The notes under the pieces are model-generated. The model was not told the origin of the DNA. It made no database searches and was given only the letters and a program-made list of their open reading frames with translations. Position numbers and translations under genes: made by a program. Below are positions 1 through 64,000 of a DNA stretch of 64,000 nucleotides, piece by piece (positions within the stretch are counted from its first letter, which is position 1; each line of letters begins with the position of its first letter). This DNA comes from Cerasicoccus sp. TK19100 (lineage in GTDB: Bacteria; Verrucomicrobiota; Verrucomicrobiia; Opitutales; Cerasicoccaceae): positions 434,001 to 498,000 of the forward strand of contig NZ_JAPWDU010000001.1 in assembly GCF_027257155.1 (NCBI RefSeq), given 5' to 3'.

Positions 1-69
1 TGCGTCGACTGCGCGATCCGATTGGTCATCTGATCGATAACCAAAGAATTCATATATTGTAGATGCCAT
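1..69 (-). CDS. Start of a probable NotI-family restriction endonuclease (cut by window edge)
   Basis: Only the first 23 codons are inside the window. The ATG at 69 lies one base beyond the stop of the C5 methyltransferase, so the two are almost certainly co-transcribed and translationally coupled. The visible start contains Y-E-F-F-G-Y followed by an acidic/polar stretch. From memory this resembles the amino terminus of NotI-like nucleases, which carry an EFFG-H/Y motif before a Cys-Pro-Phe metal-binding segment. The position next to a DNA methyltransferase supports a restriction partner. The family call rests on a very short stretch and is an inference; another type II nuclease is possible. 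Confidence 0.45.
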   Translation of the reverse strand, partial: MASTIYEFFGYRSDDQSDRAVDA

Positions 70-70
70 C

Positions 71-1294
71 TTAGGCTTGTTTTCTTATTTCGGAAAAACC
101 GCTCAGAATATTTGATAGCGAGCGACCAATGGCATTTGCAAGTAAAGGTGGCACGGCATTCCCAACTTGCTCATATTGCTCTACTCTAGAGCCTAGGAAG
201 GTAAAGGAATCTGGGAACGTTTGTATTCTTGCTGCTTCTCGGACAGTGAAAATCCGATCTTGGTTATAGTGGATATAGGCACCCCAGTGCGGATCGCATT
301 TTGTCAAAATTGTAGATGCAAGGCCATCAGGAGAGACGCGACCATATCTCTTTGTATGATCTGACCTGCGGGCTCTCTGCATACCCTTGGGGAGCAACTC
401 TGTCGGAATATTGGTCCAATTGCCGCCTGGTGGAATGAATTTAAGTCTTTCAAGGTTTACGTTTCCAAGCCGGGCAGACTCATGATTGGTGACTTGTGTC
501 GAGTTTAGACGCATCAATCGCTGAAAGTCGTTTTGCGGTTGCATGCGATATTCCTTAGTCTTGGGACCTGATTCACCATTTTTAAGGACTGGTAAATCAT
601 CCAATGCGTCTTTTACGGAGACGTGTGCTTGCAACTCAATGTTCGTTGGCATCGACACGATATTGCGCCCTTCAAAATTGGAGGTGAAATTTACCCTGAT
701 TGGAGCATTATACAGAGGAGTGGGAAATGCGTCTTCAAGACACTGACTATGGTCTCGTAGGCCGACAATGATAGTCCTCCATCTAGTTTGCGGCACTCCA
801 AAATGAGGTGCATAAAGAATTTTCACATCAGCTTTGTAGCCGCGGTCCGCCAAGCTCGAAAGAATTGATTGAAGTGTTTGACCGCCTTCAAAAGACACCA
901 GCCCCGGAACGTTTTCAATCAGAACTGCACGCGGGAAAAACTCATCAACAAACCTCAAGAATTCTTTGAAAAGGTGATTTCTCTCGTCTTCGGTTGAGCG
1001 AGTAGGCGCATTAATCGAATATCCTTGGCATGGGGGGCCACCTGCAATGAGGGCTAATTCACCTCTTTCAACACCAAGAAGATTACGAACAGATTTTGCA
1101 TCTAGGCTCCTGATGTCGCTGTTATCTACTGTCGTATGTGGATGATTTAGGCGGTAGGTCTCAGCATAACGATTGACTAGCTCATTGGCATATACGCATG
1201 AGAATCCTGCCTGTGTTAATCCCTCGGACAATCCTCCGGCACCAGCGAATAGATCAATCATCTTGAGTTCTTGGGCTGGATTAGCAGGTCTCAT
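71..1294 (-). CDS. DNA (cytosine-5-)-methyltransferase, restriction-modification partner
   Basis: This 407-residue protein has the ordered motifs of a C5 methyltransferase. They are motif I DLFAGAGG (14-21), motif IV GGPPCQ with the catalytic Cys at 89, motif VI ENV (127-129), motif VIII QTRWR (169-173) and motif X GNAVPP (378-383). It should methylate cytosine in a specific duplex site using S-adenosylmethionine. A nuclease gene begins one base after its stop, which makes this the protective half of a type II system. An internal Met12 just before motif I is an alternative start. A terminator at 1430-1475 separates it from the upstream replication genes, so it probably has its own promoter in 1295-1430. 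The target sequence cannot be read from the protein. Confidence 0.93.
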   Translation of the reverse strand: MRPANPAQELKMIDLFAGAGGLSEGLTQAGFSCVYANELVNRYAETYRLNHPHTTVDNSDIRSLDAKSVRNLLGVERGELALIAGGPPCQGYSINAPTRSTEDERNHLFKEFLRFVDEFFPRAVLIENVPGLVSFEGGQTLQSILSSLADRGYKADVKILYAPHFGVPQTRWRTIIVGLRDHSQCLEDAFPTPLYNAPIRVNFTSNFEGRNIVSMPTNIELQAHVSVKDALDDLPVLKNGESGPKTKEYRMQPQNDFQRLMRLNSTQVTNHESARLGNVNLERLKFIPPGGNWTNIPTELLPKGMQRARRSDHTKRYGRVSPDGLASTILTKCDPHWGAYIHYNQDRIFTVREAARIQTFPDSFTFLGSRVEQYEQVGNAVPPLLANAIGRSLSNILSGFSEIRKQA

Positions 1295-1429
1295 GGTTTT
1301 CTAGGCTTAGGATTAGCGGCGTGCAAAGTGAAAGTTAGGCTAGTCTGGCTACTTTGAATCGTCAATAATCGAGCTCAAAGTTTTATAGCGTTATGAGACA
1401 TTGGACAGTTATTGACTATGTAAACAAGG

Positions 1430-1475
1430 AAAAAGGGCGGGTGGTGCGCGCACCCGCGCGCATCCACTCCGCCCT
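1430..1475 (-). terminator. Bulged 18-bp hairpin with U-tract, end of the rep/small-protein transcript
   Basis: Read leftward, the sequence forms a long hairpin. Arms 1434-1440, 1441-1444 and 1445-1451 pair with 1469-1475, 1464-1467 and 1456-1462 respectively. The loop is four bases (1452-1455), with single unpaired bases at 1463 and 1468. The minus-strand transcript then runs into a short U-tract (1430-1434). This is a good intrinsic terminator for the genes at 1493-3035. In rolling-circle elements such a hairpin downstream of rep can also belong to a replication origin, which cannot be excluded. Confidence 0.75.
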
Positions 1476-1492
1476 AAGTTCGCTTGGATTGG

Positions 1493-1813
1493 CTATGCAA
1501 TGACTTGGCCGCGCTTGATGACGGTTCGGCCTTTGCTTGCTTCCATTGCTGATACCTGGACCGTCACCGGCTTGTAGAGGTCAAGCTTGGGGTATTCGGC
1601 TACTTGGTCGTCTTTTAGGCGAACGTCGGTTCGCTCGCGCGGGTCTAGGAATTGATCCCAGATCACGACGCCAGGTTGAGTCCCGATTTCGTGCGAAATG
1701 ATGACCCGCGGGCCGCTCCCGTCTTTCATTTGGATGGCTTTGGCCGTGGAGCTGACGACGACCCCACGGACGAACAGCCCATTTTCAGTGATGTTTACTT
1801 TGTTGTTTTGCAT
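1493..1813 (-). CDS. Small protein, possible single-strand DNA-binding (OB-fold-like) protein of the element
   Basis: The product is 106 residues, rich in beta-branched and basic residues, with no signal peptide or membrane segment. Its start overlaps the 3' end of the rolling-circle rep gene by 19 bases on the same strand, so the two are coupled. A gene of this size and position after an HUH Rep is often a single-strand DNA-binding protein, as in filamentous phages and some plasmids. The spacing of strands and the KGRTVIKRGQ tail are compatible with an OB fold. I cannot identify the family by sequence, so the function is inferred from position only. Confidence 0.6.
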   Translation of the reverse strand: MQNNKVNITENGLFVRGVVVSSTAKAIQMKDGSGPRVIISHEIGTQPGVVIWDQFLDPRERTDVRLKDDQVAEYPKLDLYKPVTVQVSAMEASKGRTVIKRGQVIA

Positions 1814-2604
1814 TTTATGTATGGTTCGAGAGCCATGAAATGTGGCTCACTGGTTATCTTGATTTGCCCTCGGCCTAGGTAGCGGCCTGCCAGAGCAATG
1901 TTAAAAACGATTTCGCCGAGTAGTTGCTGATAGGGCATGGTCAGATCGTAGGTCGCAAAGCAGTCGTTCATGTCGTGGAAAACAACTTTGTGCTCCCATT
2001 TAACTAGACGCTGCTCGATGGTCAGGGCCTCGGGCTGGTCGGCATTGGCTTCCTTACTATCTCTTTTCGACTTCGGCGGATATTGTTTGCGGGGAACGGC
2101 ATAGAAGTCCTTCGACGTCTGGAAAATGCGAATCCGCTCTTTCTTCAACACCCACTCGGGAATGTCTCCGCCCTTGGTGACGTACTTCAGCAGGTAATTA
2201 AAATCCTCGTTGCTGATGCGCTTGACGTTGGTTCGCCCCATTCCCCAAAGATGGTTTAACAGAGCACTAGGCAGGTAACGTTTCGTCAGAAATATGACGT
2301 GGAAGTGTGGCCAGCCGTTCTCGTGGAATTCGACTTTAACGCAGTAAGGCGAATCGAGCTGATAGCGTTTCCCATCCCATTTAACGCCTTTGCGGAGTTT
2401 ATAGAACAGCTTGCGGAGTCGCTTTCGGGCGTAGTCGAATGCACTTTCGGGGCTGGAGAACTCAACTAGATTGATGGTAAAGGTCAGGAACAAAGAGCCT
2501 GAGACGTCAGGCAGGCGTGGCGTTATGTCGGCAATGACTTTGTAAATTCCGCGAGGATGAAACCACGATTTCGGGATGAATTCGGAGAGGGTCCCTGGGA
2601 TCAT
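1795..2604 (-). CDS. Rolling-circle replication initiator (HUH endonuclease)
   Basis: The 269-residue protein has the HUH metal-binding motif (H100-F-H102 in GWPHFHVIF) and a downstream Tyr motif, FNYLLKYVTK, with Tyr137 and Tyr141 as candidate nucleophiles. These are the marks of rolling-circle initiators that nick a replication origin and covalently hold the 5' end. I placed the start at 2604 because its ATG overlaps the TGA of the upstream HTH gene in an ATGA arrangement. A longer frame reaching 2697 would overlap that gene needlessly. It resembles Rep proteins of small single-stranded DNA phages and plasmids more than IS transposases. It lies in an integrase-bearing island, so the element probably has an excised circular, replicating phase. 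Confidence 0.82.
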   Translation of the reverse strand: MIPGTLSEFIPKSWFHPRGIYKVIADITPRLPDVSGSLFLTFTINLVEFSSPESAFDYARKRLRKLFYKLRKGVKWDGKRYQLDSPYCVKVEFHENGWPHFHVIFLTKRYLPSALLNHLWGMGRTNVKRISNEDFNYLLKYVTKGGDIPEWVLKKERIRIFQTSKDFYAVPRKQYPPKSKRDSKEANADQPEALTIEQRLVKWEHKVVFHDMNDCFATYDLTMPYQQLLGEIVFNIALAGRYLGRGQIKITSEPHFMALEPYIKCKTTK

Positions 2605-3035
2605 GACGCAACCTTTCCGGCGTTGGCGGTTACGCTGTCGGGCTGACATACCAGGTCGCCGCCTTGTCCGTCCGTCGAAAGCGACCCTTGGGGGCACGCT
2701 TTCTTTCGCCGTCCGGGGCGGCTGGCTGCCCGGGCTTTCGACACGCCATGGGAGCGCGAACGCGGGCCGTTCAGGTTGTCGAGGATTTCACCGATTTGCC
2801 GAGGCGCGTTTTGGTGCGTAGTCTCGGCGGAGATCGCTTCGGATGTTTCCCGCAGGAACCGCTCAAGCTCCCAGCGTGGATACATGGGACGCCTCGTTGC
2901 CCGCGAGGGGTGGAGGAGTCCGCGTTTGGTCAGGCGATCCACCGTTGCCGGCGATTGCCCGAGGATGTCCGCCGCTTCTTCTCTGGAGTAAGCTAGGCGG
3001 GGAGGGTGGCTTGTAGTGCTTTCTGGCGTTTTCAT
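2601..3035 (-). CDS. Helix-turn-helix (excisionase/MerR-like) DNA-binding protein
   Basis: The protein has 144 residues. Residues about 15-65 read as a winged HTH of the helix_turn_helix_17/AlpA type, with YSREEAADILGQSPATVDRL then a hinge and a wing ending in WELERFL. The remainder is a basic, low-complexity tail rich in Arg, Ser and Gly. Such proteins serve as excisionases or as regulators of the replication operon in integrated elements. The stop overlaps the rep start by four bases, so the two are coupled. Which role it plays is not visible. Confidence 0.75.
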   Translation of the reverse strand: MKTPESTTSHPPRLAYSREEAADILGQSPATVDRLTKRGLLHPSRATRRPMYPRWELERFLRETSEAISAETTHQNAPRQIGEILDNLNGPRSRSHGVSKARAASRPGRRKKACPQGSLSTDGQGGDLVCQPDSVTANAGKVAS

Positions 3036-3078
3036 GATGACGCCAGAATATGCCAGGAAACCTCAAATCAATCAGTTC

Positions 3079-3864
3079 TCAGCGTTCCCTAGCGTGAGTA
3101 TCGTTTCGCCTCTTAGTCCTTGCATAAGAAACACATGTAAAACCGACTCTATTACACAGCAGCCTAAATGATTCATAAGAATGCTTGTGGTACTTTGGCC
3201 CCAAAATAGACTCAAAGACCATGTGCACGGCTTTTACTGAAGGTTGCCTTCTAAGCAGATCACCCATCAAGAGCAGCAGCATATAAACATTAGTTGCATC
3301 TGTCGGTTTCTTGAGCCTGATTTCACCAGTTTCGTCGACAGAGCCAATGACACCATACCCTTCACCATACCCAAGGAATAGCTTTTCCATTTCACTTGGC
3401 TTCTCTTTCTGAACGTACTCTTGAAATTTACCGAAGTCGAACAAACGCTCCCAGTAATCAATCTGCTTTTCGGCCTTTTCTACAATTTCTTCATCTAGCG
3501 TAAACCCACTGCAACCGATCTCCTTAGCAAGCTCATCCAATTCCTCAAACTGCTCCTCCATGGAATCCAGCATGGCCATAGCCTGACGATAAGCGCCCAT
3601 AATGAATGCAGCTGATCTAACATCCCCTTCTGGTTTGAATGAATGAATGTCCTTGAACACTGTTTTTAGAAGCTTTTTCCATATCCTAAGCCTCCATCCT
3701 ACCGGCCTCCTGATATTTTTGGACACATCAAACCGATCAAACTCTTTGGGCCTAAACCCCTTTTGAATAATGACGTATTCCAACTGAAACCGGATAACGC
3801 CAGCCCAATAGCAGTCGAGCCATTCGGCAGGTGAAAATGGTTTTATCTTCGTGGTCTTTGGCAT
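3079..3864 (-). CDS. Hypothetical protein of the mobile island
   Basis: The 261-residue product is charged, helical-looking and soluble, with no recognisable catalytic motif, signal peptide or membrane span. A Glu-rich helix lies around residues 100-150 and a basic tail at the end. The gene lies five bases downstream of the integrase stop on the same strand, so it probably belongs to the integrase transcript. I do not recognise the family. It could be an accessory or defence protein of the element. Confidence 0.7.
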   Translation of the reverse strand: MPKTTKIKPFSPAEWLDCYWAGVIRFQLEYVIIQKGFRPKEFDRFDVSKNIRRPVGWRLRIWKKLLKTVFKDIHSFKPEGDVRSAAFIMGAYRQAMAMLDSMEEQFEELDELAKEIGCSGFTLDEEIVEKAEKQIDYWERLFDFGKFQEYVQKEKPSEMEKLFLGYGEGYGVIGSVDETGEIRLKKPTDATNVYMLLLLMGDLLRRQPSVKAVHMVFESILGPKYHKHSYESFRLLCNRVGFTCVSYARTKRRNDTHARER

Positions 3865-3869
3865 TGAAA

Positions 3870-4940
3870 CTACATACGTTTAGCCATCTCGAACGAATGC
3901 GTATCGCGCAGATGGCCGTAAGTTTTAGCGACAAGTATTCCACCGTCTTTGTGTCCGACCCAAGCCGCAATTGTTTTAAAATCCACTCCTTTTTCAATGG
4001 CGTTACTTACGAAGTAGTGGCGCATACAGTGATGAGTGAAATGGGGAAGCTCGTTTTGGGTGCAAACGGTGATGAGAGCGTTTTTGGCGTCTTTGGCGGG
4101 GACGACCGGCGTTTGCGGGGCCGGTTTACCGTTGGGAGTGTCGGCAGCCTTCCGCTCTAAGAAACCCTTGAGCGTAGGGAAAAGGGGGACGACGCGGGCC
4201 TCGTGGTTCTTGGTGCCGGTTTCCCCTCCTGTGACGACGTAGGAGCCACGCTCCCAATCGATGTCGCCCCACAGGAAGGCATTGGCTTCACCCTTGCGCA
4301 TGCCAGAGTAGGCGAGTAGCTCCACCAGGTCAGCTGCGTTCCAGTAACGAATATCCATCGAGCGCAGTGATTTGATCATGGTCGCGAACTCGGCCTTGCT
4401 GGGGATCAGGATATGATTTTTGCCGAGTCGGCGGCGCTTGGTGACGGTCGCCGGATTCTCGAGGATGACGCCTTCCCGTATGGCGTAGTCGAAAATACTG
4501 ATGAGCGTTTCGCGTTCATTGTTGAAGGTGGACGCGGCAATCTTAGGCGAGCGCTTTTGAACCCAGGCGTCGCAGTCGTTGCGGGTAATGCTCCGAATGG
4601 TATCCTTGCCAAAGTAGCGGTTGAGTTGGTTGATGCTGGTTTCGCGGCGTCGTGTCGAGCTTGGTTTCAAGTGTGCGGTGATCGTTGCGCGCCATTTCTC
4701 GGCAAGCTCTGCAAAAGAGATTTTCGACTTTCCGTCCGTCAGGTCCAGTCGGCTGACATCCTTGCGGAACTGGCCTAAACGACGCTTTGCAAGCTTGAGA
4801 TCTTTGGTCTTCAAAGACCTGCGGATTTGCTTGCCGTTGTTTTTAACAAGAGCATAGTAGCTCCCCGATGTTTCGTGACGATACAGGCATTCAGCAACTT
4901 TTACATACGTGGATTGACTCGATTTCACGGGCTCAGGCAT
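3870..4940 (-). CDS. Tyrosine recombinase / phage-type integrase
   Basis: The 356-residue protein has an N-terminal arm-type domain (about 20-60), a SAM-like core-binding domain (about 75-165) and a catalytic domain. The catalytic set is visible: Arg215 in SGMRKGE, His304-x-x-Arg307 in THHCMRHYF, His330 in GHKDG and nucleophile Tyr341. The length is normal for the family. The gene starts about 90 bases from a tRNA-Arg gene, a classic integration target, and reads into the island. It should integrate and excise the element at or near that tRNA. Confidence 0.92.
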   Translation of the reverse strand: MPEPVKSSQSTYVKVAECLYRHETSGSYYALVKNNGKQIRRSLKTKDLKLAKRRLGQFRKDVSRLDLTDGKSKISFAELAEKWRATITAHLKPSSTRRRETSINQLNRYFGKDTIRSITRNDCDAWVQKRSPKIAASTFNNERETLISIFDYAIREGVILENPATVTKRRRLGKNHILIPSKAEFATMIKSLRSMDIRYWNAADLVELLAYSGMRKGEANAFLWGDIDWERGSYVVTGGETGTKNHEARVVPLFPTLKGFLERKAADTPNGKPAPQTPVVPAKDAKNALITVCTQNELPHFTHHCMRHYFVSNAIEKGVDFKTIAAWVGHKDGGILVAKTYGHLRDTHSFEMAKRM

Positions 4941-5031
4941 GCCTTGAAATCTATAGGGTTACACAATTGGGTGACAAGGGCGAATTTGTCTCGCGAAAAT
5001 ATATTTCTAAGTCTTTACTTATCAGTGATTT

Positions 5032-5107
5032 GGGGGAGTAGCTCAATGGATAGAGCAGCGGTTTTCTAAACCGTTGGTTCCGGGTTCGAGTCCCGGCTTC
5101 CCTGCCA
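5032..5107 (+). tRNA. tRNA-Arg (anticodon UCU)
   Basis: The 76-base gene folds as a complete cloverleaf. The acceptor 5032-5038 pairs with 5097-5103. The D stem is GCTC/GAGC. The anticodon stem 5058-5062 pairs with 5070-5074 around loop TTTCTAA, giving anticodon TCT at 5065-5067. The T stem is CCGGG/CCCGG with loop TTCGAGT. A G discriminator and an encoded CCA (5105-5107) follow. It reads AGA codons. The integrase gene starts just upstream, so the tRNA is the probable attachment site. Confidence 0.95.
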
Positions 5108-5188
5108 CTTTTTGGCTGGGAAAAGGATTCGTCTGCGAGTTCATGGCGCTATATCGAGCCTGGACGAAACACCGCCACAAGATGACTG

Positions 5189-5557
5189 CTAGGGTAAGAG
5201 GCGCTCGATCTTTTTTTGCAACTCATCGAAGTCGATGGGCTTTGTTTGAAATTCGTCGCAGCCGGCTGCTAAGGCGCGTTCGCGGTCGCCACGCATGGCG
5301 TGGGCGGTGATGGCGATGATAGGGATGGCCCGGGTCTCCGGTTTGGCGCGGAGGCGGGAAGCGACGTTCCATCCATTGATCACGGGCAGGCTCATATCGA
5401 GCAGAATCAGATCGGGCTGTAGGGTATGCGCGCGATCCAGCCCGGCTAGGCCATCACTCGCGGTAGCCACGTGGTAACCCCGGCGTTCTAGCCTGCGCCG
5501 GATCATGTCGCAGAGGGTCGGATTGTCCTCCACGACGAGAATTTGGGGCGCGTTCAT
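5189..5557 (-). CDS. Single-domain response regulator (CheY-like receiver)
   Basis: The 122-residue protein is a bare receiver domain. It has the acidic pocket Glu10-Asp11, phospho-acceptor Asp54 in ILLDMSLP, Thr84 in AITA and Lys106 in TKPID. No output domain follows, so it must act by phosphotransfer or protein contact. The start overlaps the stop of the Amt-histidine kinase gene by four bases, so it is almost surely the kinase's partner. The pair would pass ammonium status to an unseen downstream component. Confidence 0.93.
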
Positions 5558-7743
5558 GTCCGCTGGACGGAGTGTATTTTCAGTTGCTCAGCTGGTATGG
5601 GTTCTTCCGTTGGGCTCAGGTCGGCGGGTAGCGTTATGGTGAATGTCGACCCCACGCCCGGCTCTGAGGCAACCGCAATTTCCCCGCCCATGAGGTGGCA
5701 GAAGCTGCGGGTGATCGCCAAGCCCAGCCCCGTGCCGCCGTATTTGCGGGTGGTGGAGCTGTCGGCCTGGGTGAATGCCTCGAAAATATTTTGCATCTGT
5801 GCCGGCGTCATGCCGATGCCAGTGTCGCTGATTGCAAAAATGATGACCTCTCGCTCGTCTTCGTTGAGCTTGCGCGAAACGACCAGCTTGACCTCGCCCT
5901 TTTCGGTGAACTTTGTGGCGTTGGAGATCACGTTGAGTAGGCATTGCTGAAGCTTTATTTCGTCGGTAACGAGCACACCGAGATCCGCCGTGGCTTTAAC
6001 GGTCAGGGTGTTGCTGTTCTCTCGAATGAGCGGCTTGACGGTTTGCGACAGGCGATTGACCAGGTCGGCGATGTCAACCGGGACCAAGTGGATCTCCAGC
6101 CTCCCGGATTCGATTTTGGAAATGTCGAGCACGCCGTTGATCAGGTGGAGCAGGTGGTTACTGGCGTCAGCAATGGTCTGTAGATCCTCGCCGTAGCCGG
6201 AGATGCCGTTGTCGCGGAGTTCCTCTTGGACGAGCTCGGTGTAGCCGGTGATGATGCCGAGCGGTGTGCGGAGCTCGTGGCTCATATTGGCGAGAAATTC
6301 GTTTTTGACGCGGTTGGCACGCTCGGCGTCGTTGCGGGCATTTTGTGCGGCAACAATTGCTTCTCCGCGGCGCTTGAATTCTTCTTCGACCTGGGCAATG
6401 ACGCGGTTGTATTCGGTGGCAATTTGGCCGACCTCAGTGTGCGGCTCCACATGGACTTGGTGGTCGAAGCTGCCTGCGCGGCGTTGCTGATCCATTTCTG
6501 TAATGAGGTCTACGAGCTCAGTGCTGGCACCGTGCTCGGAGACGTTTAGCCCGGCGTGCTCTTGCTCCGGCGTTACGCGCAGTTTACGCAATGTTTTGAG
6601 CGAAAGAAAAAGCACGCCGGCGATGGAAAGGGTCCACACCAGGCAAACGAGAATGCCCAGTGATTGCGCGCCAAGCTGCTCTATGCGGCTCAGCCCGGTG
6701 CCCCAGGCTTCCGCTTCGCCAAACAAAGCCACGGATAGCGTCCCAAACGCGCCGCAAAATGCGTGGGCGGGCACGGCACCGACGGCGTCGTCGATTTTCA
6801 ATTTTTCAAACCACTGCATCCCCATGAAGCAGATGATGCCGGAGATCAGCCCGACCAGTGCTGCCGAGGGCAGGGAGACGACGTTACAGCAGGCGGTGAT
6901 GCCGACAAGGCCACCGATAATACCATTCATGATGGCCCAGGTCTTAGGCATGCCGTAATAGGCGTAGGCAATGAGCATGGCCGATATGCCACCAAAGCCA
7001 CCCGCGATAATTGTGTTGGCAATAATGCCCGGGACGCGCTCATCAAGGGCCAGGGTGCTGCCGCCGTTAAAGCCAATCCAGCCGAACCACAGAATCAGTG
7101 TGCCGGCCGAAGCGAGGGTTAGATTATGACCCTGGATTTTAGGTTGGTTTTCCTCGAACTGGCCCAGGCGGGGGCCGATAACCAGCACACCGGCAAAGGC
7201 GACCCAGCCGCCTACGGAGTGTACGACGGTTGAGCCAGCAAAGTCGAGGAAACCGACTTTGGCCAACCAGCCAACAGGGCCTTCTTCATTAAACGCCCAC
7301 GCCCAGTGACCAAACACCGGATAAACAATGCCGGAGACGATGAGCGCTACAATCAGGTAGGCGCTGAAGCGAATCCGCTCGGCCACGGCTCCGGATATAA
7401 TGGTGATTGCCGTGCCGCAGAAAACTAACTGAAAAATAAAAAACGCGAGCTCCTTGGGCTGTTGTCCTGGATCGAAGAAAAAATCCGTCAGTCCGACATA
7501 GCCAGAGATAGGGCCGTCGCCAAACATGAGCCCGAAGCCGACGATCCAGAAGACTGCTGCGGAAACGCAAAAATCAGCCATGTTTTTGATGGCGACGTTG
7601 ATGCTGTTCTTAGCGCGCACCAAGCCGGATTCAAGTAGGCAAAAGCCTACCTGCATTGTCATTACCATCGCTGCGGTAAGAAGAATCCAAGCAATATTTA
7701 AGCCGTCAATTTCCATGACTATGTTGTAGTCATTGCGCATCAT
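5554..7743 (-). CDS. Ammonium transporter-histidine kinase fusion (Amt-HK)
   Basis: The protein has 729 residues. Residues about 10-385 form a full Amt/Rh channel with eleven probable helices. The ammonium pore residues are present: Asp168, and the twin histidines His175 (STVVHSVGG) and His327 ([10 protein letters not shown]). A linker with coiled-coil character (about 405-480) joins it to a HisKA domain with His489 in SHELRTP and a HATPase domain ending near 710 with DTGIGM and GTGLGLAI. This layout is known from Amt-kinase sensors, in which the channel part reads ammonium and controls the kinase. Met2 and Met10 are alternative starts. The lone receiver downstream is the likely target. Confidence 0.93.
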
Positions 7744-7923
7744 GCAATTATCGAGCCAAGTGTTTGGGTGGTTAAGTGGATAACCCTACATTGTTGAGGT
7801 CGAAAGGTTTTTACAGCTTTTTTACACACATTTTTGGACGGCACATGTTGGTATCGCACAATTTTCTTCATGGGCACCTCAGTCCCGGGATATTCCGGAG
7901 CTTGCCTTGCGTCTTGATTTCCT

Positions 7924-9207
7924 TTGCCTGAGAGCGTGGGTTTGCCATCTCCCCAACCAACCAGAACGCACATTGTCGCTGGTGCCATAGGTAATGTGCT
8001 CGAGTGGTTCGACTTCGCCGCATATGGATTTTTTGCCGCGGTGATTGGTCGTCAGTTCTTTCCTGGTGCGAGCGAATCGGCTTCGCTTTTAGCAGCGTTT
8101 GGCGTGTTTGCTTCCGGCTTTTTGGCGCGTCCGGTGGGGGCTGCGTTTTTTGGGCATCTGGGGGACCGAAAGGGACGCGAGGTGGTGCTGCGCTGGTCGG
8201 TGATTTTGATGGGGCTCTCGACTTTTTGTCTGGGTGCCTTGCCCAACTACGCGACGATTGGCGTGGCGGCACCCATCCTCTTAACCGTGCTGCGCTTAGT
8301 GCAGGGCTTCTCGGTGGGCGGGGAATTTACCGGTTCGATTATTTATCTGGTCGAGCATGCTTCGCCCCGCCGCCGTGGCTTCATCGGGGTGTGGGCCTTC
8401 CTTGGGGCATTTGGCGGCATGCTGTTGGGATCGACGACCGGCGCAGTGATCAACAGCCTGTTGACGCCTGAGCAGGTGGACCAATGGGGCTGGCGGATTC
8501 CGTTTCTGGGCGGCGTGGTGATCATGGCAGCGGCGGCTTTTTTCCGGCGTCAACTCAAGCCCCGTAATGCCCCGAAGCCATGCCAGGCTTCGCCCCTCAT
8601 AATGGCGGTAAAGACGGAGTGGCGCACGATGCTGCAGATCATGGGGATGTTTCTGCTAGGCAGTTCGGGCTTCTACATGTTGTTCATTTATATGACCACC
8701 TACCTGCATACGGAGTTCGGCATGGCTGAGGGCAGGGCGCTGGAAATTAACTCCATCTCCATGCTGGCGCTCATATTATTCTCGCTGGGGATGGCGTGGC
8801 TCAGTGACCGAATTGGGCGTAAGCCAGTGCTGCTGTTTTCCTCGATTGGCTGTCTGTTGTTTGCCTATCCGCTCTTTGTACTCGTCCAGATGAAGCAGCC
8901 GCTTTACACGCAGCTTGCGCAATTATGTTTTGCATTCTTCCTAAGCGGCTCGATTGGTGCCTGCACCGCAGTCATGGTGGAGACCACGCGGCAGACGTAT
9001 CGGTGTTCGGCAATTTCGCTCGCGTATAATATTACCCTGGCGATCTTTGGTGGGACGACTCCCATGGTGGCCACTTGGCTAATTTCGGAATCCGGCAATG
9101 CGCTGGAGCCGGCGTTTTACCTGATGGCCTTATCTGCGATCACGGCAGTGTCGGTGTTCTTTTTGCCGGAAACCTTTCGCATCGAGCTGGACCGAGAGAC
9201 TCGCTAG
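7924..9207 (+). CDS. MFS transporter, metabolite:H+ symporter (MHS) type
   Basis: The protein has 427 residues and twelve predicted helices. The first helix has the GNVLEWFDFAAYG signature of the MHS/ProP branch, and the loop 2-3 motif GHLGDRKGRE is the general MFS motif A. Members carry osmolytes, organic acids or aromatic acids with protons; the substrate is not readable here. The frame opens with TTG at 7924, and a GTG at 7936 is an alternative. Neither has a strong ribosome-binding site. The gene diverges from the Amt-kinase operon and its stop overlaps the convergent nitroreductase stop by four bases. Confidence 0.88.
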   Translation: MPESVGLPSPQPTRTHIVAGAIGNVLEWFDFAAYGFFAAVIGRQFFPGASESASLLAAFGVFASGFLARPVGAAFFGHLGDRKGREVVLRWSVILMGLSTFCLGALPNYATIGVAAPILLTVLRLVQGFSVGGEFTGSIIYLVEHASPRRRGFIGVWAFLGAFGGMLLGSTTGAVINSLLTPEQVDQWGWRIPFLGGVVIMAAAAFFRRQLKPRNAPKPCQASPLIMAVKTEWRTMLQIMGMFLLGSSGFYMLFIYMTTYLHTEFGMAEGRALEINSISMLALILFSLGMAWLSDRIGRKPVLLFSSIGCLLFAYPLFVLVQMKQPLYTQLAQLCFAFFLSGSIGACTAVMVETTRQTYRCSAISLAYNITLAIFGGTTPMVATWLISESGNALEPAFYLMALSAITAVSVFFLPETFRIELDRETR

Positions 9208-9845
9208 GTTAACCACTTGGCCCAGGATTCGATGGGCCCGCGTTTTTCACGAAGTTTGCCTGTGGCGGTTTCCACGCCGTCGGCGTCGGTGGGGAAAAGA
9301 AAGATCGCACCGAGGAGAATTTCCTTCTGCGGAATGGCGAGCCAGTCAAAGACCTGTGTTTCGCGTAACGCGCCACCGCTGGACCAGTAGCTCTCGAAAC
9401 TGCGGGCTGTCGCGGCGAGTAACATGTTTTGGATCGCGGCCGATGCGGCGGCGATGTGCTCCATGTTCTCCAGGGTGGCCTCGAATGGGGCGTCTGTTGC
9501 CCCCTTGGGCGGATTGGGCAACCAGGTTACTTGGATTAGCGCCGTTGCTGCGGCAAGCATCTGCACGATCTTGGTATCGTCACCTACGTTGATGAGTTTT
9601 TGGCGGAGGCGGTGGCACGCTCCAGCGTCGAGTGCATATGCGCGCCAAGGCACAAAAGAGCTCATCTGTGAGCGGTGCTCTGTGGAGCTTGGCTTATGAA
9701 ACGGTGCCCACGCACCGGCGGCGATGATTTCATTAACCAATTCGCGTGGTGTGGTCTCGGGAAGTGGTTCATTGGCGAGCACTTTCAGGGTGCGTCGTTG
9801 GCGGATGATTTCATCGAGCGCGGCAACTTTATCAGCAGATTGCAT
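9204..9845 (-). CDS. Nitroreductase family protein
   Basis: From Met at 9845 the product has 213 residues and begins with an FMN-binding segment of the nitroreductase fold (EIIRQRRTLKVL). A mid-region typical of NfnB-like enzymes follows (AAASAAIQNMLLAATARSFESYWSSG). These are FMN-dependent, NAD(P)H-using reductases of nitro or quinone compounds. The open frame continues to 9938, but the extra 31 residues are not family-like and would run into the promoter of the divergent MscS gene, so I chose the inner start. The substrate is unknown. Confidence 0.85.
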   Translation of the reverse strand: MQSADKVAALDEIIRQRRTLKVLANEPLPETTPRELVNEIIAAGAWAPFHKPSSTEHRSQMSSFVPWRAYALDAGACHRLRQKLINVGDDTKIVQMLAAATALIQVTWLPNPPKGATDAPFEATLENMEHIAAASAAIQNMLLAATARSFESYWSSGGALRETQVFDWLAIPQKEILLGAIFLFPTDADGVETATGKLREKRGPIESWAKWLT

Positions 9846-9949
9846 AGCGACATCTATGCACGGCTTGCTTGCCGCGTCGAGCGCTTGGCGGCAAAAGTTT
9901 ACGTTTGGGGGCTTGCCTCGCGTCCGCCTTGGTAACATTTTCTCATGAG

Positions 9950-11695
9950 GTGAAAAGCTTATTGATACTGCTACTCGCGCTCTTGGCGACTTTTCCGCTG
10001 GTGGCGCAGGAAGATGGGCACGGGGTGCACGATAAATTTAACCTCGCTCGGATATCGAGTCCGCAGCGCACTTGGGAATCGTTGATTCACCTGACGGATA
10101 TCTACTGCGAAGTCATCAAAACGGAGGGCTACACGTCGGAGAATGAGGAGCGTTTGTATAGTTTGGAAAACCAAATTACCAAGCTCTTTGACTTGCGTCA
10201 GATCGCACCCTCGGTCCGGGAAACGACGGCCATCGAAGCTGCGGTTTACCTGCGGGAAATTCTCTCGCGCTTTGAGCCTTATCCATTCGATGAACTGCCG
10301 ACGCGCGGTGAAGCTTTTGCTGAAATGAAGTCCGGCGCGCCGCCGATGTGGTCGATTAACGATACGGACATCGTCATCGTCTTTGTCGATGAAGGGCCGT
10401 TCGTGGGGAGCTTCCAGTTTAGCGAACGTACCCTGGAATACGCCGATGAAATGTACGCCGTCGTCAAGTCAATGGACTATCGTGACGAGAAAATTGCCGG
10501 ATTTTACGAAGCGTATTTTATGACGCCGGGTCCGTTGATTCCAAGCTCTTGGATTCGGGCTCTGCCCAAGTGGATGCTCGTGAGCGTCGCCAACCAGAGC
10601 ATCTGGCAATGGATATGCCTGGTCATCGGATTCGCCTTTCTGATTTTGATCATCCTGCTGTTGTTCAACGTGCTGCTTAAGCTAAGCGCCAATTGGCTGC
10701 CGCCTTTCCGTGGGGTGTTTCGACTGCTCTTACCGCTCTTGGCCACTTGGCTGACGGCCATGCTGGTTGAGTTCCTGGACGATCACATCTTCATCACCGG
10801 CAATGTGCTGGCCGGTCTCTATTACATCGATGAAACCGTCGAGCTCATATCGCTCATGGCAGCAGTGCTCATCTTCGGCAACATGCTAGTTGGCATCATT
10901 GCACAACGGCAAAAGAAGAACCCGGTGACGATCGATACGCAACTGATTCGCTTTGCGATTCGAATACTTTCCATGCTCTTATCGGTGCTCGTGTTGATCC
11001 AGGGGCTTTCGCGAATGGGCGTTCCGCTGGCCACTGTGCTGACCGGCGCGGGTGTCACCGGTTTGGCCATTGCGCTCGCCGCGCAGGAATCACTGCGAAA
11101 CATTTTTGGCAGTATGATGATCCTGCTCGATAAACCGTTTAAAGTCGGCCAGCGCATTGTCGTTCGTGGGCAGGATGGCGTGGTAGAAGAGATTGGTTTA
11201 CGCTCCACACGCATTCGTCTGCTGAACGGTCACGTGGCAAGTCTTCCCAACGAAATCGTCGCCAACACCGACGTCGTCAACATCGGTGAGCGGCCCTTTA
11301 TTCGTCGCTTGTTTAATGTGCGCATCGCCTACGGCACGCCGCCGGAGAAAATCGACGAAGCGCAAGCCATCATTGAGGATGTGCTGGCGGTGAAAGAAGT
11401 CGACGGTGTGAAGCAGAATGAGTCGATCAACGCCGCGGACTATCCACCGCGCGTTTTCTTCAATGACCTCAAGGACGACGCCCTGAACATCATGGTCATC
11501 TATTGGCATTTTCCACCGGATTACTGGGCCTTCATGGCGCAGGTGGGCAAGATCAACCGCGAGTTGGTGCGACGCTTTAACGAGGCGGGCATTGAGTTTG
11601 CGATGCCGACGCATACGGTTCATCTGGCCGGTGAAACCGGGCAGGAGGTCGCGCTAGATCCCGAGACCGGGACGCCGGAAGCACCGGCCGGTTAA
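9950..11695 (+). CDS. Mechanosensitive ion channel, MscS family, with exported N-terminal domain
   Basis: Starting at GTG 9950 gives 581 residues with a signal peptide (KSLLILLLALLATFPLVAQ), then a helical periplasmic domain of about 200 residues and several membrane helices. The MscS pore helix and beta domain follow: GAGVTGLAIALAAQESLRN, then DKPFKVGQRI and VEEIGLRSTRIR. It should open on membrane tension to release solutes. A TTG at 9962 has a better-spaced GAGGTGA ribosome-binding site but would drop the positive charge of the signal peptide. The stop overlaps the convergent ABC ATPase gene by four bases. Confidence 0.9.
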   Translation: MKSLLILLLALLATFPLVAQEDGHGVHDKFNLARISSPQRTWESLIHLTDIYCEVIKTEGYTSENEERLYSLENQITKLFDLRQIAPSVRETTAIEAAVYLREILSRFEPYPFDELPTRGEAFAEMKSGAPPMWSINDTDIVIVFVDEGPFVGSFQFSERTLEYADEMYAVVKSMDYRDEKIAGFYEAYFMTPGPLIPSSWIRALPKWMLVSVANQSIWQWICLVIGFAFLILIILLLFNVLLKLSANWLPPFRGVFRLLLPLLATWLTAMLVEFLDDHIFITGNVLAGLYYIDETVELISLMAAVLIFGNMLVGIIAQRQKKNPVTIDTQLIRFAIRILSMLLSVLVLIQGLSRMGVPLATVLTGAGVTGLAIALAAQESLRNIFGSMMILLDKPFKVGQRIVVRGQDGVVEEIGLRSTRIRLLNGHVASLPNEIVANTDVVNIGERPFIRRLFNVRIAYGTPPEKIDEAQAIIEDVLAVKEVDGVKQNESINAADYPPRVFFNDLKDDALNIMVIYWHFPPDYWAFMAQVGKINRELVRRFNEAGIEFAMPTHTVHLAGETGQEVALDPETGTPEAPAG

Positions 11696-12393
11696 TCAAT
11701 GAACTGGCCATCCTGCATGCGCAGGCAGGCGTCGGTTTTTGTGGCGAGTTCGGTGTTGTGGGTAACCATTAGAATAGCCTGGCCAGTCTCTTTGCTCAGG
11801 CGCTGAAGGAGATTGAAAATCATGTCGGAGTTCTTCGCGTCGAGGTTGCCTGTGGGTTCGTCGGCAAGGAGTAGGGCAGGGTCGTTCGCCAGCGAGCGTG
11901 CGATCGCGACGCGTTGCTGCTCACCACCGGAAAGGTGAGTGGCCAGGCGGTCGACTTTCTCGCCCAGACCAACCAGACCTAGCAGGTATTCCGCGCGTTC
12001 GCGCATCTCATCTGGTGTGCGGACTGCCAGCTTGCGCATGGGCAGCATGACGTTTTCTGCGGCGCTAAATTCCGGCAGCAAAAAGTGAAACTGGAATACA
12101 AAGCCGATGTGGCGACTGCGTGCGGCGGTGCGCTCGGCATCGGAAGCGTCGGACATCAGTTCGCCGCGAATCCAAATCTTGCCTTTGTCCTGCCGGTCGA
12201 GCAGGCCCAGCAAATACAGCATCGTGCTCTTGCCACAGCCAGACTGCCCGACCACGGAATAAGTCGTGGCCGGCTGCAACGCCAGGTTTACGCCGCGCAG
12301 CACATGCACCCGCGATTCGTCTTCGCCCAAAAAGCGGTGCAGCTCCTCGGCGCGGAGTACGGGTTGGTTGTTGGCTGGCGGTGCTTCGGACAT
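11692..12393 (-). CDS. ABC transporter ATP-binding protein (LolD/MacB-type)
   Basis: The 233-residue ATPase has Walker [10 protein letters not shown], signature [15 protein letters not shown], Walker [13 protein letters not shown] and an H-loop VTHNTEL. Its closest flavour is LolD and the MacB ATPase domain, which drive FtsX-like permeases. It is the last gene of a run that encodes a TolC-like channel, an adaptor and a permease, three bases after the permease stop. Together they would make a tripartite exporter in which ATP hydrolysis at the inner membrane drives release through the outer membrane. Confidence 0.93.
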
Positions 12394-12396
12394 GGC

Positions 12397-13650
12397 TTAC
12401 ATGCTGGTTCCGCGAATGATACTGCCGGGCTCCAGGGCGGCGGCGCGGCGGGCGGGAATGTAGCTCGCGATCATGACGGTGATCGCCGCCACGACAGCGG
12501 CCCACAGGTAGTGGTTGATGTCCCAGTTGACGATAAAGGAGTCGGCGGTGAAGATGCCGCGAATTTTGATAGGCAGCTTCGAGATGGCAAAGGTGACGAA
12601 TGCGCCAAAGGCCCAACCACATATCGTGCCCGCGATAAGCACCAGGAAGCCCTGCCACAGAAATATGCGTGATATGTCTTGTCGCGTGTAGCCGATGGAG
12701 CGCAGGATCGCGATCTCCCGGGTCTTCTCCATCACCAGCATCGCCAGTGTGTTGAACATGCCAAGGCCGGAAATCAGGATGATGGTGGAGACCGTTATAG
12801 CCGAGGAAATGCGCAGGACATTGAACACCTGCAGCCAGGATTTCTCGCGCTCTTGCCAAGGGATTACGTTGTGCTGAAGTGTCTCCTCAAGGCGCTCGGC
12901 GACGCGGTCTGCCTGGTTGGGGTCACGCACGCCGATCTGAAAAATGGCCTCGCCAAAAGGCTTTTTGAACAAGGCCCGGGTTTCGCCGATGTGCATGAAA
13001 ACGCGCTGCTTGTCGATCTGCTCGATGCCGGTCTCGAAGATACCGGCAACCTTGTAGCGGCGGGTGTCGCCCGCGTATTCAAAAAGAATGTAGTCGCCAA
13101 CTTCCACGTGCATGCGCTCGGCAAACTTGCGGCCCAGCAGCACCGCGCTCGGGTTAAAGCTAAAGTCGTCGAGACTGCCCCACAGCATTTGGCGGTCGAG
13201 GTCGGTAACCTGTAGGTGGTCCTTCACCCGGATGCCAAGCACCCGGGCAATTTGTTCGCTGCTTTTGCTGATGGCGCGCGCTTCGCCTTTGAGCACTTCG
13301 GACACCGCAGTCACGTCGGAAAACTCCTCCACCGCGATGCGCAGTTTATCGGGGTATTCGATGCCGCGGATGAATTTTCGGCTGGGGTCCGTTTCAGCGA
13401 TGAAGCCACTTTGCTTGCCATCTTTGTCCGCGGCTTGGATGGAAAGATCGATGTGTTGGAAGCGGTCTTCGATGCGGATCGGGCTGTCGGCACCAACAAT
13501 CGTATCGATATAAAATTGCTCGAAGCCACTGGTTTGCGCCTGGGTGACGATAAAGAAACCCACGCCGAAAACAATGCCCGCTAAGCTCATGAACATGGAG
13601 CGCTTGCGGGAGACAATGAATCGAAACGCGATGGCGAAATTGGGGCTCAC
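12397..13650 (-). CDS. ABC permease, FtsX/MacB/LolC-E type
   Basis: The 417-residue protein has one N-terminal helix (about 18-36), a long periplasmic domain (about 40-285) and three C-terminal helices (about 290-310, 335-360, 378-398). This is the classic four-helix FtsX/MacB layout. The last segment has the family ending IPARRAAALEPGSIIRG. The ATPase is a separate gene rather than fused as in MacB. It sits six bases after the adaptor stop. Whether the cargo is a drug, peptide, lipid or lipoprotein is not visible. Confidence 0.9.
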   Translation of the reverse strand: MSPNFAIAFRFIVSRKRSMFMSLAGIVFGVGFFIVTQAQTSGFEQFYIDTIVGADSPIRIEDRFQHIDLSIQAADKDGKQSGFIAETDPSRKFIRGIEYPDKLRIAVEEFSDVTAVSEVLKGEARAISKSSEQIARVLGIRVKDHLQVTDLDRQMLWGSLDDFSFNPSAVLLGRKFAERMHVEVGDYILFEYAGDTRRYKVAGIFETGIEQIDKQRVFMHIGETRALFKKPFGEAIFQIGVRDPNQADRVAERLEETLQHNVIPWQEREKSWLQVFNVLRISSAITVSTIILISGLGMFNTLAMLVMEKTREIAILRSIGYTRQDISRIFLWQGFLVLIAGTICGWAFGAFVTFAISKLPIKIRGIFTADSFIVNWDINHYLWAAVVAAITVMIASYIPARRAAALEPGSIIRGTSM

Positions 13651-13656
13651 GGTCGC

Positions 13657-14769
13657 TTACTCGATGACTTCCACTTTATCGCCATGCCGGAGCTCTCTGG
13701 GATCTTCGACTACCACTTGATCGCCCTCCTGGAGGCCGCCGGTGATCTCTGCCTGCACCAGGCCAATGAAACCGGTTTCGACGATGCGCTCTTCCACGAG
13801 CTCGCCATTGACGACATACACAATGTTGCCCAGCAGTGCGCGGCGGGGGATGATCAAGGTGTTGTCGCGGCTGGCCTTGGTAACGGAGGATTCACCGGTC
13901 ATGCCATCGACCAGGTCCCCGTCTTCGGCGTTGGTCAGGTTCACGAAAATGTCGCGGCGCTTGGTCTCGGCGTTCGACGTTGGCAGGAGCTGGGTGACTT
14001 CGCCGGTAAAGAGTTTGCTGCCGACGCCGAGTAGCTTGAGCGATACGGGTTGGCCGGGGCGAATGCCTGGATAGTCCTCCTCGCTGATGCTAATACGGAC
14101 CAGCTTTTGATTACTCAGAATGCGCCCCAGCACGGTGGGCCCTTCCACGTAGTCTCCGGGGAAAACCTGAGCATTGATCAGCAGGCCGTCGATGGGTGCG
14201 CGGATCTCCATGTCGCTGCGTCGCTCTTCGAGTTGGCGCACTTGTTGGGTGAGCGATCGCTCGGATGCCTCCCAGTCAATGTATTGCTGGCGGACTTGGC
14301 GCTCCAGCTTGGTCACCGAACGCTCCAGCTTAATGAGCTCGGATTTCGGGAATTGCCCGATGTCGGAGAGGCGTTTGCTTTCTTCAAGCTCTTGCTTGGC
14401 GGTCTCCAGGTCGGGCTCGAGCGGTGAGCCGTTAGCAATGCGCTGTTTGACGGTTTCCAGCTCCAGCTTGATGTTCTCGATTTTAAAATCGAGGTCGCGG
14501 GTGTCTTGCTTGAAGACCACCTGATCGGCACGCACGGGCACGCCACCCAAACTAGGATCGTAGGCCGACTCGACAATGAGACCCGGTTCGCGGTTTTTCA
14601 GCTCAATATCGAGCGCTGCTTCCACGCTGACGTTACCGGAAATCGCATCCAGCGCTGTGCCGCGTTGGACGGGCACCGCCTTCACCTGCGTGCGGGAGCT
14701 GACCATGGTGAACGCCACGATGGCACCGACCACGATCAGGATAACAAGTATTTTCCAGAGGCTTTTCAT
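13657..14769 (-). CDS. Periplasmic adaptor (HlyD/MacA-type membrane fusion protein)
   Basis: The product has 370 residues with one membrane anchor at residues about 6-23. A broken lipoyl/barrel-sandwich domain follows, then an alpha-hairpin coiled coil (about 100-190), a second lipoyl half with APIDGLLINAQVFPGDYV, and a beta-barrel and membrane-proximal domain. It should bridge the inner-membrane permease and the TolC-like channel. The start shares one base with the stop of the TolC-like gene, so they are coupled. Confidence 0.88.
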   Translation of the reverse strand: MKSLWKILVILIVVGAIVAFTMVSSRTQVKAVPVQRGTALDAISGNVSVEAALDIELKNREPGLIVESAYDPSLGGVPVRADQVVFKQDTRDLDFKIENIKLELETVKQRIANGSPLEPDLETAKQELEESKRLSDIGQFPKSELIKLERSVTKLERQVRQQYIDWEASERSLTQQVRQLEERRSDMEIRAPIDGLLINAQVFPGDYVEGPTVLGRILSNQKLVRISISEEDYPGIRPGQPVSLKLLGVGSKLFTGEVTQLLPTSNAETKRRDIFVNLTNAEDGDLVDGMTGESSVTKASRDNTLIIPRRALLGNIVYVVNGELVEERIVETGFIGLVQAEITGGLQEGDQVVVEDPRELRHGDKVEVIE

Positions 14770-16172
14770 TACCAGTAAAAGTCTTCGTCGTAAACGTCTT
14801 GGACTGGTTCTTCGAGCGAATGTTTCGGCGCACCGAATGGATCATCGCCAAAGATTGAGAGCAACTCAGTCGAATTCGTGAACAGGCTCAGGCGGTAGTT
14901 AACCAGCGTTAGCCGGTCGGCGAGCAGGGTGTTCTCGGCGGCAATGAGATCGCTCTCGGTCGCGGTGTTTTTCTCGCGCTCGGCTTGCACGCGCTTTACC
15001 TGGTTTTCGCTTAGTGCCACACGGCGCTCCCACAAGTTGATATCGCGCTCGATCAGCTTACGATCGCGCCTCAGGCGATCGACCTCGAGCTTATCCTTTT
15101 GGGCGATGTGCTCGGCTTGCAGCTTGAGTGCGCGTTGCTGGGCCTTGGATTGGATCTTGTCCCACTTGGTTTTGAAACCGTCGAAGATATTCCAGTTTAC
15201 GCGCAGGTAAACTGCGACCACGGTGCGGTCGATGTTGTCCTGGCCCTGGGAGGCAATCTGGTCTTGGTAGGCCTCAGTAACGAAGTCGAGCAAAGGCATG
15301 TTCTGGGCGCGGATGCGTACGTATTGGGCTTCGGCAATTTTTAATTCCTGCTCCTTGTTCTTGTAAGCGAGCGAGGGGGGAGCCGAGCTGGAGATAACTT
15401 CAGCGGCCATGGAGGCCTCTTCTTGCTCCAGCTCAGTGAACCGCTGGAGCAGGCCTTGAGTGGGGCCATCGATGGGGCCTTGCCAACCAGTGGCCAGGCG
15501 AAGGTCTTCTTCGAGCATTTCGGCTTCGCTGGTGGTGCGCTCCAATTGGATGTTGGCCTCTTCGAGGGCCAGGTGGTCGTTTTCCAGTTGGTCCTGGGTG
15601 ATGCGACCCGATTCCGCCTGCTGCTCGCTGCGTTCGAGGGACTGCATGTAGCGCTCGCTCTCGGCGCGGTAGTAGGCGATTTGCTCACGGGTAAAGAGCA
15701 GGCGCAGGTAAAGCGTGCGGACACGGAGGGTCAGTAGCCGGTAAGTTTCGGCGTAGTTATTTTCCGAAATGGCCTTTTGAAATTGCCCAATGTCGCGCTG
15801 GGCGTCGAGTGCGCCCCAGTGGTAGAGGTCCTGCTCCAAACGCGCGATGCCAAAGGGCTGCGTGGTGTTCTGGTAAGTTGGGTTGCTGTCGCGGAATTCA
15901 CTGCGATTGGTCATTTGCAGATTCAGGTGAATCTTCGGCCACTTGGGCGACAGCTGGGCTTTTTCGTTGGCTTCGGCAGCCTGCACGCGGGCGCGGTGGA
16001 TCAGCATTTCCGGGGACTCGTCTTCCATCTGTTTGAGGATGGATTCCAGCTCCGGGAAAACCGTTTCCGGCAGATGCAGTGGCTCTTCTGCCTGAATCAT
16101 CGGCCCGGCCAGCAGCAGGGCCATCGCGCTCAAGACGCGCAACAATTGGTGGGTGAGTGGTGAACCGAACAT
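14769..16172 (-). CDS. TolC-family outer membrane efflux protein
   Basis: From the ATG at 16172 the product has 467 residues, with a signal peptide ending near QAEEP. Two OEP repeats rich in long heptad helices follow, for example the stretch around RYMQSLERSEQQAESGRITQ, as in TolC. It would form a trimeric channel spanning outer membrane and periplasm. The open frame reaches a GTG at 16232, but that extension is not a signal peptide and overlaps the divergent rsmE region, so I prefer the inner ATG. It is the first gene of the exporter operon. Confidence 0.88.
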   Translation of the reverse strand: MFGSPLTHQLLRVLSAMALLLAGPMIQAEEPLHLPETVFPELESILKQMEDESPEMLIHRARVQAAEANEKAQLSPKWPKIHLNLQMTNRSEFRDSNPTYQNTTQPFGIARLEQDLYHWGALDAQRDIGQFQKAISENNYAETYRLLTLRVRTLYLRLLFTREQIAYYRAESERYMQSLERSEQQAESGRITQDQLENDHLALEEANIQLERTTSEAEMLEEDLRLATGWQGPIDGPTQGLLQRFTELEQEEASMAAEVISSSAPPSLAYKNKEQELKIAEAQYVRIRAQNMPLLDFVTEAYQDQIASQGQDNIDRTVVAVYLRVNWNIFDGFKTKWDKIQSKAQQRALKLQAEHIAQKDKLEVDRLRRDRKLIERDINLWERRVALSENQVKRVQAEREKNTATESDLIAAENTLLADRLTLVNYRLSLFTNSTELLSIFGDDPFGAPKHSLEEPVQDVYDEDFYW

Positions 16173-16293
16173 GTGAAAAAACGAGTAACAAGCGGGAAGG
16201 GCGGGGGGATGGCAAACATTTTCCAAAATCACCGTGGCCGAGCCCGTGATTTATAGATTTGCCGCTCACCGATTCCGCGCAATCGTTGGCGCG

Positions 16294-17007
16294 GTGAATC
16301 TGATTCTTTTCAACTCTGCCCACGAGGCCAGTGAGATTTCTGCCAACGATCCGCGGGCGCGGCACATTCGCGAGGTCATCCGGTTGGGGGTGGGCGACCC
16401 GGTTTACGTCGGCGTGGTGAACGGTCCACGCGGGTTGGGAAAAATCATCGCCGATAGCGATGCGGGCCTCACTTTGGCTATCGATTGGGAGCCGGAACTG
16501 CCGATCCAGCATCCCGTTCGGTTATTGGTGGGTGTTCCGCGCCCGCAGACTGCACGGCGGGTGCTCTTTGATGCGGCTTGCCTCGGCGTGACGGGCATTG
16601 ATTTCTTTCAAGCCGAAAAGGGCGAGCCCTCCTACGCCAAGAGCAAACTGTGGTCTACCGACGAATGGCGCGAACGGCTCTGGCAGGGCGCTGAGCAGGG
16701 TTTTGCCACGCAGTTGCCCGAAGTGCGGCATTTCGGAAAATTAACCGACGCGCTGGAGGAAATTGAAACACCGGGGCGGGCGGCCTTGGACGTCTATGAA
16801 GGCGTCGGTCCGCTGTCCTCCTTGGATTTGCCAGAGCAGCCAACTACGCTGGCCATCGGCGCGGAGCGGGGTTGGTCGGCTTGTGAGCGGGATCAACTGC
16901 GCGGGGCTGGTTTTCAGCTGGCGGGCCTCGGCGAGCGAGTCTTGCGCACTGAGAGTGCGTGCATTGCCGGAGTTTCCGTGCTTTTGGCGAAATGGGGCCG
17001 CATGTGA
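16294..17007 (+). CDS. rsmE: 16S rRNA (uracil-1498-N3)-methyltransferase
   Basis: The product has 237 residues from GTG 16294. The amino end is a PUA-like domain (RHIREVIRLGVGDPVYVG). The rest is a SPOUT methyltransferase with a C-terminal knot, with IGAERGWSACERD followed by GERVLRTESACIAGV as in RsmE. It methylates N3 of U1498 of 16S rRNA. The frame is open back to GTG 16234, but the first 20 residues are outside family consensus. The gene diverges from the TolC-family gene. Confidence 0.9.
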   Translation: MNLILFNSAHEASEISANDPRARHIREVIRLGVGDPVYVGVVNGPRGLGKIIADSDAGLTLAIDWEPELPIQHPVRLLVGVPRPQTARRVLFDAACLGVTGIDFFQAEKGEPSYAKSKLWSTDEWRERLWQGAEQGFATQLPEVRHFGKLTDALEEIETPGRAALDVYEGVGPLSSLDLPEQPTTLAIGAERGWSACERDQLRGAGFQLAGLGERVLRTESACIAGVSVLLAKWGRM

Positions 17008-17051
17008 TTTAGCCTCGCTTCTCAAAGCGACTGCCTATTAACGTCTTGGCA

Positions 17052-17741
17052 ATGAAACTCAGCGTTGTGATTCCCTGCTACAACGAGCGCAGCACGATTG
17101 AGACCGTGGTGGCCGCTGTGAATGCCTCCGTCATTGAAGACAAGGAAATCATCGTCGTCGATGACTGCTCCAACGACGGGACACGCGACATCCTCAAGGA
17201 GAAGATCGAGCCTGTCGTGAGCAAGGTCGTCTACCACGAGGTTAACCAGGGGAAGGGAGCCGCGCTGCGCACGGGGTTTAAATCGGCAACGGGCGACATC
17301 GTGATCATCCAGGATGCCGACCTGGAGTATGATCCCAAGGAGTATCCCAAGCTGCTTCAGCCAATTCTCGATGGCAAAGCGGACGTTGTGTATGGCTCGC
17401 GCTTTGCTGGCGGCGAGTCTCACCGCGTGGTTTATTTCTGGCACATGATGGGCAACGAGTTCCTGACGTTTCTCTCCAACATGTTCACCAACATCAACCT
17501 CACCGATATGGAGACCTGCTACAAGGTTTTCAAAAAGGAGATCATCGACCAGATCGAGGTGGAGGAAAACCGTTTCGGCTTCGAGCCGGAGATTACGGCC
17601 AAGGTCGCCCGGATGAAAGTGCGGATCTTCGAGGTCGGCATTTCCTACTACGGCCGCACCTACGAAGAGGGCAAAAAAATCGGCTACAAGGACGGCTTCC
17701 GGGCTATTTACGCGATCTTGAAATACAATCTCTTCAAGTAG
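17052..17741 (+). CDS. Family 2 glycosyltransferase (dolichol/undecaprenyl-phosphate mannosyltransferase-like)
   Basis: The 229-residue enzyme is a compact GT-A fold: [17 protein letters not shown] at the start, VDDCSNDGT, and the metal-binding DXD in [10 protein letters not shown]. It lacks the C-terminal membrane helices of the longer bacterial type, so it resembles the soluble DPM1 form. It would transfer a hexose from a nucleotide sugar to a polyprenyl phosphate. The start at ATG 17052 gives the usual first strand; an in-frame TTG at 17046 is less likely. The stop overlaps the convergent GNAT gene by eight bases. Confidence 0.9.
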
Positions 17742-18195
17742 GTTTAGCAGTCGATCCGTTGAGTATTCCCTTTTGGACCGCTTCGGCTTGATTGCTAAAG
17801 ATTGCCATGGCGGTGTTCATCGGCAGGAAGCCGAGTTTCTTGTAAAAGGGCTCCGCGCCCGGGTTGGCGTAGAGGATGATTTTCTTATGGTCGCGGGAGA
17901 GCTCCACGAGTTTTTCGATAATGCGTTTGCCGAGGCCTTCGCCTTGGCAATCGGGGTGGACGGCCACATCGCATATGTAGGAGCAGTCGGCGCCATCGGC
18001 CAAGGCGCGGCCCACAGCAATGATTTTTCCATCGCGGAAAACAAAGCATTTATAGCGACTGTTGCCAAAGACCAACTTGAGCGTTGCCGATGGCTTCTCG
18101 CCCAAGGGGGCAATGCGATACAGCTCCGATAGCTCGTGCCAGTCGATGGCTGCGTCATCGCATACCCAGGTAAGATCGCTGCTCTGCGTGGTCAT
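17734..18195 (-). CDS. GNAT-family N-acetyltransferase
   Basis: The 153-residue protein has the acetyl-CoA-binding motif A ([20 protein letters not shown]) with Q-x-x-G-x-G, then a helix and [11 protein letters not shown], the usual motif B. It should move an acetyl group to an amine on a protein or small molecule; the acceptor is unknown. It is a single gene, convergent with the GT2 gene. Confidence 0.9.
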
Positions 18196-18250
18196 TTCGC
18201 GAAAATATTCGCTGCTCGTATCACGTCAATGAACGCTTGAATTAACTTAC

Positions 18251-18280
18251 GAAAAAACGCGCCCCAAACAGGGACGCGTT
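18251..18280 (-). terminator. Intrinsic terminator of the acetolactate synthase gene
   Basis: Read leftward, 18271-18280 and 18256-18265 form a ten-pair stem with one G-U pair around a five-base loop (18266-18270). A U-run follows (18252-18257). It lies about 70 bases past the stop of the minus-strand acetolactate synthase gene and is a textbook intrinsic terminator. Confidence 0.88.
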
Positions 18281-18347
18281 TCGAAAAACTTTCGTTTGTC
18301 TCACAGCCATCGGCCATTGGCCGACTCTCCGGTGCAGCGGGACGCTG

Positions 18348-20123
18348 CTAGTCGGTGAGGATTTCCTTGGCGGACTTCTTCTGTGGGATGAACGGCAGCA
18401 CGTGCTCGGTGTAGGGCACGATGACGTCGAGCAGGAAGGGCCCGGGCGTGTTGATCATTTCTTCGATCGCTGCCTTGAGGTCTTCCTTCTTGTGGACGCG
18501 CTTGGCTGGGATGCCGAAGCCCTGAGCCACGGTGACGTAGTCCGGGTAAATGGCTTCCAGGTTGTCCGGGCCGCCGATGTTGTTCGGGTCACCAAGGATG
18601 GTGTGGCCGCGAACGCCGTCGTAGAAGCGGTCTTCCCACTGCACCACCATGCCGAGGTGCTGGTTGTTGAGGAGCAAAATCTTGGCGTTGATCTTCTCAA
18701 TCTTGGCGGTGGCCATTTCCTGAACGTTCATCAGGAAGGAGCCGTCGCCGTCGATGTCGACCACGACCTTGTCCGGGTGGGCAACGGCGGCACCGAGCGC
18801 GGCCGGGTAGCCAAAGCCCATCGTACCGAGGCCAAGGGAGCTGATGAAGGTGCGCGGCTCACTGATGTGGTAATACTGCGGTGCCCACATCTGGTGCTGG
18901 CCCACGCCGGTGGCGATAATGGCCTCACCCTTGGTGACTTCGAACAGCGTCTTAATCGCGTCCTGCTGGAGGATGTGCTCGCTCGGCTTGTAGTGGAAGG
19001 GATACGGGTGATCCTTCTTCCATTGGTCAATCGTGGCGAACCACTCACTCAGGTCGGGCTTTTTGAACTGCCCGGCCTTGATGAGCTCAATCATGCGGGT
19101 CAGCGCGTATTTGACGTCGGTGTAGATCGTCTGGTGCGCGAACTTGTTCTTGTTGAACTCGCTCTTGTCGATGTCGAAGTGGATGATGTGCGCATCGGGC
19201 GCAAACTTGGAAACGGTGCCGGTGATGCGGTCATCGAAGCGGGCACCGAGAGTCACGAGGACGTCGCTGTCGCACACGGCCCAATTACCCGCCACGGTGC
19301 CATGCATGCCGAACCAGTAAAGGCTCTGGTGGTGGTCTGCAGGGAAGGCACCGAGGCCCATCAAGGTGGAGGCAACGGGCGCACCGGTCAGCTCGGCAAA
19401 TTCACGCAGCTCGGGAGTCGACTCCGAGGAGATGATGCCGCCGCCGATGTAAAGCGCGGGTTGCTTGCTGGTTTCCAGCTTCTTGAGGACTTGGAGCAGC
19501 TCTTCGTCCGAGGCGTGGGGAACCGGGATCATGCCGGGGATTTCCACTTCCGCCGGGAAAACGGGCTCCCAGATTTTTTGCTGAACGTCCTTGGGAATAT
19601 CGATCACGACCGGGCCAGGGCGGCCGGTGGTGGCGATTTCAAAGGCTTTCTTGACGATCATGGGCAGCTCTTCGGCCTCGAGGACGAGGAAGCTGTGCTT
19701 TACGATCGGCAGGGTCATGCCGAAAAAGTCGGTCTCCTGGAAGGCGCTCTTGCCAATGAACTCCTGGAACACCTGGCCAGTAATGGCGATCAGAGGGATC
19801 GAGTCCATGTAGGCATCGGCAATGCAGGTGACGAGGTTGGTCGCGCCGGGGCCGGAGGTGGCCATACAAACGCCGGCCTTGCCAGTGGAGCGGGCATAGC
19901 CGTGCGCCATGAAGCCGCCGCCTTGTTCGTGGCGAGGGAGAATGGTGCGGATGTTCTTGGCGCGGGTCAGGGCTTGGTGCAATTCCATCGAAGCGCCGCC
20001 CGGATATGCGAAGACGACGTCGACACCCTCACGCTCAAGGCAAGCGACAAGCACGTCAGCACCTTTCATGGCGGGACCTTGCTCATCCTGTGGCGGGAAG
20101 TTAACGACTGATTCGGTTTTCAT
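18348..20123 (-). CDS. ilvB: Acetolactate synthase large (catalytic) subunit
   Basis: The 591-residue ThDP enzyme has the N-terminal PYR domain with the catalytic Glu in [17 protein letters not shown], a central FAD/TPP-M domain, and a C-terminal PP domain with [11 protein letters not shown] and a downstream asparagine region for Mg-ThDP binding. It condenses pyruvate units to acetolactate in Val/Leu/Ile synthesis. No small regulatory subunit (ilvN) adjoins it in this window, which is slightly unusual. Met19 is an alternative start. I found no T-box in the 200-base leader and no Leu/Ile/Val-rich leader peptide. A terminator follows. Confidence 0.95.
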
Positions 20124-20331
20124 TGTCTTCGATGTGTTTGGGTTATTTTCGGTGATGGAAAACCCTCCATGCTTGCCACCAGAGCAGCAAACGCAATCCC
20201 AAAGCGGGAAATCGGGCTTTTAGGGCGCGGGAAGTTAGATGGGGCGGGGAGCCCGGGCAAGGATATTATTGTGCATAAACTGTAACACGCCATCGCTTGA
20301 CAGGCGCACGTAATTCCGCACGCTTTAAGCC

Positions 20332-20574
20332 ATGAAATCGATAACGGCAACTTCGGCGCGTTCTGACCTGTATCGCCTGATCGATACGGCCAACGACACG
20401 CATGAGCCGGTTCAGATCACTGGTAAGCGCGGCAGTGCCGTTTTGGTTGCGGAGGAAGATTGGCGGGCTATTCAGGAAACGCTGCACTTGCTGAGCGTTC
20501 CCGGGATGCGCGAGTCGATCATCGAAGGCATGCGTGAACCGGTTGACGAATGCAGCCGGGAGATTGACCTGTGA
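20332..20574 (+). CDS. yefM: Antitoxin, Phd/YefM family
   Basis: The 80-residue protein has the YefM N-terminal DNA-binding fold (SITATSARSDLYRLIDTAN...EPVQITGKRGSAVLVAEEDW) and a helical tail that binds the toxin. It neutralises YoeB and represses the shared promoter. A TTGACA-like -35 lies at 20297-20302. The stop overlaps the GTG start of the toxin by four bases, the usual coupled arrangement. Confidence 0.92.
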   Translation: MKSITATSARSDLYRLIDTANDTHEPVQITGKRGSAVLVAEEDWRAIQETLHLLSVPGMRESIIEGMREPVDECSREIDL

Positions 20575-20834
20575 GCTACACGCTGGTCTACACCCGGCAG
20601 GCGCGAAAGGACGCCAAAAAGCTGAAAGGCACGCCATTGGCGGAAAAAGCCAAAGAATTGTTGGCCGTCATCGCGGAAAATCCCTTTGTCGAACCGCCGC
20701 CTTATGAATCATTGGTAGGCGACTTGAAAGGTGCCTACTCGCGGCGTATTAACATCCAGCACCGCTTGGTTTATCAGGTGCTTGAAGAAGCAAAAACCGT
20801 CAAAGTCCTGCGTCTTTGGACGCACTATGAGTAA
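20571..20834 (+). CDS. yoeB: YoeB-type mRNA interferase toxin
   Basis: The 87-residue protein has the RelE fold with the YoeB ending RLWTHYE, which carries the catalytic His-Tyr pair. Earlier residues include Glu and Arg in positions expected for RNA cleavage (SRRINIQHRLVYQV). It cleaves ribosome-bound mRNA when freed from YefM. It starts at GTG 20571. Its stop overlaps the next gene's ATG by one base, so the neighbouring reductase-like gene is in the same unit. Confidence 0.93.
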   Translation: MSYTLVYTRQARKDAKKLKGTPLAEKAKELLAVIAENPFVEPPPYESLVGDLKGAYSRRINIQHRLVYQVLEEAKTVKVLRLWTHYE

Positions 20835-21514
20835 TGAAAAAAGTCTGCATCGTTGGTGCCTCGGGGAAGCTCGGGCAATACATGATCACGCATTGCCTGG
20901 AGCGGGGCTATGAAGTCGTCGGCGTGTGCCGGCCGGAGAGCGTGGGCAAGCTCGATGCGGTTAAGGAACGCATTACCATCATTCCGGGCCGGACTAATGA
21001 CCGCGCGGTGATCGAAAAAGCGGTTGCTGGCTGCGACGGCGTGCTGGTGGTGCTGGTGCCGTGGGGCGTGGATGATTATTCCTCGGGCACGGCGCAGGCG
21101 GTGATGGATTTTGCCGAGCCTGGCGCACGGCTGATTTTCTCCTGCGGCTGGCACATTACCAAGGATGGTAAGGACCAGTTTTCCTTGCTCTTCAGAGTGT
21201 TCATCGCGGTTGTCACTTGGGGGGCGCGGCTGGTGAAATTTGCGGACATCAATGACCAAGTCGAGGCCTGCCGTCGCATCTTTGCCAGTGACACGCGTTG
21301 GACCGTTGTGCGCGGCAGTGATTTGGAGGAGGGCGAGAGCGAGGGGCTGCCGGTCTGGTCGCCGCACGTAGGCGACGCCATTCTCAAGAGTAACCGCACG
21401 CGCCGCATCGACTTCGCGTTGTTCATGGTCGCCGCGCTGGAGGACGATTCGCTGATCCACGAAGCCCCGGCGATTGTCAGTTGTCAATCGGCGTCGGCGC
21501 TGGCGCATCGTTGA
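20834..21514 (+). CDS. NAD(P)-binding protein, NmrA/atypical SDR type
   Basis: The 226-residue protein starts with a Rossmann glycine motif (VCIVGASGKLGQ) and continues as an NmrA-like atypical short-chain dehydrogenase with DGVLVVLVPWGV and an NDRAVIEKA acid-loop. No clear catalytic YxxxK is seen, so it may bind NAD(P) or act as a redox sensor rather than a dehydrogenase. Its start is fused to the toxin stop in TAATG form. Why it should be transcribed with a toxin-antitoxin pair is unclear. Confidence 0.8.
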   Translation: MKKVCIVGASGKLGQYMITHCLERGYEVVGVCRPESVGKLDAVKERITIIPGRTNDRAVIEKAVAGCDGVLVVLVPWGVDDYSSGTAQAVMDFAEPGARLIFSCGWHITKDGKDQFSLLFRVFIAVVTWGARLVKFADINDQVEACRRIFASDTRWTVVRGSDLEEGESEGLPVWSPHVGDAILKSNRTRRIDFALFMVAALEDDSLIHEAPAIVSCQSASALAHR

Positions 21515-21584
21515 GGCTGGGTTGAATGCCTCGCCTCGGTATGAAGTGCTTGCACTAGTTTGACCTGTGTCCTAGATCAATACG

Positions 21585-22739
21585 ATGCGTTTACTGGTAT
21601 TGGTTTTGTTTGCGGCGTTGGTTGCGCAGACTTCGTTTGGCGAAAAGCCTTTGCACATCGACACGGTGGTCATCCCGTCGAGGAATCACACCCGCATGCA
21701 GCCGGAGATCTTCTACGCCTTCAATTCGGCGACTCGGGAATACACACCCGACATGAAGATGACCTTCACGCTGTTCAATCCGTTTCAGGCGCGGTTTGCG
21801 GGGAAGTCCGCTGAGTCCCAGAAGGAGCTGCTCAGCCTGTTGCGCAACAGCGTGCCAGAAGTCATCGAGATCAAGCAGGACAATCCCAAGAGCACCGACC
21901 TGCACACGCTCATTCTGGAATACATTATGGCGCATCCGGAGTCGAACTTGGCGAAGACTTACCGCGCCATTGAGGACTTCATGGCCGACCACCAGTTTTT
22001 GGTCATCGAATCCAGCGACACTTACGGTGCGCATCCGATGTTTTACAAGGCGGACGTTACCACGATCGACACCCCGGATGGTGCGAACGAAATGGACATC
22101 ATCGAGACGATTTACGGGTTATTCTTTATCGATGCAGCTTTTGCTCAGGATAAGCTCGTCTGGGGCACCTGCCATGGGTCGCAAATCGGCTACATCCATT
22201 CCGGAGGCCAGCTTGGGCGGCTGTTTGAATTCAAAGACGGTGGCTACGGCGACACGGAGCTAAAGGTGAAAAAAGCCCCCGGATGCCCGGTGCAGGAGGA
22301 GACATGGCGCATTGGCAAGCATCTCTACACGCAAGACAAGGGCTCGAACTACAAGGACTACAAAACCATGCTCTACCCAGTGCCGGATGAGTTCGCCCAG
22401 GGCAAAGACATGGAGGGCAAATTCATTAACAAAGACTTCCAGCACTCGCTGGCCTTGGTGGAGCCAATACCGCAAGATATCGAGGTCATTTCTTATCATC
22501 CTCTCTCGAACTACGAGCAACTCGTCGCCGAGGGTGGAGCAGAGGCTAACCCGGATTTTGCTGAGGCGCTTAAGGACCAAAAAATCGTCGATGCATACAA
22601 ATATAAGACGATGATCGGCACGCAATACCACCCGCAGTATACCTACGACGATTACGACACCGACGTCGTTTTTGAATACCTGGTAGAGCGCCTGCACGAC
22701 CAATACGCCGAGGACGTGCCAACGGCCATTGCGCAGTAG
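21585..22739 (+). CDS. Secreted class I glutamine-amidotransferase-like protein with altered triad
   Basis: The 384-residue product has a signal peptide (residues 1-19). Inside it are a nucleophile elbow WGTCHGSQIGYIHSGG with Cys196 and a terminal QYHPQ with His349, the pattern of class I amidotransferases and C26 peptidases. The family usually has His-Pro-Glu there; this protein has His-Pro-Gln, so the third triad residue is replaced. It may be inactive or have a different acid. The substrate is unknown; export to the periplasm is unusual for such enzymes. Confidence 0.7.
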   Translation: MRLLVLVLFAALVAQTSFGEKPLHIDTVVIPSRNHTRMQPEIFYAFNSATREYTPDMKMTFTLFNPFQARFAGKSAESQKELLSLLRNSVPEVIEIKQDNPKSTDLHTLILEYIMAHPESNLAKTYRAIEDFMADHQFLVIESSDTYGAHPMFYKADVTTIDTPDGANEMDIIETIYGLFFIDAAFAQDKLVWGTCHGSQIGYIHSGGQLGRLFEFKDGGYGDTELKVKKAPGCPVQEETWRIGKHLYTQDKGSNYKDYKTMLYPVPDEFAQGKDMEGKFINKDFQHSLALVEPIPQDIEVISYHPLSNYEQLVAEGGAEANPDFAEALKDQKIVDAYKYKTMIGTQYHPQYTYDDYDTDVVFEYLVERLHDQYAEDVPTAIAQ

Positions 22740-22805
22740 CGTAGTCTAATGGGGTGGGGCTAACTTTACCCTTTAAACTTTTTCTTCCGCGTGCGTGCAT
22801 GGGGC

Positions 22806-23588
22806 ATGCGAATTTTATTCATCGGCGATATCGTCGGAAAGCCCGGGCGCAACTTTGTCAAAGCCCAGCTCAAGGTGCTCCGGGAGGAGCTGGAACTCGA
22901 CTTCGTCGTCGCCAATGGTGAGAACGCTGCCGCCGGTTCCGGCATCACTGGAGCCATCGCGGGGGAGATCCTTGATGCGGGGGTAGACGGCATTACGCTG
23001 GGCGACCACGTGTGGGACCAGCGCGGATTTGTGGATGAAATTGACTCGTTGCGCAGCGTCTGCCGTCCGGCGAATTTACCCGCGGAAAACCCCGGCCGCA
23101 CGCACCTCATTTTAGAAAGCAACGGCTTCAAGCTGGGCGTCTTCACCGTGCTCGGTCGGACCTTTATGAAGACCAATGCGGACTGCCCGTTCCGCTGCGC
23201 CGACCACCAAATCGGCGAGCTGCACGCCCAGTGCGACGCGATCCTGGCCGAAATCCACGCCGAAACGACCTCAGAAAAAGTCGCCATGGGCTGGTATCTC
23301 GACGGACGCGCGCAAATGGTTGTGGGCACGCACACGCACATCCCTACAGGTGACGCGACGATCCTTACACGGGGCACTGCCTACCACACGGACGCTGGCA
23401 TGACGGGCCCCTACGAGAGCATTCTGGGCCGCGAAATCCAGCCCATCGTCCTGCGCTTCCTCGACGGGCTGCCCCGCGTTTGGCCGGTGGCGAGCAACGA
23501 CGTGCGAATTTGCGGAACTTTGGTGGATATCGATGTCGAACAAGGCATCGCCACCAAGTGCGAGCAGTTCACCCTGCGCGCCCGCTAG
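22806..23588 (+). CDS. YmdB-family metallophosphoesterase (TIGR00282 type)
   Basis: The 260-residue protein begins MRILFIGDIVGKPGR and has N-G-E-N-A (NGENAAAGSG), DHVWDQ and GTHTHIPTGD, the metal ligands of this branch. YmdB of Bacillus hydrolyses 2',3'-cyclic nucleotides, and Verrucomicrobia homologues presumably do the same. The track start at 22791 adds five residues; ATG 22806 gives the family start. It is a single gene with a palindromic repeat behind it. Confidence 0.9.
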   Translation: MRILFIGDIVGKPGRNFVKAQLKVLREELELDFVVANGENAAAGSGITGAIAGEILDAGVDGITLGDHVWDQRGFVDEIDSLRSVCRPANLPAENPGRTHLILESNGFKLGVFTVLGRTFMKTNADCPFRCADHQIGELHAQCDAILAEIHAETTSEKVAMGWYLDGRAQMVVGTHTHIPTGDATILTRGTAYHTDAGMTGPYESILGREIQPIVLRFLDGLPRVWPVASNDVRICGTLVDIDVEQGIATKCEQFTLRAR

Positions 23589-23599
23589 GCGAAGTTTGA

Positions 23600-23705
23600 A
23601 CTACGAATATCGCCGATGGACGCAGATGCGGTTACTTTTGTTGGAGATTGCAGGGATAATGCAATTCACGGTTTGAAATCTGCGCCCATCTGCGCCATTC
23701 GTAGT
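23600..23705. repeat. 28-bp imperfect inverted repeat flanking a 50-base spacer
   Basis: Arms 23600-23627 and 23678-23705 match at 24 of 28 positions when one is reversed and complemented. The arms carry the CGCAGAT / ATCTGCG words common in dispersed bacterial palindromes that occur in many copies in some genomes. It lies between two genes on the same strand. It might be a REP/MITE-like unit and might pause or end transcription. Confidence 0.75.
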
Positions 23706-23732
23706 GAATAATTTGTTTCTAAATCCTTTTCT

Positions 23733-25904
23733 ATGACCGGCTTCGACACCCCATTCCCCGTAATTGCCATTGTACTGGCGGGGCTGGCGGCTATTGGTTG
23801 GACGCTTTGGAAAAGGCCGGTAGTCGCGCCGAATTCCGCTTGGGGGCTGGCTGCTTTGCGCGCGGTCGGGGCGATGTTGATCACGTTGCTCCTGCTCAAT
23901 CCTTTTGTGTCGCGGGACTACCCGGACGCCAGCCAGTTCGCCGTCGCGGTGGTGGGAGACGTTTCCCGCAGCATGGAAACAGCCGACCTGCCCGATAGCC
24001 AGACCCGCCTGAGCCTTCTGCAAAACGAGCTGGCACCGGACACTTCGGGCAATCTCTGGGCACGCCTGGCCGAGCAATATGTCCTCGAGCCCTCCACGAT
24101 TGCCGCTGATTGGCTGGCAGGGGCCGACTGGGCTCCACGCAACGGCGACACCGCCCTCGGCAACGGGCTTAACCAATTGCTTAACAGCCGCTCACCCGAC
24201 AATGCTCAACTGGGCGGCGCATTGCTGCTCAGCGACGGCATCAATTTACAAGGTGAGCGCCTGCCCGATGCAGCCATTGCCTGGCGTGATGCCGGGGTGC
24301 CGGTCACGGTAGTGGGCATTGGCGAGCCGACGCCGCCGGGCGACATCGCGCTGAAGTTTACCAACGCGCCGGAGTCCGCCGCACTCGGCGATCCGCTGGA
24401 GCTGCAAGTCGCGCTGAACAACTACTTTGGCGAGGCGCGCAATGTGGAGGTCCAGCTGTTTGCTGAAGACCGGCTCGTGGAGACGCAGGCCGTCCAATTG
24501 CCCGCCGGAGAGGAGAGCCAGTTGACCTTTTCGCACGTCCCCGAGGCTCCGGGCCTGCAGGTGTTTCGCGCGATGCTCAAGCAGCCGGCCACGGGCGATT
24601 TTAACCGCGCCAACGACTTGGATTACGCTGCGGTCGACATCACCATGCCGAAGAATCAGAGCTTGTTTTACCTCTCGGCGCGCTTGGGGCCGTTTTGGCG
24701 CTACTTGCAACAAGCTCTGGGCGAAGACGACCAATTACAACGCCAATGCGTGATCCAAACGGGCCCAGAGCGCTTCTTTCGCCAGGGATTCGGCGAGGAG
24801 GATGCGATGGACGAAAGCACAGCGGGCTTCCCCGAAAGCGCAGAGGAATTTTTCCCGCATGCCGTGCTGGTGGTCGACATTTCCGCCGTGAGTGCGATGA
24901 CGCCCGAGGCCCGCGAAGGCCTGCGCGAATACCTGCTGCGGCGAGGCGGGGGCGTGCTCTTTATGGGCGACCCTAACGCGATGCCGGACGATTTAAAACC
25001 GCTCTTGCCCGTCCGCGATGGTGAGCTGGGCCGCGTTCTTAAGCGCACGCCCATCGAGCTGGCGGCGCAGCCGGTGTTTCGCGACGCGGATGCCGGAGTG
25101 CTCTCGATGCCGCCTGGGCCGTATTTGCCCGAGGAGACGCTTTTCTTCCAACCCGCTGATCTGAGCCTGGGCGTGCGCGTGGCGGCAGAAACGGAGTCGC
25201 CGGGCTTGCCGGTGTTAACGGTCCATGCCTACGGTGCTGGCCGCGTAGCCTACCTCGGTACGGAGAGCACTTGGCGCTGGGCGCTCACCAGCGACCGCGA
25301 GCAGGAGCAGCACACCGCTTTTTGGCAACAGCTGATCGCCTGGCTGGCCACGGGTGGCAAGCCGCGCATCGAGCTGCCGATCCAGGGCGAGGTGGTTGAC
25401 TTGGGCGGCCCGGTCGCGCTCGATATCGATGTGCGCGGCAGTGATTTTCGTCCATCGGAAGATGCCCGGATTCGCGCGACGATTACCGCGCCCAATGGCG
25501 ATGTGCTGCCCGAAGTGGACCTGTTGCCGGAGTCGGCGGACCCCGGTCGCTTTGCGGGAGAGGCGCTGCTGGAGTCGCCCGGCGAATACCGCGTCGACTA
25601 CGCGATTGAATTTCCTGACGGAGAGACGCTCCAGCACACAGCCTATTTTGCGGCACACCGTGCGGGCCGTGAAGACGAGGATTTACGCTTCCGTGAGACA
25701 GCCTTGCGGGACTTGGCGCGGATCACCGGCGGCGAATATTTTAGCTGGGAGCAGATCGGCGAAATCGACGAGCTGATACTCTCGGACGCCGTGCCACTGC
25801 GCGAAGAGCGCACCTACTGGACGCGGAACGCGGCATTTCTTCTGGCCATTTTGCTGGTATTTGGCATTGAATGGTTCTGGCGCCGCAGCCTTGGTTTGCG
25901 ATGA
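23733..25904 (+). CDS. Membrane protein with von Willebrand A domain
   Basis: The 723-residue protein has two N-terminal membrane helices (about 8-26 and 40-60), then a VWA-like domain with metal-site DVSRSM at about 75-80. Beta-sandwich modules and an amidotransferase-like Rossmann segment follow (about 300-520). A C-terminal membrane helix lies near 697-715. The layout resembles BatA-like and related VWA membrane proteins of Planctomycetes and Verrucomicrobia. It is followed by a HEAT-repeat secreted gene with an ATGA overlap, so the two probably act together at the cell envelope. The ligand is unknown. Confidence 0.75.
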   Translation: MTGFDTPFPVIAIVLAGLAAIGWTLWKRPVVAPNSAWGLAALRAVGAMLITLLLLNPFVSRDYPDASQFAVAVVGDVSRSMETADLPDSQTRLSLLQNELAPDTSGNLWARLAEQYVLEPSTIAADWLAGADWAPRNGDTALGNGLNQLLNSRSPDNAQLGGALLLSDGINLQGERLPDAAIAWRDAGVPVTVVGIGEPTPPGDIALKFTNAPESAALGDPLELQVALNNYFGEARNVEVQLFAEDRLVETQAVQLPAGEESQLTFSHVPEAPGLQVFRAMLKQPATGDFNRANDLDYAAVDITMPKNQSLFYLSARLGPFWRYLQQALGEDDQLQRQCVIQTGPERFFRQGFGEEDAMDESTAGFPESAEEFFPHAVLVVDISAVSAMTPEAREGLREYLLRRGGGVLFMGDPNAMPDDLKPLLPVRDGELGRVLKRTPIELAAQPVFRDADAGVLSMPPGPYLPEETLFFQPADLSLGVRVAAETESPGLPVLTVHAYGAGRVAYLGTESTWRWALTSDREQEQHTAFWQQLIAWLATGGKPRIELPIQGEVVDLGGPVALDIDVRGSDFRPSEDARIRATITAPNGDVLPEVDLLPESADPGRFAGEALLESPGEYRVDYAIEFPDGETLQHTAYFAAHRAGREDEDLRFRETALRDLARITGGEYFSWEQIGEIDELILSDAVPLREERTYWTRNAAFLLAILLVFGIEWFWRRSLGLR

Positions 25905-27460
25905 TTTTTTGGAAACAACAGCGATTGAAAAAAGCTTTGCCATGGGCGGCCATGGCTTTGGCTGCGCCACTTTTTGCGCAAAGTAATGGCTTTGACCGCT
26001 CCATGCTGCCGCCGGAGCTGCTGCCACAGCCGCGACTTTCCGCCCAGGAGCAGGAGACGATTAACCGCGCGATGCAGGACCTGCAATCGGACAATCCCGA
26101 GATTCGCGCCGGGGCCGCCATGCTGCTGGGCAAATATCATGCGCCAGTCGCCAAGGCCGCGGTTATCGACGCGCTGGACGACCCTAGCGCCCGCGTGCGC
26201 CGCGCGGCATTGGTCTCGATTGCGGAGTGGCGCCATGGCCTGCCGTCGGACGCCGTGGAGCCGATCCTGATGCACATTGCCGATGAGGATGTGGAGGTCC
26301 GCCGGATGGTTTCCTCGATGTCGCCCCAGCTGATGAGCATTTGGCGCACGTCGCGCATGATTCGGCCCGATCTGAAAAACCGGCCAATGAATCCCGCCGT
26401 GCGCGAGGCGCTGCAACGCGCTTTTCAGGACGAAGACGCCGTCGTGCGGCGCAACATGCTGATCAATTTCAACAACCTCAATCTGCGCATCGAGCCCGAG
26501 GTGTTTATTGCGCTGCTCAGCGATCCCGACCGGGGTGTCCGCCTGGATGCCATCCCGCTCGCCATTGCTTACGCCGAGCCCCGTGATTGGCAGGCACCGG
26601 CGCAGAAAATCGTGGAGGGCGATGACGCGACCGCGCTGCAGCGATTGACCGCCGAGCTGGGCCGCCGGGGTTCCGAAGAGGGGCTGGAGCTGCTGCAACA
26701 AATTGCTGCCAGCGACAATACCGAGATCGCCGCCGAGGCGCATCTGGCTTTGTTCCGCTGGACGGGTGCGCCTTATGAGCTGGACTGGCTGATCAAGGCG
26801 CTCGCTGCCGACCGCCTTTCGCAAGACCAGGGGCAGCGGCTGATCCAATCGCTGCGCGGCTATCGTGAACTCGCCACACCGCTGGCACCGACTTTAACAG
26901 AACTGAAAAGTTCCGTGCTGCGCGCCGAAGCAGTCCGGCTTTTTCTCAACCTGAATCTGGCTGAGCAATACCCGGAAATTACGCAGCGCTTGTTGAGTGA
27001 TTCGAGCCAGGAAATCCGCACGATGGCGGTAACGCATTTTTACGCACGTGCGGACTTGGTGACCGATGACTTGGTGGTCTCGCTGCTCGATAATCCGTAT
27101 CCGGATGTGCGAGCATCGATGGTGCAACTCGCGATTCGGCAACCACCGGAGCAGGCGGAAAACATGCTCTTCGACCTGATGCTGGATGAATCCGTCGATG
27201 TGCGCATTGCGGCGATGGAGGCGATCAGCGCCATGCAATTCGAGGGGTGGACGGATGTCGTTGCCGCTTCGTTGGAAGACCCCGATCTGGCCATGCAGCG
27301 CAGCGCGGTGGTGATACTTTTGCGCGAAAGGCAGTTCCCGCGCCGGACCGAAATCCTGCGCGGCTACATCGAGGACAACCCGAAAAGCCCACTCGCGCCG
27401 CGTATCCGCACCGAGCTGGGCGGCGGCAAAGTCATCGAGATCGACATGAACAAGCTTTAG
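25901..27460 (+). CDS. Secreted HEAT-repeat protein
   Basis: The start at ATG 25901 overlaps the upstream TGA at 25902, leaving 519 residues. A signal peptide (about 1-27, ending APLFAQ) is followed by about ten HEAT-like helical pairs, seen in repeated segments such as DNPEIRAGAAMLLGKY, DPSARVRRAALVSIAEWR and ESVDVRIAAMEAISAMQ. It is a protein-binding scaffold in the periplasm, perhaps a partner of the VWA protein. A longer frame from 25871 is a less likely start because it would overlap the VWA stop more deeply. Confidence 0.85.
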   Translation: MIFWKQQRLKKALPWAAMALAAPLFAQSNGFDRSMLPPELLPQPRLSAQEQETINRAMQDLQSDNPEIRAGAAMLLGKYHAPVAKAAVIDALDDPSARVRRAALVSIAEWRHGLPSDAVEPILMHIADEDVEVRRMVSSMSPQLMSIWRTSRMIRPDLKNRPMNPAVREALQRAFQDEDAVVRRNMLINFNNLNLRIEPEVFIALLSDPDRGVRLDAIPLAIAYAEPRDWQAPAQKIVEGDDATALQRLTAELGRRGSEEGLELLQQIAASDNTEIAAEAHLALFRWTGAPYELDWLIKALAADRLSQDQGQRLIQSLRGYRELATPLAPTLTELKSSVLRAEAVRLFLNLNLAEQYPEITQRLLSDSSQEIRTMAVTHFYARADLVTDDLVVSLLDNPYPDVRASMVQLAIRQPPEQAENMLFDLMLDESVDVRIAAMEAISAMQFEGWTDVVAASLEDPDLAMQRSAVVILLRERQFPRRTEILRGYIEDNPKSPLAPRIRTELGGGKVIEIDMNKL

Positions 27461-27468
27461 ATGGAGCA

Positions 27469-28626
27469 ATGTCGGCGCTGACTTTCTACGAATTTTTCGC
27501 TGGTGGTGGTATGGCGCGTATGGGCTTGGGGCCGGGCTGGACACCTGTTTTTGCCAACGATTGCGACGCGAAAAAAAACGCAGCCTACCGCCAAAACTGG
27601 GGTGCTGATGAGCCGTTGGACAGCCGTCTGGTGCAGAATGTAGCCACGCGAGATTTGCCCGGATGCGCGGATTTAGCCTGGGCTTCGTTTCCTTGCCAGG
27701 ATTTATCACTGGCAGGCGGAGGTACCGGGCTGGCGGGGGAGCGCTCGGGCTCATTCTGGGCGTTTTGGGATCTGATGTCTTCGCTTCAAAAGCAGGCCCG
27801 CGCGCCGCGCTGCATCGTGCTGGAGAACGTAGGCGGCCTGCTGACTTCTCACCAAGGCGAGGATTTCCGGGCGCTGGCCGATGCGCTCGGGCAGGGTGGA
27901 TATCGCTTTGGTGCGTTGCTGATGGACGCCGTTGATTTTTTGCCGCAGTCGCGGCCGCGTTTGTTCATCGTGGCATTGCATCGGAATGTAGCAATTTTAG
28001 AGGGATTGAGCAGTGAGCTGCCCGCGCAGTTTCACCCGGTAGCCTTGCAGCAGGCATATGCGCGACTCAGTGCAAAGGCCCAGCGCAATTGGGTTTGGTG
28101 GAAATTGCCGAAGCCGCCTGAGCGCAGTATCGATTTGGCGGATGTGATCGAGGCTCAGCCAACGGGCGTTGATTGGCATACGCCGGACGAAACACTAAGC
28201 CTGCTTTCCATGATGCATGAGCGGCATCGCGACAAACTGGCCGCAGTGCAAGCGAACCGGAAGGCGACCGTGGGCACGATTTACCGGCGCACGCGCATCG
28301 ATAATAACGGCAATCGCGTGCAGCGGGCCGAAGTGCGTTTTGACGGTGTGGCGGGCTGCCTGCGTACGCCGGGCGGTGGGTCGAGTCGACAGACCTTGAT
28401 CTTTGTCGATGGCGAGTCGGTGCGCACGCGCTTGGTGTCCGTGCGTGAAGCGGCTCGCCTGATGGGGCTGCCCGACAGCTATCAACTGCCCGCGCGCTAC
28501 AACGAAGGCTACCACTTGATCGGCGATGGCGTGGCGGTGCCGGTGGTGCGTTACTTGGCGGCACATTTGCTGGAGCCTTTGTTGGGAAAAATTACCCGGC
28601 CAGAGGCGGCTACGATTCCCGCTTAA
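27469..28626 (+). CDS. Solitary DNA (cytosine-5-)-methyltransferase
   Basis: The 385-residue protein has motif I FFAGGGMARMGLG, motif IV FPCQDLS with Cys76, motif VI ENV (119-121), motif VIII QSRPR (160-164) and motif X GDGVAVPVV near the end. The start lies eight bases after the HEAT gene, in a different frame. It should methylate cytosine in a short DNA site. No restriction gene adjoins it, so it may serve regulation or protection. It differs in sequence from the island methyltransferase at 71-1294. Confidence 0.93.
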   Translation: MSALTFYEFFAGGGMARMGLGPGWTPVFANDCDAKKNAAYRQNWGADEPLDSRLVQNVATRDLPGCADLAWASFPCQDLSLAGGGTGLAGERSGSFWAFWDLMSSLQKQARAPRCIVLENVGGLLTSHQGEDFRALADALGQGGYRFGALLMDAVDFLPQSRPRLFIVALHRNVAILEGLSSELPAQFHPVALQQAYARLSAKAQRNWVWWKLPKPPERSIDLADVIEAQPTGVDWHTPDETLSLLSMMHERHRDKLAAVQANRKATVGTIYRRTRIDNNGNRVQRAEVRFDGVAGCLRTPGGGSSRQTLIFVDGESVRTRLVSVREAARLMGLPDSYQLPARYNEGYHLIGDGVAVPVVRYLAAHLLEPLLGKITRPEAATIPA

Positions 28627-28692
28627 AGGAATCTGCGGTCAGGGTTTGGGCATATCAGAAAGGAGGATGGCTGAAGCCAAACGCATGCGCCA

Positions 28693-29295
28693 TTATTTCT
28701 TTGTAAAACGGTTTTCCGTCCCGGCGAGGAGGCGCTGAATGTTGCTCTTGTGGCGGACGACGATCAACACGGCGAGCACGGCAAAGAAGCCGATCAACAA
28801 CCAGTCGGAGCCGGCCATGAGCGCGAGCAGGGGCAGGCTGATGCCGAAGGCGATCGAGGCCAGCGAGACGTAGCGCGAGGTGTAGAATGTTGCCACCCAA
28901 ATGAGCAAGCCGCAGAGCAGGACCAAGGGTGCCAGCGCCAGCAAGCCGCCCATCGTGACGGCGACGCCTTTGCCGCCCTTGAAGCCGATGAACACCGAGA
29001 AGCTGTGCCCCAGAATCGCGCCAACCAGTCCGATGATGGCAAAGGCCAGCGTGTTCTCATCCGTCACGAAGAACTGCGGGATCAGCGTCGCGGCAAAACC
29101 CTTGAGTGCATCGAGCGCGAAGCAGGCATTGCCGGCCTTTTTGCCGAGGACCCGCTTGACGTTGGTGGCACCGGGGTTACCGCTGCCTTCCTTGAGGATA
29201 TCCACGCCGTGCTTTTTGCCGATGATGACGGCAAACGAGATTGAGCCGAGGAAATACCCGACGAGCAAAGCTCCAATGGCGGCGAGGATGTTCAT
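28693..29295 (-). CDS. plsY: Glycerol-3-phosphate acyltransferase (PlsY)
   Basis: The 200-residue integral membrane protein has five hydrophobic spans. Its acyl-phosphate binding motifs are GSGNPGATNVKRVLGKKAG and GFKGGKGVAVTMGG. It moves an acyl group from acyl phosphate to glycerol-3-phosphate to make lysophosphatidic acid. The start is at 29295, just before a palindromic repeat. Confidence 0.93.
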   Translation of the reverse strand: MNILAAIGALLVGYFLGSISFAVIIGKKHGVDILKEGSGNPGATNVKRVLGKKAGNACFALDALKGFAATLIPQFFVTDENTLAFAIIGLVGAILGHSFSVFIGFKGGKGVAVTMGGLLALAPLVLLCGLLIWVATFYTSRYVSLASIAFGISLPLLALMAGSDWLLIGFFAVLAVLIVVRHKSNIQRLLAGTENRFTKK

Positions 29296-29297
29296 TT

Positions 29298-29396
29298 AAG
29301 GTTCGAAAGTTTGAATGTTCGTAAGTTCGAAGGTTAGGCGGTCATTTTGCATTGCGCAACAACCTTCAAACCTCCGAACCCGGAACCTTCGAACCT
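29298..29396. repeat. Inverted repeat of TTCGAA-rich units
   Basis: Arms 29298-29334 and 29361-29396 are reverse complements for most of their length. They are built from repeating units of the form GTTCGAA / GTTTGAA. A related block lies at 55851-55895. The repeat fills the gap between the serA stop and the plsY start, both on the minus strand. It looks like a dispersed repeat family of this genome. It could form a hairpin in RNA read from serA. Confidence 0.75.
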
Positions 29397-29399
29397 GAA

Positions 29400-31022
29400 T
29401 TACAGCTCGATTACCTTGAACTTCTCGATGTGCTCGTGGTTGGAGATCTCGGTTTGTGTGGCCTCGGAAGGGGCACTGTCGAGCTCGACCACGCTGATGG
29501 CAAAGCCTTCGCCCTGGTCACGGGCCAGCGAGAGGTTGGCGATGTTGACGCCGTCCTTACCAAGCACGGAACCGAGGAAGCCGACCATACCGGGGACGTC
29601 CTTGTTCTTCACGACGAGCAGCGTGCCGGAGGTATTGACCTCGACGCCGTGACCGTCAATGGAGACGATGCGCGGGCTCTGGCTTTTGCCGAAGAGGGTG
29701 CCGGCGACCTTGCGGACCTTGCCGGTGACTTCGACGGTTTCCACCTGAATGAGCTCGGTGTAATTGGCGTCGACGCTGCTCTTGGTCGTGGTGACTTCCA
29801 CGCCGAGCTGTTCCAGCTTGCTGGGCGAGTTGACGTCGTTGACGTTCGGCGAAATTTTACCGAGGTAGCCACGCTGGATTGCGCGCGAGAGCGGCGTGGT
29901 GTCCAGCTTGGTGATCTTGCCGTAGTAAGTGATGTTGAGCTTTTCAACGGTGTCCTTGGACAGCTGTTGGATGAAGCTGCCGAGCTTTTCGCCAAGGTTG
30001 AGATACGGCTTGAGGGCTTCGAGGGCCTTCGGGTCGATCGAGGGCATATTGATCGCGTTGCGAACCATGCCGCCGCTGAGTGCGTCGACCATTTGTTCGG
30101 CGATTTCGATGCCGACGCTTTCCTGGGCCTCGGTGGTGGAGGCACCGAGGTGCGGGGTCAGCGTGACGTTGTCAAACTTGCGCAGCGGGCTGTCTGCGGC
30201 GGGTGGCTCGTCTTCAAAAACGTCCAGACCGGCGGCGGCGACCTTACCGCTTTCGAGGCCGGCGATCAGCGCGGCTTCCTTGATGATGCCACCACGGGCG
30301 CAGTTGAAGAGGCGCACGCCGTCCTTCATCTTGGCAATGGCGTCCTCGTCGATCATGTATTTCGTCTCGGGCGTCAGCGGCATGTGCACCGTGATGTAGT
30401 CCGACTGAGTAAAGACTTCTTCGAGGGTGACCTTCTTAATACCGAGGGTTTCCGCGCGGCTTTCGGTCAAATAGGGGTCGTAGGCGAGCACGGACATGTT
30501 GAAGGCCTGTGCGCGCTTGGAGACTTCGGCACCGATGCGGCCGAGACCGCAAACGCCGAGGACTTTCTGGTTGAGCTCTGCACCGGTGGGGAGGCTCTTG
30601 CGGGGGAAGCCGCCTTCCTTCATTTCCTTGTCCGCGCGGGCAATTGGGCGGCTGCCGCAAAGCAGGTGGGTAAAGGTCAACTCTGCCGTGGCAATGGTGT
30701 TACCGCCGGGGGTGTTCATGACGATCACACCGCGCTCGGTGGCGGCGGGGATGTCCACGTTGTCGACGCCAACGCCGGCACGGCCCACGACTTTGAGCTT
30801 GGGCGCTGCGGCCATGACCTCAGCGGTCACCTGGGTGTCAGATCGAACGGCGATGCCTTCCACGTCCGGATGCTCCGCCAGCAGTTTGGTTACCTGCTCT
30901 GGGTTTTTCTTCGGAGACCAATCCGGCACGACTTCCCATGCAACGATGACTTCGGCGCCAGGCTGCTGCTTGAAATGTTCGATGCCCAAAGGCGAGATTT
31001 TGTCTGCGACCAGGATTTTCAT
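29400..31022 (-). CDS. serA: D-3-phosphoglycerate dehydrogenase
   Basis: The 540-residue enzyme has substrate segments around VGRAGVGVDNVD, the NAD motif GLGRIGAEVSKR, and catalytic Arg/Glu/His regions ending in HLGAST. Then come an ASB domain and a C-terminal ACT domain (about 465-540). It starts serine synthesis. The ACT domain implies control by serine. A TGCA-N3-CGCA dyad lies about 30-40 bases upstream of the start, at 31051-31061. Confidence 0.95.
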   Translation of the reverse strand: MKILVADKISPLGIEHFKQQPGAEVIVAWEVVPDWSPKKNPEQVTKLLAEHPDVEGIAVRSDTQVTAEVMAAAPKLKVVGRAGVGVDNVDIPAATERGVIVMNTPGGNTIATAELTFTHLLCGSRPIARADKEMKEGGFPRKSLPTGAELNQKVLGVCGLGRIGAEVSKRAQAFNMSVLAYDPYLTESRAETLGIKKVTLEEVFTQSDYITVHMPLTPETKYMIDEDAIAKMKDGVRLFNCARGGIIKEAALIAGLESGKVAAAGLDVFEDEPPAADSPLRKFDNVTLTPHLGASTTEAQESVGIEIAEQMVDALSGGMVRNAINMPSIDPKALEALKPYLNLGEKLGSFIQQLSKDTVEKLNITYYGKITKLDTTPLSRAIQRGYLGKISPNVNDVNSPSKLEQLGVEVTTTKSSVDANYTELIQVETVEVTGKVRKVAGTLFGKSQSPRIVSIDGHGVEVNTSGTLLVVKNKDVPGMVGFLGSVLGKDGVNIANLSLARDQGEGFAISVVELDSAPSEATQTEISNHEHIEKFKVIEL

Positions 31023-31123
31023 AAGAGGCTCGTGATTGAACGCTGCCGTACGCAGAATGCAACCGTAGAAAAGATTAAAACCAGCTTGAGGGTGGTTTTA
31101 ATTAGCAAAGCTTTTGATTGCGA

Positions 31124-32173
31124 TTAGTTGGCCGGGGCCAGTTTGCGCAGTTTCAGCTCGTTGAGACGGTAGGGCCCGAGACCGAGCGTCGAGGCATACT
31201 CGAAGAGCGGCGGCTCGGTTTCCTGGACGGCGAACTGTGCCGAGCGGCGGTCTTTCATGAGCTTGCGCCACATCAGGTAGTCAATGGCCACAGGATTGGC
31301 GCTGAGCCAGAGTCGCTTTTCGCGGCCAGTGTATTGTGCATTGAAGCGGGGCCCGCCAAGGAATTGATAGCGCTCCAGAGAGACGATGCTGAAGACCCAT
31401 TTATCATAAAGCTCGGGAATGGCACCGATTTCCGCCGCGGCGACGGGGGCGTTGGCCGAGCTCTGGAAGAAGCGTTGGTTGTTGGTCACGTTCCACAGGG
31501 TGGCATTGGCAATGGCACCGCTGACGCCGAGGGCCTCGTTGTCGGAAACCATGGGCAGGTTGATCCAGAAGTCGGTCTCATTGAAGAGCTTGGAGGCCAG
31601 AAAGCTTTTGCGGTCGTTGGGATCTTCCTCGAAGGAGAAGCCGCGGCCAGAGGAAATGGCGCGGGCCATGCGCTCGCGGGAGGGCAGGTTGCTGTCGTAG
31701 AACCACAGATCGTTGGTCATGTCGGCACTGGTATCGAGTGCGTAAACGGGCACATCGAAGAAGGTCTCATCGCCCATGCCGCTGCGGGAGGGCAGATAGC
31801 CGCACTCGCGCAGCCGGGACTCGGTGCCGTCGATGATAAAAATCTGGTAGCGGGAAAATCCGCGTTTTTCGAGGGAAGTGATGACGGCTTTGGTCAGATT
31901 GGGGGGCGTCATCAGGCCGGGGCCGGATTCGGTGTATACCTTTAGGCCGACTTTGCCATTGGCACCCGGGGCCAGCGTTTTGCCGGTGGTTTTTTCCCAG
32001 TGTGCAATGAGAGACTCTACGCCATACTCGTAATCCGTCTGGCTAAAGCCGTTCAGGGAATATTCCCAGACAAATGGCTTTTCGGCCGCCGTGGGACGGT
32101 AATCCTGGCCCCAAAGGGTCGCGGCCAGTAGCATGCTCGTGAAAAATTGTGTAAATTGACGTGTGCCCAACAT
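31124..32173 (-). CDS. Exported DUF362-like protein
   Basis: The 349-residue product has a signal peptide (about 1-22). The following region resembles DUF362: GLKVYTESGPGLMTPPNLTKAVI, then a segment FWINLPMVSDNEALGVSGAIANA. DUF362 proteins often carry an iron-sulfur part, but no Cys-rich motif is present here. The function is unknown. It lies about 100 bases from the serA start on the same strand and probably has its own promoter. Confidence 0.7.
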   Translation of the reverse strand: MLGTRQFTQFFTSMLLAATLWGQDYRPTAAEKPFVWEYSLNGFSQTDYEYGVESLIAHWEKTTGKTLAPGANGKVGLKVYTESGPGLMTPPNLTKAVITSLEKRGFSRYQIFIIDGTESRLRECGYLPSRSGMGDETFFDVPVYALDTSADMTNDLWFYDSNLPSRERMARAISSGRGFSFEEDPNDRKSFLASKLFNETDFWINLPMVSDNEALGVSGAIANATLWNVTNNQRFFQSSANAPVAAAEIGAIPELYDKWVFSIVSLERYQFLGGPRFNAQYTGREKRLWLSANPVAIDYLMWRKLMKDRRSAQFAVQETEPPLFEYASTLGLGPYRLNELKLRKLAPAN

Positions 32174-32225
32174 TATCAGCGCTTGACTCGTTTTCGGTAG
32201 GTCCGATGTTTATAACTGCCTCTGC

Positions 32226-34106
32226 ATGAAACAGCAATACAGCAACCAGACTGCCCTTCTTTGGCTTTTGCTGGCAACACTTTTTCTAACCGCTTGCGGT
32301 GGGAAAGATGGTCCGCCGGATGAAGCGTCGATTCAACAGGCCATTGCCGCCGCTAATGAGTTGGTTTACGAGAACCAAATTCCGTTGGCGATTCAGCGGC
32401 TGGAAGAGCTGGAGAAACAAGCGCCGGGAAACCCTCAGGTCATCCAGGCCCTGGCCTTTGCCTACGCGAAGCAGCCGGATGCGATGATGGCCGCGTTGTA
32501 TTTCGATCAGGCGTTTCAGCTCGACCCGAGCAATGCCGACCTGGCCCTCTACGCGGCGCAGGCCTACCTCGACAGTGGCAACCCGAAGGCCGCGGCCAAG
32601 GCCTACACCGATTATTTAGCGAAAAACCCGGACGACTCCGCCGCCTGGAAGGCGCTGGCACGGGCAGAGTTTGAGCAAAAGCACACCCAGGCGGCGCTGG
32701 ATGCCTTTCTGGAGGCTTTTCGCCGCAACCGCCAACCACCGACTCACGAAGAGGCGGCTCTGGTCGGGCATCTCTACCACTCGCTGGGTAATCGGGCGCA
32801 GGCCACCAAGTGGTATATGCAGGCGCTGCGGCCGGGTGGGGCGTCAGCCGATCGCCTGAATGCGCAACTGGGCTTGTTTGAAATCGCCTTGCGCGACAAG
32901 CAGTGGCCCCGCGCTGCTGAGCTGATGGACCAGATCGAAAAAGAATTTCCCGGAGAGCTCGCGAACGGTCCCTATGCGAATGCCCGCACGGAGCTTCGCA
33001 AGTGGCGCTCGGCGCAAAGTGCCCTGCAGGGGACGATCGGACAGACTGTGGCCGAAGCACCGGAAATCGCGACGACCAAGGAAGAAAAGCCTGCGACCGC
33101 GCCTATGACCGAGGAAGAGCTGCTGGCCGCCAGTGCTGCTGCTCCGGCCGTGTCGGCCTCCAATGTGACGGTTTCCGACGCTACCGGCCAAAGCCCGGCG
33201 GTAACGACTCCAGTTGCCGCAACGCCGACGGAATCGGTCTCCGTTGCCACGGATGAGGGCGTCATCACGCCTACAGCCTCGGGGGATCTGGTTGTCGCCG
33301 ATGCGGGCTCACCCGATACCAGCGCGAGTTTGGGTAATGTTAATGACGGCCCCGACCTCGTCATGGCGAAAGCCTTGCCCACACCGGGCGGCGAAACGAT
33401 CGACTTGACCGCAGAAATGCAGGCCGAAACCGAAGAAGCCGCCCCGGAAATGGCAGACGACGAAGGTGCCCTGGAGGTTGCCGATGTCGAAGTTGCAACG
33501 CCGCCTCCGGGCGAGGTCGAGGTCAAGGAAGTCAAAATTACGCGCACGCCGGATGGTGGCGTAGAGGTTACGACCGTGGATGCCGAGGAAACCGCCGACG
33601 GTAGCATGGCTGCCAGCGAAGGCCGTATTGAGATCGACCCGCCATCACCCACGATGACGGCCAGCGATCGGGCCAAGATGGCCTACGAGGCCGAAGACTA
33701 CGTGACTGCGGTTCGTTTTTATCGCGAAGCGATGGCCACGGATTATCGCAACCCGGAGTTAGCCTACGATCTTTCGCGCGCCTATTATAATAACGGCCAA
33801 TATCGGGAGGCGGAGATTTATGCTTCCGAGGCTACGCGGCTGGCACCCAACGACGTCCGCTATACCCTGAATTACCTGCGTGCGATCCAGCGAACTCACA
33901 GCCGTGACGCTCTCATGCGCGAACTCGTCAAGGCCAAGGAGCGATTCCCCAATAGCCCGGACATCACCCTCGCTCTGGGCCGTGCCTATGAGGTGATCAT
34001 GGGCAATACCCGTAACGCACGTTTCCTCTACGAGGAGTTTGTGATCATGGCTCCCAATCATCCCCGTGCCGGGGAAATTCGCACAAAGCTGCAAACGATG
34101 CCGTAG
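32226..34106 (+). CDS. TPR-repeat lipoprotein
   Basis: The 626-residue product has a signal peptide with lipobox LTAC (Cys24). N-terminal TPR units run from about 30 to 260, and a second TPR set from about 500 to 620. Between them lies a low-complexity, Ala/Thr/Pro/Glu-rich stretch. It is likely an envelope scaffold for protein assembly. It diverges from the DUF362-like gene. The function beyond scaffold is not readable. Confidence 0.85.
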   Translation: MKQQYSNQTALLWLLLATLFLTACGGKDGPPDEASIQQAIAAANELVYENQIPLAIQRLEELEKQAPGNPQVIQALAFAYAKQPDAMMAALYFDQAFQLDPSNADLALYAAQAYLDSGNPKAAAKAYTDYLAKNPDDSAAWKALARAEFEQKHTQAALDAFLEAFRRNRQPPTHEEAALVGHLYHSLGNRAQATKWYMQALRPGGASADRLNAQLGLFEIALRDKQWPRAAELMDQIEKEFPGELANGPYANARTELRKWRSAQSALQGTIGQTVAEAPEIATTKEEKPATAPMTEEELLAASAAAPAVSASNVTVSDATGQSPAVTTPVAATPTESVSVATDEGVITPTASGDLVVADAGSPDTSASLGNVNDGPDLVMAKALPTPGGETIDLTAEMQAETEEAAPEMADDEGALEVADVEVATPPPGEVEVKEVKITRTPDGGVEVTTVDAEETADGSMAASEGRIEIDPPSPTMTASDRAKMAYEAEDYVTAVRFYREAMATDYRNPELAYDLSRAYYNNGQYREAEIYASEATRLAPNDVRYTLNYLRAIQRTHSRDALMRELVKAKERFPNSPDITLALGRAYEVIMGNTRNARFLYEEFVIMAPNHPRAGEIRTKLQTMP

Positions 34107-34209
34107 TCGCCGCGTCTCTGGCATTTTTACCTTTTTCCTCCGCGAAGCGATTTTTCCGCAACTTTTCATGAGCGGGTTGGTTTTCCTCTGCATAACCCAA
34201 CTCGTAATC

Positions 34210-34743
34210 ATGACTATAAAATCCTCTCTCAAAGTATTACTCGCAGCCCTCGTGGGCTTCTGCCCGCTTTGGGCCTTCGCCGGTTCCTCTGGAAAAAACA
34301 CTGCCGCCTACGTCAAAGCGATGGGCGATCAGCTCGAAGGCGAAAAGGTCAGCTTGGACGTGGCGTTCATTCGCATCAATCGCCACGCCCCCGACGATGT
34401 GCCTTACGTCTTCTTTTGGGCAGCTACTGTCGATGACGACGAAATGGCCAAAGGCGGTGCGATCCTCGTTGTAGCCGACAAGGACGATAAGGATAGCCTG
34501 ATTCGTCGCTTTGGCACCAATCTCGAGCGCGATCGTGGCGATGGCCCCGAGACCAAAAGTATGCGCGGCACCGTGCGGCTGGTTGGCCGTGAAAATGGCC
34601 CTAAGCGCGTCTATCTCGATATTACCGATGACGGCGTCGACCTCTCTGATGCACCTGACCGGGTCTTCGACGAAGGCGACATTTCCGGCGAAATGGGTAT
34701 GCCTCCTGGACGCCGCGGTGGTCGTCCCGGGTTCGGTGACTAA
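34210..34743 (+). CDS. Small exported protein of unknown function
   Basis: From ATG 34210 the product has 177 residues. A signal peptide ends near AFAG. The mature part is acidic with several Asp-Asp segments and ends Gly/Arg-rich. The frame runs upstream to 34066 but that part overlaps the lipoprotein gene and is not signal-like. I do not recognise the family. It lies about 100 bases after the TPR lipoprotein and may share its transcript. Confidence 0.6.
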   Translation: MTIKSSLKVLLAALVGFCPLWAFAGSSGKNTAAYVKAMGDQLEGEKVSLDVAFIRINRHAPDDVPYVFFWAATVDDDEMAKGGAILVVADKDDKDSLIRRFGTNLERDRGDGPETKSMRGTVRLVGRENGPKRVYLDITDDGVDLSDAPDRVFDEGDISGEMGMPPGRRGGRPGFGD

Positions 34744-34798
34744 TCTCCGACTTTTACTAAACTAGGGATTAGTAAAAAGATAACAGCAGCAGCAAACG

Positions 34799-34830
34799 GG
34801 CCGCCCTGGCGAAACTGGGGCGGCTTTGCT
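34799..34830 (+). terminator. Possible terminator hairpin after the small exported gene
   Basis: A stem of GCCGCCC with GGGGCGGC around a ten-base loop lies about 60 bases after the gene. It is followed by only a short T run (CTTT). It resembles an intrinsic terminator with a weak tail. Confidence 0.4.
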
Positions 34831-35174
34831 GTGTCCAATTTCTCGGTTAAAGGGTGAGGCTGGTGCAGTGAATTGTCTTAAAATGCTCAGCTAAGCATAG
34901 GCGATTTTGGCCATTTTTGGGCGGAAAAATTTAATTCAGTGGTCTGATTTCGAGATCTTTTACCGAATTGTTTCGTAAGTAGCTGATAGTTAATGAATAA
35001 AGTTGATAATGGGATATTGTTTCCGTGCTCTGTCGAGGCTGGAATGCACTGATTGGTATAGGTGGAATAACTTATGCTTGCGTTGGGGAATCTAGGATTT
35101 ATAGGCTTTTTACTTAGTTAGCTGGGTTATTGGTCGTTTTACATGGTCAGATTAACCCTAACTGAATCGCTCTT
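34831..35174. other. Gene-poor gap upstream of the coiled-coil gene
   Basis: Within this 344-base stretch I see no open frame of note. It is more A+T-rich than its surroundings, with runs such as TTTTTGGGCGG and TTAATTCAG. It probably holds the promoter of the gene at 35175, though no clean -35/-10 pair stands out. Confidence 0.4.
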
Positions 35175-35768
35175 ATGAAAGAAACAGTCAGCATCGGAAC
35201 ACTTCGTTTTCAAATGACCTCGCAGGAGTTACGCGACTCCTGGTGGTTGAACTGTGACGGTGTCACCGTGAAGCAGCCGATGATGCTGAATGCGCTTGAG
35301 CGACAGTTTCAGGAAAATCCTGGTGCCCAATACCTGGTGCTGCACGCCGACGAGGCCAGCAACCCGAATCCCGATTGGAAAAAATTGGAGGGCCGCAGGC
35401 GTCCTCCGCCCAGCAACTCACGACCATCATTTAAGATGCCGAAGCCATCTGCGGCCGAAGTGGAGCTGCCCGAGTCGGATGAGCTCGTGGCCCCAAGCCC
35501 GCTCACGCCCAAGGTGATGGCACGTCTCGATACCATTGAGGCATCCCAGCGTGAAACCCTGGCCGCTTTGCGTGAGCTCTGTTTTGCGGTGAAGGAAATC
35601 GGTGCGCACCTTTCGACGAGTAATGGCATGCAGGAGCGCGAGCGCTATGTGAATGAAGCTGAAGATCGCCTGGTTGCTGAGACTCACCGCCTGGAAGTCG
35701 AGCGCGCTGAGCTGGAGCAGATGCGTGCTGAGCTAACCCGCGGCAAGTTCACCGTGGTGGGCGCTTAG
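35175..35768 (+). CDS. Hypothetical coiled-coil protein
   Basis: The 197-residue protein has a compact N-terminal part (about 1-70, rich in Trp/Asn), a proline-rich basic linker (about 73-100) and a long heptad helix (about 110-190, RLVAETHRLEVERAELEQMRAEL). It lacks a signal peptide. I do not recognise the family. It lies 84 bases before an ATP-grasp gene on the same strand and may work with it. Confidence 0.65.
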   Translation: MKETVSIGTLRFQMTSQELRDSWWLNCDGVTVKQPMMLNALERQFQENPGAQYLVLHADEASNPNPDWKKLEGRRRPPPSNSRPSFKMPKPSAAEVELPESDELVAPSPLTPKVMARLDTIEASQRETLAALRELCFAVKEIGAHLSTSNGMQERERYVNEAEDRLVAETHRLEVERAELEQMRAELTRGKFTVVGA

Positions 35769-35852
35769 TGGCTAGCTTGCTCTGGGAAAATTCTTCAGGG
35801 ATTATCTCCGTCTGCGGCTTGAAGCATGCCGTGATTTCACCTATGATGCTGC

Positions 35853-37160
35853 ATGGAAAATGCGACAAGCAAAGGGCGAGTTATAGTCACCTACGGGCGC
35901 AGCATCATCGCGCTGGCCATCGCGCATTCCCTCGGGAAGCGTGGGGTAGAGGTAATTGGCTGCGACGATGTCGAGCTGACCGTCTTGCAGTTTTCAAAAT
36001 ACGTTCAAGACACCTTTCTCCATCGCTTAGCTAAAGAAAATCCTGAAGGCTATCTGGAGGATCTGATCGAAAACATTGAGCGCTACAAGCCGGAGAATGG
36101 CGAACCCTACGTTTTGATACCGTCCTTTCGCGATGCGACGATTATCGCCAAGCATCGTGAGCGCCTGGAGAAACACATCATCGTGGCGGCTCCGGATATT
36201 TCATCCATCGATGCAGTGCTCTCCAAGGCTGCTTTTGCGAAAACAGCAGAAGCGAATGAACTGCCCATCCCGCAAACATTGGTCGCCGATTCGGTAGAGG
36301 AGCTGCAGGACCGCGAGAATTTTCCGGAACCCGCTATTGTGAAACCACCGGACAGCCATGGCGGACGTGGCATTCGTATTTGCCAGACCAAGGAGGAAGC
36401 CGTCCGCTATTGCCACGAAATTGTCGATGCCGGTGGAGAGATGCCCGTCGTGCAAGCAGCGGTTCCAGGGGAGGATTATTGCTTCGCCGCGCTCTGCGAC
36501 CACGGGCAACTGGTAGCGCATATGGCCTATCAGAATTTGCAGCAATTCCCGATCGATAAAGGGCAGGGAGTGGTGCGCAAGACCGTCGATGATGCACCCT
36601 TTCGCGCCAGTGCGGAGAAGTTGCTGGCGGCGGTTAACTGGCACGGCATCGCTCAGATTGATTTCCGCTGGGATGGCCAAGGCGAACCGATGTTGATCGA
36701 GGTGAACCCGCGCTTCTGGGCGGGCTTGGTGCATTCGGTCGAGTCGGGTGTCGATTTCCCCTGGTTGCTCTTTCAGATTATGACCGGGCAATCCCCGGAG
36801 CCCAACGAAGCGAAAGTCGATGTCACGACGAATACCCCTGGACTTCGATGGCTATCTGCACTGCAGGACTGCATCGACAGCAACGAAAGCTTCGAGGAGC
36901 TGGGCCGCCATTGGGAGAACTTTACCGCGCAGCTCGAAGGCAAGCGCTGGGAAGCTGCATGGCGTTCGTTTGCGGATTTTATGACGACTGAGATCGACAC
37001 GGAGTCGACCAAAGCCAAGTGGCGCCAACTCAAAAAACAAAGTGAAAACGCGCACAGTGACCTGCTATTGGAGGACGATCCGCAGGCCGCGCTAGGTTTG
37101 TTATTTGTCGTTAGTTCGCTGATTCGCCACGGAGATTTACCGGAGGAATTCAAGGTATAG
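35853..37160 (+). CDS. ATP-grasp family ligase
   Basis: The 435-residue protein has the three ATP-grasp parts. The first is an N-terminal Rossmann-like domain with VTYGRSIIALAIAHSLGKRG. The second is the ATP-binding lysine/Gly loop VKPPDSHGGRGI. The third is the metal site with DFRWDGQGEPMLIEVNPRFW. It should join a carboxylate to an amine, thiol or similar using ATP. A glutamine-amidotransferase gene follows ten bases after its stop, which hints at a glutamate- or peptide-type substrate. The exact reaction is unknown. Confidence 0.85.
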   Translation: MENATSKGRVIVTYGRSIIALAIAHSLGKRGVEVIGCDDVELTVLQFSKYVQDTFLHRLAKENPEGYLEDLIENIERYKPENGEPYVLIPSFRDATIIAKHRERLEKHIIVAAPDISSIDAVLSKAAFAKTAEANELPIPQTLVADSVEELQDRENFPEPAIVKPPDSHGGRGIRICQTKEEAVRYCHEIVDAGGEMPVVQAAVPGEDYCFAALCDHGQLVAHMAYQNLQQFPIDKGQGVVRKTVDDAPFRASAEKLLAAVNWHGIAQIDFRWDGQGEPMLIEVNPRFWAGLVHSVESGVDFPWLLFQIMTGQSPEPNEAKVDVTTNTPGLRWLSALQDCIDSNESFEELGRHWENFTAQLEGKRWEAAWRSFADFMTTEIDTESTKAKWRQLKKQSENAHSDLLLEDDPQAALGLLFVVSSLIRHGDLPEEFKV

Positions 37161-37170
37161 CTACCGCCGC

Positions 37171-37860
37171 ATGCGCCCTCTAATCGGCATCACCAGCCCC
37201 ACCAACGCAGATCCATTTGCCATGCTTTGCCTGGCGCTGGCTGTGCGGTTAGGCGGAGGTAAGCCGGTGAAGCTCAGCGCGAAAAGGCCTTACCGCGAAA
37301 TGCACGTGGATGGCCTGCTGTTGGGCGGTGGCGTCGACATTTTCCCGGAGCTCTATCAAGAAACCGCCCGCGAAGATCGGCGTTATGATCGCCTGCGCGA
37401 CGAGTTGGAAGTTTACTGGCTAAAGCTCGCGCAGGAAAAGCGACTGCCGGTGCTGGCAATCTGCCGCGGCGCGCAGCTAATGAACGTCGTGCATGGCGGC
37501 AATTTGCACATGGAGGTCAAGTCGGCCTATGAAGATGCGGATTACCCCAGTGGCGTTTGGGCGGCGACTTTTTTTCGTAAGCCGATCAAGCTAACGACGG
37601 GTAGCAAATTTCAGCGATTGATGGATACCGATGAGCTGATGGTCAACTCGATCCACAAGCAGGCAATTGCCAATGTGGGCGAGGGGCTGACCGCGGTTGC
37701 GCGTGAGCCAAACGGGGTCATTCAAGCCATCGAAGATGAGTCTCGTCCGTTTTATTTAGGCGTGCAGTTCCATCCTGAGTTTTTGATCTACCAAGAGCGC
37801 TATCGCCGCATCTTCAAAGCCTTGGTTCAGGCGGCTAAAGCGGACACTGATTCGCAGTAG
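37171..37860 (+). CDS. Class I glutamine amidotransferase / gamma-glutamyl hydrolase (C26)
   Basis: The 229-residue protein has the C26 nucleophile site LAICRGAQLMNVVHGG with its Cys and the terminal VQFHPEF with the His-Pro-Glu pair intact. It is closest to gamma-glutamyl-GABA hydrolase (PuuD-like) and cleaves gamma-glutamyl bonds. Its pairing with the ATP-grasp ligase suggests a linked make-and-trim step. It is not the same as the altered, exported form at 21585-22739. Confidence 0.88.
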   Translation: MRPLIGITSPTNADPFAMLCLALAVRLGGGKPVKLSAKRPYREMHVDGLLLGGGVDIFPELYQETAREDRRYDRLRDELEVYWLKLAQEKRLPVLAICRGAQLMNVVHGGNLHMEVKSAYEDADYPSGVWAATFFRKPIKLTTGSKFQRLMDTDELMVNSIHKQAIANVGEGLTAVAREPNGVIQAIEDESRPFYLGVQFHPEFLIYQERYRRIFKALVQAAKADTDSQ

Positions 37861-37913
37861 TTTCTCGCTTATAACGATTCCGCAGATTTAAACTCTGCAC
37901 TGCAAAGTAACTT

Positions 37914-37951
37914 TGCAAAAAAGAAAGCGCCCGGGGTTGTCCCCGGGCGCT
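37914..37951 (-). terminator. Strong intrinsic terminator for the repeat/peptidoglycan-binding gene
   Basis: Read leftward, 37940-37951 and 37926-37936 pair over eleven bases, all G/C-rich, around a three- to four-base loop. A T-rich run follows (TTTCTTTTTT). It lies just past the stop of the minus-strand gene at 37985. The hairpin could also slow transcription coming from the plus-strand genes. Confidence 0.9.
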
Positions 37952-37984
37952 GTAAGCATGCGGTATGAGTGGTAAGTTGGTTGC

Positions 37985-39172
37985 TTAGTCGAGCTTGGCA
38001 ACCTTGGGAGCAGATACTTGCTCCTTGAAGTTGACGATGCCAAGGCTCTGCAAGGTAGCCGGAGTCAGGCCGCCCATTGGCAGGTTGTTGGCCATTTGGT
38101 ATTGCTCGATAGCTTCCTCGGTGGAGGCGTCGATGTTGCCGTCGACTGCGCCGGGATTGAAGCCTTGCTTGTTCAGGCGGCTTTCAACTTCCCAGGCAAG
38201 CTCAGGTGAAATCGTATCGTCGCACAGCACGCGTTCCCAGCGGGTGTGGGCCGGCTCGATCAGAATATCGCGGCTCACGTTGGCATACTGAGGCTCGATG
38301 TAAACTTCGTTGGTCTTTTCGGGCGTCTTCAGCGTGCGAACTTGCACGGTGTCATACTGGGCAGGGATGGTAATTTCACGCGTGGTAGCGTCGGACACCA
38401 TTACCTGCTTTTGCACGGTCTTGTATTGAGCCGGGATAGTCTTTTCCTCGGTACGTGCCGGTTGGTCAACAACTTGGCGGGTTACCGTCTTATACTCGGC
38501 AGGCTTTTCCACCAAGCAAACGATGTCGCCGGTCAGCTCGTTCGGGTTTTCAACTTCTACCTCGCCATCCATCCAGACCTTGGTGGCTGGGCGGACCAAG
38601 ACGCGTTCGCTGACGGTCTTATAAGTAGCGGGGATGGAAATCTTCTCCGTGCGGGCCGGCTCGATCATGACCTTTTCGGAAACAGTTTTGTATTGGGCGG
38701 GCACAACTTCGAGGCGGGTTTCAGCTGGCTTCACCATCACCTTTTGCTCCTGCCACTCATACTGGGCGGCGGTCACATCGATGCGGGAAGATGCTTCTTG
38801 CTGCAGCACACGCTCAGTAACGGTCTCGAACTTGGCCGGGACGATCATCTCAGCGTAGCATTCGCCTACGGTTGCTTCTTCAGGGAAGGGCAGGTGCTTG
38901 CTCTCGGCGGTGATCTCGTAGCGCTCTTCGGGCTCGATGGTTTCCGCCTTCTTCAGCGGCAACTTCGGGTATGCCTTGTGGGCGTTGCGATAGCCTTCGT
39001 GGTCACCAGGGCCCTTCACGTATTCAGCTTGGGCAACTTGCTCTTGCTGGTCGGACTCGCCAGTAAAGAAATTAGCAACATCATCGAAAAAACTGCTTTC
39101 TTCAGCTTCAGCGTTAACAGCAGTTACTCCAACAATGCCGGCGGCACAGGTAATAATGATTTTCTTGTTCAT
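37985..39172 (-). CDS. Exported protein with about eight tandem repeats and peptidoglycan-binding domain
   Basis: The 395-residue product has a signal peptide (1-22). A region of tandem repeats (about 111-310) follows, each of the form Y-x-T-V-x(3)-V-x(3)-P-A-x-T-x(4)-I-P-A. The end is a PG_binding_1 domain (about 322-380, GFNPGAVDGNIDASTEEAI). It probably binds the cell wall through the tail and displays a repeated rod. Three Cys (105, 219, 317) interrupt it. A good terminator follows the gene. Confidence 0.85.
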   Translation of the reverse strand: MNKKIIITCAAGIVGVTAVNAEAEESSFFDDVANFFTGESDQQEQVAQAEYVKGPGDHEGYRNAHKAYPKLPLKKAETIEPEERYEITAESKHLPFPEEATVGECYAEMIVPAKFETVTERVLQQEASSRIDVTAAQYEWQEQKVMVKPAETRLEVVPAQYKTVSEKVMIEPARTEKISIPATYKTVSERVLVRPATKVWMDGEVEVENPNELTGDIVCLVEKPAEYKTVTRQVVDQPARTEEKTIPAQYKTVQKQVMVSDATTREITIPAQYDTVQVRTLKTPEKTNEVYIEPQYANVSRDILIEPAHTRWERVLCDDTISPELAWEVESRLNKQGFNPGAVDGNIDASTEEAIEQYQMANNLPMGGLTPATLQSLGIVNFKEQVSAPKVAKLD

Positions 39173-39499
39173 ATCTGTATCTGGTTTGAGTTAGTGTTCG
39201 GCATAGTAGTAACTCATTGCGTGCCAGTTTTGTTTTATGTTTTATAAATTACTTAACTGCATCATCTTAGGGAGTTTTATATTTTTGATTGATCGTTGGT
39301 TGAATGCATTGCGCAATTCAAAACTATCTTAATTATGTTCTTTTGCATTGTAGAGTTATCGCGATGTATTGAGCCAATTATTTAATCTTGTACGCAGAAC
39401 GGCCGACCCCATCGGGGCCGGCCGCCTACTGCTGCTATTTATGTTTCCGGGGATCGGATTCAAAAAATTCCAGCTAACCTAACTGATGCTACCTAGCAG
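39173..39499. promoter_or_regulatory. Gap with TGCA-type dyad and a hairpin
   Basis: Between two minus-strand genes. It holds the dyad TGCATTGCGCA at 39305-39315 and an eleven-pair hairpin with one mismatch (39400-39410 with 39414-39424). The hairpin may end the small lipoprotein transcript, although no strong U-run follows. The rest holds the promoter of the repeat-rich gene at 39172. No other gene is seen. Confidence 0.55.
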
Positions 39500-39697
39500 T
39501 TAATTCGTTGCATCCTTAACTTCGTCTTTGGCGTCCTCAGCAGCATCGCTGATGGAGTCGCCAGCGCTTTCAGCTGCGTCGGAGATGGAATCACCAGCGT
39601 CTTCCAAATGATCGCCGGCATCCTTTTCGCAACCAGCAAACAAGCTGAGCAGGCCGAGTGAGAGAATAGTGATGAGTGTTGTTAGTTTTGTTTTCAT
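39500..39697 (-). CDS. Small acidic lipoprotein
   Basis: From ATG 39697 the product has 65 residues, a signal peptide and a lipobox LFAGC. The mature part is a short, acidic Asp/Ala/Ser repeat helix resembling small stress-induced envelope lipoproteins. The frame reaches 39721, but the eight extra residues are not signal-like. The function is unknown. Confidence 0.75.
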   Translation of the reverse strand: MKTKLTTLITILSLGLLSLFAGCEKDAGDHLEDAGDSISDAAESAGDSISDAAEDAKDEVKDATN

Positions 39698-40062
39698 GAT
39701 ATTCGTAATTTGGTTCACCAATGTAATATCATGATGCGTGCCAGCCTTGATCGAATCTTACTTAAGATGCTGAAAATCAAAGGTTAGCAAAATTTAAAAA
39801 TAACCCGTTATCATTTGCCTTCGTGCAATTTGTCGCAGAGCTGTGGAGGTGGTTCGCGCAATTTGCAATGCCCGCCGATTATTTTAATTTCCTACACCTG
39901 GAGGGCAAAATGCAATTTATCCTGCTTTTTGCGCATTGCAATTTTACAGACCAAAGTTCCTCGAAAATTTGGAATCGAAAATTTGAAAAGCATATCTATT
40001 TGGAATAGAATAGCTTACGTTACATGCATGCGCGCGGGCACGGGCTCTGCATTAGGCTTGGC
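39698..40062. other. Gap before the 40063 gene with several TTGCA words
   Basis: It holds no gene I can support. It contains repeated near-palindromes of TTGCAAT/ATTGCAA type, among them TGCG-CAT-TGCA at 39930-39940, and an A+T-rich promoter-like region near 39740-39810. A frame at 39815-40066 has no family-like features. Confidence 0.4.
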
Positions 40063-40539
40063 ATGAACCTAAATATTCCAAACTTCTCGATTGAATCCGA
40101 AATTTCTAATCTCTACGCCACCGAGCGCTGGTTGATTTCTCTCTGCCAGTCTCGTTCTACTTTACGTGAGCCAAATTTGCAGAAGTATGCTTGGGCATCT
40201 TTTATCGCTGGTAGCCGTGACCGTTGTGCCATGCTTCGCAAGCTGGCTCAGTTGGAGAATTGCCACATCACCTTTGATTGGATTGTTCCTAAGTGCGTGC
40301 TGAGTTATGATTTCGAGTGCCTGGCATGCGATCTCATGAGCGATACGATTTCAGATGACGATTTGGCCGAATCGCTTGATAAATTAACTCGGCACATCGC
40401 TCTGCAGTATGTGCGCCTGATGCGGATTGCGCAGGCGCAGCATGCTTACTCCGTTGTGATGGGGACTGAGTGCATACTCGAAACGATGCCGCGCGAATAT
40501 GCTTCTTTTTTAAATGAGCCGATGATGCAGTCGGCCTAA
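40063..40539 (+). CDS. Hypothetical protein, possibly ferritin-like four-helix type
   Basis: The 158-residue product (from ATG 40063) has a helix-rich pattern with several Cys and His. Its first part, LYATERWLISL, recalls DUF892 (YciF) ferritin-like proteins, but the match is weak. No signal peptide is present. The gene stands alone between two structured gaps. Call it hypothetical. Confidence 0.5.
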   Translation: MNLNIPNFSIESEISNLYATERWLISLCQSRSTLREPNLQKYAWASFIAGSRDRCAMLRKLAQLENCHITFDWIVPKCVLSYDFECLACDLMSDTISDDDLAESLDKLTRHIALQYVRLMRIAQAQHAYSVVMGTECILETMPREYASFLNEPMMQSA

Positions 40540-41308
40540 AGACTCGATAGTTAGACCGCGCGCGCTTTTTGTGCGCGCACCCACAATAGCCAGCGCTACC
40601 AATGCGAATACAGCATGGTAGCGCTTGGCTCGTGTAAGCCGATAATGCCAGCGAGCAGCTCTCGACGCTGGTAATTTCACCCGTGCCGACGTCCCTGCAT
40701 TTTCGGCAATCATGTCTTTATGGTTATGGTTGGGGGCGTCGTGGATCATTGCGATAGAGATTGGTTCGTTTAACGAAGGCAAACTGCCGCCATTACTGGC
40801 CTGGCCCCATCAACAGCATAAATCTCCACGGCCAACGCTTCACCGGCGGCTGGATGACCCACTCTGTAGAAAGGCCTCTACCTGCCCGCCTTGGAGGTGT
40901 CATCCTGGACCTCGGCGAGAATTTTGTTGGTACCTATTTCGCTGTGGGTTGGGGGCGAGCATGTTGACGAAGGGAATTGCTGGGTCAGGCAATCGTAGAA
41001 TCCCTTAGGCATGCGGCTTTTGCATTTCTTGTAATAATCAACTCTAGGGTCTGGGTATATCTTCAATATAAGGGCCTACCGGAGCTCATGTTGTCTTGAA
41101 GATTAGTCGTTGTGAAAACTCCTGCAAATTTCCCTGTTGGTTGTTTTTTTTGAAATGCATTTTGCATGTTTTAGGCTCACAGAAAATTCACTAAAAATAC
41201 ATAGGTTGTTTATATGCAATAGTTAATGAAATATTCAAGCTGCTTGGCATTTGCCCTGCAATATTAGCTGTCGATAACTCTGACAAATAACTCAACGAAA
41301 GGATAATC
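40540..41308. other. Long gene-poor gap with hairpins and a TGCA dyad
   Basis: This 769-base stretch lacks convincing genes. It has a GC hairpin near 40560-40578, a perfect ten-base inverted repeat (40592-40601 with 40616-40625), further CCAGCG/CGCTGG pairs around 40645-40680, and a TGCA-TTT-TGCA dyad at 41156-41166. The last part (41240-41308) is probably the promoter and leader of the small DUF1328 gene. It could hide a small RNA or a decayed gene. Confidence 0.4.
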
Positions 41309-41482
41309 ATGTTAAGCTGGGCACTCACATTCTTTGTAGTCGCATTAATTGCAGCCCTTCTGGGTTTTACCGGTATCGCTGGTGCTGCAGCGGGAATCGC
41401 TAAGATTCTGTTCTTTGTATTCCTCGTACTGCTGATCGTATCCGCCCTTGTTGGCGCGCTACAGGGCAAGAAACCCATGTAA
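41309..41482 (+). CDS. Small membrane protein, DUF1328 family
   Basis: A 57-residue protein is encoded from ATG 41309 after a good AAAGGAT ribosome-binding site. It consists of two hydrophobic helices with Gly/Ala-rich turns ([16 protein letters not shown]). This is the DUF1328/YtjA pattern, common in stress-induced membrane peptides. It is shorter than many gene callers accept. Confidence 0.85.
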
Positions 41483-41513
41483 CTGCCGTCACCAGATGAC
41501 GTTGAATAATGCA

Positions 41514-41552
41514 AGCGCCCGGCCTGTGGCGATATTCCCGGCCGGGCGTTGC
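41514..41552 (+). terminator. Hairpin after the DUF1328 gene
   Basis: A GCGCCCGGCC / GGCCGGGCGT stem around a loop of about 14 bases lies about 40 bases past the stop. It has a G-U pair at the base and no clear T-run. It is likely a terminator or a transcript-end hairpin. Confidence 0.5.
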
Positions 41553-41576
41553 TAAACCCTCAACCTGCAAGCCGCT

Positions 41577-42782
41577 ATGCTGAACCTCGACATGCCAGAA
41601 CTGCCGACGACTTCGCTCAAAGAGCGCGATGAAGACATCGCATCGCCATCGCGGATCGCCTACATGGAAAATGCTCTGGGCATCCCTTTTACCTACGGAA
41701 ATACCGTAGAGCCGCTAAATAACGGCAATGAAATTTTTCCGGCCATGCTGTCAGCTATACGCAGCAGCCATGACCACATCGAGCTACTGACTTACATTTA
41801 CTGGAGTGGCGATGTCGCCAAGGAATTTGCCGATGCACTCAGCGAGCGCTCGATGGCAGGCGTCACCGTGCGGGTCCTGTTGGACTCCTTTGGCTGCTCC
41901 GACATCAAGCGCGAATACCTTGACGAAATGGCGGAAGCTGGCGTCCAGATTCAGTGGTTTCGCCCGGTCAAGAAGTCGTTGCTCAAGTTTGACTGGCGCA
42001 CGCACCGCAAGGTGTTGATTTGCGACGGTCGTATTGCATTTACCGGCGGCGTCGGAATTGCCGCCGAATGGGAGGGCGACGCCCGTAACCCGGATGAATG
42101 GCGCGAAACGCATTTTCGCGTTCGTGGCCCGGCTGTGAAGTGCCTTAGCGGCGCTTTCTGGGACAATTGGTTCGAGGAAAACGAAATTCCGCTCAAGATG
42201 ATGACGGCCAACCCCAATGAGCGCCCCCATGGGCTGCCCTTGCAAGTGGTGCGGTCCAACTCTGGCTACCGCGTCAGCGATGCGCACAAGGTGCTGCACG
42301 CGATGATCAATCTGGCCACCGAGCGCCTGGATATCGTGACGCCATATTTCGTTCCAGAGCCAGGCCTGCTCAAGCTCATGTGCGAAAAGGCGCGCAATGG
42401 TGTGTCCGTGCGCGTGCTCATCCCCGATGCCTACACAGACAAGCGCTTCGAGCGCTTGGAGTCGGCGCGATACTTTGACGACCTAACGAAGGCTGGTGCC
42501 GAGGTACATCTTTACCAAAAAACCATGATCCACACCAAGCTAATGCTCTGTGACGACGAGCTCGCGCTGTTTGGATCCATTAACTTCAACCGCCGATCCC
42601 TGCTCAAAGATGAGGAAATCGGTGTCGTCGTTGGCAGCCCGACTTTTGTTCGGGAAATGCGCCAAACCGTCGAGCGAGATCTGGATGATGCCATCCAATT
42701 AGACCGCAGTAAGTGGTCTGGGCCGAATACCGTGGAGTTTCTCGTTCAGCGCCTGCTCACCCCGTTCCGCGATCAACTCTAG
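41577..42782 (+). CDS. Phospholipase D-family cardiolipin synthase-like protein
   Basis: The 401-residue protein has two HKD motifs: THRKVLICDGRIAFTGG and HTKLMLCDDELALFGS. It has no N-terminal membrane spans and so is like ClsB rather than ClsA. It should condense phosphatidyl groups to make cardiolipin or related lipids. It lies between the DUF1328 gene and a two-component pair, in a region of envelope-stress type. Confidence 0.88.
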   Translation: MLNLDMPELPTTSLKERDEDIASPSRIAYMENALGIPFTYGNTVEPLNNGNEIFPAMLSAIRSSHDHIELLTYIYWSGDVAKEFADALSERSMAGVTVRVLLDSFGCSDIKREYLDEMAEAGVQIQWFRPVKKSLLKFDWRTHRKVLICDGRIAFTGGVGIAAEWEGDARNPDEWRETHFRVRGPAVKCLSGAFWDNWFEENEIPLKMMTANPNERPHGLPLQVVRSNSGYRVSDAHKVLHAMINLATERLDIVTPYFVPEPGLLKLMCEKARNGVSVRVLIPDAYTDKRFERLESARYFDDLTKAGAEVHLYQKTMIHTKLMLCDDELALFGSINFNRRSLLKDEEIGVVVGSPTFVREMRQTVERDLDDAIQLDRSKWSGPNTVEFLVQRLLTPFRDQL

Positions 42783-42796
42783 GCCAAACCGTTTGT

Positions 42797-42840
42797 TGCA
42801 GAATGCAGCATCGCGTACGCCTGGCGCATTGCAAAATGCA
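42797..42840. promoter_or_regulatory. Two TGCA-N3-TGCA dyads upstream of the response regulator
   Basis: TGCA-GAA-TGCA lies at 42797-42807 and TGCA-AAA-TGCA at 42830-42840; the latter extends to ATTGCA-AAA-TGCAAT (42828-42842). They are spaced by 33 bases, about three DNA turns. They sit 60-105 bases upstream of the regulator start at 42902. They are probably binding sites for a dimeric regulator. Confidence 0.5.
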
Positions 42841-42901
42841 ATAGTTGGGTTTGCGAATCGGTCATTCATATCATTATTTACACTTCTACCTAAGGACTTA
42901 C

Positions 42902-44389
42902 ATGGCATACCGTTACAACGCTGAAAGCCGCAGCAACAAAGCCACCCGCGCTAATTCAAAATCTAAAGCAGAGTCGAACGGCCCCGGTCTGCTCGATTCC
43001 GGGATGTATGACGACGAAGAGACCGGCATAGATCCAGCGTCACAGGTGCGCGGAATGAATATTCTAATTGTTGACGACGAAGCTAATATTTTGCGGACCA
43101 CCTCCATCGCTCTCAAAAGCATGGGGCATACCCCTTTCACGGCAGAAAACTCACGCCGGGCGGAATTCATACTCGCCGAGGAGCGCATCGACGCGATGTT
43201 TCTCGACGTGATGCTGGGCAATGAGAACGGTCTGGATTACCTCACCAAACTCAAGGCCCGTAACGAAAAAGTCCCGGTCATCGTCTTCACGGCGCACTCG
43301 TCGATTGAGTCGGCAGTGGAGTCCATGAAGCGTGGTGCTTACGATTACATTCAGAAGCCGTTTATTCCGGAAGAGATTCGGCAGATGTTGGCCAAGCTCG
43401 AACGCAGCATCGCGTTGGAGCGTAAGGTCGAGGCGCTGGAAGAGCAGGTGGCGGACAAGGACGCCACTATCCGACTGGAGTCTGAAGAGCCGGATATGCA
43501 GAAGACGTTCAATGTAGCCTTCAAAGCGGCAAATTCCGAGGCGTCGATCTTAATTCTCGGCCCCAGCGGTACCGGTAAAACTGTGTTGGCGCGCAATGTC
43601 CACCAGCGCAGCCCGCGGGCCAAAGAACCCTTTATTACCGTTAACTGCCCGAGCCTCTCACGTGAGCTGCTGGAGAGTGAGCTTTTTGGCCACTTGAAGG
43701 GCTCGTTTACCGGCGCGGTCAAGGATACCTGGGGCAAGGTGGCCGCGGCGGAAGGTGGCACCTTGTTCCTGGACGAAATTGGCGAGTTGCCATTGGAAAT
43801 TCAACCGAAGCTGCTCCGACTCTTGCAAGACCGCGAATACGAGCGCCTGGGCGAGAATCGTGTGCGCAAGTGCGATATTCGCGTGATTGCTGCGACGAAC
43901 CGTGACTTGGCCGCCGAGGTCGAGGCCGGAACGTTTCGCGAAGACCTCTTTTACCGCCTCAAGGTGATCTCCGTTGAGATGCCTCCGCTGCATGAGCGTC
44001 CGTCGGACATCCTGCCGCTGGCCGAAAATTATCTGAAGCATTTTGCCGTGCGTGAGGGGCGCAAAAATCTGCGTTTCTCCACGGAAGCTGGTCGCCAGTT
44101 GGTCGACTACACCTGGCCGGGCAATTTGCGTGAAATGCGCAATGTCATCGAACGCGCGGTGATCCTCTCCGTGGGTGATGAAATCGAGGCGAACGACTTG
44201 CCGGATGATTTCTCGCAAGACGAGAGCGGTGGCCCGCGACCCGGGCAAATGATTTCGCTGGCCGAGCTGGAAGAGGCGCACATCCGCCGCATTTTGGCCA
44301 AGGCTGACAGCCTGGATCAAGCCGCCTCTGTGCTCGGCATCGACACGGCGACACTCTACCGCAAACGCAAGCGCATGGGCCTCACCTAA
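42902..44389 (+). CDS. Sigma-54-dependent response regulator (NtrC/AlgB type)
   Basis: From ATG 42902 the protein has 495 residues. A leader of 50 residues is followed by a receiver domain with Asp102, Thr130 and Lys152. An AAA+ domain has Walker A GPSGTGKT (220-227), a sigma-54 contact loop GSFTGA (267-272; the usual form is GAFTGA) and GGTLFLDEIGELP. A FIS-type HTH ends it (DQAASVLGIDTATLYRKRKRM). It should activate sigma-54 promoters when phosphorylated by the kinase encoded next. Confidence 0.93.
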   Translation: MAYRYNAESRSNKATRANSKSKAESNGPGLLDSGMYDDEETGIDPASQVRGMNILIVDDEANILRTTSIALKSMGHTPFTAENSRRAEFILAEERIDAMFLDVMLGNENGLDYLTKLKARNEKVPVIVFTAHSSIESAVESMKRGAYDYIQKPFIPEEIRQMLAKLERSIALERKVEALEEQVADKDATIRLESEEPDMQKTFNVAFKAANSEASILILGPSGTGKTVLARNVHQRSPRAKEPFITVNCPSLSRELLESELFGHLKGSFTGAVKDTWGKVAAAEGGTLFLDEIGELPLEIQPKLLRLLQDREYERLGENRVRKCDIRVIAATNRDLAAEVEAGTFREDLFYRLKVISVEMPPLHERPSDILPLAENYLKHFAVREGRKNLRFSTEAGRQLVDYTWPGNLREMRNVIERAVILSVGDEIEANDLPDDFSQDESGGPRPGQMISLAELEEAHIRRILAKADSLDQAASVLGIDTATLYRKRKRMGLT

Positions 44390-44425
44390 TCATCGCGCAT
44401 CCCGTCCGGTGATGAACCCCCACTC

Positions 44426-46300
44426 ATGAAAAAACTTCGCAATCGGCTCTATGTCGCGCTTCTGCCTTTGCAGTTGCTGTTGGTTGGGCTGGCTCTGTGG
44501 ACATTCTTCCTGCTCGCGAATCTCGAAGAGCTCGTTAGTGACGCAAAAACCTCACACGAGGAGTTTGCCGAAGTAACCGATAATGCCTTGTTCCGCCTGC
44601 GTGAAATGCAGGTGCTGATCGAGATGACTGCCGAGGTCGATGGCCGCAGCCTGCGGTCGGACATCCGTCAATCCAAGCTGGAATATCTGCAAGCCATCGA
44701 ACTAATCCGCGTCAACCCCAACGCTCAAAGCACGGATTCCTTGACGGCGCTTATCACGATCAATGAGCAGATCGATCCGCGCATGGAGACGATGCTCCGT
44801 GCGATGAATGATCCGATGATTGCCCAACGGCGCATGGAGATGCTGAATCTTTTCCAGGAAGCAGAGACGTTGCTGGAGCGCCTGTCGACGGCCGCGATCG
44901 ACGACCTGCTCAACCTGCAAGACGCCTTCCGCGAGCGCTTGCGGTTATCTTTTGCCGTCCTCGGCGCGGGTATTTTGCTGGGGGTCTTTGGCACCTTGCT
45001 CATTAGCCGTCAGATCGGGCGCATGATCCTCAACCCGCTGGAAAACCTGGAGGACAAGTTGGAGGATGTGAGCCGGGGTAACCTCGATGTGGAGGCCGAT
45101 CTGAGCCGCCGCGATGAGATTGGCAAGCTGGCCCACGCCTTCAACCAAATGGTCCACAAGCTGCGTGAATACAAATCGCTGACCGACCAAAAGCTCCTCT
45201 CGACCACGCGGACTTTCCGCAGTGTGCTGCAGCGCACACCGCACGCGACCCTGTTCCTGACCAGTGACCTCAAGGTCTTCTTCGCCAACCCGCAGGCTGG
45301 TTCGCTGCTCGAAGCACCGGAGTTTAAAAAAGGCCTGCCGCGCGCGCTCAAGAAGTTTGCCCAAGACGCGATGGACTCGGGTGACATTGTGGTGATGGAT
45401 CGCTTGCAGGAGGCACTGCGAATTAACGTTGGCGGCCAGCCATTGTATTTTCTGGTGGCTGCATTTCCCGTCGACCTGGTGGACACGGAAGACTTCGACT
45501 CCGGTGCTTTTAACGCCGAGGGCGTCGCGATTTTCCTCCAGGACGTCACCAAGATGAAGCTTGCGGACAACCTGAAGGGCAACGTCGTCGCCACCGTTAG
45601 CCATGAGCTGAAGACGCCGCTGACCAGCGCCCGCATGTCGCTCTACCTGCTCAGCGAGGAGTCCGTCGGCCCGCTGAATGAGGAGCAGCGAGAGCTGGTC
45701 GACACCGCCAAGGAAGACCTGGAGCGGCAATTGGCGACTATCCAAAATCTCCTCGACCTGAGCCGCATCGAGCAAAGCGATAAGCGACTGATCAAGGACA
45801 CCTGCCGCGCCAATGGCATCATTGATCGCTCGATCATGGCGCACCGCGAGCTGGCGAACTCATGCGGAGTAAAGTTGGTCGCCGAGCCTGCGCCGGAGGA
45901 CCCGTTTATCCATGTTGACGAGAAGCGCATTGAAATCGTTTTGAATAATTTCGTTTCCAACGCACTGCGCCACGCGCCGGAGCACTCGGAAGTCATCGTG
46001 CAAACCGTGGTAGAAAAAGACCGCGTGCGGTTCAGCGTTTTCGATGAAGGCCCCGGTGTGCCGGACGATATGCGCGACATCATCTTCGAGCGTTATGCGC
46101 AGGGGGAGGACAGCCGGCGACACGGCAGCGCTGGCCTTGGGCTGCATATTTCCAAGGAGATCATTACCGATCACGGCGGGGATATCGGCTGCGATTCCGT
46201 CTTGGGCCAAGGGAGCAATTTTTACTTTCTGCTGCAACGCGTGACCGAGCCGGAGTCAGAGCAAACCATAGAATCATCAACCGAACACAACCATGTCTAA
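44426..46300 (+). CDS. Sensor histidine kinase (KinB-like)
   Basis: The 624-residue protein has a first membrane helix (about 10-32), a four-helix periplasmic sensor (about 35-170), a second helix (about 174-194), HAMP (about 195-250), PAS (about 260-370), HisKA with His393 in VSHELKTPLTS and HATPase with DEGPGVPDD and GSAGLGLHIS. The layout and HisKA sequence resemble Pseudomonas KinB. It pairs with the regulator just upstream. Its stop overlaps the next, YqjD-like gene by eight bases. Confidence 0.93.
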   Translation: MKKLRNRLYVALLPLQLLLVGLALWTFFLLANLEELVSDAKTSHEEFAEVTDNALFRLREMQVLIEMTAEVDGRSLRSDIRQSKLEYLQAIELIRVNPNAQSTDSLTALITINEQIDPRMETMLRAMNDPMIAQRRMEMLNLFQEAETLLERLSTAAIDDLLNLQDAFRERLRLSFAVLGAGILLGVFGTLLISRQIGRMILNPLENLEDKLEDVSRGNLDVEADLSRRDEIGKLAHAFNQMVHKLREYKSLTDQKLLSTTRTFRSVLQRTPHATLFLTSDLKVFFANPQAGSLLEAPEFKKGLPRALKKFAQDAMDSGDIVVMDRLQEALRINVGGQPLYFLVAAFPVDLVDTEDFDSGAFNAEGVAIFLQDVTKMKLADNLKGNVVATVSHELKTPLTSARMSLYLLSEESVGPLNEEQRELVDTAKEDLERQLATIQNLLDLSRIEQSDKRLIKDTCRANGIIDRSIMAHRELANSCGVKLVAEPAPEDPFIHVDEKRIEIVLNNFVSNALRHAPEHSEVIVQTVVEKDRVRFSVFDEGPGVPDDMRDIIFERYAQGEDSRRHGSAGLGLHISKEIITDHGGDIGCDSVLGQGSNFYFLLQRVTEPESEQTIESSTEHNHV

Positions 46301-46634
46301 TAAAACATCCACTACAAAGACATCCACTGCGGATAAACTCGCTCAAGACCGCGACAAGTTGGTCGCTGATCTCAAGCTCTTGGTCGAAGACGCCAAGCAC
46401 TTAACCGCTGACGCCAGCGACGCTACCTCGGAGTTTGCATCCGAAAAGGCAGAGCATGTGCGAGAGCAGCTAAATGACGTCATGGCCAAGCTCAAGGCCG
46501 AGGGGGAACATGTCGCCGGGAAGGCGAAAGACACCACTCAGGACCTTGAAAAGCTGATCAAGAAGCATCCTTGGCAGTCACTCGGCATCGCCGTAGTTGC
46601 CGGGATTGTTATTGACCGCTTTATGCGAGATTAA
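46293..46634 (+). CDS. YqjD/ElaB-type (DUF883) membrane-anchored protein
   Basis: The 113-residue protein has a heptad-rich soluble part and ends in the DUF883 motif KKHPWQSLGIAVVAGIVIDRFMR, a C-terminal membrane anchor. E. coli YqjD binds ribosomes at the inner membrane in stationary phase. It overlaps the kinase gene by eight bases and starts the yqjD-yqjE-yqjK-like set. Confidence 0.88.
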   Translation: MSNKTSTTKTSTADKLAQDRDKLVADLKLLVEDAKHLTADASDATSEFASEKAEHVREQLNDVMAKLKAEGEHVAGKAKDTTQDLEKLIKKHPWQSLGIAVVAGIVIDRFMRD

Positions 46635-46637
46635 GCA

Positions 46638-47015
46638 ATGAATCCGCTGGAATCCGCCGGCGCTATTGGCCAGACGTTGCTCCAGATGCTGGAGTCGCGC
46701 ATCGAGCTCTTTGGCGTCGAATACCGCATGGAAAAGGCTCGGCTCGCGGCCTTGGTAGGCGTTGCCTGCCTGGCTGCATCGAGCCTGGTCCTGGCGGGCG
46801 TTGCCGGAATCGTGGCGCTGGCGATGGCCACACCCGAGAAATATCAGACCTTCGTCATGGCGGCGGTGTGTTTCTTTTTCCTGGTTATTCTGGGCGCATG
46901 CATTGGCGCTGCATTCTACCTGATGGACCAGAAACGCACGCCATTCTCTGAAACCCGCCAAGAACTTCGAAAAGACGTCGCATGTTTATCTTCCGTTCTG
47001 AAAAAGAAGAAATAG
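46638..47015 (+). CDS. YqjE-like membrane protein (phage holin 3.6 superfamily)
   Basis: The 125-residue protein has two membrane helices (about 35-60 and 70-95) and a basic tail. It matches the YqjE layout in the YqjD-YqjE-YqjK set. It starts three bases after the YqjD-like gene and overlaps the next gene by 34 bases. Confidence 0.8.
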   Translation: MNPLESAGAIGQTLLQMLESRIELFGVEYRMEKARLAALVGVACLAASSLVLAGVAGIVALAMATPEKYQTFVMAAVCFFFLVILGACIGAAFYLMDQKRTPFSETRQELRKDVACLSSVLKKKK

Positions 47016-47281
47016 CCCGGCTCAAAGAGGAGATCAGTCGCGAGCGCGCGCAGCTCGGCCTGAGCACTCAAGAGCTCCTGCCGCAGGCGAAAAAAGCCGC
47101 CGCGATGGGCAGTGCTGTCTTCGCGATTAAGCGCTTTACGCCGCTGCTTCGCCCAGTGATTTTTGCTGTCGCCCAGCGTGGCCTGCGCAAGGGCACCGGC
47201 AAGGGCTTGTTTAAGATTGCCGCCCTGGGAGCCGCAGCCTTTGGTGCGTATAAATTGCTCGGCAGCGACGACGACGAATAA
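46982..47281 (+). CDS. YqjK-like small protein
   Basis: The 99-residue product has a charged N-terminal helix (about 5-35) and a hydrophobic, Ala/Gly-rich C-terminal half. Its place after the YqjE-like gene and its size support a YqjK-like role, although the sequence match itself is weak. The function is unknown. Confidence 0.65.
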   Translation: MFIFRSEKEEIARLKEEISRERAQLGLSTQELLPQAKKAAAMGSAVFAIKRFTPLLRPVIFAVAQRGLRKGTGKGLFKIAALGAAAFGAYKLLGSDDDE

Positions 47282-47338
47282 GCCGCCAAACCCGTCCACG
47301 GCGTTTGCCTGACGCGTGAAAATGGTTATCAGTGAAGC

Positions 47339-48826
47339 ATGTCAACGGTTGCGCTGATCTACCCGCATCAACTCTTTCGCCAACCACCGGCACGAGGCTG
47401 CCCGCTCTACCTGATTGAAGACCCGCTGCTGTTTGGCACGGATCGGCACTGGCCGTTAAATGCCCACCGCCAGCGCCTGGTGCTCCACCGCGCCTCGATG
47501 CAAGCCTACCGCAAGGAGCTGGAAGGCAACGGCCACGATGTGCGCTACGTGGATCTCCCGCAGGGGGGCAACAGCGACTCTACCACCATACTGCGCGCGG
47601 CGATTCCCAAGAGCATCGAACGGCTCTCGGTTTATGATCCGCATGACGACGTACTCGAACGCCGCTTGCAACGCTTTGCCGAGGAGCGCGGCATCGAGCT
47701 CTCCACTGAGCCCACGCCCGCCTTTGTCACACCAGCCGAGTTTCTGGAGAAGCATACCGGCGCGGACGCGAAAAAGCCCTTCATGGCGACCTTTTATCAG
47801 GCGCAGCGCAAGCGGATGAAAATCTTGCTCAATGACGACGGCAAACCCGTGGGTGGGCAGTGGTCCTTTGACGCCGACAACCGTAAAAAACTGCCCAAAG
47901 ACTACCCGGTGCCTGATGCACCACGCGCGCGGCGAAACCACTACGTCGACGAGGCAGTGGATTGGGTGAAAGACCGTTTCGCCGATAATCTCGGCTCGCT
48001 GGACAGGTTTGAGTGGCCCGTCACCCGCGTGGCTGCGCAGAGTTGGCTGGATACGTTTTTAGAAGAGCGATTTGCCGATTTCGGCCCCTATGAAGACGCT
48101 TTGTCCGGCCGTCACCGGGTGCTGTTTCACTCCGCCATCACACCCGCGCTCAACATTGGCCTGCTGACGCCGCAGGAGGTAGTCGACGCTGCGCTTAGCC
48201 ATGCGGAAAAGCACGACATCCCGCTCAATTCGTTGGAGGGCTTCATTCGGCAAGTCATTGGATGGCGGGAGTTTATGTGCGGCATTTATCGCCACCGTGG
48301 CGTGGAGATCCGGAATGGGAATTTCTGGAATTTCCGGCGCAAGATGCCGCAATGCTTCTACGATGCGTCGACGGGTATCCCGCCGGTCGACGACGCCATC
48401 AGCCGCGCGCTCGAGCACGGTTGGCTGCACCACATTGAGCGCCTCATGGTGCTGGGTAATTTTATGCTGCTCTGCCGCATTCACCCGACTGCTGTCTATC
48501 AGTGGTTTATGGAATTATTTGTCGACGCCTACGACTGGGTCATGGTGCCTAATGTTTACGGCATGTCGCAGTTCGCCGACGGGGGGACGTTTACCACGAA
48601 GCCGTATCTTTCGGGCTCGAATTACATCCGCAAAATGTCCCGCTACGCCAAGGGAGACTGGTGCGATACGTGGGATGGCCTTTACTGGAGCTTCATCGCC
48701 GACCACGAAGATTTCTTTGCTGATAACCAACGACTGGCGATGATGGCGCGCACGTGGAACAAAATGGACGAGGCAAAGCAGCGAAATCACCAGCATAATG
48801 CAGAAGCATTTCTCCGTGGATTGTAG
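47339..48826 (+). CDS. FeS-BCP/PhrB-family photolyase-related protein lacking the cluster CxxC
   Basis: The 495-residue protein begins with the family's VALIYPHQLF and carries the FAD-binding region PNVYGMSQFADGGTFTTKPY and IGWREFM. Members repair (6-4) or other DNA photoproducts using light. PhrB holds a 4Fe-4S cluster with a Cys-x-x-Cys pair in the tail; the equivalent stretch here (about 430-450) has only Cys442. The other Cys are at 21, 314, 339 and 379. It may lack the cluster or use other ligands. Confidence 0.85.
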   Translation: MSTVALIYPHQLFRQPPARGCPLYLIEDPLLFGTDRHWPLNAHRQRLVLHRASMQAYRKELEGNGHDVRYVDLPQGGNSDSTTILRAAIPKSIERLSVYDPHDDVLERRLQRFAEERGIELSTEPTPAFVTPAEFLEKHTGADAKKPFMATFYQAQRKRMKILLNDDGKPVGGQWSFDADNRKKLPKDYPVPDAPRARRNHYVDEAVDWVKDRFADNLGSLDRFEWPVTRVAAQSWLDTFLEERFADFGPYEDALSGRHRVLFHSAITPALNIGLLTPQEVVDAALSHAEKHDIPLNSLEGFIRQVIGWREFMCGIYRHRGVEIRNGNFWNFRRKMPQCFYDASTGIPPVDDAISRALEHGWLHHIERLMVLGNFMLLCRIHPTAVYQWFMELFVDAYDWVMVPNVYGMSQFADGGTFTTKPYLSGSNYIRKMSRYAKGDWCDTWDGLYWSFIADHEDFFADNQRLAMMARTWNKMDEAKQRNHQHNAEAFLRGL

Positions 48827-49136
48827 GTTCTGCTTAGCGTTTTTATCGCGAGCCATCTACTTCTGTATTGCTGAAATCTTCGTCGGTTATTCAGCACATT
48901 TGCTTGTTTCGTGAATAAATAGTGGGCTGTTAATAACCTTATTCATAACGTTGCTTCGTCACGCTATTGGCAGGCAAAGTCCCGCGATCCGTTACATTAG
49001 TCGGGGTTTTGTGTCGTTTGTGAGGCGGCTGAGTCACGGGCTTGTTAAGACTTGGGGGCCTCACTGATTGGGCTTTGACCGACTTATTCACAGTTATTAA
49101 CATTCGGGACCCATACAAGCTCACTGACGAACGACA
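48827..49136. other. Gap with four TTATTCA words and matched GTTAATAAC arms
   Basis: The 310-base gap has TTATTCA at 48887, 48939 and 49084 (the last extended to TTATTCACA) and its complement at 48912. GTTAATAAC lies at 48929-48937 and its reverse complement at 49093-49101. TTATTCACA fits the DnaA-box consensus. No gene is evident. It may be regulatory for the phosphoesterase gene. Confidence 0.45.
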
Positions 49137-50036
49137 ATGAAAAAGCCTGTCCTGAAATACAAAACCATCGTTCTTTCGGACGTTCACCTCGGCACGAATG
49201 ATTGTAAGGCCGAGGAAGTTAACTTTTTTCTCAAGCACACCCGCTGCGATAAATTAATCCTCAATGGAGATATTATCGACGGGTGGAGTCTTAAGCGGAA
49301 GCTTAATTGGAAGAAGAGCCACACGTGGTTTATCCGCCGTATCTTGAAGATAGCCGAAAAACGAAAGTCAGAGGTGATCTACGTGCGCGGCAATCACGAC
49401 GACTTTCTGGCTGGCTACCTGCCGCTGATGTTTGATCGCCTACAAATCGTCGAAGAGCACATCCACCACGGCGAAAAGGGCGACTACCTCGTCGTCCATG
49501 GAGACTGCTTTGACGCGGTTACGACGCACTCGAAATTCGTTTCGATTCTGGGCGATGTCGGCTACCAGCAGTTGCTGCGCATCAACCGCCTCTACAACAA
49601 GTGGCGCGCCTTCCGCGGTAAGGAATATTACTCGCTGAGCAAGGCGATCAAGGCGAAGGTCAAACAGGCCGTCAGCCACATCTCGGATTTTGAAGATCAC
49701 CTGCAAGCCCTGGCTTCGAAGCGCGGTTGCATGGGGATCATTTGCGGGCACATCCACACGCCCGAGGACAAGATGATCGGCGACACACATTACCTGAATT
49801 CGGGTGATTGGGTCGAGTCGCTGACCGCGCTCGTCGAAGACAAAGACGGCAATTGGGAAGTCCTCGACTATGGCGAGTTCTGCATCCGCCTGCACGAAAA
49901 GGCTGAGCTCGAGCAACGCAAAACACCGCTGCCTCCCGTCCGCGATGGCGAGGAGATCAAGGTCGCCAAGGAAGACACGAACGTCATCTGGCTGGACGAG
50001 CTCGACGAAGAAGAACTTGCCGCGCCTCATGCCTAG
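49137..50036 (+). CDS. UDP-2,3-diacylglucosamine diphosphatase-like metallophosphoesterase (LpxH-like)
   Basis: The 299-residue protein has the calcineurin-type metal motifs DVHLG, GDIIDGW, GNHDD, HGD and GHIH. The region after GNHDD (LPLMFDRLQIVEEHIHHG) is of the LpxH/LpxH2 type. It probably removes UMP from UDP-diacylglucosamine in lipid A synthesis. No other lpx gene adjoins, so another substrate is possible. A large palindrome lies after the stop. Confidence 0.85.
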   Translation: MKKPVLKYKTIVLSDVHLGTNDCKAEEVNFFLKHTRCDKLILNGDIIDGWSLKRKLNWKKSHTWFIRRILKIAEKRKSEVIYVRGNHDDFLAGYLPLMFDRLQIVEEHIHHGEKGDYLVVHGDCFDAVTTHSKFVSILGDVGYQQLLRINRLYNKWRAFRGKEYYSLSKAIKAKVKQAVSHISDFEDHLQALASKRGCMGIICGHIHTPEDKMIGDTHYLNSGDWVESLTALVEDKDGNWEVLDYGEFCIRLHEKAELEQRKTPLPPVRDGEEIKVAKEDTNVIWLDELDEEELAAPHA

Positions 50037-50047
50037 GCGTGACTTTC

Positions 50048-50164
50048 AAAGGTAGGGCGCAGTCTCCAGACAAGCCGCCAGCATCCTGCTGGACCGAAAA
50101 ATTTGCACACCGTGCAAATGCTACTCCACTGTGGCGGCTTGTCTGGAGGCTGCGCCCTACCTTT
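50048..50164. repeat. 33-bp inverted repeat enclosing two inner hairpins
   Basis: Arms 50048-50080 and 50132-50164 differ at one position. Inside are two small hairpins: CCAGCA/TGCTGG around 50078-50092, and ATTTGCAC/GTGCAAAT at 50101-50119. The right arm runs into the stop codon of the EboF-like gene. It lies between convergent genes, so it may stop transcripts from both sides. It resembles mobile palindromic repeats seen in some bacterial genomes. Confidence 0.85.
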
Positions 50165-51539
50165 AACGCAAATGCTCCAGCATCACGCCCAGCACATCCG
50201 TCGATGCGATCGAACCTGCCGCCGACTGATCGCTCGCGCCAATAATCAGCGGCCAGTCCTGTTGGTCGGCTGGCCGATGTCCATGCGAGCCTTTGACGAG
50301 ATTCGCGTCCAGCGGGATCACGTCGAACAGCGTGCGCAGACCCAGCTTTTTGCGAAGGAGTTTACCCGCAAGCTTGAGCTTGGGCATCGCAATTGACGGG
50401 TCGATAAAGAGCTCCACGGGGTCGAAGCCGGGCTTGCGGTGGATGTCCACCGTGCGCGCGAAGTCGGGTGCCTTGGCGTCGTCGAGCCAGTAGTAGTAGG
50501 TGAACCAGCTGTCCGGCTCAGAAAGCACGACGAGCTCGCCCGAGCGCGGATGATCCAGGCCGACGCGGGCCTTGGTGTCGGCGTCGTAAATTTCGCCCAC
50601 GCCGGGTGTCGCTTCGAGCAGGCGGCTGACTTCGCCGAGGATGGACTCATCCTGCACGTAAATGTGTGCGCACTGGTGGTCGGCCAAGGCAAAAGCCCGG
50701 CTGGCACCCTTGTCCAGAGTCTCCGTGCCAAGCTCGTCCTTGATGCTCAGCCAACCTCGTTCGCGGAACAGGCGGTTGAGGTGCACGGGACGCGATACCG
50801 GCGTGATGCCGTATTCCGAAAGCACAATCACCTGAACCCCGCGCGCATCGTAGCAGGCGACGAGTTCACCAACGACTTGGTCGATGGCGTGTAATTCGGC
50901 GGGGATGGACGCATCGTCCGGCCCGAGCTTCATCATGCAGTAGTCGAGGTGCGGCAGGTAAACGAGCGACACATCCGGCGCATGTTTTTCCTCAATCCAC
51001 TGCGCGGAGCGCGCTATCCACTGGGAGGACTCGATGCCGCTGGCGGGCCCCCAGAACTGCCGAAACGGAAACTCGCCGAGGTCCGCCTTCACGCGCTCAC
51101 GCAGGTCCATGGGGGTCGTGTGGACATCGAACACCTTGCCGCCGTCGGCCAGGTAGAGCGGCCGTGGCGTGATGGCGTAGTTGACGTGGGCATACATGTT
51201 GAACCACCAGAATAGCTGGGCTACGGTCGCCTCCGGGCGGTCGCGGCGCAGGAAGTGCCAGAGCTTGCGGCCCTGCATCAGGTGGTTGCTTTGTTTCCAG
51301 AAATGATGCTCGGCCAGCTCGCGGTCATACCAGCCGTTGGCGACGATGCCGTGCTGGCTGGGCAGCTGACCAGTCAGGTAAGTCGCCTGCGCGCTGCAGG
51401 TGTTGGCGGGCGCGACGGGTTCGATGGCGGCGACCGCCGTTCGTTGCGCCAGCTTTTGCAGGTTGGGCGTATGCTGGCCCAAGTGGCGCTGGCTCAGGCC
51501 AACGACATTGAGTACGGCTAGGCGAGGTGCAGTGTTCAT
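50163..51539 (-). CDS. eboF: EboF-like alkaline phosphatase-superfamily protein
   Basis: The 458-residue protein begins with the AP-superfamily pattern LNVVGLS...N-x-Q-K-L, then APANTCSAQATYLTG with the metal/nucleophile site, and later VLSEYGI and a His-containing metal region ADHQCAHIY. It is of the nucleotide pyrophosphatase/phosphodiesterase type found in ebo clusters. From ATG 51539, the start shares one base with the stop of the EboD-like gene (TAATG). The role of EboF is unknown. Confidence 0.75.
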   Translation of the reverse strand: MNTAPRLAVLNVVGLSQRHLGQHTPNLQKLAQRTAVAAIEPVAPANTCSAQATYLTGQLPSQHGIVANGWYDRELAEHHFWKQSNHLMQGRKLWHFLRRDRPEATVAQLFWWFNMYAHVNYAITPRPLYLADGGKVFDVHTTPMDLRERVKADLGEFPFRQFWGPASGIESSQWIARSAQWIEEKHAPDVSLVYLPHLDYCMMKLGPDDASIPAELHAIDQVVGELVACYDARGVQVIVLSEYGITPVSRPVHLNRLFRERGWLSIKDELGTETLDKGASRAFALADHQCAHIYVQDESILGEVSRLLEATPGVGEIYDADTKARVGLDHPRSGELVVLSEPDSWFTYYYWLDDAKAPDFARTVDIHRKPGFDPVELFIDPSIAMPKLKLAGKLLRKKLGLRTLFDVIPLDANLVKGSHGHRPADQQDWPLIIGASDQSAAGSIASTDVLGVMLEHLR

Positions 51540-52753
51540 TAGGCGAGGGCTGCGTACTCGGCCAAGGCGAGGGTTTCCTGGAGCGCGCGTTGCAACGCCT
51601 CGTGGTCGACCACGTTGATGTCGCGGTTGACGCCCGGTTCGGTGACCATGCACAGGCAAAGCTGTCCACCCAGATGCAGGCGAAATTCTTCAAAGCCCTC
51701 CAGCAGCGGTGCGTGGTCGTCGGTCGCGGCCGCGTTAAGTTCACGCTGCACATCGGGCGAGGCCAGCGGACCGAGTAGGCCCATTTCGCGAGCCACGGTT
51801 AATATGCCGGACAGATTTTCACTGCTGAGCAGGCCCACGCAATGTGCGTAATGGAGATCGATTAGCATGCCGATGGCGACGGCCTCACCGTGGCTCAGGC
51901 GAAACTCCGAGAGCTGCTCCAGCTTATGCGCGGCCCAGTGCCCGAAGTCCAGCGGTCGGCCTTCGCCTTGCTCGAAGGGATCGCCGCCCTGGGCGATGTG
52001 CTCAGCGTGGATGCGTGCGCTTTCGGCCACGGCGTGCTGCACTGCCTCTGGTTCCAGAGCGTTCAATGCGCCTGCATTCTGCCGCAGGTAAACGTAAAAT
52101 TGGCGGTCGCGAACCAGGGCCACTTTGAGCGCCTCAGCGAGGCCGGCGCGACGTTCGCGCTCCGGTTGGCTGGCGAGAAACGCGAAGTCGTTGACGACAG
52201 CCCAGGGCACGGAAAACGCGCCCGCCCAGTTCTTTTGGCCGAAGCGGTTCACGCCGCACTTTACGCCGACGCCGCTGTCGCCCTGGCTGAGCGTCGTGGT
52301 GGGCATTCGCACCAGACGCATGCCGCGATGAGCCGTGGCGACGGCAAAACCGACAACATCCAGCACCGCGCCGCCGCCGATGACCAGCACCCGCGAGTGA
52401 CGCGAGAGCGGCAGCGCCGCCAGCTGCTGCCAAATGGTCTCGACGACCGACCAGTCATTTTTCGCCTGTTCGCCGCCCGGGACTAGCATGGGCTCGGCCA
52501 CGAGTTCAATGGGATCGCCTGCGGCCTGTATCAGCTCGATTTTCCGGCTGACTTCGAGCGCCAAGTTGGGACGCGCCGCGAGCAAACCCTCATCCAAATA
52601 CACACAGACGCGCAGCGGTTCGCCGCTGGTCTGGTCATCGCCCCGCAACGCCCGCTCCAGCGTATGATTCTTCGGCAAAAAGGCGTTTTCCGTGTGGAAA
52701 ATGCGATGCACGAAGTGTGGGGTTACATTAAATTGCAAATCGGAACGAGGCAT
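51539..52753 (-). CDS. eboD: EboD-like 3-dehydroquinate synthase homologue
   Basis: The 404-residue protein has the sugar-phosphate cyclase fold with GGGAVLDVVGFAVATAHRG, PTTTLSQGDSGVGVK, and metal ligands in RLSHGEAVAIGM and DFGHWAAHKLE. It sits beside a UbiA-like and an AP-superfamily gene, which marks the EboD branch and not AroB of the shikimate path. The start at 52753 is the best-fitting inner Met; a Met at 52780 is possible. Confidence 0.82.
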   Translation of the reverse strand: MPRSDLQFNVTPHFVHRIFHTENAFLPKNHTLERALRGDDQTSGEPLRVCVYLDEGLLAARPNLALEVSRKIELIQAAGDPIELVAEPMLVPGGEQAKNDWSVVETIWQQLAALPLSRHSRVLVIGGGAVLDVVGFAVATAHRGMRLVRMPTTTLSQGDSGVGVKCGVNRFGQKNWAGAFSVPWAVVNDFAFLASQPERERRAGLAEALKVALVRDRQFYVYLRQNAGALNALEPEAVQHAVAESARIHAEHIAQGGDPFEQGEGRPLDFGHWAAHKLEQLSEFRLSHGEAVAIGMLIDLHYAHCVGLLSSENLSGILTVAREMGLLGPLASPDVQRELNAAATDDHAPLLEGFEEFRLHLGGQLCLCMVTEPGVNRDINVVDHEALQRALQETLALAEYAALA

Positions 52754-52793
52754 GAGCGCTTGTCGTAGAAAGGGATGCATCCTGCCGGGCGAA

Positions 52794-53678
52794 TCAAGTC
52801 GCGGCAAAACTTTTTTGCAGCCAAAGGGCGAGGGGGAAAAGTAAAAGCAGACAGACAAAGGCCAGCACCGGATGAGGTAAGCAAAGCGCCAGTGCATCGG
52901 TTAAAATAATACCTGCCAGCAGCCTGGGGATCGCCTTGGGTGGAGGCAAAGGCCTGCGTCGGAGGGGTAGGGCAGGTGCGTTCCAGAGCAACCAAACGAT
53001 GACAAAAAAGATCATCAGGACGAACCCGACTAACGTCGGGCTGTCGAAAAACGGCATCACTGCGATTGCCGCAATGGGCGTAAGCAGCAGCAGGCTTTGG
53101 GCTAGAGGGTAGTCGCGCTTTTTGGGGCCACTTTCCCCGGCGGCATTCCAGGTGAGTCCAATGATGTAGAGCGTGTGTGCCGCCGCCCAAATGATTGGCA
53201 GGATGGCAGAGTAATCACATGGCGCGGCGGCGCTGGCGGCCAGCAGCACCAAAGTGCCCCGAGCGAGCCCCATCGGCACACCGGCCCAGCGGGTTTTTTT
53301 ATGGATGACATCGTAGCCGACGATCAGCGCAATCAATATGGCTAGCAGCAGCGGCGATGCACCTGCGAGAAGGACGATCGCGCTGCCAGCGAGCATCCAG
53401 CCAATGCCAATCCATGTCACTTGGCTGCGGGTAAAGATGCCGCTGGGAATGGGGCGCTCGGGGCGGTATTGGCGGTCGAATGCCGCGTCGCAGGCGTCGT
53501 TAAGCGTCGTGCCGCCGAAGTAAAGGCATGTCGCGCCAAGGATTAATAAGAACAGCGACGGCTGGACATTGCCCCCGGCGAGAATCCAGCCCAATATCAC
53601 ATTGCTCCACACCGTGGGCATGTTGGAAAAGCGGCAAAGCTGCAGGAGGGCGTGGCCGCGGGAGCTGGGGGCGCTCAT
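52794..53678 (-). CDS. eboC: EboC-like UbiA-family prenyltransferase
   Basis: The 294-residue membrane protein has about eight helices. The first Asp-rich motif, NDACDAAFDRQYRPERPIPSG, is typical of UbiA prenyltransferases. The second is DVIHKKTRWAGVPMG, a shorter, altered one. In ebo clusters this protein, EboC, is thought to prenylate an unknown lipid carrier. It lies six bases from the LysM gene and just before the EboD-like gene. Confidence 0.82.
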   Translation of the reverse strand: MSAPSSRGHALLQLCRFSNMPTVWSNVILGWILAGGNVQPSLFLLILGATCLYFGGTTLNDACDAAFDRQYRPERPIPSGIFTRSQVTWIGIGWMLAGSAIVLLAGASPLLLAILIALIVGYDVIHKKTRWAGVPMGLARGTLVLLAASAAAPCDYSAILPIIWAAAHTLYIIGLTWNAAGESGPKKRDYPLAQSLLLLTPIAAIAVMPFFDSPTLVGFVLMIFFVIVWLLWNAPALPLRRRPLPPPKAIPRLLAGIILTDALALCLPHPVLAFVCLLLLFPLALWLQKSFAAT

Positions 53679-53684
53679 CGTGGC

Positions 53685-54395
53685 TTATTTCGCCGGAATC
53701 TTAATCTTTTGGCCGACGGCCAGACGGCGAGGGTCCACATCGGGATTGGCCGCGAGAATGGCGGCCACCGAGACGTTATACTGGTCGCTCAGTTTGGTAA
53801 AAGTGTCGCCGCTGCGGATGGTGTGGACCTTGGTCTCAGTTGTCGCGACGGGCAGGCTGGAATCGTCGTCATTATCTGTCGTGGCCAGGGGCAGGCGCTC
53901 CTGAGCGCTGTTGGTGGGGGAGCCCGAGTTCGCTGGCGCGAGCGAACCGGCGTTGTCCGTGGTTGTACTGTTGCGGCCCGTGGCGTTGGGGCGGCCCTGG
54001 CGATTCAGCGAGTCGATCAGCTCGGTCAATTTGTCCGCGGAGGTGTCGATCATGTCGCGGTTTTTATTAATTTCCACGCTGACTTGCTTGAGGGCGTTGT
54101 TGGCGTCGCGCGCGAGGAGCTGGGTTTGCTGTTCGGCGGCGGCGAGCTTGCTGGCTTGCTCGGCGTATTTGGCCTCCATGTCGGCAAGGCGGGTTTCGAG
54201 GCCCTCGACTTTGGCGCTCATGGCCTTAAGGCTGGATTGGGTGTCATCCGAGGCTCCGGCACCGGTCAGGCTGAAGTAGAGGGCGGCTCCGCCCAGCAGC
54301 ACACCGGCAAAGCCTACCAGCAGCGGCGCAATGATGCCGTTGTTACCCGGCGCGGAGCTGGTTTCAAACGACGAAAGATCGGAATCTACGGACAT
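53685..54395 (-). CDS. LysM-domain membrane protein with coiled coil
   Basis: The 236-residue protein has one membrane helix (about 20-42), a coiled coil (about 50-125), a Ser/Thr/Asn-rich linker and a C-terminal LysM domain (about 188-234, VHTIRSGDTFTKLSDQYNV). It would bind peptidoglycan. It lies six bases before the EboC-like gene and probably shares the operon. It is not one of the known ebo genes. Confidence 0.85.
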   Translation of the reverse strand: MSVDSDLSSFETSSAPGNNGIIAPLLVGFAGVLLGGAALYFSLTGAGASDDTQSSLKAMSAKVEGLETRLADMEAKYAEQASKLAAAEQQTQLLARDANNALKQVSVEINKNRDMIDTSADKLTELIDSLNRQGRPNATGRNSTTTDNAGSLAPANSGSPTNSAQERLPLATTDNDDDSSLPVATTETKVHTIRSGDTFTKLSDQYNVSVAAILAANPDVDPRRLAVGQKIKIPAK

Positions 54396-54530
54396 ATCAG
54401 TAGTTAACGTAGAGCACGCCAGCGCTACGAATCAAGCTGCATGTTCCTTTAAGTGCGTGGTTTAACGGATTTTTTGGGGTCTTGGTGGAGATGTTGCGCT
54501 TTAGCCGCCACCTTATGATGAAATCTTACT

Positions 54531-55844
54531 TTAAATAAACGCGAAGCCGACGAACACTGCTGCGATGATCCAGGCACCAAGGCTGACTTCCTTACCCCGG
54601 CCGGTGAGGAGCATGAGCCCGCAGTAAAAGATGATGCCCGCCATGATGCCGTGGGTGATGCTGAAGCTGAGCGGTATGAGCAGCGCGGTCAGGATGGCTG
54701 GGGCAACTTCAAGCAGGTTTCCGTAATCGATGTGCTTCAGGCCCTGTGCCATGAAGAGCCCGACCATGATCAGCGCGGGTGCGGTGGCGGCGGCGGGGAC
54801 CGCGGTAAGGATCGGCGTGAAAAAGAGCGCCAGCAGGAAGCAGCAGCCGACGACGACCGAGGTCAAACCCGTGCGCCCGCCGGCCTCAATGCCGGTGGCG
54901 GACTCAATATAGGCCGTGGTGGTGGAGGTGCCCAGGAGAGAGCCACACACCGTGGCTAATGCATCGGCGGTCAGGGCGCGGTTGAGCTTGGGCATCTCGC
55001 CTTTGTCGTTCATCATGCCGCTCTGGCGGCCCAGCGCGACGATGGTGCCCAACGAGTCAAAGAGGTCCAGGATGAGTAGCGTCGCAATGACCGGCAGCGC
55101 CGTTTCCCAATGTCGGAATGGGTAAAGCCAGTCGAGGGCGAGGAAGGTCTGCCCGATGCTGGGCGGCAGGCCAAAAAAGCCCTCGGGGGTCGCGGTGATG
55201 GTCCCGTCTCCGCTAGGAATGAAGAGGCCGGCCACGCTGAGGAGCAGCACCGTGGCGATGATGGCACCGGGGATCTTTTTTACCGTCAGTGCGCTCATGA
55301 TGAGCAGCCCGCCAAGTGCCATCAGCGGCGCGGCTTTGAGAATGTCTCCCTCGCTAACGAGCGTGAATGGATTGGACACGATGATCTCGGCGTTTTTCAG
55401 GCCGATAAACGCGATGAAAAACCCGATGCCGCACTGGATGCCGATTTGCAGGCAGCTGGGCAGGGATTTGATAATTGCCCCGCGAACGCCCGATACCGAG
55501 AGTGCGAAAAAGATCAGGCCGTTCCAAAACACCATGGCCAGTGCACCCTCCCAGGGGACGCCCATGCCGACCACCACCACGCTCGCGAAGTAGCTGTTGA
55601 GCCCCATGCCGGGGGCCTGCGCAATGGGCAGATTGGTCAGCGTCGCCATGATGAAGCACCCCAGCGCAGCGGCGAGCGCGGTGACGGTGATCAGCCCGGC
55701 GTGGTCCATGCCGGTGCCGTCGGAGAGGATCAGCGGGTTGACCACGATGATGTAAGCCATCGCGGCAAACGTGGTCAGCCCGGCCAGGCATTCGCGGCTG
55801 ATGGTCGTGCCCTCAGCTTGTAGTTTGAAGCAGCGTTCCAGCAT
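54531..55844 (-). CDS. NCS2-family adenine/guanine/hypoxanthine permease (AzgA-like)
   Basis: The 437-residue protein has about 12-14 membrane helices with the AzgA signatures LAGLTTFAAMAYIIVVNPLI and QAPGMGLNSYFA, and DLFDSLGTIVALG. It imports purine bases, probably with protons. It stands alone, with a TTCGAA-rich repeat immediately upstream of its start. Confidence 0.93.
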   Translation of the reverse strand: MLERCFKLQAEGTTISRECLAGLTTFAAMAYIIVVNPLILSDGTGMDHAGLITVTALAAALGCFIMATLTNLPIAQAPGMGLNSYFASVVVVGMGVPWEGALAMVFWNGLIFFALSVSGVRGAIIKSLPSCLQIGIQCGIGFFIAFIGLKNAEIIVSNPFTLVSEGDILKAAPLMALGGLLIMSALTVKKIPGAIIATVLLLSVAGLFIPSGDGTITATPEGFFGLPPSIGQTFLALDWLYPFRHWETALPVIATLLILDLFDSLGTIVALGRQSGMMNDKGEMPKLNRALTADALATVCGSLLGTSTTTAYIESATGIEAGGRTGLTSVVVGCCFLLALFFTPILTAVPAAATAPALIMVGLFMAQGLKHIDYGNLLEVAPAILTALLIPLSFSITHGIMAGIIFYCGLMLLTGRGKEVSLGAWIIAAVFVGFAFI

Positions 55845-55850
55845 TGGAAA

Positions 55851-55895
55851 AGTTCGAAAGGTTCGAATGTTTGAAAGTTCGAAGGTTGGGAGGTT
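55851..55895. repeat. TTCGAA-rich repeat block, related to 29298-29396
   Basis: The block runs with units GTTCGAA/GTTTGAA and ends in GTTCGAAGGTT, as does the left arm at 29298-29334. It lies in the gap between the NCS2 permease start and the hydroxyacid dehydrogenase. It is another copy, or half copy, of the same repeat family. It may be part of the NCS2 leader. Confidence 0.7.
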
Positions 55896-55978
55896 GAGGG
55901 TGGAGCTTGGCGATGTTAATACGTTTTGGCCAGACTTAGGTCTTGGGTAATGCGAGGGCGGGGCCTAACTTCTGCGGC

Positions 55979-56950
55979 ATGAAAATAGTCATTCTCGATG
56001 CTGGTACTTTCTTTTTTGAAGACGAACAACCCTGGGGCCCGTTGCGGGAGTTTGGTGAGCTCGTCATCCGCGAGCACACTAGCCACGACGATGCGAACCT
56101 CATTGTGGAGCGCTGCGCGGGTGCAGACATCGTGTTGACGAATAAAGTCCCGATGTCCGCTGACACACTTAAGCGCTTGCCGGACCTGAAGCTGGTTGGC
56201 GTGCTGGCGACGGGGTATAACATCGTGGATGTCGCGGCGGCGAAGGAACTAGGCGTCACCGTTTGCAATGCGCCGAGCTATAGCACGCAGTCCGTGGCAC
56301 AGCACACGTTGGCGCTCATGTTGGAGCTGACTAATCATGTCGGCCTGCACAGTGAGAGCGTTCATGCGGGCGACTGGGTGGCGAGTGAGGAATTTTGCTA
56401 CTGGAAGAAGCCGCTCTTCGAGCTGAAAGGCGCGACGGTAGGCTTCATCGGCTGGGGCGAGATCGGCAGCGCCGTGGGCGAGCTGGTGCACGCACTTGGC
56501 GCGAACGTCATTGCTTATACCCGGAGCCGTCGTGGCGGTCCGGATTGGGACTACGGCTTTGCCTGGGAGGACTTGGACGAAGTCTTTGCGCAGTCTGACC
56601 TGATTTCGCTGCATTGCCCGCAGACGGCGGAGAACACCGGGCTCGTTAACCGCGAGCGTCTGGCGCTAATGAAAGACACCGCCTATTTGGTCAACACCGC
56701 ACGCGGGGGGCTCATCGACGAGGCTGCGCTGCTGGAGGCCCTGCAAAACGGCGTCATCGCCGGTGCCGCGCTGGATGTCGTCTCCAAGGAGCCCATGGCG
56801 GCGGACAACCCGCTCAAGGGCGCGCCAAACTGCATCATCACGCCACACGTGGCGTGGAGCAGCTTCCCAGCGCGCTCGAAGTTGCTGGAGATCACTTTCG
56901 GCAACATCCGCGCATTCCGTGAGGGTGAGCCGCGAAACGTCGTGAGCTGA
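55979..56950 (+). CDS. D-2-hydroxyacid dehydrogenase (glycerate dehydrogenase-like)
   Basis: The 323-residue protein (ATG 55979) has the NAD motif GFIGWGEIGSAVG, substrate segments LKLVGVLATGYNIVD and TARGGLIDEAAL, and catalytic His in ITPHVAWSS. It belongs to the D-2-hydroxyacid dehydrogenase family and most resembles HprA-type glycerate/hydroxypyruvate reductases. It is a single gene. Confidence 0.9.
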   Translation: MKIVILDAGTFFFEDEQPWGPLREFGELVIREHTSHDDANLIVERCAGADIVLTNKVPMSADTLKRLPDLKLVGVLATGYNIVDVAAAKELGVTVCNAPSYSTQSVAQHTLALMLELTNHVGLHSESVHAGDWVASEEFCYWKKPLFELKGATVGFIGWGEIGSAVGELVHALGANVIAYTRSRRGGPDWDYGFAWEDLDEVFAQSDLISLHCPQTAENTGLVNRERLALMKDTAYLVNTARGGLIDEAALLEALQNGVIAGAALDVVSKEPMAADNPLKGAPNCIITPHVAWSSFPARSKLLEITFGNIRAFREGEPRNVVS

Positions 56951-57046
56951 TCGACCGATTGACTGACGGAAGCCGCTAATTCGCTATTGCGCAGCGTCTT
57001 GCAGCGCGCATGATGAAGGGTTTGTTTACACCTCTATTCGGCTACT

Positions 57047-58861
57047 GTGACTTGGGAAATCATATTCGTTCTGGCGCTGCTCGTCTTCGCCATCATCAGC
57101 TTCGTTAAAGAGAAGCTGCCGGTGGACGTGACGGCGATTCTCGTCTTTGCGGTCCTGCTCGTCGTTGGCATGGTGACCGGGTCGGAGAAGCTCCCCAATG
57201 ACCAGTCGCTGATCAATGTGTTTGCCAACTCAGCCCCGCTGACGATTGCGGCGATGTTTATCATTAGCCTGGCGCTGGAAAAGGTCGGTGCCATCGAGCT
57301 GCTTGCCGAGGCCCTGGAACGGCTTACGAAGCTGCCCATGCGGATGTTTATGACGGTGATGATTTTGTCCGTCGCCTTCATCTCCGCTTTCATGAATAAC
57401 ACGCCCGTGGTGGTCGTTTTCCTGCCAGTGGTGATTGGGCTGGCGCGCAAGATGAACACGCCCGCATCGAAGCTGCTGATCCCGATGTCCTACGCGTCCA
57501 TTTTTGGCGGCGTCTGCACGCTGATGGGCACCAGCACGAACATCCTGATGAGCGGTGAGCTGGCCGAAGCTGGCTTGAAGCCGCTGGGCATGTTTGAGCT
57601 GACTGCGGTCGGCCTGCCGCTGCTTCTATTAGCGACGGCATATCTCGTAATCTTTGGGCCCAAGCTTTTGCCCACCCGCGAAACGCTGACTGCGATTCTT
57701 TCGGAGGAAGAGCGTCGCGAGTTCATCACCGAAGCCTTCGTACGGGCCAATTCCGAGCTGATCGGACAGAGCTTTAACGAGTCCTCGCTCAAGCGCGCGC
57801 GCGGCATTCGCCTCTTGGAAATCATCCGCGACGGCGTGGCGCTCGACACGAATTTCCGCGAGGCCACGTTGGAGGAGGGCGACCGTCTGGTGCTGTCCTG
57901 CCGCCCATCGGGGATCGCCTCGGCGCAGGCCACGGGCACGGTGGACTTTATCCACGAGAAGGGGCTGGACCTGGAGCAAATTGCCGCGCACGAGGGCGCG
58001 ATTGTCGAGGGCGTTATCGGGCCGATGTCGAGCATCACTGGTAAGACAATTCGCGAGATCAACTTCCGCCAGCGCTACCGCATGATCATCCTTGCGGTGC
58101 ACCGACATGGGCGCAACGTGCGCGAGCGCCTGGAGACGCTGCCGCTGGACTTTGGCGACACGCTGCTCATGATGGGCACCGACCAGGCCATTGAAAAACT
58201 GCGCAACAGCGAAGATATCATCTTGCTGGACCGCCCGCCGGTGTCCGCAAAGAATCTCAATAAATGGCTGCCGCTGGTCGTGGGCCTCGTTGTTGCCATG
58301 GTCGCGGCAGTGAGCTTTATCCAGTTGCCCATCGTGGTCGGCTCGATTGCGGTCATGGCGATCTTGTTGACGATGGGCATCGTGAAGCCCAAGGAGGCCT
58401 ATGCCGCCGTCGAGTGGCGCATTCTGATGCTGATCTACGGCATGCTGGCGCTGGGTGAGGCTCTGGAGGTTAGCGGTGCCACAAACCTGGCGGTGGAGCA
58501 GATTGTGCATATTTCAGACCTGGCACCGGACCACTTGAAGCCGTTCATTATGTTGGCGGTGATTTACCTGGTCGCGAGCATTTGCACGGAGTTTCTCTCG
58601 AACAACGCCACGGTGGTGCTGATGGCCCCGGTGGCGATCAGCATTGGCGCGGCGCTTGGTGTGGACCCGCGTCCGCTCGCCATCGCGGTCTGCGTGGCGT
58701 CGTCGGCCAGCTTTGCCACCCCCATCGGCTACCAGACGAATACTTACGTTTACAGCGTTGGTGGCTACCGCTTCTCGGACTTCGCCAAGGTGGGGATCCC
58801 TCTGAACATACTTTATTTCGTGGTGTGTGTTTTCGTGATTCCCATCTTCTGGAAATTTTAA
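57047..58861 (+). CDS. SLC13/CitT-type anion transporter with two RCK_C (TrkA-C) domains
   Basis: The 604-residue protein has N- and C-terminal transporter halves (about 1-200 and 400-604) and two RCK_C domains between (about 210-380). Signature regions are NNTPVVVVFLPVV and SNNATVVLMAPV. It imports sulfate, phosphate or dicarboxylates, perhaps gated by a ligand at the RCK part. It starts at GTG 57047. It is followed by a small lipoprotein gene. Confidence 0.9.
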   Translation: MTWEIIFVLALLVFAIISFVKEKLPVDVTAILVFAVLLVVGMVTGSEKLPNDQSLINVFANSAPLTIAAMFIISLALEKVGAIELLAEALERLTKLPMRMFMTVMILSVAFISAFMNNTPVVVVFLPVVIGLARKMNTPASKLLIPMSYASIFGGVCTLMGTSTNILMSGELAEAGLKPLGMFELTAVGLPLLLLATAYLVIFGPKLLPTRETLTAILSEEERREFITEAFVRANSELIGQSFNESSLKRARGIRLLEIIRDGVALDTNFREATLEEGDRLVLSCRPSGIASAQATGTVDFIHEKGLDLEQIAAHEGAIVEGVIGPMSSITGKTIREINFRQRYRMIILAVHRHGRNVRERLETLPLDFGDTLLMMGTDQAIEKLRNSEDIILLDRPPVSAKNLNKWLPLVVGLVVAMVAAVSFIQLPIVVGSIAVMAILLTMGIVKPKEAYAAVEWRILMLIYGMLALGEALEVSGATNLAVEQIVHISDLAPDHLKPFIMLAVIYLVASICTEFLSNNATVVLMAPVAISIGAALGVDPRPLAIAVCVASSASFATPIGYQTNTYVYSVGGYRFSDFAKVGIPLNILYFVVCVFVIPIFWKF

Positions 58862-58874
58862 TTAGTTCGGCGGC

Positions 58875-59105
58875 ATGAAACGTTCCATACTGCTGACTTC
58901 GCTTGCCCTGATCATGGTATTGTCCTCGGGTTGCGCCATGTGGGAGGTATCCGCCGCTCGTGCCGCCAAAAAGCGTGAAACGCAAACCGGCCCCATCATG
59001 GGCGAGGTAGAGCAGGACACCGGTATCGAAGACCCCCTCGGCCGCAAGGAAAACGACATCGACAGCGAGGCGGACAACGTCGAAACCAAGCTGGATAATC
59101 TCTAG
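58875..59105 (+). CDS. Small lipoprotein
   Basis: The 76-residue product has a signal peptide with lipobox LSSGC (Cys20). The mature part is acidic and polar. It lies 13 bases after the transporter stop. No family is recognised. Confidence 0.7.
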   Translation: MKRSILLTSLALIMVLSSGCAMWEVSAARAAKKRETQTGPIMGEVEQDTGIEDPLGRKENDIDSEADNVETKLDNL

Positions 59106-59496
59106 CGAGGATGGTGAGCCACGGGTATTAAGCGCCAACGGCGTAGTCGTTTCCGCGCTCAATATGGACTCCAGAGTTTGCCTACGTGTTTCGTGCCACG
59201 AAACCTGGGTGTATTGTGTCTGTTTGCCCCTCGGTTTCGCGTTAGTTTACCTATGGGCAAACTGTCAAGAAACACGTAGACAAACTGTCGCGAAAGGTAT
59301 GGGCAAACTGCCAGTTTGCCTATGGGGAAACTTTTGTAGGCGTTGTTTGGTGTTGGCGCACAATCGGAGGCCGCTCGTGAACCGGAGGGTGCGGCGATGG
59401 TTTCTTTGGCGTTGGCTGGCGTGGCAACGGGGGAATCCGTGCGCGGGGCGCATTCTCCGCTTGCATGGCCTTGGGCGCATCTGTCAAAACTGGTTC
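59106..59496. repeat. Gap with a cluster of AGTTTGCC-TAT-GGGCAAACT palindromes
   Basis: A 17-base arm (59175-59191) is the complement of 59270-59286 with one mismatch. Short palindromes AGTTT(G/A)CC-TAT-GG(G/C)(C/G)AAACT recur at 59244-59263 and 59313-59332, with a further half near 59297-59311. The open frame across this region has no family-like features, so I treat it as non-coding. The palindromes may be operators or a repeat family. Confidence 0.6.
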
Positions 59497-60300
59497 ATGA
59501 GACGCCTCAGGCTAATCCTGACTTTATTAATGTTTTGCATGCTGTGGTCGGCGTGTGACCAAACCCGTAGTGGGGTGGTCAGCGAGACCGAGGAGAAACA
59601 ATACCAGCGCGGCCAGCGACTGCTGCGCGAAGGCCGCCAGGGCGAGGCGCTCAACGCGTTTTTAAAAGTGATCGAGAAGCGCCCCGATGCGCCGGAGTCC
59701 CACCTCGAAGTCGGCATCCTATACCAGCAGCACATCGGTGATCCCGTTGCGTCGATCTACCACTTGCGCCGCTACATCGAACTGCGCCCCGACACCGCCG
59801 AGGCGGAAAAAGCCGGGCAAATGATCGAGACCGCGCGCAAAGACTTTGCCCGCTCGCTGCCCGGGCAGCCTTACGACTCGGCGATTGAGCGCCTGGACCT
59901 GCTAGAGATGCTGGAGGCCGTCCGCGAGGAGAATCAACAGCTCAAGCGCGAGCTGGCCGCCGCGCGCCAAGGATTATCCGTGCAACGTACGCCCTCCGGC
60001 GAGACCACGGACTCAACCCGGGTCAGCTACACCTCGTCGAACAACAATACGCAGCGCCCCAGCGCGCCCACGCAAAGCTACGTGCCGCCGCAGCAGACCC
60101 GCGACACCGTGAGCCAGACGCGCACTCCGGCGGTGCAGGCTCGGACTTATACCGTCGTCACCGGCGACACGCTGACGCGTATTTCCACGAAGGTTTACGG
60201 GGAGTCGGCGCGCTGGCAGGAAATCTTTGAGGCCAACCGCGATCAGTTGCCCAATCCGAACGCGCTGCGCGTCGGCCAAACCCTGCGAATTCCCCAGTAG
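59497..60300 (+). CDS. TPR-LysM lipoprotein
   Basis: From ATG 59497 the product has 267 residues. It has a signal peptide with lipobox LWSAC (Cys20), a TPR pair (about 37-110), a coiled coil (about 130-160), a low-complexity linker and a LysM domain (about 219-265, YTVVTGDTLTRISTKVYGE). It probably anchors to the outer membrane and binds peptidoglycan. It is followed directly by the cysteine desulfurase gene. Confidence 0.85.
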   Translation: MRRLRLILTLLMFCMLWSACDQTRSGVVSETEEKQYQRGQRLLREGRQGEALNAFLKVIEKRPDAPESHLEVGILYQQHIGDPVASIYHLRRYIELRPDTAEAEKAGQMIETARKDFARSLPGQPYDSAIERLDLLEMLEAVREENQQLKRELAAARQGLSVQRTPSGETTDSTRVSYTSSNNNTQRPSAPTQSYVPPQQTRDTVSQTRTPAVQARTYTVVTGDTLTRISTKVYGESARWQEIFEANRDQLPNPNALRVGQTLRIPQ

Positions 60301-60301
60301 C

Positions 60302-61456
60302 GTGAGCCACTACTTCGACGCCAATGCTACCACGCCGCTCCTGCCCGAGGCCCGCGCGGCATGGTTGGAGGCCGTCGATGACTGCTGGCACAATCCATCC
60401 AGCCCGACGCGGGCGGCTGCCCGGGTAATGGCGCTGCTCGAAGCGGCGCGGGAGGGGATTGCCGGGTATTTTGGTGCCGCCCCCGAGCGGGTGGTTTTCA
60501 ACTCCGGCGCGACCGAGGGCAACCGCGACGTGTTGGCCTATCTGCGCCGAATTGAGCCCACCAAACGTATGCTGATGAGCGCTGTTGAGCACCCGAGTGT
60601 GCGTGAGAACGCGCGGGCAATTTTTGGCCCCGATGCCAGGGAAGTTACCGTTGATGCGCTCGGCCGCCTGGAGCTTGCGGCGCTCGAAGAGGCTTTGTCT
60701 GCGGGTGGCGTGTCGCTGGTTTCCCTGCTGGCGGCGAGTAACGAGACGGGCGTCATTCAACCCTGGCGGGAGGTGCTGGCAGTGTGTCGTCGCCACGGCG
60801 CGGCGCTCCACCTGGACGCGACGCAATGGGTGGGCAAAGAAGATTTAGCCGGACTGGCCGAGGCGGACTTTGTCACCGTGAGCGGGCATAAATTTGGCGG
60901 GCCCAAGGGGGCAGGGTGGCTGATTGTTTCGCCGGCCTTCACGGGGTTCACTGGCCAGCGCGGCGGTGCGCAGGAGCATGATCACCGGGCGGGCACGGAG
61001 AACTATCCGGCCATTGCCGCCATGCGTGCAGCCCTGGCGGCAAGCGAGGCAACCCGCGCCGCCAACCACGCGCAGTGCGCCGCTGCCCGTGACAACTTCG
61101 AGGCGCAATTAATTGCCAGCATGCCGGGCGTGCGTATCTGGGGGCAGGGTGCGCCGCGACTGGCGAACACCTCTAGCGTTTGCCTGCCGGTGGGCGAAAA
61201 CATGCGCTGGGTGCGTCGGCTCGATGCGCAGGGTTTTCTCGTCTCGACCGGTTCGGCCTGTGCGACGGGTAAGGCCGGCCCGAGCCACGTGCTAGCCGCG
61301 ATGGGCGCTACCGACGACGAGGCCCGCCGAACGGTACGGGTGTCCTCCCTGCCGACCACAAGTGGTGACGAGTGGGGGGCGTTAGCTTCAGCGATGATTT
61401 CGCTATTGCCCGGGATGGGCGATGATGGTAGCAACTCTCAGGTTATCAGCATCTAA
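60302..61456 (+). CDS. Cysteine desulfurase-like aminotransferase (class V)
   Basis: The 384-residue protein (GTG 60302) has the PLP Lys in SGHKFGGPKGAGWL and the active-site region STGSACATGKAGPSHVLAAMG, with FDANATTPLLPEARAAW at the start. It removes sulfur from cysteine for Fe-S or tRNA thiolation. No iscU or sufE gene adjoins it. It lies one base after the LysM gene stop. Confidence 0.88.
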   Translation: MSHYFDANATTPLLPEARAAWLEAVDDCWHNPSSPTRAAARVMALLEAAREGIAGYFGAAPERVVFNSGATEGNRDVLAYLRRIEPTKRMLMSAVEHPSVRENARAIFGPDAREVTVDALGRLELAALEEALSAGGVSLVSLLAASNETGVIQPWREVLAVCRRHGAALHLDATQWVGKEDLAGLAEADFVTVSGHKFGGPKGAGWLIVSPAFTGFTGQRGGAQEHDHRAGTENYPAIAAMRAALAASEATRAANHAQCAAARDNFEAQLIASMPGVRIWGQGAPRLANTSSVCLPVGENMRWVRRLDAQGFLVSTGSACATGKAGPSHVLAAMGATDDEARRTVRVSSLPTTSGDEWGALASAMISLLPGMGDDGSNSQVISI

Positions 61457-61606
61457 TGAATCTTTGTTAATTATTATAAGAGTTATCCGATAACGCATGC
61501 GCACCGGCCGACACTGTTTAACCGCTTCACTCTCATTCCGCTTGCAATTGATGGTGCCGGGCCATTGATTCACGCCTTCTTGGTTTCCTAACTGCGCGAA
61601 ATACTG

Positions 61607-62632
61607 GTGATTCCCTACGAGACATTTAATACACTGGTCTTGGCTATAATCCTATTGGTGGGTTTAGTCATGCTCTGCGTTGGCGGTGACTGGCTGGCCA
61701 AAGGAGCGGCTAGTTTCGCGCTGATCCTGAAGATTAATCCCGTGGTCGTCGGCCTAACAATTGTGTCGATTTCCACCTCGATGCCGGAAATGATCACCGC
61801 CTTTATCGCGGCTGCCGGTGGAAACAGTGGCCTGGCCGTGGGAAATATTGTCGGGAGTAATCTGGGCAACGCGGGCCTGATCCTTGGCGTGGCGGCGCTG
61901 ATTTACCCGATCACGATTCAAAATCGCCTAGTCAAACAAGAGGTGCCCCTGCTGCTGATCGTGACGGTGATGTTCACACTGATGAGCATGGGCGGCTTCC
62001 TGGCCGCTGGTGAAATTGGCCGCTTAGAGGGGATTCTCCTATTGGCTGGCGCGGCGGGCTACTTGTTTTTCATGGTGATGCAGGCCAAGCGCTCGGGCCC
62101 CGAAGAGACGACCGAGATTGGCGAGGAACTGGCCGACGAGCTCAAGGACCCCATCGATTCGATGGGCAAGTGCCTGCTGTTTATCATCGTGGGTTCGGTA
62201 TTTTTGGCGATTGGCGCAGAAATGCTGGTGGGCAGCTCAGTGCAGATCGCGACCCGACTGGGCGTCAGCGAAGTATTAATCGGCCTGACCCTGGTAGCCC
62301 TCGGCACGAGCCTGCCGGAGCTGGCGGCCTCGGCTGCTGCGGCCTTGCGCAAGCAGAGCGATATTATCGCGGGTAACATTGTCGGCTCGAATATCTTTAA
62401 CATGCTGCTTATCGGCGGCTCGGTCTCCACGTTCTTTCCGTTGCAGGTGGAGCGCCGGTTGTTCGTGATTGAGTTTCCCTCGATGGTCCTGCTCACACTG
62501 CTGCTGTGGTTTGCGTTTTACACCGAGCGCAAGGTGACGCGCCTGGAGGGCGGCTTCCTGGTGACGCTTTATTTCGTGATCATCGGCCTGTCCTCACTCT
62601 CGCAGATGGGCAAAATTCTCCCGGGAATCTAA
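61607..62632 (+). CDS. CaCA-family Na+/Ca2+ antiporter (YrbG-like)
   Basis: The 341-residue protein has ten membrane helices in two inverted repeats, with alpha motifs SISTSMPEM...GNIVGSNLGN and LGTSLPELAA...GNIVGSNIFN. It exchanges calcium or another cation for sodium or protons. It starts at GTG 61607. It is a single gene. Confidence 0.9.
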   Translation: MIPYETFNTLVLAIILLVGLVMLCVGGDWLAKGAASFALILKINPVVVGLTIVSISTSMPEMITAFIAAAGGNSGLAVGNIVGSNLGNAGLILGVAALIYPITIQNRLVKQEVPLLLIVTVMFTLMSMGGFLAAGEIGRLEGILLLAGAAGYLFFMVMQAKRSGPEETTEIGEELADELKDPIDSMGKCLLFIIVGSVFLAIGAEMLVGSSVQIATRLGVSEVLIGLTLVALGTSLPELAASAAAALRKQSDIIAGNIVGSNIFNMLLIGGSVSTFFPLQVERRLFVIEFPSMVLLTLLLWFAFYTERKVTRLEGGFLVTLYFVIIGLSSLSQMGKILPGI

Positions 62633-62731
62633 TCCGTATGGCCAAAGGTGGCGGTATTTCTTTGATTTAGGCTGGCATGAGGCGTAACTTTTGTTACAAC
62701 CCCGTTCCTACAATCGCCCCCTTTCATTACT

Positions 62732-63985
62732 ATGCCTTCCGCTGACACCGCCAAGGATACTGCACCCGCCAAAACCGGGACGACTCCGCCGAATAAACCC
62801 GAAGAGACCGCCCCACGCCCGCAGGACCTCGAAATTAAAGACGCCCAGCTGATCTTTAACGCTGTCTGGCAAGAACTGGAAAGTGAGCACGGTCGCGAGA
62901 ACCTGATCTTCCCGCGTGAGATCCACTGGCTCAATGGTGCCCCCGGCGCGGGTAAAGGCACCCATACGCGCACGCTGATGGTGTACCGCGATTTTACCGA
63001 GCAACCTATCGTCGTTAGTGAGCTGCTCAAGAGCCCCGAGGCCAAGAAGCGCATCGACGCCGGCATGCTCGTGGGGGACAAAGAGGTGACGTTACTCGTC
63101 TTTCATCGACTGCTTGACCCGCGTTACCAGAGCGGGGTGGTGGTCGACGGCTACCCGCGTTCGAAGGTGCAGGTGGAGTGTTTGAAGCTGCTCTACCGCA
63201 GGCTGAATGAGCTGCGCTCCGAGTATCGTGAGACGATGTTCAGCACGCGTTTTCAAAAGCCGCAGTTTCACATCATTGTGCTCTTCATTGAGGAGGATGA
63301 GAGCATTAAGCGCCAGCTGCTGCGCGGGGTAAAGGCTCGCGAGCACAACCGCGAGGTCGAGGCCTCGGGCATGGGCGAACTCAAGGAAATCCGTAAGACG
63401 GACTTGGATGAGGACGCTGCGCGTCGCCGCTACCGGACGTTCAAGGACGTTACCTATGACGCCCTAAAGTCGCTGCGCGAGGTCTTCCACTACCACTACG
63501 TGAACGCCTTTGGCTCGATCGACGCCGTCCGTGAGCGCGTCATCCGGGAGCTCCAGTATCAGAGCACGCTGGAGCTGGAGCAGGAAACATTCGATACGCT
63601 TTCACACCTGCCACTGTCTAGCCAGATCATCATGCATGCGCGGCAAGAGCTGGTGAAGCGGCTCGATAGCTATCAGCAGCAGGAGGGCGATGTTTTCTGC
63701 GAGGTCGTGAGGCTTGTTGGTGACAAGTTTATGCCGATCATTGAGCGGCACTCGATCTCGGGCTACGCCATCGTCAACAGTGAGCATCAGGTGTTTAACC
63801 ACCCGCTGGCCACTGCCATGTTGCTCGACATATTTTCCGAGCGTGGCTACCACGCCACGGTAGACATCCAGTTCGAGGAAATTCCGCACAAGATCGACCC
63901 CAAGACCTTTAAAATTGAAACCCGCAAGAAGCGTGTCGTGCGCATTCATGTGCGTTTCCCGGGCTCGGAAATTCGTCGCGGATAA
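62732..63985 (+). CDS. Adenylate kinase-like P-loop protein with long C-terminal extension
   Basis: The 417-residue protein has a P-loop GAPGAGKGT (69-77) and an ADK-type DGYPRS (139-143), so residues about 60-250 form a nucleoside monophosphate kinase domain. About 170 residues follow (about 250-417) with no known domain, and a polar leader of about 45 residues precedes. It is much longer than adenylate kinase (about 215). The substrate is unclear. Its stop overlaps a following ATG. Confidence 0.8.
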   Translation: MPSADTAKDTAPAKTGTTPPNKPEETAPRPQDLEIKDAQLIFNAVWQELESEHGRENLIFPREIHWLNGAPGAGKGTHTRTLMVYRDFTEQPIVVSELLKSPEAKKRIDAGMLVGDKEVTLLVFHRLLDPRYQSGVVVDGYPRSKVQVECLKLLYRRLNELRSEYRETMFSTRFQKPQFHIIVLFIEEDESIKRQLLRGVKAREHNREVEASGMGELKEIRKTDLDEDAARRRYRTFKDVTYDALKSLREVFHYHYVNAFGSIDAVRERVIRELQYQSTLELEQETFDTLSHLPLSSQIIMHARQELVKRLDSYQQQEGDVFCEVVRLVGDKFMPIIERHSISGYAIVNSEHQVFNHPLATAMLLDIFSERGYHATVDIQFEEIPHKIDPKTFKIETRKKRVVRIHVRFPGSEIRRG

Positions 63986-64000
63986 TGAAGCGCTGGTTGG
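63985..64000 (+). CDS. Start of a next gene (cut by window edge)
   Basis: The ATG at 63985 overlaps the upstream stop in TAATG form and begins M-K-R-W-L. Only five codons are visible. The coupled arrangement suggests a real gene, but nothing more can be said. Confidence 0.35.

Follow-up and report, generated by a model that had tools for sequence, protein, structure and literature searches.

RS1, a filamentous-phage satellite that has a Rep but lacks shell genes, relies on host Xer at dif and nearly duplicates the replication part of its helper, and pDolos is reportedly an extrachromosomal plasmid whose packaging Schmid et al. are said to have shown experimentally in 2024. PMC11389934 and PMC13230959 describe pDolos as an autonomous plasmid satellite of the Shewanella filamentous phage Dolos, lacking virion genes and thought to use an inovirus for its spread, and PMC11389934 describes RS1 as a satellite of the CTX phage. 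P4-like satellites and PICIs, whose helpers are tailed dsDNA phages, integrate at fixed sites and carry antiviral hotspots (PMC9122126), with a slot for exchangeable anti-phage systems. The pCRESS groups are integrated HUH-Rep plasmids (Kazlauskas et al. 2019, PMC6668415) that insert site-specifically, encode a Rep and are devoid of viral structural proteins.

The locus described here, from Cerasicoccus sp. TK19100, resembles each of these systems in part, and we give slightly better than even credence to its being an integrative filamentous-phage satellite with an exchangeable defence slot, whose packaging by a helper we infer. Like pDolos it has no virion genes and may use an inovirus, but it differs in its integrase, tRNA att sites and defence slot, and its packaging is putative. 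In contrast to RS1, it has its own tyrosine integrase at a tRNA gene, a divergent lineage and exchangeable defence cargo. An HUH Rep, an OB protein and an origin of rolling-circle type set it apart from P4-like satellites and PICIs, which have other replication proteins, whereas pCRESS plasmids have CRESS-like Reps that include a helicase domain and the Rep here is of the G2P type common with local inoviruses, accompanied by a linked OB protein and defence cargo. No description of a filamentous-phage satellite that integrates and carries defence genes was found in the open-access literature, subscription literature lying mostly outside the search. An earlier sequence-only reading of this DNA knew of no described family with this exact set.

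The whole stretch of DNA analysed, called the window, spans 64,000 nucleotides (C1:434001-498000, C1 being contig NZ_JAPWDU010000001.1) of a 5.07-Mb genome. The full element occupies C1:432931-439069, i.e., window -1069 to 5069 (6.1 kb), and its length is taken as 6,099 bp because the left flank shows that it ends at the repeat at C1:432931-432970, past a NotI-family endonuclease gene. It is complete and not decayed debris, and contains seven recognisable genes, all enclosed by a single att pair, which when transcribed run in the order tyrosine integrase, helical protein, HTH protein, G2P-type HUH Rep, OB-fold protein, origin, C5 methyltransferase and NotI-family nuclease. The features, in window positions unless marked C1, are:

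C1:432931-432970, 1,070 bp left of the window: second att copy, a 40-bp exact match found by DNA search of the own genome
C1:433158-434069, minus strand (N-terminus at window 1..69): NotI-family restriction endonuclease, 303 aa (PF12183, 9.9e-11)
71..1294, minus strand: C5-cytosine DNA methyltransferase, cargo, 407 aa (PF00145, 3e-69)
1403..1429, minus strand: conserved CCTTGTT...AATAACTGTCC motif, presumed Rep nick site (double-strand origin)
1434..1475, minus strand: bulged GC-rich hairpin of 42 nt (z -5.7), directly 5' of the CCTTGTT motif
1493..1813, minus strand: 106-aa protein with predicted OB fold, its start overlapping the Rep stop
1795..2697, minus strand: Rep, rolling-circle initiator, HUH endonuclease of G2P type (PF23343 REP_ORF2-G2P, 2.7e-13)
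2601..3035, minus strand: HTH_17/MerR-like DNA-binding protein (HTH_17, 2e-9), similar to the excisionase/regulator PHROG 66
3079..3864, minus strand: p261, a mostly helical 261-aa protein with no Pfam hit and a conserved position
3870..4940, minus strand: tyrosine integrase, 356 aa (PF00589, 3e-13)
5030..5069, plus strand: attR core, a 40-bp exact repeat of the tRNA-Arg(TCT) 5' half that ends just past the anticodon
5032..5107, plus strand: tRNA-Arg (TCT), the integration target, present as an intact gene in sister genomes

An Rfam search returned tRNAs only. The minus-strand genes named by the sequence-only reading (integrase, p261, HTH, Rep, 106-aa protein and C5 methyltransferase) are all present. 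Its limits of 1-5107 cover part of the element, and the nuclease that it paired with the methyltransferase exists but lies mostly left of the window, with only its N-terminus (1-69) inside.

The second att site, which that reading had proposed to look for, is the exact repeat in the left flank, with ordinary chromosomal genes outside it; the flank is therefore not the repeat-free chromosomal sequence that the same reading had named as counter-evidence. When the flanks are joined they give a tRNA-Arg gene with a 94-98% match to its intact counterpart in three sister genomes (L066-L068), and the kinase upstream of the insertion site is 75% identical in one sister genome (G104). The att pair and the matching intact tRNA in sister species bear out the proposal of one mobile element. 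GC differs from gene to gene, from 0.44 to 0.63, as might be expected if a chromosomal R-M locus lay beside an unrelated integrase and a Rep relic. We regard such a composite as very improbable, since the single att pair surrounds all seven genes, the endonuclease lies inside it, 188 bp from the left repeat, and relatives hold cargo in the equivalent position.

The integrase belongs to a family that uses the 5' halves of tRNA genes, and would recombine at the anticodon loop of the target. The tRNA would be restored upon insertion because the element carries the 5' half of the gene; this half and its upstream region are now element-derived. The pTN3-type integrases of Thermococcus are comparable, having att sites of ~41 bp of the tRNA 5' half and a tRNA that is regained without its native promoter (PMC8371274, PMC5495485), but pTN3 is an archaeal plasmid-virus element whose integrase gene is disrupted on integration, whereas the element here is bacterial and its integrase is intact.

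The HUH Rep with HFH and YLLKY motifs noted by the sequence-only reading was upheld by the PF23343 match, and the HUH-motif histidines (HxH), together with the tyrosines and lysine of YLLKY (YxxKY), are invariant in all 12 aligned Reps. Its true start is probably the conserved ATG at 2605-2607. Rep matched G2P (PF23343) and no transposase family, so the IS transposase relationship that could have undone the earlier reading does not apply and an IS91/IS200-type transposon was rejected. The 106-aa protein is a probable single-stranded DNA-binding protein, as had been suspected; its model has an all-beta fold (pLDDT 89.7) and in structure it best matches OB folds from archaeal RPA and SSB proteins, with weak E-values (0.007). 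The HTH protein may serve as an excisionase. Homologues of p261 (240-270 aa) are very divergent and have a C-terminal tail in common; its structure model is modest (pLDDT 73) and gave no match in a fold search.

The hairpin at 1434-1475, previously read as a terminator, exists but belongs to a conserved origin-like site; it is presumed to be part of the origin, and is possibly also a terminator or packaging signal. We take the nick to fall within CCTTGTT, presumably at the position suggested by the likeness to known CTTG nick sites. The origin pattern of relatives is CCTTGTT-N9-11-ATAANTGTC. In nearly all of them a bulged GC-rich hairpin precedes it, with a z that averages -4.9 across 28 sites; the hairpin is weak in L057 and two Rep-less elements. 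Nearly every element has a single such site, adjoining the OB gene or beyond a short RNA-like spacer; none was found in L076, which is also without a clear OB gene. The loose pattern is not common by chance, because only two matches occur in 113 kb of background, and as this background includes the window, one of the two is presumably the site of the element itself. Such a compact, readable origin makes packaging directly testable.

Rep has 20 relatives, mostly from Opitutales, with which it forms one clade of 21 (support 96/87); among 273 genomes of the order, about ten yielded Reps with 43-59% identity, and scanning genome contigs brought in further Reps, almost all from Verrucomicrobia/Opitutales. 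One Rep-bearing bin is labelled Obscuribacter and is possibly misbinned. The recurrent order in the relatives is integrase, 240-270-aa protein, HTH, Rep, OB protein and cargo, with the integrase sometimes flipped to the far side of the element. No Zot was found inside the elements of the clade, and 12 Reps of Zot phages fall outside it on several branches, the nearest relatives beyond the clade being Zot-bearing phages.

The block of Rep, OB protein and origin is common to the elements and to filamentous prophages of the same bacteria, in three of which (L013, L061 and L062) the hairpin and CCTTGTT stand at the same place and are followed by coat, pIII and Zot, not cargo. The OB proteins of element and phage are weakly alike (hhalign probability 53%), and the element and the two Zot-bearing filamentous prophages of the same genome have no DNA words in common longer than 16 bp. 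The likeness to filamentous phages proposed by the sequence-only reading lies in the G2P-type Rep and this common block. It could mean that the locus began as a filamentous prophage and decayed, shedding coat, pIII and Zot while keeping a restriction system, and a few other shell-less Reps do adjoin Zot-phage Reps in the tree, so structural-gene loss happened more than once. Decay is nevertheless improbable here, and that part of the earlier reading was abandoned, since the same shell-less set recurs across the clade with intact frames, low dN/dS, many mapped att ends and an integrase family common to most members. Pairs of Rep, p106 (the OB protein) and integrase have dN/dS of about 0.1-0.25, and one pair of the short HTH protein 0.33, from which we conclude that the core genes are evolving under purifying selection. 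The Rep tree is rooted at its midpoint, and therefore does not prove a phage-to-satellite direction.

Between its att sites the element is an integrative unit that encodes replication and regulation functions of its own and lacks virion genes. It has no PF05707 (Zot) gene, both Zot genes of the genome being on C2, and a hydropathy survey of its genes and of gap ORFs of 25 aa or more found no coat-like protein and no strongly hydrophobic product, the top value being 1.59 for a 28-aa ORF with a TTG start. The earlier statement that coat, Zot and relaxase genes are missing from the window holds for the whole element after the left flank was read. A filamentous prophage proper was rejected, as the G2P-type Rep is present but the Zot-type ATPase and coat protein are not, and so was a conjugative or mobilisable element, there being no relaxase in the gene list of the element, and a genome search with PF03135 and PF03432 finding neither VirB4 nor a relaxase of the MobA type. 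The lack of coat and assembly genes makes movement through helper packaging most likely, and this is also suggested by the missing transfer genes and VirB4/MobA-type relaxase together with the two filamentous prophages of the genome. After excision the circle would undergo rolling-circle replication. Rep would nick CCTTGTT next to the hairpin, and the single strand, coated by the OB protein, would most likely be packaged into filamentous particles of the helper phage.

An integrative rolling-circle plasmid, the main rival and one of the options of the sequence-only reading, would excise and replicate in the same way without a phage helper, spreading via transformation, vesicles, transduction or mobilisation, and the inoviruses of the same hosts would have taken its replication module, or the reverse. 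We hold this explanation to be possible, with clearly less than even credence. It would account for the full set of replication and integration genes and for the Rep with its matching presumed origin, the hairpin and CCTTGTT that lie downstream of Rep-OB in the clade's elements. There are well-documented cases of integrated HUH plasmids that have no virion genes, and inoviruses and plasmids swap replication modules readily, so a common Rep and origin are no proof of a phage link (PMC6668415). Many carriers are without a Zot prophage, and 2.9 million viral contigs, searched by Rep and by origin pattern, gave no related match, nor did a phage collection match the Rep. The one origin-pattern match, in the 46-kb contig L109, is taken as a chance match, its ORFs including no Rep relative. 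Against the plasmid explanation, the nearest Rep relatives outside the clade are in Zot-bearing phages, no related Rep occurs among 72,556 plasmids, no free circular copy of the element was found, neither VirB4 nor a MobA-type relaxase is present in the genome, and no addiction or partition genes were recognised within the element itself. Zot prophages occur in three of ten carriers versus 12 of 273 genomes order-wide (p 0.007), an excess driven by one host family; within that family there is no enrichment (p 0.67), and none of the six element-bearing genomes outside it has a Zot prophage. As one host family explains the co-occurrence, it was not used as support. The carriers without Zot, the absence from viral contigs, phage records and plasmid records, and the swappable replication modules leave the filamentous-phage satellite with a modest lead only.

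The NotI-family endonuclease (PADLOC REase_II, 4e-42; local match to the NotI structure 3bvq) adjoins the C5 methyltransferase, as in a NotI-type type II R-M system, and the defence cargo of the sequence-only reading can thus be assigned by homology. The pair would shield its host, and the element itself, from other phages. It lies in a slot between origin and att whose contents are exchanged among relatives:

L050: PIN
L054: SIR2 protein and two unknown partners
L056: type IIG R-M and SIR2 protein
L057: large RHS protein
L058: DUF4062-TPR
L059: Dsr1-like SIR2
L060: Cas9-Cas1-Cas2
L070: GmrSD/PD-T4-2-like and HEPN
L071: type III R-M and DndB-like protein
L076: MazF
L078, L080: FRG proteins

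L052, L053 and L073 have little or no recognisable cargo. Defence genes are frequent in the slot and, in our judgement, enriched there. The chances appear evenly balanced that a previously undescribed family of filamentous-phage satellites in Opitutales trades the coat-assembly cassette for an exchangeable slot of complete anti-phage systems (type II, IIG and III R-M, SIR2/Dsr1, GmrSD and CRISPR-Cas9) and that these spread in packaged form as single-stranded DNA. For tailed phages, satellites that have defence hotspots are already known; were this reading true, filamentous phages would have a parallel satellite system, in a phylum with little phage biology, and whole immune systems would travel in small single-stranded DNA particles.

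The lineage also provides a clear set of integrases that use tRNA 5' halves, a rare type, as Islander lists a 5' tRNA fragment in 159 of 3,919 islands versus a 3' fragment in 3,760 (PMC4383910). Repeats of 37-57 bp of the tRNA 5' half were mapped in 11 elements of the Rep clade (our own and 10 others, at tRNA genes for Arg, Met, Thr and Leu); in the 10 others the tRNA repeat is at the far element end, adjoining the same integrase family. L057 has an integrase fragment only. Elements L150, L152, L154 and L156, found via the integrase, have 34-42-bp repeats of the tRNA 5' half. A second integrase type, which targets the common 3' end, is found in L052, L053 and L059 of the Rep clade and in other elements, one of which is also in this genome.

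Genes appear to have been lost or exchanged in several relatives of the main 6.1-kb element. Six Rep elements without virion genes (L065, L069, L111, L113, L114 and L120) were placed on other branches of the Rep tree, several adjoining Reps of phages that encode Zot, the filamentous-phage assembly ATPase, and from such Reps lying on separate branches it seems that virion genes were lost repeatedly. At L076, a 353-aa ORF (11971-13032) has similarity to phage Zot (4e-11; Pfam Zot score under the cut-off), and sits directly on the far side of the tRNA-Thr from a 3.8-kb element.

Replication genes also vary within the integrase backbone. The L152 element (4132-16079) has integrase, p261-like and HTH genes as in the main element and a Rep of the L014 type, from which Rep appears to be exchangeable within this backbone. 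Elements L150 and L154 share the main element's integrase and att type and have kept the origin motif while losing intact Rep and OB genes; L154 additionally retains a large cargo gene.

A conserved, structured spacer of ~150 nt, with a terminator-like stem at its end, lies between the OB gene and the origin in four elements:

L070 2513-2690, spacer
L071 3237-3390, spacer
L072 2543-2695, spacer
L075 11080-11232, spacer

Both sides have changed in 5 pairs, among 4 sequences only, and the spacer had no match in Rfam. Immediately past the origin, one relative carries CRISPR-Cas cargo:

L060 11190-15311, Cas9, Cas1 and Cas2

The contig ends soon past these genes, and therefore a CRISPR array and the att of this element were not seen.

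TK19100 itself has a second integrative HUH-Rep element (L014 5084-11058, C1:773084-779058), inserted at tRNA-Lys with a 27-bp att of the 3'-end type and carrying a PifA-like KAP NTPase. Beside tRNA-Arg(CCT), a stretch (L012 9273-9611, C11:45273-45611) with 71% identity to the main element's integrase start and tRNA region is, judged by this similarity, apparently the relic of a third. The genome also contains two adjoining filamentous prophages in opposite orientations (L013, C2:254950-268190), both encoding Zot and Rep; a coat-like ORF and a pIII-like gene occur in one of the two.
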